Assembly: GCA_950295325.1 (NCBI GenBank) | Contig: OX485803.1 | Coordinates: 64,495,554-64,559,553, forward strand | Length of the DNA: 64,000 bases | DNA from: Polytrichum commune | Taxonomy: Eukaryota; Streptophyta; Polytrichopsida; Polytrichales; Polytrichaceae | Direction of reading: 5' to 3' | Shown here: piece by piece, positions 1-64,000 of the stretch | How positions within the stretch are numbered: position 1 is the first letter of the stretch | Layout of the letters: every line of letters begins with the position of its first letter | The notes under the pieces: generated by a model | What the model saw: the letters and a program-made list of their open reading frames with translations, nothing else | Databases searched by the model: none | Told to the model about the DNA's origin: nothing | Program-made: the position numbers and the translations under genes

Positions 1-347
1 TGGATACTTTGTGAAAGTAAAATGCATTAACTAAAATACTATAAATAAAACATACTAAAATAAAACATTAATTTTAGTTCCATTTTAGAATGACAAAGAC
101 CTTTTCAATGGTAAGTCACAAAAATTATAACCTCGGTGCTATTGAGGGTTTTGCAACATTTTTGACTTCGAAGTTAATTACATGCTTTATTGACAGTTTC
201 ACTTCAAAAATGAAATCCCAATCAATTGTTCATTTACTCAATGAAAGTGACAATATATATTGGATTTTGGACCTTGAAGATGAAGTGCACTCAATATGGG
301 TTATATGGACAAGCGGCCTTCAAGAATGCAAGGGCAATTTTTTTTCC
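1..347 (+). repeat. Diverged copy of the 57-58 kb inverted-repeat arm
   Basis: This stretch aligns through most of its length with the right arm of the inverted repeat at 57936-58344, in the same orientation. Shared blocks include TTTTAGAATGACAAAGAC, AAAATTATAACCTC, GAAATCCCAAT and AGTGCACTCAATATGGG. Many substitutions and small indels separate it from the arms, which are almost identical to each other, so it is an older copy. The open frame at 90-389 lies inside the repeat and is not taken as a gene. The repeat may continue left of the window. Confidence 0.75.
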
Positions 348-2251
348 AAAGTTAGGTGGAGCAGGCAACAATTTTCGGTCAAGATATGAAAACTTTTGAT
401 TTTTTTGAGGGGGCTGCCCGGAGGTGCTAGATCACGGGCCCTGGCCCCTACCCACCTCCCCTTGAAAGTTCATAAGAGGAGGCTTCTTAACGTCCGCCGA
501 GGCTAATTTCAACTTGATGCTCCGGTTGAAAGAAAGACTCGAAACTTCTAATATATACTACAATTTGGGCAAACCAAGACCCTTGCCTCCATGGAACCAG
601 TGTACAGGTTGTTTCACCCGAGCCTAGCCTATATACTACCATATCAAAATCAAAATAGTGATTGAAACTTATCTCTAATAATGGAGTTACATAGGGGACA
701 CTCCAATACAAAAGGTGCACCATGTCCTTCCAAAGAGGGCTTTCCCAGGGTGGAATGAAACGATAGTTGGGAGGGTTGTCGCCAGGTGGAAACGCCAGCA
801 CAGCACATCGAACACAAAACGACACTGCCAACTAGAACTCCCTCGAGAAAGGAAGAGAGAAAGAAAGTGCTTTCTTCGTCCGCACAGAAGAGAAGCGAGA
901 AAATCTCCGAACTGGGCGTTGAGTCCCGTGCAACAGCCACACAACGCAAGCTTAAATCACTCTATAACTGAGCAATGAGCACAACTTAACTGGTAAACGA
1001 CTCCTGGGCATCACCACCATCTCCCGCCACCATCCCATTCCCTTCGCTGGGATTTCCGCCATTATCATGCTTCATGCTTCATGCTTCATGCCACCCTCAG
1101 CAACGCACCCTGCAATAACATAAAATTGTTTGTTTTTATTTGGTTGGTTGGTTATGTAAGTATGCGTGTGCGCTTGCTTCCATCACTGGCGTGGCAAGTG
1201 CATGATCCAGTTGTTGCTTCGTGTGTCAGTCAGGATAGCCATTGCAGGAGCTGGCCCATGATTCGTCGTGAGGCGCACAAGAAGCTTGGACTCAAGTTTG
1301 GTTGCTCCTATGATCATCACGCTACTTGTACACTCCGCCCTTGCTGCTGGGAACATTGAAGGATGTAAGTAAGGGTAGGGGCGTGGAGGAGGTTTGGAGT
1401 GGGTAGTTGGATTGGATTACGCATCTGGAGCTGAGCTCCTCTGAAGTTGTTCCCGGGGGCTGAATCAATCCGCGTGTATAGGAGTAAGAGAGGAGAAAGC
1501 GCCTTCTTTTTGTTGTTGTTGTCGTCGTCGTCGTTGTTGATTAGACCGGTGCAGTTGCAGCTGCATTGTTAGATTCGTCCGCGGAAGCTGGTGGTGCGGT
1601 GCCCAAGATTCGTCGTCGAGGTCCATTTTTGTTTCTCTTTTCTTTCATTTGACCCGAAGCTGGGAGTGGCTTGAGTGAGTGAGTGGGTCCGCTTGATCGA
1701 TCGGGAGGATTGATTTTGTAGTGGGTTTGTTGGTTCCTCTTCCTTGCTCAGGTTCTCTGGATTGGGTGTACTTTCGGTGTCGAAACGGGACTGAAAGGTA
1801 GAAGGACGTATAGATAGCTCGTTGCTGGAGATGATGAGCTCGAGAGGCCAAGAAAGGGATGAGCGCTAGCTAACGGATGTCGTTACAAAGTTGTCCTCCT
1901 CACCGATGATGGAGATCATCACCGTTGAAATGCATGTTTCGTGTCCAATTCCTCCCAAGCTAGCCTAGATAGATAGATCGCAGATAGATAAATGGATAGA
2001 TTGGTGTGTTGAGGATTGAAGAGTAAAGTGATAGCCTGTTATACAAGACACCATTGCTAGTTCATCTAAGTATTGGGGAAGGGTAGAATTCCGAAGCGAC
2101 AGTATGCGGTCATTGAAAACAGAAAGAAAGCAATAAAATATTCCGGATAGATAGTTTTAGAGTGGTCGGTATTTTTCTCCTGTGCTCAGGTACAAACTGA
2201 TAAGGAGGCTCAAAGATTCTCATTGAGCTCTCCAGTCCAAGGTCCACCGAA
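348..2251. other. Intergenic region upstream of the pectin methylesterase
   Basis: I see no gene here. There is a short GTT/GTC trinucleotide tract at about 1510-1540 and a GATA-like run near 1965-1990. Short open frames between 487 and 1851 overlap one another on both strands and show no family motif. The last several hundred bases probably hold the promoter and 5' leader of the gene starting at 2252, but I could not pick a TATA box with confidence. Confidence 0.4.
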
Positions 2252-5200
2252 ATGGGGACACCAAAACCTCAAACTAAGATCACCGCAGGATCCATAGCTC
2301 TTCTTTTTTCCTTTTTTTCTTTGATTGGGCTTTTAATCTTCCAAGAACCACTGCAAGCTCACGCCTTCACAAATCACCGAGTGACGGAGTCTTGGAATAA
2401 AGATGATGCTCAAGGTTCCAGATGGCGTGGTGATCTTTTTCCGGTATCATTACAACGGAGACTACTCCAAGCTCCTCCACCTGACAATTCCTACACGATT
2501 GGGTTAGCCTGTTCAGCAACACGGTACCCAGCCACTTGTTTGAACACCTTAAACCCTGATTCCCGTGCTCAAAATCTGAGTGCACAGGGGTTAGCCCAGC
2601 TGCTTGTGACCATTTCCAAAGAACGTTCATTCATCGCCATCGCTGATGGGCAGACTCTTGCAACTTCGGTGGTGCCGCCTGCGGCTAACCCCAACTTGAC
2701 TGCAGTCTCGGCTCAATGCACCGAAGAGCTCGATTTGGCTTCATATCATCTCCAAAACTCAGAGTTCGACTTTTCGGGGAATTTGTTGAAGGAGATCCAG
2801 GCATGGTTGAGTGGTGCATTGGCCCAAAGTAACGATTGTTACTATGCCTTAACCCCATTTCGAGACATGGTGAATGTGGATCCCTTTGTTCCTGCGATGT
2901 TGGACCGGATGAATGTGACGGTGGAGATTGTTAGTGATGCTTTGGCGATGGTGGATGCCCTTATTGGATTTGGCCCGGATGTGACGTTGTGGAAACCGCC
3001 TCCGGAGACAAGGGTGGAGCAGATCGACAGGTTGTTGAGCTCGTATTCTGATTTATTCCCGTTGTGGCTGGGGTCTAAGGATCAGATGGATATGAGCCAA
3101 GATTTGCAGGAGTTTACTCCCTCGGTCACCGTGTCGTTAAATTCCATGATGCCAAGTATTCAGGAGGCTGTCAACCAGGCCCCTTCTTGGAGCACCACAA
3201 GGTAGAATTTCATAACGTAACCCATGTGCGTGTTTGTTGGGACGATCGTGTGCAATTTTCAGAATGAGAGATTGAGTTGAGAGCTCTCTTCTTGATCATC
3301 GTAGACATTTCTTTTTCTGGATTGGAAATCAAGAACGGAGGTGGTTTTAGGCATTTCGGAGGATTCATCTGGTATCGACTACATTAACATGAAGTTTAGC
3401 ACTAATATCCATGTGCTCAGTTATTCTTCCGGCACTGTAGATAAAGCTTCTCTCGCATTCTTTTTCGGATGATCGTGCAATTTTCAGAGTGAGAGATTGA
3501 GAACCCTTCTTGATGATCGTTTGCATTGCGAGGATGTGGTATAATCTATATGAACACTTAGAAGGAGCTGTGATTATACAAATTGGCACTGTTTAGAGGA
3601 ATTGATTTCTGCCTCACAAAATCCGGTGGAATGTGGGTCTCATACCCATCGGCACAGAGATCTGTGCAGCTTCTCACATTCTCCGGAGATTGTGCAGATT
3701 TAAGAGATTGATAGCTCTCTGCTTGATCTTTGTAGACATTTTTTTTCCTGGATTGAAGACTAAGAAAATAGGTGGGCGTAGGCAGTTCGAAGATTCATCT
3801 GGTATAAACTACATGAACACTTGCAAGTTTAGCGTTAATATCCATATGCTCAGACATTGTCTCAGCACTCGATATCTAGCTTCGCTTGCACTCCACTTAT
3901 GAGGCAGTTTTCTGTCACATGTGATTGTTAAAGCAAGAGATTGACTGCGCTATTTGATCGTAGAAATTTCCTTTTTAATCATAATATAAGAAAGGATGGC
4001 GTGTGCATTTCAAGAGTTCATAAGCTACAAATTGCACTAATAATGCAGTTTTGCACTGCTTAGAAGAATGGATTTCTGCTTCATAAAACCGGGCAGGATG
4101 TGTTGCTACTGACGTTCCTTACCATCCACATGAAGTCCTTATTCACAATTTGATTGTGAAACCCTTCTTCACATTATCGCCTTTCACGTGAGAGTCCAGT
4201 GGGCTACAATTTGTGATTGTCTGTTTCACTGGGGCCTGCAAATAAAGATAGTTACGTCCGTTGACATGTGACGCAGCAAATAACGTTTTTTTGACATGAA
4301 ATATCAAATGTACCTCAGGTATGTGATCTACATCCAGGCAGGGATTTATAATGAAATTGTGAGAGTACCCAAAGAAAAGACCAACCTCATGTTTCTGGGA
4401 GATGGCATCGGCTTGACTGTCATCACAGGGAATATGGACACTTCGGTGATGGGCATGACCACTTGGCTCTCTGCTACTGTTGGTAAGTCAAACTCCTCGT
4501 AGGAGAAGCCCCTATTTTTCAATAAAGATTTTCTCGCTTCAATATTCTCAAGAATGTAGTGGTTGCTAGGGCTAACATTATGTGCCGTTCTCACATGTGA
4601 ACTACATTTGCATTTCTTGATTATGAACTCTTTCAGATGTGTAGGTCACCACCAGTGTTGGACTGGTATCATATTTGACTGATGCTACTCGGGTATAAGT
4701 ATTGACCTAAATAATAATTTGGGTATACGAGGATTCTTTAATCTTGTGGTAGCCAACAAGTATCAAAATTTGACTGGTATTACAATTTGGATACCGGATG
4801 GGGCTTTTATTTGATACCGTTATTGATATTGTATATTGATACCATGCAATATATGCATACTCCAACATTGATAACAACCCCTGAACTATTTACATGTAAC
4901 AAGGGTTGTGCAAATTTTTTGGGGACTAATGTAATCGTGGGATGTGCTTATGGCAGCTGTCAATGGAGCAGGATTTATTGCACGGGGTATCACATTTGAG
5001 AACTCGGCAGGTCCCGAGCAACATCAAGCAGTTGCACTGCGAGTTTCAGGTGACCAAGCTGCCTTTCAGAGTTGTTCTATTGAGAGTCACCAAGACTCAT
5101 TGTATGCACATACACTTCGGCAGTTTTATAAGGACTGCACGATAACTGGCACTGTGGATTTCATATTTGGGAACTCTGCCAGCATTTTCCAGAATTGCAA

Positions 5201-5907
5201 CATTGTGGTGCGCACACGACCCGGAGTAGTTGGTGGCTATACAAACACCTTGACTGCTCAGGTATGACCAAATTTATTCAAAGACTTTTGGGATGGAATA
5301 AATACCGCATAATTGGACATTTTAACAGAGACATCCTGGGTATTTCTGCACCCTCAGTATTGCTATTGGTGCACATGGTGGGATACAAACCTAGTTCATG
5401 TTTTGAAGTAATAGGCTGAGTGAGTTCTGAATTAACCTGTAAAGTTAATGAGGTGGGCTTTAGATGATTATTGGGAAACTAATGTGGCATTTCGCTGTGA
5501 TGCAGGGTAGAACTGATCCTGGTCAGAATACAGCCCTAATTTTCCAGAACTGCTCCGTATATGGGACTCCGGAGTACGAGGCGTTGTATTTGGCTCAACC
5601 AACACTGTATCGAGTGTACTTGGGCAGGCCATGGAAAACCTATTCCCGCACCATCTTCATCTACACGTCTCTCTCCGATATTGTTCAAATAGACGGATGG
5701 CTACCTTGGAATGGAGATTTCGCACTAAACACACTTCTCGATGCTGAGTACGGAAGTTACGGCCCGGGGGTAATTGACTTGACGCGACGAGTGTGGTGGT
5801 CTACTCAGCTATCCCTCCCGCAAGCTCAAATTTTCTCCACTCAGAGATTTCTGCAAGCCGACACATGGCTCCCTGCAACCCTGGTTCCATACTCTCCCGT
5901 TGTGTAA
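2252..5907 (+). CDS. Pectin methylesterase with N-terminal inhibitor-like pro-domain, 4 exons
   Basis: Predicted pectinesterase (EC 3.1.1.11), which removes methyl esters from cell-wall homogalacturonan. Exons are 2252-3201, 4319-4482, 4957-5261 and 5506-5907. All junctions are GT-AG and in phase, giving 606 aa. Residues about 9-31 are a hydrophobic signal or anchor segment. Residues about 85-245 match the PMEI-type pro-domain (ACSATRYPATC, AWLSGALAQSNDC). The catalytic domain has AGIYNEIV, HQAVALR, QDSLYAH (usually QDTLY), DFIFGNSA and YLGRPWKTYSRT, so the two catalytic Asp residues and the Arg are kept. The C-terminus ends with the family-like WLPATLVPYSP. RRLL occurs before the pro-domain, while the expected RRLL/RKLL site between the two domains reads DQMDMSQD. 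Intron 1 (1.1 kb) carries a duplicated segment. Homology and exon structure are firm; the physiological role is inferred. Confidence 0.95.
3266..4102 (+). repeat. Direct duplication inside intron 1 of the pectin methylesterase
   Basis: About 3266-3640 and 3701-4102 are diverged direct copies. Shared blocks in the same order include GAGATTGA with CTTGATC, GATTCATCTGGTAT, TTTAGC with AATATCCAT and TGCTCAG, and GATTTCTGC with AAAACCGG-like sequence. The copies lie fully within the intron and do not affect the coding sequence. Confidence 0.7.
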
Positions 5908-8423
5908 TGGCTTAAATCTCATACATATTTAGTTGGAATCTCATTAATTTGACCGTCTTCTCCAACAAGTTGCATGGCTGTGTGCGTTATTTCTTTCTGG
6001 ACACACCCATACCACTCTTTGGAGATCACGGCCCTTAGGTCATCATAATTGAAGGGGCATACACGTGCGGTGTTGGGAATTATGACCCTTGCCCCTTCGT
6101 GGAGGTTAATTTCCTCTGTTGTAGTCTAGTAACTATAGTCAAAATTACAGTCACGGTTAATTGTAACGGACACCCAACCGCTTGGCTCCTCTTTAACCAA
6201 TAAAAAGTGTCTGTCTTGACTTCATAGAAGCAGGGGTATTTGTTCTTCTAACATCTCAGAGTAGCATCTGAGGAGGAGAGTTGTGTACAGTTGAAGATAT
6301 GTGACTGAATACATGTCACCTTCTTCATGCCTCCAAGTTGAAGAGTTTGTTGGTGGCAATAATATTATTGGTGTTTTATTTCTCAGCATTCTTCATCCAT
6401 CAGTGAGCACAGTTGAATGTACCATTGTTTTTAATCAGATACCAGTCATGAAGCTTAATCATGAGCTAGAAATTAGACAAATCACACAGAAGCTCTTCTT
6501 CCACTAGTGTGGCAACCGTGTTGGCATCACAAAGCAAAGTATCCAATGAAATGAAATGAAATACATTTTCAAGTCCAGAAAACCAAAAGATCTTACAGGT
6601 CTTATACAAATACATCAAGATGGTCTTAAACAGGCTAATTCCCTAGGCTTCTATGAGGTAAGAGACCAATGAAAACGCCTTACAATGCCTATTCTTCCTC
6701 ATTTTTAAGATTGCCGGGCACTGGAATTTTTTTAATGCAGCACCATTGCCATGTCATTTGTCTTTTTGCCACATCAAAATCAAACCAAACCAAAACCAAA
6801 CCCAGAAAAGTATCGAGTCATTAAGGCCACGTCATTTGCCTTTCCTCTTGTGTGCTAGCTACTTGCCCCTCTCAACCAATTAGTGTTCTCCAATCTGAAA
6901 AACTTCTATTCATGTGATTTGGGCCTGAGTCTAGATCATTGGGTACATCCAAGAAAGATGCATTACCAACTTGCACTGAAGACAAAAATGCATGTGTGTT
7001 GAGAAACACATTCAGAACTTGACAGAAATATCCTCAGAGCATGAGGCCAAGAGCATGTGCCTTGCGCAATTGAAGAAATTGCAAGTCTACCACTAGAGAA
7101 TGTTTTGCAAATTCTTCACTTGTGCATTATGTGTCACTAGCTCTGGGACTTGTATATTATTATTATTATTATTTTTTCCACCGAGCCATAGATTTTCAAA
7201 GATAAGGCAAATTAACAAATTATTGGTATTAATAAACGTGTGCTAATGAAAATGAACATGAAATGCTTTAGTCTTTAAGTTTTTATCACAAACTAGTCAC
7301 TTGGAGGAGCCTTTTTTTAATTTGCTAGACACTTGAGAACCTACTAAAAATGAGTTAAATTGATTAAAAAAAATTAGCTTCAAATTTGGCCGATCAAAAT
7401 TGGGTTTGTCAGTTATAAGTGTCCAGCATTATATACCTTTTACATCTTGATTCCAATTTTCAAACTTGAAATGACAATCTCTATGATTCACCATTGATGC
7501 AGGGTGAGACAACTCCCAATTCGATCCCATGGCCAAACTTGTTTGTGGGGTTGGAATTGCCCACAAAAAGGCACATACATGGATCCCTCATTTGACATTT
7601 TTCATCACTTACATAAAACAATTGAAAACTATGTGTGAAGTTATCGTATAGTACTGTAAGAAATAGACTAAATATGTTATTTAGTGTCACTTACTATTAG
7701 GAGCTACGCACTCCTATATCTTTTTACATTAATGTTTAGTCAGGTTCAGAAATTTCCCTGGAGGGCTGCCCCAGCCCGGATCTGACACCCCCCGTAGTTC
7801 GTAGGGGGTACTTAATGTCCGCCCTATAGGAGGGCTAAGTGAAGATTCTCTTTGTCCTCAAACAATCAAATAGATAATTCAATCTCGTCATTAGCACATG
7901 TCTCTTTGCTTTCTCTTAACTACATCCATCCCATCTAGCACTTGGTGACTCACACATAGGTGTCCAATTAAGAAGAATAACCTCATAAGGCCCACATAAC
8001 CCAGGTACCGGTAATTCAACACCCTTATTTATCCAAGAGCTGAATGTCCTAGAGATGAAGACTTTGAAAGCTTCTGGAAAATTCACATCAGATTTTGATT
8101 TGGACATTGAATCATCAAATACTTGCTTTGGTGTACTTTGATCAAATTCCGTGAACAGAAGTGGAAGGGCTCGTAAATGAAGCACATGAACACCAAAGAG
8201 CTGATGATCCACTCAAAACAAATGATAAAAACAAGTGTTGACATCGCAGTCATTGTCTGATAAAAAAAAAGTTGGATATAAGAGTTCTGAACAGGCTAAC
8301 TTGATTTCATGTTTTCATGGCTACAAAAATTCCCATCGCATTTGAGGAGGGTAGTGTACAAATTGTAAAGAAACTAAAAAGCAAACCTGTGTCTATACTT
8401 CATTTCGATTGCCATTTTCATTC
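5908..8423. other. Intergenic region between two convergent genes
   Basis: This lies between the 3' ends of the pectin methylesterase and the glycosyltransferase. An AATAAA at about 6200 could serve as a poly(A) signal for the pectin methylesterase. A TTATTA run sits near 7160. The 98-codon open frame at 7916-8212 (-) contains a stretch ending KGVELPVPGLCGPYEV that I do not recognise. It may be a retroelement scrap and is not called as a gene. Confidence 0.4.
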
Positions 8424-10916
8424 TCATTCACCAAGTGGTTGAGAGTAGTTTTTGTGACCTAATTTATGCTGCCACGGTTGCACACACATTCCTCCTACCT
8501 CATCATAGAACCAAACTTGCTTGGCTTTCTGTCGAATCACCTTGCTCTCTAACCCATCAATCCAGTTATTGTGCAACACATACACACCATTGCTCACACA
8601 AACCTGGACCACATTCGGATGCCACCAATACCCATCGGCTATACCATTTGGAAAAGTATGCCTATCCAAAAAGATAGTGCGCAGGCCATTTGCTGTCTTA
8701 CATTCAGTCGAATCAACTCGGAGCTGTCCCCGGTTGCCACACAAAACACGGTTGAATATTTGGTCTTCCACATCTGTTGATGTTCTTGTTCTCAACTGCT
8801 TCACAATCTCCTTGAACGTCTCGATCACTCGCGTGACGGCTTGCGCGTAGAAGAACCCCGAGTTCACGGTACCATGTCGGTTTGATGGTCGGTTCATATT
8901 TGGCTCATCGACCTGCACGGGAAACATGTCGGGTCCAAACGATTGCAAGTAGGGCAACGGATTCTTGAACCACACGACATCGAGATCACTCCACAAAACA
9001 TTATAACCTTTCTGCAAAATTTGTAACACAGCCTGCAACTTCATGATCAGAAGCTCCTGCAAACATGTTGACCTGGGGTTACAGTAATCGTTGCTTCTGG
9101 TATTGTTATTGTTTAAGGTTGGCTTCTCTTTTCGAGCTACTTTGAACACGGGCAGGCCTTGAAGGAAGGCGAACTTGTAAATTTCCTTGTCGAACGCGGC
9201 GACGAGGATGTTGTTCACTCCGAGAGACCGCGCACGACACATGAAACTCATCAGAAACTCCTTATACGCAACTGACACCCCAACGAGCACAATATTATTG
9301 TGACCATCGACAACCCGGGCGAGGAGCTGGTCCAAGTCATGTGAGAAATCAGGTCCAGTTCCGATTGCAGGGCTCCGGATGACCTCGAGCCGCATCCTCC
9401 CTTCCTTTTCGAGAAAAGTTTCGGAGTAATGCGTCCCAACAGACGGATCGTCCTCCCAGCTGTCACTCCCGCAACGGCAAGGAACTGCATCAGATCGCGA
9501 GCTGCTGACACACAATTGAATTGTGACAGGGTCTTGGCATGCAATGAGTTTCCACCCTCCGGAGAGAAGTTCCCGCTCCTCGGCCCAGAAGTCACGTTGG
9601 CTTCTGTACAAGTATAAGTTGGCAATAGACTGCCACTCTTCCACCGTGGAGCTCGACTTCAAAATCCTTTCAACAGGAAGAATCGGAATCGCGGGTCGAA
9701 ACGGTGGCGGTCGAAGCACGTGAAACCCGACTAGTGCGTCCGTAGAATCAACCACTGCTCGCATACCCTTTGCAAATCCGCGCGCCATCCATTGGTCATG
9801 GTAGCCCGCGCCGTAAGTGAACGGTGGCATGGGTGAAGGGAATAGAGGGTCGTCTTTGCTGTTCCCAAGATTCCATGCCCACATGTCAACTCCGTCCAAA
9901 ACCTCCAGCCGGCCAGAGGATCCGACATAACTCGCCAATTCGCGGTCAATCATCGAGTCCCCTGTGATCGAGTGCTCCAAAAAGATAATTCCCCCGCCCT
10001 TGTGGACGAACTTGAATGGGAGCTCCCGCATCGCGAGTTGCCGAGAAACCAACACCCAGTCGTCGAAGGTGCCTGCGATTTTTCGAATTCCCGGCATAAA
10101 GTCCTGCAGTAAGATGACGTTGGGTTGGATCAAGACAGTGACATTTGTGTCGGCCACATGCGCTCTGGCGACCATCGAGTTGAACATTGGCAGACCATTC
10201 AGGCTGTAGTCTATGCTGGCTTCCACCGACACCATCCCAGGAAACTCTTCTGCCACTTTATGTAAAGACGAGTGATTACCCAACAGGACAACTCGTGGCC
10301 GTGGGCTCAAATGCAACCATGACAGCAGTGCTTGCCGGTTAAAATCACTCTCACTCTCTGCAATTGCAGATGGTGCACTGAAAATTGTCACCGTAAGATG
10401 TTGTGAATTGTCGACCTCCTGAGGAGCTTTCTCCAAATCATTCTCCGCCCATTCAACTCGTTGGCGCAGCCATCTCACAGACGACGAGAGCCGATCATAC
10501 TCTTCCTCCACCGTTCCAACATACTGCGGGTCCGTGAAGTCGATCACTTTGTCTTCCTCCTCCTTTGAGTATATGCTCAATGTGGCTCTCTTTTGAAGCC
10601 GGGAAATGGTTTTTGGCAATTCTCGAAGAATGAGGCGTGAGCTCGACATCACTTCCCGGCGGTTGGGCAGACTCGGTGTGTGAGGATAGAACCCTGACAA
10701 GCTCACCAGGTTCACTAATAACGTTGCTGCAAGAATTGTTGCTAATGTGATGGCAGGATACACACATTTATTGCATTTCATCCTCCGTCGGGATGGGCGC
10801 CCCCCCGTGCAGATAAGTGCTGCTGCCACCACCACTCCCATGATTTTGATAACTAATAATCTACTCTCTGTTGCATTTGCTCTATTATCTTTCAGCAATG
10901 ATGATGATGAAACCAT
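8424..10916 (-). CDS. GT77-type nucleotide-sugar glycosyltransferase, single exon
   Basis: An uninterrupted 830-aa protein. An N-terminal hydrophobic segment at about residues 49-74 (AITLATILAATLLVNLVSL) after a basic stretch fits a type II Golgi membrane protein. Residues about 170-400 form a glycosyltransferase-like half (RPRVVLLGNHSSL, GLPMFNSMVARAH, TVLIQPNVILLQDFM, DDWVLVSRQL). The C-terminal half from about 530 matches the plant nucleotide-diphospho-sugar transferase (GT77) domain, with GYNVLWSDLDVVWFKNP carrying the metal-binding DxD near residue 643, then NSGFFYA. Relatives include arabinosyl- and xylosyltransferases of cell-wall glycans and arabinogalactan proteins. The two-part layout recalls Arabidopsis RAY1, but I cannot settle the orthologue. 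Sugar donor and acceptor are unknown. The first ATG was chosen; later in-frame Met codons before the membrane segment are possible starts. Confidence 0.9.
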   Translation of the reverse strand: MVSSSSLLKDNRANATESRLLVIKIMGVVVAAALICTGGRPSRRRMKCNKCVYPAITLATILAATLLVNLVSLSGFYPHTPSLPNRREVMSSSRLILRELPKTISRLQKRATLSIYSKEEEDKVIDFTDPQYVGTVEEEYDRLSSSVRWLRQRVEWAENDLEKAPQEVDNSQHLTVTIFSAPSAIAESESDFNRQALLSWLHLSPRPRVVLLGNHSSLHKVAEEFPGMVSVEASIDYSLNGLPMFNSMVARAHVADTNVTVLIQPNVILLQDFMPGIRKIAGTFDDWVLVSRQLAMRELPFKFVHKGGGIIFLEHSITGDSMIDRELASYVGSSGRLEVLDGVDMWAWNLGNSKDDPLFPSPMPPFTYGAGYHDQWMARGFAKGMRAVVDSTDALVGFHVLRPPPFRPAIPILPVERILKSSSTVEEWQSIANLYLYRSQRDFWAEERELLSGGWKLIACQDPVTIQLCVSSSRSDAVPCRCGSDSWEDDPSVGTHYSETFLEKEGRMRLEVIRSPAIGTGPDFSHDLDQLLARVVDGHNNIVLVGVSVAYKEFLMSFMCRARSLGVNNILVAAFDKEIYKFAFLQGLPVFKVARKEKPTLNNNNTRSNDYCNPRSTCLQELLIMKLQAVLQILQKGYNVLWSDLDVVWFKNPLPYLQSFGPDMFPVQVDEPNMNRPSNRHGTVNSGFFYAQAVTRVIETFKEIVKQLRTRTSTDVEDQIFNRVLCGNRGQLRVDSTECKTANGLRTIFLDRHTFPNGIADGYWWHPNVVQVCVSNGVYVLHNNWIDGLESKVIRQKAKQVWFYDEVGGMCVQPWQHKLGHKNYSQPLGE

Positions 10917-11204
10917 CCCTTAAACTTGAGATTTGTGAGTCATGGATACAGTATGACCTCCAGTGATGCGTGCTCCTCTGCCTCGTCATCCACAAACTGC
11001 TTCTCACAATCCTCTCCACCATTACTGCGCCAGATCGAAGCTGCCTTGAAGCAACCAAAAAGATGTCAAATTTCTGCCACCAAACAAGAAGCAGCAAGAC
11101 AGTTAGTTAGCATCACATACCGAGCTTTTGACATTTAGCTTAGTATGTTCAGAAAAAGACAACAAAATTGGAAGAGATTATTAGTGGGAATCATCGGCAG
11201 TTAT

Positions 11205-11575
11205 CCAGAACAGCAGCAGGGAACTCATCAACTCTTTGCCTTTGATTCAATGGTATCACACTAATGTACAATAATATTAATTATAAGAAAACAATTCAAA
11301 AAGACTCGTCAACAAAACTGTTGTGGATAATTAAGAGAGACTCATCAACAGGAATTATGTAGCAGCAGGGAACTCAACAACTTTTAGCATTTGATTCAAC
11401 ATAATCGCAGAATTTACAAAACTAATAAATATAAGTAGAAATTGATTTATAGACTCACCAACAGGAACTATGAAGCAGCAGAGGGAACTCATCACCTCTT
11501 TGCATTTGATTCAACCGAAGCACAGAATGTACAACACTCATAATTATAAGAAAATGATTTAGAGAGACCTAGTGC
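11205..11575 (+). repeat. Three diverged tandem units
   Basis: Three direct units begin near 11205, 11360 and 11474. Each opens with AGCAGCA(G)GGAACTCA, then a TTTGCATTTGATTCAA-like block, a CAGAAT(G/T)TACAA block and an ATTATAAG block, and ends near a GACTCATCAACAGGAA-like block. Spacing varies, so the units are old. Nothing suggests they are coding. Confidence 0.65.
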
Positions 11576-13599
11576 ATTGCCTTCTGCAAGAGCATCAAGT
11601 GACCATATGTACCCAATTTTAAGGAAACAGGACGTGGAATTGCTCATTACATTGAAGTGCTTGTCTTTTGACCTGATGATGACTATCCTTCTATCTGCGG
11701 TTCAGAATCTAAGTGGCAGGTTTATAAATACACTATGCGCCTTGGCAAATTCTTCACTGAATGAGACGAGATGGCAGATATATTGCAGACTACAAATCCA
11801 AAAGCCTCTCAATCCACCAATAGTTAGCTTGCTTTCACACAGTTGCACAATTTTGCAAAACCCTAAAAAACCACATCCGCACCTCCATTTGAAAATCCCA
11901 TCTCAAACTATGCGTGACAACAAAAGAAAAAAACAACAACTTACTGACAATTTCTAATCACTCCTTTGTAAGTAGCCACACGGAGTTGAGTAGATTTTAC
12001 ACACACAAGTTGGTAGATTCGGTGAGCTTTACAAACCCAGACAAAGTCTAATGCGTTCCCAGAATAAAATGTTGAAATGGGCGACAGGGTTTAGGGTTCT
12101 TCCTCCTATTGGATCATTCCAAAGACTCCATTAGTACAGATCCCTCACGTAATGAAGTCCCCAAATTCATCAGCAAGGACTTGTAATGGCTATTGTAAGC
12201 ATTTTTCCGGGTTAATAGGTAATCGAATGTACACAGAATCTCGTCACTTGATTTGACGGGGGTTTAAGAAAGACGAGAAGCACTAAAATGTGACAATGAT
12301 CCTTCATATCCCTCACATTCTCACTCTGCTTCACGACCAACTGATGTAGAACAAAGGCATTATCGAAATCCCTGAAAAAACATCACCATTTCCCATAGAA
12401 CTCTTGCAATGTGTAAGTTGCACGGGATAGATTCAAAAATAACCAGAAAGTCGGTGGAGGGTACCACTACCTCCGAATGTTGTCGATGTCAACGAACTCT
12501 GACATCCTCCACAACCATGTGCAGATGCTTGCTGCTGCTTGTTGTATCCCGAAAGCCTTCTTCCATTACACCATCGTCTTCACCCTCCGAACAATGCTAA
12601 CCAACTACCCACTCCTCCTACAATAACTACGCTCAGAGCTTTGATGTTGAAACAGGGGATACGCCATATGTGTTTGTGTTATAATATCCATCACCAGATA
12701 CTTAGATGCTCATTCACCGTTCACATCACCTCTACAACGGGATGGAGTCAGTCACTGTTTCCACTAATCAATGTGACACCGAATGCAGTGCATTGCTTGC
12801 TTGATGGTGATCCTGATTCCTCCCTCATTGTCAAGGAAAGTGTTCCAACCGATTTGTTCACCACTGTGGAAGTTTGGGAGGAACCCACCCAACTCAATCC
12901 AACCCACAGTAGGAGCCAATGTCTTAGTGCGATTGGTACAAAAGCTTGACGGAGGAATTGAGATAGTACCGGTATGTATGTACCCAAATGGTTGTTTTCT
13001 AAACTCTTATTAGTAGGCCTGCACCACTGCGTTGAAGCTATGAAGGTGTAGGTTTCAGCGACAGTATCCGGCTACCATGGTCGCAGGCAAGCAGAGTAGC
13101 AAAGAGCCGATTAAAGTAGCTTTAGCCTAACTTGCACAATACACGATGATTGCAATGCATATGCGTACTCCCGATGCGCGTGGACGCGCTTTGCCGCGTG
13201 CACACCGCAAGTTCACGTGGCATCCACGAACCACGGCAGTATTTCTGGTCATCCCAAAATAAGCAACCTAAGTATATCATGACTCCTGTGTGCCTACCTA
13301 TCTATCTATTCAAGTAAGTAAGTTGTAGCTCTTTTCCTCCTCCGTAGAACTCGCACAACCCTGTTGCTGCACGTTTCCATCGCAAACTTTTCTGACCTTT
13401 CGTCGACGATGACCCAAAAATTTACTTCATTGAAGCGCCACAACTTAGCTTCAAAAACTTGGAAAAACTGCATTGCCCGGCTGCACTTCGCTGACCCCGC
13501 CTTTGTTTCTTCGAAGGCTTCAAAAACTTCAACCGCCACGGGGTCGAACCTAACCTACTACCATCGCATGAAGTACATTGTACATAAACTTCGGAGGCA

Positions 13600-14052
13600 T
13601 CCTCATCTTCCCAACACTTCGGAGCTCACTTGCCCCCACAACAAATTGCAAAAGACGCATATAGCAGCCGCCACTAAGTTACCGCCCAATTGTTACAAAT
13701 TTCTGTACTCACCACTAACCTTCACACCACGAACGTCAAAAACTATTTCTTCACTGCGCCACACTTCGAACAGGCTGCCATCGCTGAGATGATTACACAT
13801 TAAAAAAATAAAAACAAAAATGAATTAACCTACTACTACCCTGCACTCCGGAAAACCAACTCAACTGTCGACGTTACTTCGAAGACTCCGAAAACCTCAA
13901 CAACAAAACACTTACCCTTGTCATCATCCCAAGTAATACTTCGGAGCTACACAACAACAAAATTTCAAAAAGACTCAAACAGCCGCCGCCACTAAGTTAC
14001 CGCCCAATTACAAATTCCTCTACTCACCTCACTGACCACCTTCAACACGCCT
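13600..14052 (+). repeat. Two-copy tandem duplication
   Basis: About 13600-13740 and 13918-14052 are direct copies. The clearest shared block is GCCACTAAGTTACCGCCCAA, at 13671 and 13988, flanked in both by CTTCGGAGCT upstream and by TACTCACC with ACCTTCA downstream. The function is unknown and no coding frame is shared. Confidence 0.6.
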
Positions 14053-14879
14053 TGAACCAAAGTTCATATTCCAGTAGTAAATTACGCACGCTTTCAAAAA
14101 ACCCTGGACCCATAAAGGCGGCGGTGCTCGGACGACCCACTAAGCTCCGAAGCTTGCTTAATGAGCTCTTGGAACTGGGAAATATCTTATTACCTATTGC
14201 AAGAGTAGGAAAGAAGAGTGGGCTAAGCTAAGTTAGGTAGCTAGTTTAGCTTGAGTCTGTTCAGTAATGTGAGTTAAGTTAATAAGCTAGGGAGGCGGCC
14301 ACACTCAACAAAGAGCATGGCAGTAAAGATAAGTATCAACAACGTCAATGTTTGCAGGAGTGGCAACAGACACACTAACAGACAGACAGAGATTTGTCAT
14401 AAATGGTGTCATAAATGCAGTTTTGTGGAATTTCCCTTCAACGCCCTTGATGATCATGGAGTCTCTGCAAACTGGTGAAAATTTCACTCGCCCACATATA
14501 TAATTAGTTAATTAGTACTACAACTCGCATTTTGACGAATACTGTAAACGTCTTTCGTGCAAGGAAGTCAGCTTTATTGAGCATTAAGTTAGTAAAACGA
14601 ACATACTGTGCGTTACAAGTTTTATGTAGTACAGCAAATTCAAATGTGTTCTCCTGCCAAATTCCTCTGTGTTAACGTTGCAGTCCATTCGTACGAATAT
14701 GGCCTTTAAGTTCCTCTGGGGTGAGGATACGATACGCCTCCTGAAGCTGGTTAATATTTATATGGATCGACAGAGTCAACTGACAGTCACTCATCATGCG
14801 GGGCATGCATGGATAATGAAATTCTCCATATTTCAAATAATATATAAATCTTATTCTCAGTAAAGAGCCAGTAGTAAGT

Positions 14880-15475
14880 CGGTTCTTCAAGAGCATCGAG
14901 GAACGGACATATGTAATGCTTATCTTTAGCAAACACTAACTAGTAGAGTAGGTCCATAGCTGTTGAAACAACCTAGAAATTGAAACGTGAATTGAGCGGT
15001 CAGAACTCCATAATATAAAGACCTCACTAATTGTTCAGAATGTATTTGTTTGTGATCCATGTATTTCCGTTGTACAAATACTAATATATTAGGATATTTT
15101 ATTAATTAGAAGGTCCGAGGCACCTCACACAGAAAATACATGCACCTCAGTTTCAACCAAGCACGTGCTTTATTTCCTAATTTGAAATAAGAAAGATAAA
15201 CTAAAAAGCATCCTCGATACTATCTTGTAAAGACCTCACTTAAGTATCATTTGGTAGGCGGTGACTAGGGATCTATACTTGCACTAAAACTCTCTCTCGT
15301 CCACTTTGTCCAATATATGAACTATTTGTTCATGCATACGTCACACCGACGTTCCGACTCCTTACCGATCCATCCACGTCCAATAGTCCATAGAGCTCCT
15401 TTGGTGCAAGCCTCACGTATATGTGTCACATGGTCACATGGTGGGACTAAGGATTGGCCAACTCACAAAGTTGGT
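14880..15475 (+). repeat. 5' LTR-like repeat
   Basis: It shares with 18590-18972 a series of blocks in the same order: ACATATGTAATGCT, TTGCACTAAAACTCTCTCT, TATTTGTTCATG, GAGCCTCAC or CAAGCCTCAC with ATATGTGYCA, and CAACTCACAAAG or CGACTCACAAAC at the end. It is about 200 bp longer than the downstream copy because of internal insertions. Confidence 0.6.
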
Positions 15476-16917
15476 GGAGATGTGGGGTATGCCCATGGGC
15501 CAAATGCCAACCATTGGATCAAGATGATCCAAGGGTTGAAAGGAGCATTGTTGGAACATTGAAGACCAATAGTGAAGACCAAGAGATTGGGCTTGATTGA
15601 GAGCTCGAAGAAGCAACATGAAGGATGCAACAATTGACATGAGTACACAACAAACATCAAGAATGAGCAGAGTGATGGTAGCGTTGTCCCAAGGATCTAG
15701 TCGGAGGCATACAATCTCGAGAGTAGGCCACTAGTGATATATCACACCATAGAGGGAATAGGCACTAAAATCTTACTTGCCACTCAAGAAACGCAAAATA
15801 AAATAAAATATTGGCAACATTAACTAGATCCAATGAGAAGAACCTAGTGGGAGGATTGAGGGACGTGTCATGTAGGGGCAAGAAAGAAGGCGAAGGTGAA
15901 CAAATTGAGTCAAAGGTGGAGATTCATGGAGTTGAGAACGTTAGGTAAAAGAGAAGTGATATTGCTAAGAGACGAGGTTCTTGAGCTCTTGGACACCGCC
16001 ATTGCATACATTGTTAGACAAAGTGAGGGAAGGATGCCAAGAGAAAAGAATGAGGGCCTAAAGCAAGGTTGGAATCTTCTAGCTCAATCAAAACATTTGC
16101 AATCTACCCGAACGACATTAGGTTGTCACCAAGGGATCCATGGGTGATCAAAGGCCCAATACTAGATCGAAACCGAATCGACAACAACATATGAGCATGT
16201 AGGCATGCCACTAGCCATGAAGAGGACAATGTTTGAAACTGACCATGTGGAAAAGAGCTAACTTGTACAAATGGTTTGAAGTGGCCATCTTTGAGAGAGA
16301 GGCCTTCTCTCAAGAGGACCTAAGAATTCCGATCTCATCGTGGTGTGATGTTGTCATCCTGCCCACAATACCGAACACTTGCTTACGAAGGTAAGCTCCT
16401 TGGTCCTTATTAAAGAATCTCTACCATGATTAACCGAAACCAACAAAGGGTGATTGTGTGATGAATATAGAGGACAGCGAGGAGGTTGACAATCCATCAC
16501 TAGAGAACTCAGAGGATGAGGAAGAGCAAAAAAATGCCCAAGATGAAGAAAAACAACATGTTGAGGTGCCGGAGGAGACCTTGGAGAAACTCCAGGTGGC
16601 TCTACTCGTGCTTTCACCATGATAACTAAGCATATTTCAATGTTACGGACCAAGTCATGCAAGTGATAATACATGTGGTTGAAGCAGTCTAACAAGTGTG
16701 CACACAAGCAAACTTAAAGACAATATCAACGCCAAAGTCATGAAATTGGCATGGCAATGTCACTCCCATGTTGGTGATTTACTCACCCAAGGGAGGAAGT
16801 CCAACCAATAAAGATACCCGAAAATGCCAGAGATCATGAAACTCATTCTAGTGATGGAGCCATTTGCCAAAATAGGGATTGGATGTACTTGGATCCTTGC
16901 ATACAAATACAACAATG

Positions 16918-17965
16918 AATGGACACAAGTTCATAGTGGTTGCAACTTACTACTTCACAATATGGGTGGAGTTGCAACCACTAGCATTGAAGGATTGTGA
17001 AGTAATTGCACATTCTTCTTCAATTAGATTATGATGCAACACTCTACCACCAAGACATACTTATGGACAATGGACCCGAATTTGGTAATGTATCAATGGG
17101 CATTGATGCCATACAATGAACGTCAAGAATGTCAAAACATGACCGTATCATCCACAATGCAATGGGACTCACTAAGCGGTTTAACATCTCCATGCGTGCT
17201 TTGCTTGAGGGGTTGTACACATCATGGACCATGAAGTTGTCTCATTTCAGAGAGCATTTTTCCATGGTCACACTTCCATGATCTGATTTCTAAAAATTAC
17301 ATTCTTAAAGCCTTTGGGCCCCTACCTAGGTGTAAACCGAACATGGACCAAGAGAAGTGACCATGCACCAAATAATGGATGTGCTTGTTTTTCTTAATAT
17401 ATGTCCAAAAAGGGAAAAATTTGGAAAATTTCTTCATGTTTAACCCTCCCCTTCTTCATCTTCTTCTTCCCTTCTTTCCTTATAACTATGGAAACATTTG
17501 ACAAAAACCACAAAAAAAAACTATTAAAATTTATTAAAACAAGATTTTTGTGTCACGGTGTCCAAACATCTGCCGCAAGAGAACCTCTTTTGCCTCTCCC
17601 AATGCAAAACCCGTTGGACCATGACTGTGGATAATATAGGCCTGAAAATATACCTTTTTGGGACCTCAAGTTCCATGGTCACTCTTACTTCTTCTTTTTC
17701 TTGATACAAATTGAAATGATCCTGAGACGAGTTCAACGACCAATTCAACGACCAATCACATTTTTTTAGAGAAGGAAAGAACAACTTCATGATCCATGAT
17801 GTAAACAACCCTTGAGAAGAACGGGGAATGCGACAACATGTGGAATGAGCTTGTACATGGCATTTGTTTGCTTATCGGATGAGCTCAAGCACGCAATTCT
17901 CACCATTTGAACTACTACATGGACGGAAGCCTACTCTTCCCAGTTACACTAGTCCGCTGAGAGGT
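16918..17965 (+). pseudogene. Integrase remnant of the LTR retrotransposon
   Basis: Three separate fragments match a retroviral-type integrase in order. 16918-17010 reads GHKFIVVATYYFTIWVE, like the family motif around the first catalytic Asp, but that Asp is replaced by Tyr. 17060-17090 reads LMDNGPEFGN, the second catalytic Asp motif. 17864-17960 reads FAYRMSSSTQFSPFELLHG, the C-terminal Ty3/gypsy motif. The fragments are in different frames with stops between them, so no working enzyme can be made. Confidence 0.65.
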
Positions 17966-18589
17966 AAACTTTCTAAGCCAATGACTTTTACTTTTGATGA
18001 CTACATTATTTATTTTGACATGATGTGTTGGGGGGGGGGGGGATGGTGGTGGCTACACATCACAACATTGTATCGCCAATTTGCACACATGAAGAATCAT
18101 GAGAAGCAAGCCAAGTACAATTACAACTTTGACAATGGTGACCTTGTTGCATCATACATGAAAGAGAAGAAATGCAAACAAAAGGGGCAAGTTTAGAGTG
18201 CATGAAAGAGAAGAAATGTGAACGGAAGGGTCGGTTTAGAGCACATTACGCCGGTTTGTGTGCCATCACCAAATTGCACCTAGCTACCAGAGATAAAATT
18301 CTCGGTGGCTCCAGCAAGTGTAGGAGTTGAAGAGTTGTTGTTTCACATGCATTCGAATTGGTGAAGTGTGCACTCAAGAATGATCTCAACAACCTCAATG
18401 TGGTAGGAAGGGCTATGAGTTGGGTCTCAAAATCCATTATAGATTCCAACACACTTTGAAGACATCGTAGGCTTTTCCTTTTGTAGGATTTATCCCACGC
18501 AAGTTGGGTTGGCCATTCGTGAGGTTTTTCAATGCTAGTTGCACTCCTCTTTAGACTCATAAGATACAAAATGTATGCTTATGCTCTCA

Positions 18590-18972
18590 TCTTCTTCAAA
18601 AGGGGTAGCATTACATATGTAATGCTAACCTTTACCAAATACTACGTATTTATATAGGCCAATTATTGTTGGGACATCCTATAAACTGACACTTGGATTG
18701 AACAGTTAGAACTTCGTTACCTAAAGAACCACTCAAGTCTCATCTAGCATGTGTTTGGGAATCTACATTTGCACTAAAACTCTCTCTTTCTCTCTCACTC
18801 ATCCACTCCATCCACTTTGTATTCTATTTGTTCATGTATCCATCTCACCAACGCTCCAACTCCTTGTTGTGTCCTTACAATACATCCAAAGCCAACGGCC
18901 CACGAAGCACCTCTGGTGTGAGCCTCACATACATGTGCCATGTGGTCATAGGCCGACTCACAAACTTAGCAC
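18590..18972 (+). repeat. 3' LTR-like repeat
   Basis: Downstream partner of 14880-15475. It keeps the palindrome-like AGCATTACATATGTAATGCT, the TTGCACTAAAACTCTCTCT block and the terminal GCCGACTCACAAA. Its divergence from the upstream copy points to an old insertion. Confidence 0.6.
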
Positions 18973-19790
18973 AACAACATATCCTAAGTTGATCACAACA
19001 TGATGAAAAGTGCTTTCCTCTTATTATAATTCCGTATATTCTACATCACATGAGTTGTAACCTTCGCTCAAAGGGTGTGTGTTTGATTAATTACACATTG
19101 CCACATGGATGGTCACATGTTCATCCGAGATGAATGCCTTGTTGACATTCTCATTCATTTGTTTTTGGACATTTTCCCATGTTTTGCTTCGCCTTTACTT
19201 GCAAGAAGCTCTACACGAGTTTCCAATGCCCCTTGCAAATCTACACTTGACCATCCATATTGAAATAAATAAAGGTTCTTGCATTTATGACGAGTCACTA
19301 GTTCTAGTGAATATGTAACGGATTATACCATGCCCACACAAAGCCAATTGTTGATCATGGACCCAAAAAAAAGGAGTCCCTCTTGATCGGGAAAATGCAT
19401 ATGTTTCCGTAACTACTGCTACCAGTAAGGATTTGTTGTCTTATTCACAGTAACCTCATTCGATGTAACATACTACAATTTCGCCAATACATACAAGACA
19501 AGAACTCTCCGATCAAGATGGAAACCTTCCCACTCGTGTGGACCAGCCCCTGGCCAGCCATTGGTCCTCGCATGGACATGGTATCAGTTTGTTGTTGTTG
19601 TTGTTGTTGTTGCATGTGCAACAAGCATATCGTTTGCTAGTATGTATAATATTCGTATGCATATAGGAACTGATATTACGAAACCGCACATGCTTCCAAG
19701 TGTGTCATACGTATGCACATAAAAACTGACAGTATGGAAGTTTGTATCGATTGACAGAGGAATGCATGGGTGACGAAAATCTCACCCATG
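18973..19790. other. Intergenic region
   Basis: No gene seen. A (GTT) trinucleotide run lies at about 19591-19613. The short frame at 19109-19318 has no recognisable motif. Confidence 0.4.
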
Positions 19791-20571
19791 CATACTTCAA
19801 TCTCCACAAATACAATTAAAGTATCTCCAGTCAGTTCAGTTCAGTACGTTGAGGGCTTCTCAATCCGAAGAAGCACAAAACAGACAGACAGACGGACATA
19901 GCCTAATTTCCAGCAAAGATTCACAAGAGTAAAAAAAATTAAATCCCTCTCCTAGCTGATTCCCGTCCGTTCACAGTGGTACGATTTGGAGTCTGGAGAG
20001 GATATGAAGTCTGTGTATGGGGACTCATGATGATACTTCAATTTCCTGTGCATACTTCAATCTCCACAAATACAATCAAAGTATCTCCAGTAAGTTCAGT
20101 TCAGTACGTCGAGGGTTTCTCAATCCGAAGAAGCACAAAACAGACAGACAGACAGACAGACAGACATAGCCTAATTTGCAGCAGAGATTCACAAAAGTAA
20201 AAAAAATAAAAAATCCCTCTCCTAGCTGATTCCTGTTCGTTCACAGTGGTACGCTTTGGAGTCTGGAGAGGATACGAAGTCTGTGTATGGGGACTCATGA
20301 TGATACTTCAATTTCCTGTGCATACTTCAATCTCCACAAATACAATTATAGTATCTCCAGTAAGTTCAGTTCAGTACGTCGAGGGTTTCTCAATCCGAAG
20401 AAGCACAAAACAGACAGACAGACAGACATAGCCTAATTTGCAGCAGAGATTCACAAGAGTAAAAAAAATTAAATCCCTCTCCTAGCTGATTCCTGTTCGT
20501 TCACAGTGGTACGATTTGGAGTCTGGAGAGGATATGAAGTCTGTGTATGGGGACTCATGATGATGCGCAAA
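19791..20571 (+). repeat. Three-unit tandem repeat with internal CAGA microsatellite
   Basis: Units start at 19791, 20051 and 20331 with CATACTTCAATCTCCACAAA. Each contains GTATCTCCAG, a variable (CAGA)n run, CATAGCCTAATTT, CCCTCTCCTAGCTGATTCC and GTCTGTGTATGGGGACTCAT. Units are about 260 and 280 bp; the third is partial. High identity shows recent duplication, and (CAGA)n length accounts for much of the unit difference. The short frames in it are repeat translations. Confidence 0.9.
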
Positions 20572-22468
20572 ATTTATACCCATCAACACACACAAGTGCA
20601 GGCATCGAGGTCATCATGGGGTGCATGAATAAATTGATGATGGAGATGTCAGATGAGCTCAACTCTCCCACTGTACGTACGCAGGGAGAAAGCTCGCTAG
20701 AACTCATGATTCACAAACTCGCTCACTCCCATGGGGTTTATAATGATTTGCAGCTTCAAATTTTGGGGGAATTATGTGTATGGGAGCTAGTAGCTAGTAC
20801 ACTAATCTACACTAAATATGGTATTTAGTGTTTGATTATATTTAGTGTTGTTACCACCCTATCATGCTCAACACTACTTTTCAAGTCTTTGATGATTAGT
20901 GTTAGACATAAATGCACTGCCATCTTCCCTACCGTCACCTCCCTTCTCCTTTTATTATTATGATTTTTTTTTCATATCCTTACTAACACTAAATTCGTGC
21001 ATGTAATTTCCACATATTACCATAGTTGATATTTAGTGTTTGAGTTTACATTTAATATTACTTACTTTCATAGGGTTAGTGATATTTAGTGTATGCGTTC
21101 ATATTTAGTGTAGTGCCATTGGTTCTATTTGCCTTGCTCGATACTCATTGTACACCACCCATGTAGAGTCACCAACACTAAATGTAAACCCCCAACATGA
21201 TTTGTCATTCTTTGTAAATTAAAAATTAAAAATGGGCAGTTTAGATTGACAATTTTGCAATTATTGTCGCTAATTAAGTGATTTTCATCTAAATTTTGAT
21301 TATTTATGACAATCTTCAGTACGTAAATGTTAGGATGCAAAATGTACCAGTTTTATTTTAATAATTGGTATGGATTTCATGCGTTATGCCACAAAATAGT
21401 GGGTGAGCAAGAGCATGAGTAGGTAGGGTTTTGGGCAATGGAAGAACTAAACATAAGTCGGGATGACAATATTACTTGTAAACTTGTTCATGAGTAGTGT
21501 TGTTAGAAAATAGACCACAATGACATAAAATACCATATGACACTAAATTCAATGTTTAGTGTACTTAGGTGCTTCACTAGCATTTTTTTCATGACATCCA
21601 AATAAGGTTTTAGTGCAAACCAACACACAAATCACATGAGGGCCGAGGAATCAAGGTGTATGGGTAAAGTCATCCACAACAAAGGTGAAAATGGAGTGAC
21701 CTATGCTATAGCCTCAAAATGATTGTTTTTAGATGATTTGTATCTAGACATGGGGTCATAGACCTTGAATTAGTTTAGAGGGGGTGTGGTTGGAATGTAT
21801 CATCCCTCAACCTATGGAGACTTGTGTATATTCCGGAAGGGGGGGGGACTCTTTGTATTGTGTATGCAATAACGTGAGTGTAAGAAAGGGTATTATTTAA
21901 GGCATTAGCATACATAATATACATACGGGAGAGGTATTACAATTATGTATTATGAACATTGGAAAAGGCTATTAAGAATGTTGAAGTAAAGGTAGATGTA
22001 CACAAGGGGGCCTTGGGGTGTAGAGAAAATATTGACAATAGATGTGTTGGTTTCATCCAATTCACATTTTCATCCATTATTGTCATATGGTAATAGTCCT
22101 CAATGACTACCTTGTCCATTCTTGCTAGGGTGTGCATTTTAGGTTATTACAAACTTGAGGCTTATTGAACACTCATGGGCTCCCTAAATTTTAATTTTAA
22201 TTTCTTTTAATAGTAAATTTTATTATGGCTAAGTTAGTGTGCTCTTGTCTTTGTTTTGCTTGATGGAATCGTTGAGTTACATGCTATGGATAAAAAAATG
22301 TTCAATAACTTTTTTTATTGGATAGCGAAGATGGATTTTACACGTAATAATTGAATATTTAGTTTGAGATTTACATTTTGTATATGTAGTAGAGACATTT
22401 GTTACATTAATGTATTGTATTTAAAATACACAAGTCCATTTTATAGCATGCCGTTAGTATGTGCATAT

Positions 22469-22523
<55 letters not shown>

Positions 22524-23628
22524 TGTTTGTTTTTCTCTATAAACTTCTTGTATCATATGATATATCATAGCAACCCATGCACGTCATTTAGGTATCCAAT
22601 GTAGAGTCCACCCCTGCGTATATATTTTGAGTCCCTTCACACAAGATGGTTGAGTTTGCACATGCGTCACGAAAAGGACCACAAATTATGACCCTAGGGT
22701 GGGTTTACATCAAGTTATGGGTCCAAGAAACTTGGGATTCTAAATACCCTTTATTGTATTGCACTCATGGACTCAAAATTGGACTCAAGGTTGGAATCGA
22801 GCTCAAGGATTGGTTCTCAAACTAGGAAGAGTATTTTCTTGAGTGGGGACCATGGAGATTTGGTGGGAAAGTGTTGTGACATTAGCAACACGTCACTTTT
22901 TCACACCTTGGACCTAAACCCTAGTGTAAAAATCTTCAAGTCCAATTATTTGCTCGTGACCAACAAGATCGCTTAATTTTAAAGTTACTTTGGACCTGGA
23001 CCCTAGCACAAACCCTAGCGTAAACCAAGCATATCTAAAAATGGGAACTTACTTGTCATGTTTGGCAGTGTGTGCCATCCTTTGTATGATTCTGAAAATA
23101 CAAGCATGATATATTGCTTTAGAAAGGCTTTGCATCGAGTTCCTTGTCACTTTAGACCAAAAGAAAAGAAAACGAAAAGAAAACCAACACAAGTATCCTT
23201 ACCGACGTGAATATGAACCCGTTGGCCCTCACTTGCTCGAGAGTCCCCTTGGTACTCTAAGCTTATTTGATTTGAGAGGATAGTAAGTATCAATCATACA
23301 CAAAAGCATAGGGACACTCAATCAAGAATTAGGTACACGTGCGGCTACCTACTACGGTGCAAGTGCTTGCTCTATCATAGCATCCAATTTAGGTCATCTG
23401 ATCTCAAAATTAAAGCAGCATGTATATTGTGTCCAGCAAGGGATAAGAAAAGAGTACTCCCAAGTATGCGGGTGTTATTCGGTTAGTTTCTCTTCATCTC
23501 CATCTTCTAATGAACATATTTACATCTTCATAATTGTGTTACACCAACAAATATATGATGACACTTCAACAAATATATGATGAAACATCAACAATTATGA
23601 TACTGAAAATTTGACCTTCTTTGATGAA
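20572..23628. other. AT-rich intergenic region
   Basis: No gene seen. From 20810 to 21560 the motif ATTTAGTGT and its complement ACACTAAAT recur many times. A tetranucleotide microsatellite lies at 22470-22522. The frame at 20547-20828 shows no domain. Confidence 0.4.
22470..22522 (+). repeat. (GATA)n microsatellite
   Basis: About thirteen uninterrupted GATA/ATAG tetranucleotide units directly after a short ATATAT tract. Confidence 0.95.
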
Positions 23629-23980
23629 GGGCCGGTTCACACTATGGCCAAACTTCAAGAGGAGAAGCGTTTGGACCAATGAAAATGCAGAAATGTCCAA
23701 AGTCCGTCCTCTCGGCCTTCACACTAGAGGCCGAAGTCCAAAAGAGCCTAGGTGGCAGCACTTTTAAGAAGTTATGGCGCCAAGAGTTTGGCCTCTCGAG
23801 CAAAGTTCCGTCGAGCAAAGTTCTGTCGAGAGGCCGAACTTTTTTTCATTAAAATATTCAAAATCTGACAGTGGATTGTTTTAATATACTTTTACAACCC
23901 AAAGGCTTCTCCTCTCGACATAGTTTGGTCCAGAAAAGTGACACTTCTCCTCTCGACTTGGGCATAGTGTGAACCGGCCC
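23629..23980. mobile_element. Small non-coding inverted-repeat element (MITE candidate)
   Basis: The ends are GGGCCGGTTCACACTATG and its reverse complement; inward, an AGAGGAGAAG block also recurs in inverted form (CTTCTCCTCT). The length of 352 bp without a coding frame fits a MITE. The flanking trinucleotides (GAA and TTA) do not match, so the target-site duplication is unproven. The termini resemble, but are not the same as, those of the elements at 24894 and 51820. Confidence 0.6.
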
Positions 23981-24061
23981 TTAGTTTTGGTTGTGGAAAG
24001 TGCACATGTGTTTGAGTCCTTGAATTAGTACATAGGTTGCTTCATTTATGTTGATTATTGA

Positions 24062-24190
24062 GTGTAGAGTAGTTAATGAAATTTAAAGACATAGTCCAGT
24101 CTCTTTAAAACATGTGTCTTTGTGATGTTTGTTCTTAGCTCCACACTTAACCACACATTATTCAACTGTAGGTCCGATTAAGAAAAGTGA
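24062..24190 (+). repeat. Dispersed repeat family B, copy 1
   Basis: It shares GACATAGTCCA, ACATGTGTCTTTGTGATGTTTG and GGT(G)TCCGATTAAGA-like blocks with about 24735-24832 and 29388-29485 (same strand) and with 62795-62960 (opposite strand). No coding potential is visible. Confidence 0.6.
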
Positions 24191-24734
24191 CCGAATGTCG
24201 CACCTTACATATGCTCCGGTCTAAAGTTTTTGACATAAACTGATCGAGTTTTGAGATTTTAAGTGTTTAAGAAAACAAAAGTTTGTTGAAAAGCGAAAAT
24301 GGGGTATTACACATTATCTAATTTCTTAGGAGAAATGGGTAGGTTGAAACTTGTCTAAGGTCGACATGCCTTATTTAAATATTCCTTGGCTCTTCCATGT
24401 GGGAAGAGACTTAGTGATGGTATATGAAACGAGCCAAAAGTTTAGCAACTAATTAGAAGCGGCCATGTATGTGATGTGATTCGGAAGTGTGTAGCGACTC
24501 GTTCTCCAAGTGGAACCCAATTGCAAGTGGTTGTTGATTTCAAGTGGTCTCTAAAATGAGCCGATGTTTGGCCTTGGTCAGACCACCAACTAGGACTCGC
24601 CATGTATGCATGATAATTATAAAGCAAAGCACTCTTGTGACTAGCCACTTGCTGTTAATTACCACCAAACTCATACTACTTGGATTCCTGAGATTAAAAA
24701 ACTTGCGCGTCTACAAATGTATATGAAAAAGCCA

Positions 24735-24832
24735 AGATCCACCCTCTTTTAAACACATGTCTTCATTGGTATATGTTCCTAGATATGAACCTCACCATGC
24801 ACCACTCAAATATAGGTGTCCGATTAAGATAA
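24735..24832 (+). repeat. Dispersed repeat family B, copy 2
   Basis: Partial copy, recognised by ACACATGTCTT, CACCATGCACCACTCAAATA and TAGGTGTCCGATTAAGATAA. Confidence 0.5.
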
Positions 24833-24893
24833 AATACTAAATAACGTCCCCTCACACAACCCCTTTTCAGGCATCACATTGAAATACACCTAA

Positions 24894-25381
24894 GGGCCAC
24901 TTCACACACGAGACTGAAAGCCCGTGACCATCACACTTCAAGCACTCTTGTTGGTGGTAAAGCCGGAGCCAATGCAAGCTCGCTTCACACTACGCTTGAG
25001 GGACCCACGGAGTATGTGAATGCAAGATGGATGTAAGGTCTACATGGCATCGAATGGATCGTGTTTCACGGTCACTTGGACTAATTTCAAACACCACCTC
25101 TTGGAGGCATGCCTAACACAAAACCGGGAGACCATGGCACTCCAAACGCTCACAACCGTTGATTTAGTCTATTTTATCATGTGTAAGGATCCACGTGAAT
25201 AGAAATTCATTGAAATAACATTTGGTTGAGGGCCCGGTCACATATGACTTCACACTACACTTGAGGGCCCGTGACCACACCACATGATGTTGGAGGTGTG
25301 TGGGGACGGCCTTTGGACACTTGTCTTTTGGGCTCTCATAATTTCATGGTCGCGGCTCTTGGCTCGCGTGTGAAGTGGCCC
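24894..25381. mobile_element. PIF/Harbinger-like MITE with TAA target-site duplication
   Basis: Terminal inverted repeats GGGCCACTTCACAC(A/G)CGAG bound 488 bp of non-coding sequence. TAA sits directly outside both ends (24891-24893 and 25382-25384), as expected for the 3-bp duplication of PIF/Harbinger-type elements. Inside, GCCCGTGACCA recurs. The same family is found at 51820-52266. The superfamily assignment rests on TIR and TSD only. Confidence 0.7.
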
Positions 25382-25910
25382 TAAGTACTTACCGTCTGCC
25401 AATCCACTCGAACTATCCAAAGAGACAAAGATGTGATCCAAAGTTCCGAGCCTTATATAGATGGCATTCATCCATATACTACACACACACACACACGCTT
25501 TCTACATATATATAGAGTTTATGTGTTCAAATACCATCCAAATCAGGCTTCTTTTACACACCGAGGGGAACATCATGTTCCCCACCAACTGTCACCAAGT
25601 GGCCCACTTAGGACTCTTCTATGCGTTCCCGCTAATAAGGTGGGAACTTTGTCTTTTTCTCCGTCACTTGCCAACTTGCCAATAAAATGAAAGAAAGAGT
25701 GGGTTGGGTTTGTGCGATATTTATTAGAGATGGAGTAGGTAGAGGAAATGATGTGGAATGCAAGTTGATTTGTAATTTCATTCCTTGTAATTGATCAGTC
25801 AGTTACATTATCCTGAAGAGGCAGGTGTCGGGAAAGTGAGGTTGCTTTATTGATTAACCAAGAGGGGGATATGTATGTGGGTGAGCCGTTGTTGACAACC
25901 TATAGTGAGC

Positions 25911-26183
25911 TTAAGAGCGTGTAATTCTATGGGGATTGCTCCAAATTCGGCCAACAAAATATGGTAGGTTGTTGAAGAACGCACTTTGATGTGGGACATC
26001 GTACGGCATCTTTATGCCCTTCTCGAAAACCTTCCAATGAGAGTATTTCGAGCTGCCTCCCCAACTTTCAATGCCATGTGTGAAAGTTGGAAGCACCATT
26101 GCCTTGAATAGACGGGATTTGGGTTCCCAACATGTGACTTTGAATACTGCTTCTTTCCTTATGGTGCCCATCAAGGCCTTCAT
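25911..26183 (-). pseudogene. LINE reverse-transcriptase C-terminal fragment
   Basis: The translation contains RLFKAMVLPTFTHGIESWGG followed by SHWKVFEKGIKM, a pattern typical of the region after the reverse-transcriptase domain of plant non-LTR retrotransposons. Only about 90 codons are open and no upstream RT motifs were found, so this is a 5'-truncated relic. Confidence 0.6.
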
Positions 26184-27584
26184 ACTTGCGATTCTTCGCC
26201 TCTTACTAGATGGCTCAAAGTATCCATGCGAATAAAAATCAATCCCACAATAGTTATATTCATGAGTTAACAGGTCTGAGATGACCCTAAACTACCGGGT
26301 GATACCCATCTCTGAGTGGAGTGGTTGGCGGTTCGATTCTTGCTGTGAAATCTTCTCTCTAATTGACGGAAAAAAACTAAGTCTCACCAAGTCTTAAATA
26401 TTATTTATGTAAATTTTGAGGGTTTAAAACTTTAATTAGTACATTATCTTATGCCAAGGATAAATTAAAAACATACTCACATGTGATATTGACGATCAAA
26501 GCACAAAGTATGTATCTTTGTCCATGAGCACTTGTGGTGTGTTTGTGAATCTTAAATCTTCAATAGCATTAAGATATTTAGCCATTTCAAAAAGTGCACT
26601 TCAAGAATAATTTAGATAGAGCCACTTTTGAAATGATTTGCTAAAAAATGGAAGTTTGTAGCTTAAAAACACATATGTTTTTCTTTTTCTTTTTCTTTTT
26701 CTTTTTGCATCCAAAAGCTCAATATGAACCTCCTAATCACTTAAGGGTTAGATGCATGATAAATGACATTCGATGTGCATTGACCTCCACCAAAAGTAAT
26801 ATTGAATGAGAGGATCGCTCGTATGCAACAACAACTGCCCGGAGGGTCACTGTTGAAATTTTATTAGACCACGTGAGAAAAATATATAGGGTACTTTTAA
26901 TTCAATATAGAAAAAAATCATACATGGTTGGGAATTACTATAGATTGGATGAAATGACCCATACAATATTACATCTAAAACATGGTAGGGGAAGAGTATA
27001 GGTAGTATTAATTTTTATTTATAAAGTAGGGTATGTAATATTTGGAGAGAACAAAGCTTTTATGTGAGGTTCAATGAACGTCTTTGGATTGGATGAGAAA
27101 GTTACTCAATTGACTAAACATCATCGAATTCAAATGCTGGCAAGTTTGGGATGGTCACTAAGAGTTTCAAGATAGTGATGGATTGGTTTAAAACATTGTT
27201 GCAACCAAGTACCATTCAATGTTATTTGCACATACATTAATGTATTGTTGTTGTTTTGTTATGGATTAACATCAATTTATGTCAATTTTTTGAGATCTTG
27301 ATGAATGGTACAATTTACGAACACAATGGAGCCTATAGAATAAGTTCACAGTGTAAATTATATTTACCCATAGGGTCTTGAAAAATACCTCAAAGTACCA
27401 TGTTATCCCCAACTAAGGTGCCAATTGTTTAAGAATTTCACATAAACATCCCATCTTTAATTAACCCCCGAACGCACGTGGTTTACAAAAGTACATAGCT
27501 TGCGATCTCCCCAAGGCAACAACAATTCCCTCTCACCTGTAAGTTAGGGTACACACAGACAAGTTTTGATCTCACTGTTTGAGA
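26184..27584. other. Intergenic region with one family A repeat
   Basis: No gene seen. A CTTTTT-type run lies at about 26680-26705. The family A repeat at 26438-26640 is listed separately. Confidence 0.4.
26438..26640 (+). repeat. Dispersed repeat family A, copy 1
   Basis: Member of a family whose copies share, in order, TACATTATCTTATG(T/C)CAAGG, a (G/C)ATTCAAGGGCACC-like block, TTTGAA(C/T)(C/T)CAAATCTTCAATA and AAGTGCACTT(G/C)AA. Here the later blocks are clearest. Confidence 0.55.
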
Positions 27585-27594
27585 TACCTCATTA

Positions 27595-27971
27595 GAAGGC
27601 ACCACAAGCCTTGGCTTGGTGGTTAGGGCTCATGGCCCCCAATGAGGAGGTTGTGGGTTCTATTCCCCATGCCGGCAAGGTGCTCACCACCGTAGTCCAC
27701 CAACTATGGTGGGGGGGTCCTTGAACCTTGTTGTATGGGTACCTCAAAGCCCTTTGGGGGGATACCATGTCCGGTATCTACAAGGCACTAGTGGCTAGCT
27801 AGGAACTAGTATAGTGTGTCACTATAGTGCCCATCCTCGAAAGGGGAGAGTAGTATTGCCCCAATGTCCCCTTGTCCGGTGGGCATCGGGTCATTGACAT
27901 TACGAACGGACACTTTATTCACGCCGGCCCCTTGCTTAAAAGGGACTGGAGTTTCTATCTATCTATCTATC
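27595..27971 (+). mobile_element. tRNA-derived SINE
   Basis: The head resembles a tRNA gene: TTGGCTTGGTGGTTAGGGCT matches the RNA polymerase III A box, and about 40 bp later GGGTTCTATTCCCC matches a B box with one change from GGTTCGATTCC. The tail is a short (TATC)n run ending at 27971. Flanking copies TACCTCATTA (27585-27594) and TACCTCACTA (27972-27981) form a 10-bp target-site duplication with one mismatch. The length of 377 bp suits a plant SINE. No family name is assigned. Confidence 0.75.
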
Positions 27972-28042
27972 TACCTCACTACTGTAGAGATACTGTAAGT
28001 TTCCATCAGTATTTGAGAACACAGTTACTGCTAGGAGCCTCT

Positions 28043-28206
28043 TTCTTTCGATTAGACCATCAAGTTGACGTTACCCTCTATCGCACAGAGGCATGCCATG
28101 CACTGCATTCCGCCACTCTAGGGAATCGGCTGCTTTGAAACCATCACGATGTACTTTCAGTCCCATTAGCCTTTTGGCTTCCCGGACTTTAAACTTTCAT
28201 TTCGTT
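28043..28206 (+). repeat. Dispersed repeat C, copy 1
   Basis: Closely related to 49733-49899. Shared blocks include CATCAAGTTGA or CACCAAGTTGA, the block CACTCTAGGGAAT (CAGTCTAGAGAAT in the other copy) and GTCCCATTAGCCTTTTG. Conservation over 160 bp without a long frame suggests transposon-derived non-coding sequence. Confidence 0.65.
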
Positions 28207-28579
28207 TCGTGGAGCGTGTGGGAGAACGAATGATGGGCTCTCAACGCATCACCATTGGAAGATTTGAATGCACGTAAGCTTCAAAGCCTGATTAACCTGA
28301 CATTGCTTTTGAAATTTGGGCCTGCACACTAATTCCCGTCAGTGCCACCCGTACAATTAATCAACCACTTTGTTGTAGTGTACCAAGTGCCTGCATTAAC
28401 TTAATGGTCCCAAATGGGAACGTCTGCATTGCTGTGGCTTCAAGAGAGGGCCAACAACTTGGAATGTAAGTAAGTTAACCCTTAAATCGGCGTGGGGTCT
28501 TGATACGGTAATACAATCATATACACAATTTATACAGGCTTCACCAAGTTCAAAATCATGGTTATATGATCATGTGATT

Positions 28580-28750
28580 AAAAATCTTATTATATAGGTT
28601 GTCTCATGTCAAGGGCAATCACGCTGTGTATTTGAACTCAAATCTTCAATAACATCCAAGTGTTTAATTTACTCACACAACCAGTGCACTTGAAGAAGAA
28701 GTTGATTTTCAATAGGGTTTGCTTTTGAAACGATTAGCTAAAAATGAAAG
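28580..28750 (+). repeat. Dispersed repeat family A, copy 2
   Basis: It contains TCATGTCAAGGGCAATCACG, TGTGTATTTGAACTCAAATC, TTCAATAACATCCAAGTGTT and CAGTGCACTTGAAGAA, matching the other family A copies. Confidence 0.6.
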
Positions 28751-29387
28751 AGTGTGCTACTTTCTGCTTGGAGAGACCTAGTCTGGGGCTGTTAGATGCT
28801 CAGGGGTTATGGTGAGTTGGGATCACAACAAAGGAAGGTGTCTCGGGAGGAAGGGGTTATTGCATACGGTATGAGAGTACCCCCTTATCCATCCAAAAGA
28901 AACCCATAGGTTTGTGGTTGAATCATCTTAAATGACTTGAAACTATACCCATTTGGGGCCTTTGAGGTTAATTATGATTTTGAGTCAACTAAAATGAACC
29001 ACCTCATGTGTTCATATTGTTTCATGGTTTTTGTATAGGATGAATGAGAGGTACGCTCATATGCAATAATTCCCTCTCTTATGTATCTCACTTGTTGGTC
29101 CTTCAATTATGAAGCTCTTTCGATATGGTCCAGTGAAGGTGTGTGGGCCTATAATGCTCACTTGCATTTCTACATACACCTTTAGCTATTGGGTGGGACA
29201 ATGAACTATCTCATCTGGTTAGCAATTGCGAATCATGAAGTTTTGTAAATCAAGCGTCCAAACTCGAGTTGGCAAACAAAAATTACAAGATGTCAAAGTG
29301 AATGCTCGTCTTTCTCTTTAACAAATCACATACGCCCTCTTAGTTGTGTTAAACAATGAACCTAGAATGGTGTCCTTATTTTGAATA

Positions 29388-29485
29388 CATAGTCCAATCA
29401 TCATAATACATGTCTTTTTGATGTTTGTTCTTAATTACAAACCTTGTCATATGCCACTCAAATATAGACATCTCCATAAGGTTGG
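29388..29485 (+). repeat. Dispersed repeat family B, copy 3
   Basis: Partial copy recognised by TAGTCCAATCATCATAATAC, ATGTCTTTTTGATGTTTGTT and GCCACTCAAATATAGACATC. Confidence 0.55.
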
Positions 29486-29550
29486 CGTTTGATTAAGGCC
29501 CACTTGCCTTACTTCATACTCTTATCATAACTGGTCGCTCATCGAAGTTA

Positions 29551-29620
29551 GGGGAGTGCTATCTTATGAGCGGTGAGCAATGAGCGGTGAGCGATGAGCG
29601 GTAACTTATGAGCAGTGAGG
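29551..29620 (+). repeat. Left terminal inverted repeat of the MULE
   Basis: It begins GGGGAGTGCTATCTTATGAG and continues as several short TGAGCGGTGAGCAATGAGC-type subrepeats, which are the units also seen in the right end. Confidence 0.85.
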
Positions 29621-29747
29621 AAGATGAAAATTTTGGTAATAGGGCCACCAATATCCTATAACCGTGGAATTGTGGCCTTAAAAATGATGATTTTAGGGTT
29701 TAGTAATAAGAGGCTTGAGAAGGATAAACAACATGAAGTCCAAAAAT

Positions 29748-32700
29748 TTATTCATCAGTAGTAGCACTAGACATGAAACTATCTTTTGCCTCGTCATCTA
29801 TATATATTCGAGCACCTTTGCATTGCGAATTGATTTTGGAACTATAGCAAGATTCTTCATTTGGATCCGAATCTTCGAGATTCAACATTGCAATTGCAAC
29901 ATTCTCGGCATATGATGGGAGACGCGGGCTACGGCTTGGACTTCGTAGGAATTGTCTATGTGCCCAAAACGGGAGACATGTCCTCTTTCCAATCGTATTC
30001 CTGAAATCAAATCGATGAAACATGTAAATAATGTGAAGAAATAAAAATGAACCAATGAATTGAATGAAACGAATGAATTGAATAAAAATTTATTGTATCA
30101 AAACTTACTCACACTCAAATTCAAGCATCTCCTCATCCGAGAGGTCATCATCTTCTTTTGTGAGATCTTGTATATTCTCCTTAGATGACCCCTCTTTCAA
30201 AACCTTTTCCAAAAGCGGTTTCAATATGTGCTCAAACATGTCATTATCACCCTCAAATGCAAGAAGATGTCTGCCACATGCGCGTGTTGCTAGGATAGAA
30301 GCTCCAGTGGAACACGTCAAATCAACAACGCGTCCATTCGATGGTGTAAACAATTCAATAAGATCTTGAAAAAAACGCGGCGATTTTTGATATGGCCCCC
30401 TCCAAGGTCTTCCCGATTTTTGAAGAAGCATGTTTTTTTCATCCACAAAATTGAAAAGCAAGTTTTTGCTTTTCAATCCAGTGCCAAAAAAAGTGGAGTT
30501 TGGTTGTCTCGTGGATTTTGTGGTAGTAAAATCCCTTACCAAGACATGAGCCATAAATGCCGGAGTCTACAAAAAAATATAAATTGTGTTAAAACTATAT
30601 ACAATACAAATAACACCAAAATAATTAAATAGAAACAATTGTGATGTGTTATACTTACGGTGTACGTTGGAGACTCCGGATCCTTGAACACCATGTACGA
30701 ATTGAGGCAAATAAAAGTCCTAACAACTTTCATGTTGCCGTTGTGTAAGGTTGAATTCAAAACCTTCTTGGTTTGCATATCGATAGCAGAAAATACTATG
30801 AGGACGCCATCATCAGACAAGATGGACTTGCACAAGGACATTGTTGCAACCATCCAGTTCTTGTCATATTTATTCCAAAGAGGAATTTCAGCAGGTTTAT
30901 TGGAGAGGTTGAAGTCAAGACCGTCGGGAAATTGGAGAAAAACCAAGTCAACGGCAAAGGGAGTCGGACTTCCCATGACATGAAATTCGCGATTGTCATT
31001 GAACTGAAATACCACAACATATCACAATATAAGACACAAAATAAAACCCAAATGAAAGTAAGAACATTAGAAGAAATTCCAAAACAATAACACTTACGTT
31101 TTCAATAAATTCCCGCCATTGGATCCACTCAGGAGGGCCTAAATCCACCCCTTTAGACTTGTTCTTGACAGCAGTAGATCGAGCAAACGAGAGCGTGAGA
31201 AAGTTCTTCAATATGAATAACTCTTTTCTCAAAATATCCGTTGGCGCACGATGAATAGCGTCATAGGTGCTGGAGTAATGAAATTCCAATACATCGCACC
31301 CATACTTTGAACTTTCGCCTCCAAGTGGATTCTTATCCAAATCATTGGAAAGAACAAGCAATTCTTCATGTTGTGAAATTTCCGATTGACCTTATATTTT
31401 GGTTTCAGGAACATGTTTCCTCTTACGACGTTTTGTCTCTTTTGGTTCTGGCTCTCTAAGTTTAAGCTGCACAATTTGTGCTTGCAAAATTGCAGTATCA
31501 CGAGGATCCACATTTTTAGCATCATTTATCTGACGGATTGTCTTCTCACTTGACGGACATGCATCCTTAGGACAATCAAGATACCAACCACAATCCTCAT
31601 AGTGTGGGAGCGACCAATCCAAACAAATCTCAGTAGTGAACATGCATGAATCTCCTGCACCAGTGTCACGCCAATTTGGGAAAAAACGAGGTTCCCCTAT
31701 AACGCATTTATGTGGAATCAAAACATATCAAAAATACCTACACACAAAAATATTGTAAGTCAAATATTCCATGACAATTTGACAAATGGAATAAAAAAAA
31801 TCAAAAAAATAATAAGATTAGGTTGTACCTGTATAATACACGTTTCATAGCAAGATCAATATTAGGTTGCTCATCCCAACCGTTGTGTTTTTTAACTTTT
31901 CCGCTTTGGAATTCACGATAGAATATTGAATTGAAAGCCGCAAACTTCCAGGTTTGGATATACTCGGAGAGAGTAGGCACATCTGCAGGCAACTGAAGAG
32001 GAGATGAAAGAATACTTTGAAGCTCTTCGATAGCTTTTTTTTCCAACTGTGCCCAATATGTAGACTTTGATAACCAATCATCAAGTGCAGAATCAGAGAG
32101 GGGCGATTTCGGGAAGTGCAATGCATCTTTGTCAAATCTATTGTCATTCCAAAGTTTGAGCCATCCAACTTTGACTTCTGAATCCACATTACTGACAGCA
32201 ACACGATGAAGTTTCTCTTGTAGCATTTCAGGCACCGAAAATGAACCCCAATGGTGCTTAACTTCTTCAAGGAAAGCAGAGGTAAGGTTGATGTCGACAA
32301 TCGCTAGTTGTTTCGTAAAACTAGAAGATAACATTGCACGTTTTTTATTGACAGCTACGGACATTGCTTTTGAAACTCCGTCTGATGTCCGTTCAAGAGG
32401 ATGAGTTTCATTGTACTGGTTGAGAGCAATATCGCTAGCCTCAGCAAGTTCTTGCTGAAAAATCAAACAAAAGTTAATATTTATAAGTACATATAGATGT
32501 AATGTAAAATGAAGATGAATAAACATAAGGCACATATTAGCAATGGTAGAAGAACTTACACTGTACATGTAATCCAAAAAAAGTGGTCGTGTCAAAGAAT
32601 ACCAAGTTTCAACGGACTTCTCCTCACATCGTTTATAATTCTTTGGATCCAGTTGCTTTCTGAAGGAAGTCAAAGGCATGGTGCCTATACTTTGCATCCG

Positions 32701-35700
32701 ATATAAAGTATGCACCAAATTGGTGGATACGTGAGAATTTTCGGTTGACCTAAAAAAAAATTTAAATTGATTAGATTCATGATGATATAATTTGGATAAC
32801 AAAATATAAACTAGAAATAAGTATAAAAAAATAGGTAAGAACATTACTTGTTGATGTCATGCATAGCAGTCAACAAACTTGGAATATCGTCAAGCTCGGG
32901 CGCCAAAATGATAGAATCCACGAAGACATGACGTTCATAATCTTCGGTATATACGCGGTCAATATAATTTTTCCAAGCAAAAAATCTGTGATTTCCATCC
33001 CATATAAAAAACATCTTGTTCTTGTATGACGTCAATGACAAATCTGTATCCAATTGAGATTCAAACAGGGCATTGGCTTGAGCCCAATTTGGGCTCCAAG
33101 ATGCGCGAACCTCATCATCCACGAATTGAAAGTTTCCCTTAGAATCGGTGGCCGATATATAAAACACACGGTCACCATCACGATAACCATTAAAAAAATC
33201 AGACTCCAATTTAGTAATGTCACCCTTCAAAGCAGGACGCACAATCGGCATAGGAACCATGCGACATAAGGGTACACGCAAGCGAGCATTAGGTCCAGCA
33301 CGGATTGAAGAAATTGTGGAAGTGGAATTGACCTTTCGTTTGTTCGTAAGCTCCCACACTTTCTCTTGATAAGTTTCATTGTCACCATCATTATCTTCAT
33401 CCGAGTCAAAATCATCGAGGGATTCATTTATTTTTTTCTTTTTCTTATTATGAAGATTTGACGATATATCCTGATGATGATGAACCTGTTGAGATGGACG
33501 ATCTTGAGTTGAATGCATTGTGCAATCATCATCAGTCGAAATAAGAGTCGTTCTCTCCAAATCCATTGATTCGTCCTAAAACAAATGAAATAAGTTTAAT
33601 AAATAATCCAAAACCAGTAGCAACACATTAGCAATAACATTACAAAACCAACAGCAATAGCAACAACAATAACAACATAATACCACGAACACAGGGAAAA
33701 ATGACAAAAATTATTCTACACATTGCCATTTACATCTCTAAATATTGTACGATTACGGTGGCCGCTCACCCCAAAACTACAAGGGCAGACCCTGTGCGTT
33801 AACGCACAGGGTCTGTGTGTCCAACTACAGGTCTACAAAAGTTGGGCGCGAGGTTTGCGTCGAATGACCCAAACTGTCCACCCAGTTTCGATCGAGCGAC
33901 CCAAACCGCCTACAGCCAGTTTGGGTCAGATGACCCAAACTTTCTACGCGTGGTTTGGGTCGGCCGACCCAAACCATGCGGACAGTTTGGGTCGGTCGAT
34001 CCAAACCATGCTCACAGTTTGGGTCGACCGACCCAAACCATGCTCACAGTTTGGGTCGGTCGACCCAAACCATGCTCACAGTTTGGGTCGGTCGACCCAA
34101 ACCATGCTCACAGTTTGGGTCGACCGACCCAAACTAGGCGGACAGTTTGGGTCGACCGACCCAAATTAGGCGGACAGTTTGGGTCGACCGACCCAAATTA
34201 GGCGGACAGTTTGGGTCGACCGACCCAAACTGTCCGCAATTTACGCCTGAATATGCGCAAATACCCTGTCATCACGAAAGTACAAACAAACCTTGTACTG
34301 CACCTGTAGATGAGAGAGCTTGCAGCGTCGAGCTAAGGTCCGACAGATGAGAGAAAAAAGACTGAATGCTTTGGGGGTGTGGCAATTTATACTACTCGTC
34401 CTTACAGCCATATTTAGCGTGGCTCTTCGTGGCCCTGCATAGCCGCTAGAAAGTTGTCAGCGTAGACCCTGTGCGTTAACGCACAGGGTCTACGCTGGCA
34501 ACTTTGAGGCCACTGTGCGTTAGCGCATAAGGCCTGTGCGTTAACGCACAGGGCCGAGGCATGAATTTTATAAAAAACTTTTTTTTTTGAATTTGATAAA
34601 AAACTTTGTCTGGAATTGGTAGATTTGCCAAAACTTGTAAAATCTGGAAAAAATGCTAATGGGGTCCAAAAAAAAAAACAAAAATATGCTATATTATCTA
34701 AATCTCCGTAGCTAAAAATTCTTCTCATATTTTTTTTTGGTTTGAAATCATTTTCTTTTCTCATTCTTCTATCTATTTCCTTGTTTTGGGCCACCTCGTA
34801 GATTTTGGGTTTCGGGGCAAGAAAAAAATTATGCTATTTTGTGTCATTTTCTAGCTCCTATAACGTATTGCATGAATACTTGAGTAGACATATTTCTCAT
34901 TTCTTGCATTCTAACCCCGTTTTGAATAGTTTTTTTGGTCCTACGCTCTGAATATCGATTTAAATTCATACAATAGATATTTGTTTTACTTTTAGGCTCT
35001 CCTAGTCGTTTTACCTCCCAATTTTTGGCGTTCCTAAGTTGCTCTTACAAACCCTGTGCGTTAACGCACAGGGTTTTAGCTCCGAACTTTGGCCTTCCTA
35101 AGTTGCGCTTACAAATCATGTGCGTTAACGCACAGGGTTTCTCCTCCCAACTTTTTGCCACCTAAGTTGCTCTTACAAACCCTGTGCATTAACGCACAGG
35201 ATTTCCCTTCCTAACTTTTGGCCTTCCTAAGTTGCTATTACAAACCCTGTGCGTTAACGCACAGGGTTTTAGCTCCCAACTTTTGGCCTCCCTAAGTTGC
35301 TCTTATAAACCCTCTACGTTAACGTATAGGGTTTTACCTCCCAACTTCTCGACTCCTAAGTTGCTCTTATAAACCCTCTGCGTTAACGTATAGGGTTTTA
35401 CCTCCCAACTTCTGGCCTCCTAAGTTGCTCTTATAAACCCTCTGCGTTAATGTATAGGGTTTTACCTCCCAACTTCTCGACTCCTAAGTTGCTCTTATAA
35501 ACCCTCTGCGTTAACGTATAGGGTTTTACCTCCCAACTTCTCGACTGCTAAGTTGCTCTTATAAACCCTCTGCGTTCTCCTCCTGACTTCTAGCCTTCCT
35601 AAATTTTTGTTATATACCATGTGCATTAACGTATAGGGTTTCTCCTCTCCAATTTCTAACCTCTATAAATTGCTACTACAGGACATGTGAGTGAACGTAC

Positions 35701-36047
35701 AAGGTTCTCCGTCCTAACTTACAACTTATGCACTATCAAATTATGTGAACGTTGAACTGACTTACTTTTTTGTTTGTCATCTTCTTTGAACCCGTCTTCA
35801 ATTCGGACTCTGATACACGATCGTCTACATCTTCTTTGCTCTTTGCACCTTCATCATCCTCCATCGCATCAAAATCCAGTGTCTTCACAGTTTCCTCTAC
35901 CATACTCAACAAGTTTCTTTTCCCTTTCTTATTTGCATTCTTCTTTCCCACACTCAGTCTGAATCTCTTTTTCTCGGAAGTGAAATACAAAGCTTTCCTA
36001 CGTCTTCTCTTCGGCCTCACGGGTGTTCTCTCTACATCGTCCACCAT
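29748..36047 (-). CDS. MULE accessory gene: ParB-like and DNA-methyltransferase-like protein, 8 exons, one in-frame stop
   Basis: Minus-strand exons: 35766-36047, 32848-33575, 32560-32749, 31842-32454 (or ending 31829), 31098-31696, 30659-31003, 30109-30566, 29748-30000. All but the exon 4-5 junction join in phase at GTAAGT-like donors; there the good donor breaks the frame and a weak GTGTAT donor keeps it. About 1155 codons. Exon 1 is basic (PKRRRRK), fitting nuclear import. Exon 2 has an acidic stretch, then MFFIWDGNHRFFAW, like the ParB/sulfiredoxin DGxHR motif. Exon 6 has AVDLVFLQFPDGLDFN where N4/N6 methyltransferases carry DPPY. Exon 7 has RPWRGPYQKSPRFFQDLIEL and VVDLTCSTGASILATRACGR, resembling their SAM-binding motif. 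TAA at 31392-31394 interrupts exon 5, so this copy may be dead. The role is inferred: a transposon accessory factor. Confidence 0.72.
33915..34236. repeat. Palindromic minisatellite, about 10 units of ~32 bp
   Basis: Each unit has the 20-bp inverted repeat TTTGGGTCGACCGACCCAAA or a variant with GGTC or GGCC at the centre, separated by short linkers such as CCATGCTCACAG or TAGGCGGACAG. Some units carry one substitution. A related array lies in the intron of the transposase gene. Confidence 0.95.
35036..35705. repeat. Tandem array of ~63-bp units around a GTTAAC-centred palindrome
   Basis: About eleven units of 62-64 bp begin with CTAAGTTGCTCTTACAAACC. In the proximal units the palindrome is CTGTGCGTTAACGCACAG flanked by CC/GG. 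From about 35310 it becomes CTCTACGTTAACGTATAG, with changes on both arms that mostly keep pairing, then decays. One unit near 35560 has lost its right half and the last units are degenerate. Confidence 0.9.
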
Positions 36048-36569
36048 CGTTGGTGTCTATGATATGTTTTCTATCAGGTACTATCATTTATTCTTCCAAT
36101 GTATCTATCTCACAAAATCCGGCGTATATTATGATCACATGTTGTAATTGGCGTTCAATGAGCGAGATATTTCGACGCGTTTGTCATTATGTGTTTATTT
36201 TTGTTATATCCGCCAAAATTTTCTGACACCTACTTTGTTCTATTCATAATGATCAATAATTTATTTTTCCAACCAATTTTAATTCTTTCTACATCTACGT
36301 CAGTCCACACATATATATTTTAAATTTCTACCAATATTTTTAGTATTTGACGCCATTTTGTGTATATCTTGCTCGTAAATATTCTCTGACTATTATTGTG
36401 TTATGTCCATTTCTGTATTATTAGATGCTATGTATCACACGCTTTCATCTCCATCCATTATTGTATCACACGTTTTCATTTCCATTCATTTCCTCACACA
36501 ACTCTATACAAAAGTAACATTCACCCCATATTCTTGTGATATATTGTTCATATGTTCTTTTGATTTTCT
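36048..36569. promoter_or_regulatory. Divergent promoter region of the two MULE genes
   Basis: The 522 bp between the start codons of the accessory gene (-) and the transposase (+) must hold both 5' leaders and promoters if the models are right. The stretch is AT-rich and has no coding frame of note. I could not assign specific TATA boxes or start sites. Confidence 0.5.
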
Positions 36570-39500
36570 ATGGCTACCATTAGAGCTCATGGATCTTTTG
36601 TTCCCTTCATCTTGCCACTCCAAGATGATGGTCATGTGAGTATTTCAGAGGATTTATTTAGTTTGAGATTCAACCTCCAGATAGGAACCATGTATTTAGA
36701 GCATGAGATGTACTCTGCAAATGGAGAGGTGTATGAAACGATTTTGGTTCCAAAAAATAGAACTGATGTTGGTTTTATGTGGATCCTAGGACCTGGTTCA
36801 TTTAGGGTGATAGGACTTTCTGAGTCTCAGATGCAAGTTTCAACTGTCATTTTGACAAACGAATCCGGTACATCCACAGTTCAAATTCCCTCTATCGCAC
36901 CTGTTAAGGTGGAACCCCTTGATGATAGTGTGTTTGTGCTATCAGATTCAGAAGATGACATTTGTGCATCTATTGATCTTTCAAACACATCGCCATTTCC
37001 ATTTAGAAGTGTTCATTCTACTCCTTCCCAACTTCCTATACATGTAGCCAAATTCCCTTGCGGTCTTATGTACAAGAAGGTGGTTCCCCAAATCTCACCT
37101 TCTCAACGTCCTCCACTACACCCTTCACCTTCATCTACAGGGTTGACTATGATTGATGCCTTGAAGCTGACAAAGTCAAGAAAAAGATCAAAGTCCGATC
37201 TTGCATCCATTGATTTTGACAGTATAGATGTTCGTGAAGTCAAGTACTTACCATCTTCTTTTAATGGTGATGTTTTGTTTCTCTTGCCTCCTGTGGCACT
37301 CAAAGCTCCAAATACGTATGGTCGCTCAATGGACGGCATGGACAAGATGTGCGACGGTCACCCTTGGTGCACCACCAAAACCACGAATATCCAAAATGAC
37401 TTTGGACTGTCTTTCCGGCGCTCTACTTGTGCTGGTCATCTCGAATGTCATAATGACTACTGTGATTACATGAATCGCAATGGGGGCCTCCGGAACAACA
37501 CTGAATGGGCCGGTTCAACTCCTATCCCATTTGCTGTGGGTGTTGTTCCCCCTACTAAGTCCACTGTCGAGTGTAAGGTATGTCGTTCCACACCTGTGTG
37601 CATTGCTTTGTGTAATGCTCGAATCATATACATCCAGTCCACATCCGTTGGAATGTCCAGGGCTTGCATTCATCTTGGTGTACATGATCACCCTGTGGCC
37701 AATGGCACATGCCGTGAATCATTGGACATGGCATACCAATGCGTTGCAAATGAGGTATTGAAAACACCCACAGCAAAAAATTCAGCCATAGTTATGGCGG
37801 CGAGCAAACAATTCTTGGCCGATTACCTTCTCAAATCTCCCGCAAATGTCGAAGGCCATCACTTGGTTGGTTCATCCCTAGAGGTCGTCATGGACAAATT
37901 CAGCACTCTTGCGTCCCCAAATTGTCGTGACTTTGTATCTGGATCAAAGCGTTTTTTGCGTAGTGGAATGGGAACTATGGATAGTATTATGGCGCTCAAA
38001 GACCACTCTGCTTTCAAATTCGTCCATGGTAGTCGGTTCCCAGGGCAGTCAAAGGACAAAGTGTTTATTTTCAAGATGTCTGTAGACCTTCCAGGTAGTG
38101 GTGTGGAGCTTGTGAGGAGGATGCAAGTCGGTGGGGATATGGAGAATTCATGGATTATGTTTGACCATGTCAAACGTTTGAAGGACTGGACGACCATGGC
38201 TTGCCATGTGTACGACAGTCGATACTGTAAAGTGTTGACTATTGCGTGTTGTGACATGCAATCTGAAGATGGTGCAGCACAAATTCTCTTTTGGGAAAAT
38301 TTGAATGCTGTCATGGCAGAAAATGGTGTACCAAACGTAAACTTCAAAGGATTTATGGCTGATAGTGCTCAAGCTAATTGGAATGCGGTGAGGGCGATTT
38401 ACGGGGATGGTGATCCAAGTCTACCCATGGTTGCACGTGAGCGTACATGTCTTTTCCATTGGTCCGCAAGCTTGGATAAGGTGACCCAAAAGTATATCAA
38501 ACCATCATTGCAATTTCAACACAAACAAATATGCAAGGATTACAAAGACGCGAAAACAATGGACGACGCTGAGACCAAGTACCATGTGATTCGTTCTTGG
38601 TGGTTGTCATCTGGAGCTGCCTCCGAAGAAGGCATCCTTGGCCTTTCAGAGTGGTTGGGATTTTGGCACTTTCGTTACAGACAATGGGGTGGCCATATGC
38701 TACTTGTAAGTACATATCAAACTTCATTATTCAATGTAATATATCTTATGTTTTTCTTATCTTTGTTTTTCTGTGTTGTTCATAGGATATGACAATAGAA
38801 AAACGTGCGGGAATGCCAACATGCAACCTTGCAGAGACTGTACACAACAAACAACAAACAGTTTGGGTCGTTCGACCCAAACGTGGCAGCCATTTTGGGT
38901 CGAACAACCCAAACTGCGCAAACAGTTTCGGTCGTTCGACCCAAACCTTGTATGCAGTTTGAGTCGAACGACCCAAACATGGCAGCCATTTTGGGTCGAA
39001 CGACCCAAATTGCGCAAACAGTTTCGGTCGTTCGACCCAAACCTTGTAGGCAGTTTGGGTCGTTCGATCCAAACGTGGCAGCCATTTTGGGTCAAACGAC
39101 CCAAACCTAGATATATAATCTATCTTATGTTTGTCTTATCCTTGTATTTGTGTGTTGTTCATAGGATATGACAATAGAAGAGCGTGCAGAAATGCCAACA
39201 TGCAACCTTGCAGAGACTGTACACAACAAATGGCTCCAACAGTCCGGCAACAAGATGACTTGTTTATATGAAGCTACAGTGGACGACATGATCCGTGCCT
39301 TCATGCAAATTGCAAATTACCGGACATGGTTGAAAGGGGGGTCTGATGGTAAAGGTCCTGATTCGGCCTCCTTGAAACTCAAAGCAGCTGCCAGGTGTGG
39401 AGATCCAAAAATGTTGGCTGATGCCATGAAGTCTTACCCAGGGGCAGAAGACGTCAACACTAGAGATTGTGCATTGGAAGGGTCAGAACTCTTTGGTTCT

Positions 39501-40532
39501 ACCAAACGCAAACTCAACCTACCACCGGGTGCTGATTGTGACTCTCATCGACCCGACAAAGTGAACTATTCCATTCCTCGTCCCAACACCCGAGCAACTC
39601 GTCAACGCATAGAGGAATCGTTGAGTTCTGCAATTCATGATGTGGCTCATACTACATCCGTGTTAGAGACTGATTGTCTTGCTTCCAATTGGCACATTGC
39701 AAGATTACCACCCAACTCAGCCAAACGATGTTGGGCACTGCAGGCCATTACAGGGACTATGTGCAATGCTAAAATCGGGACTGGGAAACATGGCACACCT
39801 GCCCCAACATACAAAGGGCTCAGGAAGGAATTTCGATCTCCCAACAATGTGGAGTATGAATTTTGGTTTTGCCCTGACGACATCAAGCGTTGTGTGAGTG
39901 GCAGTAAGAAGAAATATGTGTTGGACTGGCCTATAGTACCCAACACGTGGCCGGTGAAGATAGGTACCAATCTATCGAGAAAGGAGGTTTTGGCACTTGA
40001 AGATGCTGGATTTCAACTACAGCAGAGGGAGGCATTGTCCCCTCGTCGTAGGCTTTCAACAATTGCAACTCTCCCCATCCCTCGCTCGTATTTTTCTATA
40101 CCACCAAACCCGGATGCCCACCCTACATTCAGGTTTGGGAAGACAGTGCGTCGTAATCCAACAGCACCGCTAGCGGATCACAAAAACAAATGGGAGAGTG
40201 CCGGACTCATGGAGGGTTACTATGTGGTTGGGATCACTGCCATTCCATATCCGGGCTTTGGAGTGATAATCAACATTGTCTCCAAGCAGGATATCACCTA
40301 CCATGTGACAATTGGCGACATCCCGCATTGCACATGCCCGGATTTCACGAAAATGTCCTCTCATGCATTGGGAAAGAAAGGAAAATGGGTGTATTGTAAA
40401 CATCTTTATTATGTGTTTAGATTTTTGTGCAAGGTGGATTACGAGAGTGACAAGTTCATTCATGCACCTACATATACCTATAATGAGGTCATGCGACTAC
40501 TTGAACTTGCTGGTATTGTAGAATGTGAGTAG
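36570..40532 (+). CDS. MULE transposase, 2 exons
   Basis: Exons 36570-38705 and 39165-40532 (donor CTT|GTAAGT, acceptor TTCATAG|GAT) join in phase to an open 1167-aa protein. The N-terminal third has a Cys/His-rich zinc-binding region (CAGHLECHNDYCDYMNR, NNTEWAGS, CKVCRSTPVCIALC) of the FLYWCH/WRKY-GCM1 kind seen in MULE proteins. A DDE-type core follows (MFDHVKRLKDW, GFMADSAQANWNAVRAIYG, CLFHWSASLDKV). Exon 2 ends with a SWIM zinc finger (HCTCPDFTKMSSHALG then VYCKHLYYVF; C-x-C...C-x-H), a common MULE feature. Its role is to bind the terminal repeats and cut and join DNA in the nucleus. The intron contains a duplicated exon 2 start and a minisatellite. AATAAA at about 40574 may be the poly(A) signal. 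The third catalytic acidic residue was not assigned. Confidence 0.88.
38741..39228 (+). repeat. Duplicated intron/exon junction flanking the minisatellite
   Basis: About 38741-38855 and 39113-39228 are copies of the intron 3' end and exon 2 start: both hold GTGTTGTTCATAGGATATGA, then GCCAACATGCAACCTTGCAG. Only the second acceptor leads to an open frame. The first reads into the minisatellite and stops (GCAGTTTGAG). Confidence 0.85.
38858..39112. repeat. Palindromic minisatellite in the transposase intron, 8 units
   Basis: Eight units of TTTGGGTCGTTCGACCCAAA or TTTGGGTCGAACGACCCAAA, some with single changes, spaced by linkers such as GTGGCAGCCA and CCTTGTAGGCAG. The outer arms are the same as in 33915-34236, but the centre is TT or AA instead of AC or GT. 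Confidence 0.95.
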
Positions 40533-41225
40533 TATTGCAAGTGTTCTATTAAACAACATATATTTCAATGTCAATAAATGACATGTTTTGGTTTGGATTA
40601 TTATAATAAAAATTAGCAATGGACTGAAAGTATTTCAAATGATTCAGTAACTTCATTTCTATTTAGACTACACCCAACCGTGAGCGGTTTCATTTATTCA
40701 TACGGATAAATAATAACAAGTTTCTAAAAATAAAAAATAATTAAGAAGATTCTACGCACATCCGCGTAGTAATGTCTTCTTGGTATCCGCCTATAGATTA
40801 TTCCTTCTTTATCACTAGCTCAATTTGGGATAGCACCAGTCAATGTAACCAACCGGATTCGAACCCGGGCTGATCCAGACCTAATACCAGTCTCTTACAC
40901 AACTCGCATCCACAGGCGGATGTCTCAAAACCTAGTAACTACCTACATATTGACAATTTCTATTATCTAATTTCCTTGTTTTTGTAGATTGTGGGCCTTA
41001 ATTCAACCCGTGAGCGGTTTGAGTGGCTCACAATTATGGCACCTACATATACGTATAATGAGGTTATGCACCTACTTGAATTTGCTGCTGTTGTAGAATG
41101 TGAGTAGTTGTACAAGTGTTGGTTGTAACTACATGTATAAGGATGTCAATAAATTACATGTATTTGTTTGGATTATTATAATAAAAATCAGCAATGTATT
41201 GAAAGTGCTTTAAATGATCCATGGC
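40465..41225 (+). repeat. Duplicated 3' end of the transposase gene
   Basis: About 40465-40660 recurs at 41040-41225. Both contain GCACCTACATATACSTATAA, TTGTAGAATGTGAGTAGT, a TGTCAATAAATGACATG-like block and TTTGGATTATTATAATAAAA. The second copy encodes the last codons again but is not joined to the gene. Confidence 0.85.
40691..41007 (-). mobile_element. Candidate tRNA-related SINE inserted in the MULE 3' region
   Basis: A 317-bp insert is flanked by the 13-bp direct repeat CCGTGAGCGGTTT (40678-40690 and 41008-41020). On the minus strand it contains GGGTTCGAATCC, a perfect RNA polymerase III B box, preceded at tRNA-like distance by GAGTTGTGTAAGAGACTGG, which resembles a D-arm. I could not fold a full tRNA, so it is a tRNA-derived or degenerate sequence rather than a tRNA gene. 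Confidence 0.5.
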
Positions 41226-41351
41226 AATAGGGCCCTTTCACTTATGTTTCATTTAAAATACTTGCAATTTACAATTGAAAATATGCAATTAATTTGTCAA
41301 AATTGTGGTTGTGTACCCTAAACCCGTGTGTCTTTACTAAATTTGGATTCA

Positions 41352-41435
41352 TTGCTCATATGTTACTGCTCATTGCTCATGTGTTACTGCTCACCGCTCA
41401 CCGCTTACTGCTCATCGCTCATAAGATAGCTTCCC
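41352..41435 (-). repeat. Right terminal inverted repeat of the MULE
   Basis: Read on the minus strand it starts GGGAAGCTATCTTATGAG and continues with GAGCGATGAGCAGTAAGCGG-type subrepeats that mirror the left end. It is followed by the TCATCGAAGTTA duplication. Confidence 0.85.
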
Positions 41436-41447
41436 TCATCGAAGTTA

Positions 41448-44400
41448 TAATCTATTTTTGAACTATGGGGCCTTAAGCCTATTATATGGCCTATAGGACT
41501 AATGTACCTCATAACATTGCTCAACTCTTTGGTTGGCTTCCATGAGACCAAGTATCGGGCGAACATACTTGTTTAATTATGGGATTTCCCACTTATGAGA
41601 AGCACTCACGTTGTACTATAGAATTTCCTAAGTCCACCATCCAGTATAACCTAGCCATGTGTAGGTTTAGGGTTTAGGGTGCATTAGGACTAATTTGGGG
41701 ATTTTGATGGTGACTGTGACATCAAATTTGCTAAAATGGCTAATAAGTTATAAGGTGTTCCCAATGTTTTCACCTTCAACTTATGTGGATGCCAAGAATC
41801 TTTGATGATTCGTGGCATTCATGTTAGGAGATCTCGTTTAAAACCGTCCATTGTAGGTTTGTGGTTGATTCTTTCAACTTCGATCAATCTCACTAACGTA
41901 ATTCAAGGTCTCCAATGCTAATCTTGGGGCCATATAAAACACTAATTTAAAGAACCAAATGCTAAGTGCTTATCAACATTTTCACCTTCAATGTATACTA
42001 TGAAAGTTGCTAAGCCATGGCCATGATACATGGCACGTGTGTAAGAGACCCCTGTGAAGGGTTGGTTCATCCCAACTTAATCTCACCATATCGAATATTG
42101 TCACTAGTGATTGATAATTAGTGGATAGATCTATAATTAGTAAGGTTTACAATATATATATATATATATATACACACACACTCTCTATTTTAACCTTGCC
42201 TTAAATGAATCGCAAAAATAATAAAATATAACCCCAAAGGACTAATTACTTTAGGGTTAGGTAAGTCTCACCTAACAAATATCCACCATAGATTTGATAT
42301 CATGAATCTACGGACAAGGATAGTTACCTAATCTTATATTAAGTGAAAGGAAGCATGAGAACCTCCTTTCAAAGGTTAAGCCCCATGAGCAGTTTACCCT
42401 AAGTAACTTTTGGGATTAATGTAAAAGTGTGCGGGTGTGTGGGAGGTGTAGGCTAATTGCCTTCTTCTTTGCTCACGCAAAATGGCTAAGGAATAGGTAG
42501 AATACTCAATAGCAGTTTGAGCATGTAATGATACAAAATGTATGCTTATGCCTTATTTGATTGTGTGACATAAATAACAATTGGGTTTTACTGTTATTCA
42601 CCTTGTGTGCGTTACTAACCCTCTCTTTGGATTTGGTTGGTGGTATGAGCACTTGTGAGGTAGACCCTTCACAACTTTGATGGCAAGTTTAGGTTTTGTA
42701 TTTCATCTTCTTCACAAATAATGTGTGTATAATGCTTAGGTATTCTATAATGATGAAGAATACATAGCATGAGTTAACTTGAGAGTGAACTATTGGAATA
42801 TACTTTAGACACAATCCTTATACTCTTTTTGAAATTTGATTTTGTAAGCCTCGGATATGGTATGTCAATATTTAATACAACCTTAGGGGTAGCAATGCTC
42901 AAGGTTTTTAATTGCTTACATACATACCAACGTGAAATAGTAGCAAAAGCATAGAGTTAGATATGCAATGATGTAGTCTTGAGGGATGTTCCCACCCACC
43001 CTCCCGAGTTTTGCAAAGTTACATAGATATGTAGAAGAATGGTTTGGCCTCTGAATAAGAGGATGTATTATGAAAGGTTTATGCTTGAAAAATAAGCCTA
43101 GACCTATTCAAGAAATGCCCAACTCTCTCCTTAGTGTGAATGAACTTAGAGGCCAACCTAAATTTGCGAGAAATTATGTATTGTGTAAGAAAGTTGAGAT
43201 CTCTTATTAGGTTAACATCTCAGGATTTTTTTCTTCTCAATATGACAATGTGTGTGAACCATGCAAACAAATACCACAAAAGCTTACAATGGACCTCTTG
43301 GGCATTTAAGGATTAAGAATCAAGGATAATAACTAAAAGGAACGTCAATGTTCTCATACACTGACGTGCGAAGTCCATTCACCACCTACTCCTCATGTCC
43401 ACATGGCCAAGAATCAAGGATATGTGCAATTGTAGTCTTTGTTGCTCTAAAAGAACTTGAATCAACACATTGAACACTAATATAAATAATTTCTCTGATC
43501 ACTTGAGTTAAAAGGAGGTTTTTTGTTTGTTTGTTTATTTTTGTTTTTGTTATTGCATTGCATATCATGACTTCAAGTGTTCTTTCAAATAGGGTCCATT
43601 TTTTTACAAATTAATTGTATCATGCGGCGGCCTCATCTCTCTAATGTGCTCGACACAAACTTGACATTGAACACGGAACTACAAAGTGTAGGCCATGTAA
43701 GTCAAGGAAACAAACTCAAGTATTGCTTTCATCTATTTCAAATATGATTGTAATCTTCACATGGAAACCATTATTCAAGGTATCAACCTTAAAATAAACC
43801 TCATATTTGTTGGTAATTGTTCTTATAAATTAATGTCAAATCCATGGTGTACCTTTTCCTCAATTGATAATGTGTAAGACTTGAGAATATGAATCATTTA
43901 TGTTAGTAAACTTAGGTCAACAAGGCATTGTTGATCTTAGGTTGTTCATGGAAATCATGGGATAACCTAAGGTGTAATGCCTTCTTTTTAGGACGTGAAC
44001 ACAATGAATGATAAGGAAATTATACAGAGAGGAATACATAAGGGGTTTATAATCAATTCTTACATTATTTATCCAACTTTCTTTTGTTCAAGATTAGGTT
44101 TGTCATGTACTTGATTAAGACTTGGTGAGTGTCTTTATTTAGTTATTTGACTTGTGAGGTTGGCATTTTTACTCTTCCAGTTATTCATGGCATGATTATG
44201 GATTGTACCTCTGACCCTTGTTGTGATGACTATGAGCAAATTGTCATTTCATCCTTTTGCCTGAACCTCTCAATAAGGAAGTTATGATTTTAGTTTTTTT
44301 GTTTCCTTTTTAGCAAGATTTATATTGATCAAACATGTATGCCTACTCTCTATGACATACAAAATTCAAATATCAATGAGAGAAAGTTCTCGACAACATG

Positions 44401-44630
44401 AATGTTCATGTTGATTCTCAAAATGTAACACTCACATAGAGAATCTCAAGGGTTTAAAGGAGGGTCCAACGATGATCATAGGTTGAACACTGTAACGCTA
44501 TGATGTTCAAAGAAGTTATATTGGAATTAAAAGTGGAAATGAACAATGAGTTTCTCAAAATGCTTTGTGCATGTTTCCTCTTTAGCAAGATGTCACTAAA
44601 TACTTTCACTCTCCTTTGCAGCATACCTCA
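41448..44630. other. Intergenic region between the MULE and the aspartic protease
   Basis: No gene seen. An (AT)n-(AC)n dinucleotide tract lies at about 42151-42181. The 60-codon frame at 43386-43568 has no motif. The promoter of the protease gene is expected near the right end. Confidence 0.4.
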
Positions 44631-47600
44631 ATGAAATTGGCCGACACTTACTATGTCAACACATTTCTCCATGTTTGTGTATCAAGCAAATGCATTACAA
44701 CAATGGTCATAATATTCCTAATCGCGAGTTTCACTTGGATATATAAAGACCAAAATGTTGTTGATAAACATAATCTTCATGACGAAGTTATAATATTTCA
44801 GCTGCATCCGAGGTTTAAAAATGCATCTATTGATGAAATTATTAGCAGAAGTAGAAGGCATGAGCAGCGAAATTACTACCGGCTACGAAGAAGAGTTTCA
44901 GGTCTGACTAAGCTTAACTATGAGCAATCTCCAATATGGGAGGTGAAGAGCTTGTTTTGGTTTTTGTATATTAAATTGAGTATTGGTCGCCAAACATTTG
45001 ATGTGCTCATAGACACGGGGAGCCCCGTACTCTGGTTGAATTGCAAAATTCCTCATCTCAATGTTGGACCAAGTCCCAACTTGGTAAGTGATGCAAATTT
45101 GAATCCAAAATTTTTTTTATTACATGATTTTCTTCTCCAACTGTGGGGACATAACATTCATGAAGTGAAGGAGAAATTGTTCTATTTCCTTGGGAATAAT
45201 CTTAGTTGGTTGCATTTTGATTATGGAATAGAAATGCAAGATGTAAAATCTTGGTTCAATTTCAACATATATTTGAAATGGATGAGAGAGAGGGAGTAGA
45301 TTTTATTTCGTTAGGGGGGGGGGGAACACGTTTCATAAAATGAATAATGTTGTGGATGTTGTAGGGACATTGCATTTCAGATTTTGGGGGACATAACACT
45401 CACAGGATGAGGGAGAGATATTTCTAGTTCATTGGGAATAATCTTAGTGAGTTGCACTATTGATCCTAGAATAAAAGTGCAAGATGCAAAATCTTGATTC
45501 AATTTTAACCTACATTTGAAGCGGATGAAAGCGAGGGAATAGACTATAATACATTTAGAAAAAGATTAATGTTTCATAGATTGAATAATGTTATATACGT
45601 TATAGAACTTCATAGCCATTTAAAGACTACGGGTGCTAGTGTGAGCGACCTATCTACACCATGTTTATGAATCCTCACGAGATCTTAGAAATGGATTGAT
45701 TAAATTTAGAGAATTGCAGTTTTATTAAGCACACAATCTTATGTCAAGAACAAAATAAAAAATACAGTTGTATACGAAAATGAAGATTATAAGAACATAT
45801 AATTTGCATTCAAGGACAACCATGTCTTGTGATTGAACCCTGAATGTTTGATGACGTTAAGTTTTTCAGCTCAATTTATACATGTTTTTGTGCATGTCGA
45901 GGCCCCATTATGAATTCCTATACATTTAGGGTTAGATTGAAAATCAACCCTTGTAGAAGGAAAGTTTTAGTGCATCTAACACTACATGGTGATACTTTAT
46001 AGGGCAAGGTGAATGAGCCATATGCACCAACAAGAAATAACTTTGTCCCATACGAATCAAACATATGCAGTCAGATAAATGAGTGGCACACAGCAGCCGA
46101 TCACTTCACTTACAACAATTTCAAGTATTGTGGGTATCAAGTCAATTATCTCGACGACTCCGTTGCCAGAGGCGTATGGATCAACGATTCAATTAAATAC
46201 AAGATGTACATGGACCAAAATGCAATTCATTCTTTTGAAGCCAACTTTGGGTATATTTACAAGTGACAAACTGGGGGATGGCAACTCTCCATGTGATAGT
46301 ATGTTATTTTAAACTCCTCATTTCCTTAAAGGACTGGAATTTCGAGTCCTCGTTTCACTTCTGTAATTGCAAGAAATTGGATGTTGATGCTATTATTTTG
46401 TTGTACAAGCATTTTGGTGGAGACATCTCAAACTGCAAGTGATCAACGTTTAGTGTTGAGCCAATGTTAATACCACACCCTAACTCACCGTTTAGCTGTT
46501 GATGCAGCTCATAATTCAGCCTTCTAGATTATTCAGTGAGATATTGTAGGCAGAAAAGATCAGCATTGCCACACTATGTTTGGTAGGAATTGATTTGATA
46601 TTGTAGTTTGATGTGATTGAATCGTGAAAATTGTTCAGATGCAAGTGTGATTTTAGAGGTTTGAGATGGATTCTGAGTTGATGTTTGCATTATGCGACTG
46701 AGTTTTCTTAGGCTGATAGATCAATAATCTTGATTATTAACACTACGGCAGGTGCACGTATGAATTTGAGTCGAACTATTTGGATTCAAAGTTGGATGGA
46801 GTTTTGGGTTTGCAACACGTCAAAGATGTGTCACTACCAACTCAGTTTACTCGAAAGATTGGGATTCGTGATATTTTTGGTCACTGTATTGCTCCCAAGG
46901 AACCAAATGGGGATATGTCCGGGTACCTCATATTTGGTTATCATGCGTTAACAATGTCACAAAAAATAACATGGGTTCCTATATTTGTAGCCACACCACC
47001 TTCCAGGTATCTTGAATCGTCTTATCATACTATTGAATCTAAGACGCAAATGTCATTTCATGACTGCATCTGGGAATTGTCCAAAGTCGGTTCTTATTTT
47101 GGACAATTGAGAGTGATTTTGAGACTGGGCATATAGGGGTTAAAGAAAATGAAGAATAATTAGTACATGTGATGCCACAAGAATTCAAGTGATTTATAAA
47201 TTGTTCATTAGATGGTTGTATTGCACTCAATAGCTGCATTGGATTGCTTCACAAGTAAAAAAAGAACACAATGCTAAACCCATAAACCCCACACCAAGCC
47301 TTGAATCATCACCCTCTTTCCGATGTAGTGAGCCTGAATCAATTGAACTTGAAGGGTGGGCTTGGATGGCATACACCACGTTTCATGTCCACATTGCAAG
47401 TGGGTTTAGAGCTCAAAAACGCATGGTGACATTTAGAGGTCACTTTGTTTCTGTGGAAAACTTCTCCCAACTAGCGACTTCCTTGAGGCGATTGATTCAC
47501 CCATACTAAGTTGAAATGGAGCCTCAAATGAAACCGCCTCTGAATTGTACTTGGATGTCTTTGAGGAGATTTTGTTTGAGGATGAGCATCATGTAGTTCA

Positions 47601-48757
47601 CACTAGAATGTTATGGAAGGCTATTAAGAGGTTCTTTATATGCCAGCATGACTCGTGCTTTCTATTAGATCATTGAAGTCGTTAATGATGCGTAAACTCC
47701 ATTATGGATACGAACACTTATTTGAGGTTCAAGAGGGAGTAGTCGAGTTTGACACTGGAAGTGTGGAATCGTATATGAGAAAGGATGTGTATGACGTGTT
47801 ACATCTCATGGTACGTCCACGGTTGTTACCAAATCCTTATTGATAGTATTTGTCATTGATTTTTTCTGTCTCTCTCAACCACTACGCTGGGTTTTCTGAT
47901 CCTTCACTTGATATCATGAGTATTTTGAGGCACATAGCTAGCCCAAAATAAGTCAGATTTGGGTGATGGATGTGATCGGGCGCCACTTGGATCTTGATGC
48001 AGGTTACTGAGAATGCAAGGCACTTGGAATTTGCAAGGGATGACATTGATGATGAGCCTTTCCAAACATGCTGGAGAGTTGACTCAGGCATTTCGTATGC
48101 AAACAACAAAATAAACCCTTGCTGTAAACTTATGTCGTCGTTGTTGACACGGAATCTCTCAAAGCGTTGCCCATGTTTCACATTGGCTGTCATATCGATG
48201 GTTGTTGCAATTTTCGTCTAGTAATGTGTTAAAATCGTATCTTGGCCCACGTAATACAACACTTAATATCAGGGCTGAACATATATGACATGACCTGACA
48301 CATTTTTGGGGTTTACTGGATGTTTCATAATATTTTCAAGCCCATCAAAATTTGACGACATCAAATTCCACTTTGGACACAATGCTGACTTGAAGATAGA
48401 ACCATATAAGTTCATAAGGAAAGTTGTAAGTGTTTCCATCCGTAAATAGTTGATGCCATTTGTGTACATGGGCATCTAAAATTCTCTGCCTCAATTTCAT
48501 GAATGGAATGACACTCATACATAGCCTGAATATTGTCCACAGCAGTCTTGGCTTAATCCTTCTCCTCAAAATTTTTAATTTGGTGACATCTCATCCTCAA
48601 TATTGTTAACTCGCAGAAGTACATGGTCTCACTTTCCTACTTTACCCTCTAGTTGATGAACTCTGTTTTGTCGAGCAGAGTAATGAACACTACTGTTTCG
48701 GATTAATAAAAGAGGACGCATCAGAAGACCCCACAAATCTGATTGCGTCACTTGGAG
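44631..48757 (+). CDS. Pepsin-like aspartic protease, 7 exons, last exon not found
   Basis: Exons 44631-45083, 46003-46250, 46752-47006, 47669-47810, 48003-48094, 48341-48426 and 48620-48757 join in phase (about 471 codons). An N-terminal hydrophobic segment (TTMVIIFLIASFTWIY) fits a signal or anchor. Exon 1 has YIKLSIGRQTFDVLIDTGS, the first active-site motif. Exon 2 has YCGYQVNYLDDS, matching the flap region. The 2/3 junction creates EANFGC; exon 3 then has DGVLGLQHVKDVSLPTQF and FGHCIAPK. Exon 4 has VVEFDTGSVESYM, the second active-site motif. Exon 5 has PFQTCWRVD, exon 6 FDDIKFHFGHNADLKIEPY, exon 7 HYCFGLIKED and PTNLIASLGG. A possible end, RIFDYGNNIICLKL with a stop, lies at 48889-48936 but has no in-phase acceptor. 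Substrate unknown. It may be a diverged or decaying gene. Confidence 0.75.
45145..45605 (+). repeat. Two-copy tandem duplication in intron 1 of the aspartic protease
   Basis: 45145-45363 and 45386-45605 are direct copies. Both contain GGGGACATAACA, TTGGGAATAATCTTAGT, CAAGATG(T/C)AAAATCTTG and TTTCATA with GAATAATGTT near the end. The open frame of exon 1 runs by chance into the first copy beyond the GTAAGT donor. Confidence 0.85.
45715..45850 (+). repeat. Dispersed repeat family A, copy 3
   Basis: Partial copy inside intron 1 of the protease, with CACAATCTTATGTCAAGAAC, TTTGCATTCAAGGACAACCA and TGTGATTGAACCC. Confidence 0.5.
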
Positions 48758-49074
48758 GTAAGTGAGGATTTACATTGATAGTTTCATAATATAATATGTG
48801 GGCCAAGGATTTGTGGCGTCTAAATAAACTCGTCCATTAGGAAGGTGAAAATGAGGCGAACTATATTAATGCCTGAAAATAATTGTCTCAAGAATATTTG
48901 ACTATGGAAATAACATCATATGTCTCAAATTAGTCTAGTGAAGTCACATTGAAATGGAATATGCTCTCAACATTCGCAACTCTTAAGAGGCTCAACATAT
49001 GAGCTAAATACTTATTTTCTACAAGCCTCAACAAGTCTTGAATATATTATTCTACATTTATGGGATTGAAACTT

Positions 49075-49255
49075 TTCTTTACTACATTATCTTATGTCAA
49101 GGGCAACGTGTAATATATGATATTGTTGATCAAATAATTAAGTAGGTATTTGCATCCAAAAGCACCCAAGTGTTGAATTTGAATCTCAATATTTAACAAC
49201 ATGAAGGTATTAAACCAATTTGAAAAGTGCACTTGAACATAATTAACTTTTGGGA
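49075..49255 (+). repeat. Dispersed repeat family A, copy 4
   Basis: It contains TACATTATCTTATGTCAAGG, TTTGCATCCAAAAGCACCCA, GAATTTGAATCTCAAT and GAAAAGTGCACTTGAA, giving the fullest view of the family. Confidence 0.6.
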
Positions 49256-49732
49256 TTGAAAATTACATACAAAATTGGAACAGGAATATGGTTGCTCGAC
49301 TATCTAGTGATCTATGACAATGAACAACAACGCATCGGGTTCTCAACAAGTGATTGTGAACATGGTAATGACAAAAAAAGGAAACGAGAAGGCCCCACAA
49401 AATAGAATGGTGAGTGAAAAATATGACATGCAAAAGAGGCAGAGGCCTCTTCTTCACCACGTTATTTTGACAATGCCCATAGAATGTCTCGACTAACCGA
49501 AATATGCCATTCAAAATTGGGTGCATTCAAAGCCTCCGAGTGGTCTCACTAGGACACCCATGACAACCTAACCACATCTAAAGTAACATATGATGATATC
49601 AAGGACGCCTTTCTTGCCAAAGAGTGGAACATTTTCCATCTCTTAGGGAAGCAACTAGACTACCTCCACCTCAAGGATTTTCTCAAATGCGAATGTGAAT
49701 TTGTATTTGAAGCAACCATTGACACCACCACC

Positions 49733-49899
49733 TTTCTTTCAATTGGATCACCAAGTTGATATTAGCCTCTATGTCATGGAGGCCATCACACTCCGCCAGT
49801 CTAGAGAATTAGTTGGCTAGACCATTATGATGTGCTTTCAGTCCCATTAGCCTTTTGACTTCTTGGACTATAAAATCAATTTCATATCATTCCATTGGG
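49733..49899 (+). repeat. Dispersed repeat C, copy 2
   Basis: Direct-orientation partner of 28043-28206. GTCCCATTAGCCTTTTG and the surrounding 160 bp are well conserved between the two. Confidence 0.65.
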
Positions 49900-51409
49900 A
49901 GTATCAAATACCTCAATCAAAGTTGGATATAAAGGGTGTACTAGAGATTGCAGTTGATAAAGTATGAAAAATTAGACCATGTTAGGTGACCACATCAGAA
50001 TGAAGTTAGGAAAAGGACATATTCTTGGCAAAGTTTGATGTACCATGGATACAGCTTCTCACACATGTTCAAAAAAATCTAATATCTTTGGTGTCACTTG
50101 ATGTTTTATTCTATTGACAAATGTTTTACACAACAGTCGATTTCACTCTTAACTTCTTGAAGTGTATTGTGGTTTCATTAGATCATATAAAAAGTAAGTT
50201 TTCTAGAGCTCAACTTTTATTGTACCTAAAAGAAAAGTTATTGCTAATGATTTTAAGTTCACATCAATACAATAGCAATATTTGGTAATTTTCATTAAAA
50301 ATTTATAATCAATCAAGAATCATTAAACTTCAAGAAATTGTGATAATATAGGGGATTTTAAAATCAACCACATAGTTTGTTCAAACGACCACAAAGACCT
50401 GTCAAAACTTGATTTTTCAACACACACATGAAGAGGAGCAAGATATTACCTCCACTTCCTCTTTCTTTACATTTCAACTTACAACTAGAATCGTTCAAAT
50501 TTTGATAGGTCATGTGACCACACAACACATCTATGCGATCATTTTACCATGGTATGGTCAATTGAAAAACTCCCTAAATATATGTAGTTGAATTATAGTC
50601 CAAACTCTCATAATTACATTAAGAGTAGATATACACTTTGAGATAAGAAAAAAGAGTTCATAGAAAATTGACAATTCCAATCAAAATAATACGAAGTTAC
50701 TACATATAGGAATCTATCAACAAAGAGAAAACTTACTTCATTCTTGACTTTTTAAAATTCTTGTGAACAACTATCATTTTATATTGGAACCAATGCCATT
50801 GCCAAGAAAACTTCATGAGGAACACAATGATACCTATCATGACCTTCCTAGCACCTTTCTTTTGGATGAATTTGCCTCCAAGAGTCATTCATAAGCCGAA
50901 AAATGGCCTCTTAGGAAGTTCAGGGTCAAGGAAGCTGAGAAGAAAAAGAAAAAGAAAATTTACGCCCGTACATTGTACCGGCATGAATGTGAGCCCGTTA
51001 TCCAAATGCTTAACACGGCGGGCCATGTTGTAGCATGAGGAGTTATGTCAAGGAAGCTGAGAACTCAGTCTAAGGTTGTTATTAAATTCTTGCATCATAC
51101 ATATACGTAAGTTCATAGCACTTCTTAGAAGGAAAAAGCCACAACTACCATGTAAAGGATGGTCAAGGAAAAAGCTCGTATGAGATTGAATCATGCATGT
51201 TCACTTAGAATCCATGTGCATGATTGTGGGTTTTAAACTTGAATAATGAACCATTCATTGAAACCTCTTACAAAATCTCTACCATTTTCAAGGTGATCAA
51301 TACCACTGCAAAACTGTAGGACACACCTGTAGCACTAAGCTTGCTTTTCGGACATCAAATTCCTTATAAAACTTCTCAAATCTGGAACTCTAATTACTGT
51401 GCCGTATGT

Positions 51410-57142
<5,733 letters not shown>

Positions 57143-57280
57143 AGCTGCTGCTGCTGCCCTAACTTACTTACAACCCTCCCTTCCTTACTTTACTTACAAC
57201 ACACACTCACTCACTCAAAGTTCAAGAGGGCAAAAGAAAACAGAAATCTCTCTTCTGTCTCCCCCGTCCTTCCTTCCTTC

Positions 57281-58344
57281 CTAGGGTGAACCAGCAGGTA
57301 CACTCGTACCTTCGGGGGATGAAGGCCTCGCGGATGACACTGAAAACTTCATCCTTCTTTATGGGGAAGCCCGCTTGACTACAAATCCCATATTGAGTGC
57401 ACTTCGCCTTCAAGGTCTAAAATCCAACATATATGTGCACTTCCAATTAGTAAATAAGCAATTCATTGGGATTTCATTCCGGAAGTGAAACCATCAATGA
57501 AGCATGTAATCAACTTGGAGGTCAAATAAAATTACAAAATCGTCATTAACATTGAGGTTATAATTTTTTTGACTTACCATTTGAAATTGTCTTTGTCATT
57601 CTAAAATAACACTTAAATTTAGTGTGCTGATTTAGTATGTATATTTTATAATATTTTAATAACGCCGCCTACTTTCACAAGTATTCATAAATAAATAAAT
57701 AAACTACTGGAATTCATTAATTAAATAAATGTAATTACTGGAATTATTTAATTATTTAATTTAATTGCTGAAATGAATTACTGGAATGAATTGGTTCAGT
57801 TAATTAAACATTATAATTAATTAGTCTTACTTTATTTGGTAAGCACACTTTTCTGATTTATTTGGGCTTAAATAGGATTCATCAGAATTAATTAGACTTA
57901 ATGACATTACATCACACTTAATTGGTTTGAATGTGTATGAATACTTGTGAAAGTAGGCGGCGTTATTAAAATATTATAAAATATACATACTAAATCAGCA
58001 CACTAAATTTAAGTGTTATTTTAGAATGACAAAGACAATTTCAAATGGTAAGTCAAAAAAATTATAACCTCAATGTTAATGACGATTTTGTAATTTTATT
58101 TGACCTCCAAGTTGATTACATGCTTCATTGATGGTTTCACTTCCGGAATGAAATCCCAATGAATTGCTTATTTACTAATTGGAAGTGCACATATATATTG
58201 GATTTTAGACCTTGAAGGCGAAGTGCACTCAATATGGGATTTGTAGTCAAGCGGGCTTCCCCATAAAGAAGGATGAAGTTTTCAGTGTCATCCGCGAGGC
58301 CTTCATCCCCCGAAGGTACGAGTGTACCTGCTGGTTCACCCTAG
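57281..58344. repeat. Near-perfect 409-bp inverted repeat (foldback element)
   Basis: Arms 57281-57689 and 57936-58344 are reverse complements over 409 bp with about one mismatch that I can see (near 57435 / 58190). The outer ends read CTAGGGTGAACCAGCAGG and its complement; the inner ends read TACTTTCACAAGTATTCATA and its complement. The spacer of 246 bp is AT-rich with AAAT runs. Both arms carry the same short frame containing GFPIKKDEVFSVIREAF, which I do not recognise. An older copy lies at 1-347. A transcript across it would form a long hairpin. The left arm starts about 140 bp upstream of the aminotransferase start codon. Confidence 0.95.
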
Positions 58345-58905
58345 CCCTGCAACTGCCTGGCCTGCCTTATCAGAAGATGCTCACACCTTCTTCACTTTGT
58401 AAGAAAAGGGGCTTCATACGTTAATAAGTCAGGGGATGACCACACATAAGGTAGATGGTGGTGCTAAAACCGTCACTTTGGCTACAGCGATGAGCATATC
58501 TATTCTTCTTATGCCTAAGTTAGGAATATTTTGTTAAAGCCTCATTAGCATTCGACAATGGATTCCAACGCACCAAAATATGCCTTATGCAAAATTTGTA
58601 TGCAAAAGTTATAAGGGTTCAAATTTTGATTGGTAGATGATCCAATACCAACACGAAAACCTAATGTCAAGGTGATGACCATCCTCAGAATTCATATTGT
58701 ATGAGGTACTAAGCTCTTAAAGCGTCACTTTAAGATACTTTTGCTATTTCATGCAGCTAGATAGTTTGGAATTTTTTCAAAAAAAAAAATCCATAGATTA
58801 ACAAGTCAATATAAAGTCTACAAAAAAGCTTTCAAAGTATAAAAAAATCCGCAAAGCCATCTTAAGGAAAGAGCCTTGTATTGTCAACTAGGGGGTCTAT
58901 TGAAG

Positions 58906-59925
58906 TTGGATTGCTAAGTGAGAATCATCACATATATCAACCTTGTTGCGGGTGAGGATCTTCTATTAAATGAAGGAAGGTGTTGTCCCCCTTTTGTGGA
59001 TCACTTTTTACACCATCTAATTAAGCATATACAGTATATTCCCAATTAGCCATTATGATTGGCCAAAGTTGGTGCTCTTGTAAAAGTGTTCTTGCATCCT
59101 TCTTGCACCGTTGTTATGAATGGACAAAGTGTTGCTAGTTAAAACTTAATGTTGCATATGATAATCGATTTTAACAATGACTTACTCAATGGCATTGTTG
59201 CACTCACTTGTTGACGGATTAAGGATTAAAAATAGGTGTCACCAAAAGGCAGGTGACGCTTTAAGGCCTCATTACCTTAGATTGTGCAAGATGTTAGGGT
59301 GTTGGTTCTAGGTGGGGTGTTGACATTAGCACCATCTACCTTCATATACATTTAACCAAAGAGTATGTAAATTAAGTGGTCCTTAACGTGACAAACCCTA
59401 GGGTTTTTTCCAATTTTGGGTCTCTTCACATTTTTGAAAAAATTTAAGATGACTAACATGGCTTAGAAAATGGGCTAGAAACATTATATGCAAAAAAAAA
59501 TCATCAAACGTTTTTTTGATGATCTTATAATTAGTCAAAATGCAATGCAATTGGGTAATTTTGGGTCAAATAGGAGGTTCACTACATATTGTTGGATTGT
59601 TAGGTGAAACCAACAAAAAATCAGTCTTAAAGAGTGAAAGAGTTTTACATTAATTGAAGGTATTGCTGACCATTTGTTGAACACTTCTTACATTGCCTTG
59701 TTGAGTGTGTTTATCCTAGATTAATGATTGTAATTGGGCAAAGTTGGTGCTCTTCTTAAATTGTTTTTACATTCAATTATGTACACATTTAATATGATTG
59801 ATCAAAGTGGCTTTTAACTTTAGCTAATTTTAGGCACCCATTGCACTCACTTGTTGACACTTGAAGGGTGAAAATAGGTGACACTAATGGGCCAATGATG
59901 CAACAACCCTACAATAAGGACCACA
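58906..59925 (+). repeat. Diverged direct duplication
   Basis: 58906-59275 and 59591-59925 share GTTGGATTG(C/T)TA, CAAAGTTGGTGCTCTT, TTGCACTCACTTGTTGAC and AAAATAGGTG(T/A)CAC in the same order. The copies are well diverged and non-coding. Confidence 0.65.
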
Positions 59926-60534
59926 TGCCTTGAGCATTCTTTAACACCAAGCACTAATATCAAGGGGTGTTAACCCTTACATGCCAAAGGCATTTTTTGA
60001 CAAGTAAGATTAACAAAGATGGGTTTTTACTAGGGTCCAAGACTGAAGAAAATCCAAAATCAAGCAATCCTATTTGTTGAAAGTAATCCTATTGGTTGAC
60101 AACAAACTTCTGGACATAAGGAGTTTACACTAGGGCCCAAATCCAAAGTATGAGAAAATCATGATAAAATGGAGTGGCGCTAATTTGGCACCACTTTCCC
60201 ACCAAATCTTGTTAGTCCCAGCTCAAGAAACCACTCCACCCAACTTGAGAAACCAAACCTCAAGCTTGGGTCCAATCTTGAATCCAAAAGCAAGGTTCAT
60301 ACAAGTGAGTTTTGAACCCTAAGTTTCTTTGGGCATGGACTATGATAGTAACGCGCCCTAGGAAGGTTGTCCAATTTAAATGAGTGAAGATGATATATTC
60401 AAAATGTACAATTTAAATACCCTTAATCTCTAAAGCTCTAAGGGGTTTAGTGGATGGACTATATACACAATTTCTATGAGCCAGAGCAAATCTTAGAAAT
60501 ATGTTGTACATATTTATGGGTTGATTTTTTAATT

Positions 60535-60700
60535 TAGTAAGTACATTGTCTTATAGGAAGAACATAAAAACAATACTAAATATGCATTTGCATTCAAGGG
60601 CACCTAGATTGTGTATTTGAACCCAATTCTTTAATAATGTTAAGGCGTTCAACAAATTAAAAAAGTGTACTTGAAAAATGAGTATATTAACTCAAAATAT
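60535..60700 (+). repeat. Dispersed repeat family A, copy 5
   Basis: It contains ATTTGCATTCAAGGGCACCT, GATTGTGTATTTGAACCC, TTCTTTAATAATGTTAAGGC and AAAAGTGTACTTGAAAAATG, the clearest version of the middle blocks of the family. Confidence 0.6.
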
Positions 60701-60762
60701 AGGGGGCGAATTAATGTTGGAAACCTCTTGTAAACAAAAACCATGCAATATAACATGTGATA

Positions 60763-60766
60763 TATA

Positions 60767-60797
<31 letters not shown>

Positions 60798-60802
60798 AGA
60801 TA
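60763..60802 (+). repeat. (TA)n-(GATATA)n microsatellite
   Basis: A dinucleotide TA run passes into about four GATATA hexamers. Confidence 0.9.
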
Positions 60803-62794
60803 TAATAGCCTTGAATAAGGGTATCCTAAGTTAAATACTATGTAGGCTCAAATGAGATGGATGAAAAATACTTTTATCTAGTCTATTTTTGTAGATGAAT
60901 CATGGTTTTAGGGTTTTGGGTGAGCCAAGGCGGTCAGATATCTCGATAATGGTCTTCTCTTGAATGAAGCCTAAGCTCATCTTTTGTTGTAGCCGTTGGC
61001 ATGTTTGGTCTGCCGTTCTTAAAGTCATTGCACGTCTTCTAGGGTTTGGTTATGTTTTGTACCTTTGAGCATTGGAATGTTTTGTTGTTGCTCTTCACAA
61101 CACCGGTTGGCTTTTGGTTATCTCTACGTGCATTTTTTCTTGATAGAAAACTATATGCTTGGCGAGGGCGTCAATGCAATCCACGATGGCAACCGTTCAC
61201 GTTCAGCGCTTAGGTTACTGGTAAGTTATATTCTAGCTTTTCAACCTCACAAGTTGGAGGGTTCTAAACACCATAATTGGGTCAGTCATTTATGTTTCTT
61301 CCTCAAGACAAGAACGCTTGCTAAACATGTTGGAAGTTGCATACTTTGGTTAGTGTTGTTTAGTTGTCTAGGATTTTTTTTGGTTTCTTTGCACTCATGT
61401 TGGTAATGGAGGATCTTGGTCCATCCAAATCTAACATTGGTGTATGGAAACATTGACTTAACCTTGTTTTATAACTCGAAAAGTAGCCGTGTAGGGTGTA
61501 CCAAAATGGCCACATTATGTCATGGGTCTAGCGGCATAGGCTGCCCAAGCATGTTGCTCTTAAACGTCGACACGAAAGGGCATATTTGAGACAATATTCG
61601 ATGTTTAAAATTATTTTTGTAAATGTTGTACAAACTCTTGCTACCCTGCAAATGTTGGACAATTGTGTTTCTTAACACACTAAATTTTAAGATTACACTC
61701 TACTTGCATTCTTCATTACAATCTTGTTGGTGTAATTAAATTCTATTGTCTTTTCTTCTTGCCTTAGCATAACAATGCAATCCCGTTGTTAAAATGCCAA
61801 TTCACAATGCAACCCCCCCCCCTCGGCTAAAAATTAAAGGCTATAAAAAATTTATAAGAAAAATAGGGTATTTAATATTGAATGCATTCTAGATTTCTAA
61901 TTACCAATAGGGTATTAAAATTATAAGCTTAATAGCTTTTTTTATACTTTAAGGACTCCTAATATTCTAATTTCCAAAGCATTACCCCCCTTGAAAATAA
62001 GTGGTTATCGCATGTGTCTCCAAAAAAATTCTATGGGTGCCCCCCCCCTAGTATATTTATGTAGGTGTAAAATATGAGAGTGTTTTCAAATCGCCCCCAT
62101 GTATGCTTCATATGTTCATTGTGTTGGGGTATCATTAGTTAGAGAGGAGTAGCTAGCTAGCCTCTTCACATGTTTGAAAAAATCACTTCATATGAGCACC
62201 TCGAGTTGATCAATATTGGTTTCTTATGAAATGTCAAATTTTCTCTAGAAAATAAATACATATACTATAATAGAGTTGCCTACATTTTCACTTTGAGAAT
62301 CAACGGTGGGGCCCAACGCAAAGAGGTGGGCGTCTAGCCCTTGCTCCAAAGCCATTGACAAGTTAGCAAACAAGTAGGGAGGGATGAAAGGGGCCACTCT
62401 CAAGTATTTGGTGAACAATTGCCCGATGAAGACCCAAAAACCAATTGTATTGTTGGAGATAGAGTGTGACAGATTGAGAGGCCCTTACCTAGCTACCTAT
62501 GTGTGGAGTGTTACAAAGGGATACGATAATCTCCATGCGTTGCCATTACACACGATAAACTAACTTCATGCCACTGATCAAAAAAGGGAGATCAACAAAG
62601 CAATCACTCATGCACTCTCATTATCACTAGATTATAGGTGTTTTCTGCCTTTTGAACTCTTCCGCCTCTTCAAATATGCAACATATGAAGGGGAGAATAC
62701 ATTCAATACTCTTCCCAAACCCACATCACTTGGCAATTCCAAAGGCTAAAGAATGTCATGAAATAGAGTCTAAGGCACGCGGGTGTTATTTAGT

Positions 62795-62960
62795 CAGTTT
62801 TCTTGATTAGACACCTATATTTGATTGGTGTGGTTCGGTAAGGATCAAAGAACAAACTCCGTAAAGACACATGTTCAAAAGCGATTGGACTATGTCTTCA
62901 AATTGTATTAACTACTCCACACTCAATAATGAACACATTTGAGAGGACTTATATGATTAG
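62795..62960 (-). repeat. Dispersed repeat family B, copy 4 (inverted)
   Basis: The reverse complement contains GAGTGTGGAGTAGTTAATAC, GACATAGTCCAATCGC, ACATGTGTCTTTACG and CAAATATAGGTGTCTAATCA, matching 24062-24190. Confidence 0.6.
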
Positions 62961-63199
62961 TTAAGAAAATCAACAAACATGCACATCCGATAATCATAAC
63001 CATTGCTGATCTGCTTCATTGCAAATTTGGTATAGCAACACAATTTTTGTGTAAATCTAATTGGTAGAAGTTGGAGACATGAAAAATGACCAAATAACAC
63101 CCACATACCTTAGACCTTCCACCATGTCCACCTTATCCTGCGAGTGACTCATCAGGTGGGGTTAATCCGAGTGATGACCTGTCACATGAGTAATCTGAC

Positions 63200-63747
63200 G
63201 TGGCATCCTTGTCAGCCCGACATGGCGATTCTTTCAAGTCGACGATCCAAACATCATTATTGTCTCGTGTGTCTCTGACGTTCCTGCTTCTCCTCCTCCT
63301 TCTCCTTGTTGAAATTCTTGAACCTGGATGCTCACGATCCTGTGTTAGTGCTCTTCATACAATTCAATTAGACCTTCAAAATTCTGTCGACAAGTCGCTT
63401 GTGGGTTCCTTCGATCTCTAGTCTTTGGACACGCACAGAATTGGTTGAACAACGTTTCTTCACAAGACTAAGTCAGTGTTGCTTCTCTGTAAATTGCTCA
63501 AACGAAGAGATTCTTGGAGCTTGTGGACTAAAAAGAGCGACAAAGGAAGGTGGACTTAGAAGTTTACTGGAATTCGTCAATCTGTAATTTGCGTGAATAC
63601 ACTATTAGAGGAGATGTGATGCACCAACTTGCTTGGTTTTGTGGAGCCCGGGAGTTTTCAGCCTCAGAAGTGGTTGTTTTGCTTGAAGAACTCTATGAAG
63701 CCAATTTTTTTGGAAATCGAAAATCTGGGAGCAAGGGTTATGTTTGA
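63200..63747 (+). other. Short open frames of unknown nature at the window end
   Basis: A 73-codon frame (63200-63421) has a Leu-rich hydrophobic run (SLTFLLLLLLLLVEIL), and a 65-codon frame (63550-63747) contains QLAWFCGAREFSASEVVVLL. Neither matches a family I know, and I could not join them by splice signals. They may be exons of a gene continuing past 64000, or chance frames. Confidence 0.2.
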
Positions 63748-64000
63748 ATCAAGAGAATTGGGTGAGGTGAGGTTAATTTGAGGTTGTAGCTGAGACAATT
63801 GGGTGAGAAAGAACGAAGGCGGGATGAGTAAGTGAGACATCTGGAAGTCATCATCTTTTTCTTCATCTCTGTGATGTGAGGCTGTTAGTTCCAAGACTTA
63901 TTCAGCTGCAGGATGAGGTTGTGAATTTCATTTCATTATTCTTGATCGACACGAGGGCCACTTTCTGCACAAGGACTTACCACAGTACCCTTACATCGAC

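Follow-up and report, generated by a model that had tools for sequence, protein, structure and literature searches.

A stretch of 64,000 nucleotides (the window; C1:64495554-64559553 in a 408-Mb genome of 64 contigs) contains one member of an extensive family of plant Mutator-like DNA transposons, about 12 kb long, in which a transposase gene lies divergent from a gene for a fusion of ParB/Srx-like and methyltransferase-like domains. The best explanation, to which we assign a probability of roughly 0.4, is that the fusion protein binds palindromes in the introns of the element and keeps its genes expressible against silencing. On the strength of the ParB fold, the arrays of palindromes and the changed catalytic motif, we infer that the accessory protein is a self-directed DNA binder, either anti-silencing in the manner of VANC or self-regulatory.

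The element and its two genes

Comparison with other copies placed the limits of the element at 29551-41437. The left terminal inverted repeat (29551-29619, plus strand) begins with GGGGAGTGCTATCTTATGAGC and continues into 14-bp sub-repeats, and the right one (41369-41437, minus strand) ends in GATAGCTTCCCTC; over 62 nt (29558-29619 and 41369-41430) the two match at 87%, in agreement with the matching repeats of the original prediction. That prediction also held a 12-bp target duplication. The duplication is real and its length is 10 bp, with ATCGAAGTTA on the left (29541-29550) and on the right (41438-41447) by copy comparison; the longer figure arose because an extra 'TC' consists of two bases of the element end. 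Ten further copies were fetched, a non-random set picked from the better-scoring matches. Their blastn alignments with the window span both genes at about 93-99% identity outside the repeat arrays and stop at or near identical end bases, L039 being without its left end. The duplication is an exact 10 bp in nine of the 11 copies and 9 bp in one. Terminal inverted repeats with target duplications of about 9-11 bp are as expected of the MULE superfamily, and the earlier assignment fits the anatomy of the element, but a MULE transposase profile was not matched.

The transposase gene, on the plus strand, is open across two exons (36573-38705 and 39165-40532), which by GT-AG splicing encode about 1,165 aa. 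Exon 1 has a DDE-like core, recognised by eye, and exon 2 a SWIM-like C-terminal finger. The open frame of the predicted SWIM-containing transposase was thus confirmed, but the SWIM-like tail was seen as CxC...CxH by eye only, its Pfam score (PF04434, E 0.076, 13.0 bits) lying below the cut-off of 19.6. No family, including the MULE transposase PF10551, was matched in a Pfam scan of exon 1 and the DDE-like core. The window transposase was absent among 142 PF10551 matches in its own genome (150 of 271 candidates scored), and hhalign of a transposase profile of four near-identical rows against seven PF10551 ORFs from L001-L008 gave no signal. Under the window's splice model the transposase is open in four of the 11 copies (window, L039, L041 and L045). 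In its intron (38706-39164) the acceptor and exon 2 start are duplicated, with the motif at 38780 and 39159, so that between 38780 and 39165 an intron end and exon start stand on either side of a palindrome array. Elsewhere the window contains a PMEI-domain ORF (2204-3202), which points to a plant genome. On the minus strand at 8427-10919 lies an 831-aa reading frame whose Nucleotid_trans domain scores E 1.4e-33, by its look an ordinary host gene.

The accessory gene is divergent from the transposase on the minus strand, with eight putative exons (36047-29748), GT-AG introns and 1,173 aa. The eight-exon gene with DGNHRFFAW and VVDLTCSTGASILATRACGR was found as predicted, exon 1 being doubtful. 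This putative exon (35766-36047) encodes 94 basic and acidic residues. A TATA-like promoter and leader stretch lies downstream of it (34276-34402, minus strand) and is conserved with an element neighbouring the L045 copy (score 54, against 31 for the best of 60 shuffles). Exon 1 is therefore uncertain, and translation may start from an alternative ATG at 33566 in exon 2, giving about 1,076 aa. Exon 2 (32848-33575) holds the ParB/Srx-fold domain with DGNHRFFAW, exon 3 (32560-32749) a helical part past the ParB core and exon 4 (31829-32454) a linker. Exon 5 (31098-31737) contains two in-frame stops, a TGA at 31728-31730 and a TAA at 31392-31394, which break the gene in the window copy. Each is a one-base difference, and all ten other fetched copies read through at both places. 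The methyltransferase-like part comprises exon 6 (30659-31003), the motif IV region, with DLVFLQFPDG where DPPY is expected, and exon 7 (30109-30566), the motif X/I region (PWRGPYQK..., VVDLTCSTGAS...GRHLLAFEGD). In the ten further copies exon 8 (29748-30000), which carries the stop codon, shows 99-100% identity with that of the window. Spliced as in the window, two of the 11 copies, L039 and L045, have both genes open.

The claim that the accessory gene is carried inside the element was upheld by a search of the same genome for the element and its gene pair: the gene lies within the element in all ten further copies. The ParB-like stretch gave 1,195 candidates and the transposase core 1,864, and the best 150 matches of each were scored. 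A divergent ParB-like match was found within 20 kb of 96 of the 150 transposase matches, as compared with 0.56 on random placement. Chance, or an ordinary host gene, was rejected on the grounds of this divergent pairing and the repeated copies within the element. Among the best 150 matches, no divergent transposase was listed within 20 kb for 29 of the 118 ParB-like matches at 80% identity or above, for all seven at 50-80% and for 18 of the 25 below 50%; solo copies of the ParB-like gene may exist.

The accessory gene diverges faster than the transposase: in seven divergent pairs the transposase is 81-92% identical to that of the window and the ParB-like stretch 44-48%. Among the 11 copies of the window subfamily, pairwise dN/dS was 0.12-0.38 for exons 2-7 of the accessory gene, 0.47 and 0.66 for exons 1 and 8, and 0.57 and 0.22 for the two transposase exons. 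At synonymous sites the copies differ by 0.10-0.12 in exons 2-3 but by only 0.007 in the last exon (29748-30000), which adjoins the left end.

The ParB-like domain and the palindrome arrays

The predicted ParB-like domain was upheld by structure comparison, made on a homolog, which returned the ParB/Srx fold; a structure of the window exon alone led nowhere. The ParB/sulfiredoxin signature is G-x-[HR]-R, and the corresponding DGNHR is present in all 11 copies. Across 63 sequences its N and H are invariant and D, G and R are conserved in at least 90%. Profile and sequence searches were less informative. Pfam scans gave no match to any family, PF02195 included, in three of three ParB-like members, and in 63 relatives of the ParB region 18 families were matched, none of them ParB (best, DUF5531 at E 6.3e-5 in one member; DUF1015 at 0.061 in two). 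Profile searches of the PDB with the ParB part yielded weak unrelated rows in one case and none in another, tblastn of this part against phages gave four records only, at E 3 or more, and a search with the full-length accessory protein gave none at E 0.01.

Two kinds of palindrome, which do not figure in the original prediction, occur in the window (up to three mismatches accepted). The 22-bp palindrome GTTTGGGTCG-NN-CGACCCAAAC has 20 sites, all of them within the element, and none in shuffled sequences. Twelve, mostly with a 32-bp period, lie in the intron that precedes exon 2 of the accessory gene (33853-34230), and eight, also with a 32-bp period, in the transposase intron (38861-39106). 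Since 32 bp amounts to nearly three turns of the helix, the sites would lie on one face of the DNA. Nine copies of a second palindrome, CCTGTGCGTTAACGCACAGG, are found at 33791-35522, partly within a 64-bp tandem array (35008-35576). The 22-bp palindrome is present in introns of both genes in all 11 copies, with 3-22 sites in the first intron and 1-8 in the second (the single site being that of L055). The diverged subfamily member L059 has different palindromes amid 85-bp repeats, and no palindrome array was seen in the stretch of L060 that was read.

Exact sites of the 22-bp palindrome number 9,231 in the genome, and a reversed control gave none. Three clusters, each about 10 kb long (C1:616088-626110, 1180627-1190831 and 2115505-2125786), account for 36, 16 and 25 of the first 100 sites listed, 77 in all; their spacings include 35, 57, 64 and 78, and they have no listed match to the family transposase or ParB-like stretch. 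The other 23 are, by eye, within 20 kb of family matches. Spacings of 32, 57, 64 and 78 recur. Eleven extra palindromes lie outside the element in L045: in the first 1.7 kb of the oriented L045/L046 copy (C1:63977300-63993440), the element adjoins a piece of another element that carries these eleven in units of 78 bp, along with a promoter stretch related to that of the window.

As we picture it, the accessory protein would bind the 22-bp palindromes as a dimer, like bacterial ParB on parS, and would then load along the element. Once loaded, it would hold both genes in an expressible state, either by keeping host silencing out or by undoing it, in the way that VANC acts for Arabidopsis VANDAL elements.

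The same arrays are also what a regulator of the element itself might use. The protein could bind operators in two introns, the first of its own gene and that of the transposase gene, and so set the transposase level, or aid excision in a role modelled on that of mudrB, leaving host silencing untouched. The divergent gene pair fits such an arrangement, as do palindrome arrays in introns of both genes, one of them just downstream of the promoter-like stretch. However, neither palindrome is found at the termini of the window element, where sites for a transposition helper would be expected, and the numbers of sites and the fast divergence would agree better with an arms race. We regard this possibility as unlikely, if worth keeping in mind.

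More doubtful is the proposal that the arrays have nothing to do with the ParB-like gene, being either palindromic minisatellites of an ordinary kind or places where the transposase or a host factor acts. Tandem repeats in introns are common among transposons, which speaks for it, and so do the variable size of the arrays (1 to 22 sites per intron) and the palindrome clusters without a listed partner. Against this, the same 22-bp palindrome is built into 32-bp units and, in the L045 flank, into 78-bp units with unrelated spacers, and occurs at other spacings too; moreover, among the 174 sites tallied, with up to three mismatches accepted, both arms always have thymine at positions 4 and 8.

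The methyltransferase-like domain

Profile comparison bore out the prediction of a methyltransferase-like domain and assigned it to the beta-class N6/N4 amino-methyltransferases. The window subfamily matched phrog_67 at E 1.2e-7; against PF01555 it scored 20.9 bits, below the cut-off of 26.7. The relative L062, which lies 9.6 kb from a transposase 93% identical to that of the window and in divergent orientation, scored 35.3 bits, above that cut-off. In addition, among the 54 transposase matches that lack a listed ParB partner, ten are accompanied within 20 kb by a PF01555 match in divergent orientation. These ten share 92-96% identity with the window transposase, but only one of the ten PF01555 matches exceeds the family cut-off. 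The small contigs C10 and C12 also gave strong matches to N6_N4_Mtase (E as low as 9.6e-26), which are perhaps bacterial contamination.

The catalytic motif IV of amino-methyltransferases is (D/N/S)PP(Y/F/W). In the window subfamily nine of 11 copies have QFPD at this place, L043 has QFPN and L057 is broken there by a stop; motif I reads CSTG in all 11. Five metagenome relatives (P0001, P0002, P0003, P0005 and P0006) have QFPD, QFPN or QFLD, and a sixth, P0008, is frame-shifted at motif IV. L060 has DLPEG as motif IV and ASTS as motif I, whereas L062 has DIPYG together with a GTG motif, the DIPY type being read from one 654-base stretch only. The junctions of the L059 and L060 sequence rows are approximate; the L060 row of alignment A2 includes, between motifs IV and I, a stretch from a second frame of the same DNA, and it was left out of alignment A4. 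Similar transposases thus seem to accompany accessory genes anywhere between near-canonical and degenerate, L062 being the one gene of the PF01555-matching type that was read.

These motifs bear on the proposal, made in the original prediction and also in sections of the Ectocarpus paper (PMC12477816), that the element marks its own DNA: the ParB part would bind the element and the methylase part would modify it, at N6-adenine or N4-cytosine, thereby protecting or labelling it. A recognisable methyltransferase-like domain and the L062 gene speak for this. The altered motifs of the window subfamily, of L060 and of the five metagenome relatives speak against it. For the window subfamily the proposal went unsupported, and self-methylation is unlikely on sequence grounds since motif IV is QFPD in nine of 11 copies; DIPY-type accessory proteins may methylate still. 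As an explanation, self-marking appears improbable. Counter-silencing is possible and is the reading we prefer, with DNA binding and not methylation as the means; the methyltransferase fold of the window subfamily would then be a non-catalytic module for binding DNA or a cofactor.

Known systems and significance

Bacterial ParB proteins carry a CTPase box, GERR, and maize MuDR is a two-gene Mutator-type element (mudrA/mudrB). The accessory protein shares the ParB fold with the bacterial ParB-parS system and with phage ParB-methylase fusions, and the clustered palindromes are candidate targets of the same kind. It differs from bacterial ParB in having DGNHR in place of GERR and no PF02195 match, and in being encoded by an intron-split eukaryotic gene in a transposon. 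The two-gene Mutator-type layout is common to MuDR, from which gene orientation and accessory protein, as far as is known, differ.

To our knowledge VANC contains no ParB or methylase. The resemblance to the VANC/VANDAL system, one of layout, lies in a Mutator-type element with an extra gene, motif repeats in introns, and variation of both motif and protein. We draw it because the arrays lie in the introns of both genes, the diverged subfamily has other palindromes and the accessory gene diverges fast. Here too the motif is tandemly repeated in non-coding DNA of the element, but it occurs outside listed family members as well. Sections of papers on VANDAL elements (PMC5735166, PMC10398659, PMC13317346) describe short motifs that are repeated in tandem within the introns of element genes, with motifs and protein varying between related elements; the VANC21 motif is the 9-base YAGTATTAY, in contrast to the long palindrome found here.

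The gene type itself is already known from algal transposons, of which the present case is a variant. According to sections of the Ectocarpus paper (PMC12477816), ParB plus N4/N6-methyltransferase accessory genes occur in algal transposons, such as Sola1-1_Ec32 of Ectocarpus (1104 aa, opposite a Sola transposase), with green and red algal cases cited. By description the window gene belongs with this class, having both domains, a position on the strand opposite the transposase and a similar protein length. The carrier differs, being Mutator-like by target duplication and anatomy and present at high copy in a plant genome; so do the altered catalytic motif of the window subfamily and the phased palindrome arrays. 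The main text of a MULE survey (PMC6446971) mentions no ParB, methylase or methyltransferase, and within the portions of the literature covered no ParB-methylase accessory gene was found in land plants or in Mutator-like elements. New, as far as that literature shows, are a carrier of Mutator-like type, its presence in a plant genome, the occurrence of both altered and near-intact motifs next to similar transposases, and the arrays of palindromes.

Tentatively, the preferred reading may be extended to a ParB-parS-like system built by a eukaryotic transposon. A ParB-fold protein, with the methyltransferase as a binding module, would recognise helically phased arrays in introns of its own and related elements, and its spreading would block silencing; in the course of an arms race, closely similar transposases would come to be paired with accessory genes and arrays that have diverged strongly or been exchanged.

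Few transposon counter-silencing systems are known in detail, VANC among them. A bacterial-type DNA-clamp fold in a plant transposon, together with a candidate target palindrome at 9,231 sites, makes binding concretely testable. With near-intact and altered catalytic motifs beside similar transposases, the question, raised for algal transposons, of whether such proteins methylate or only bind could be addressed within one clade of elements.
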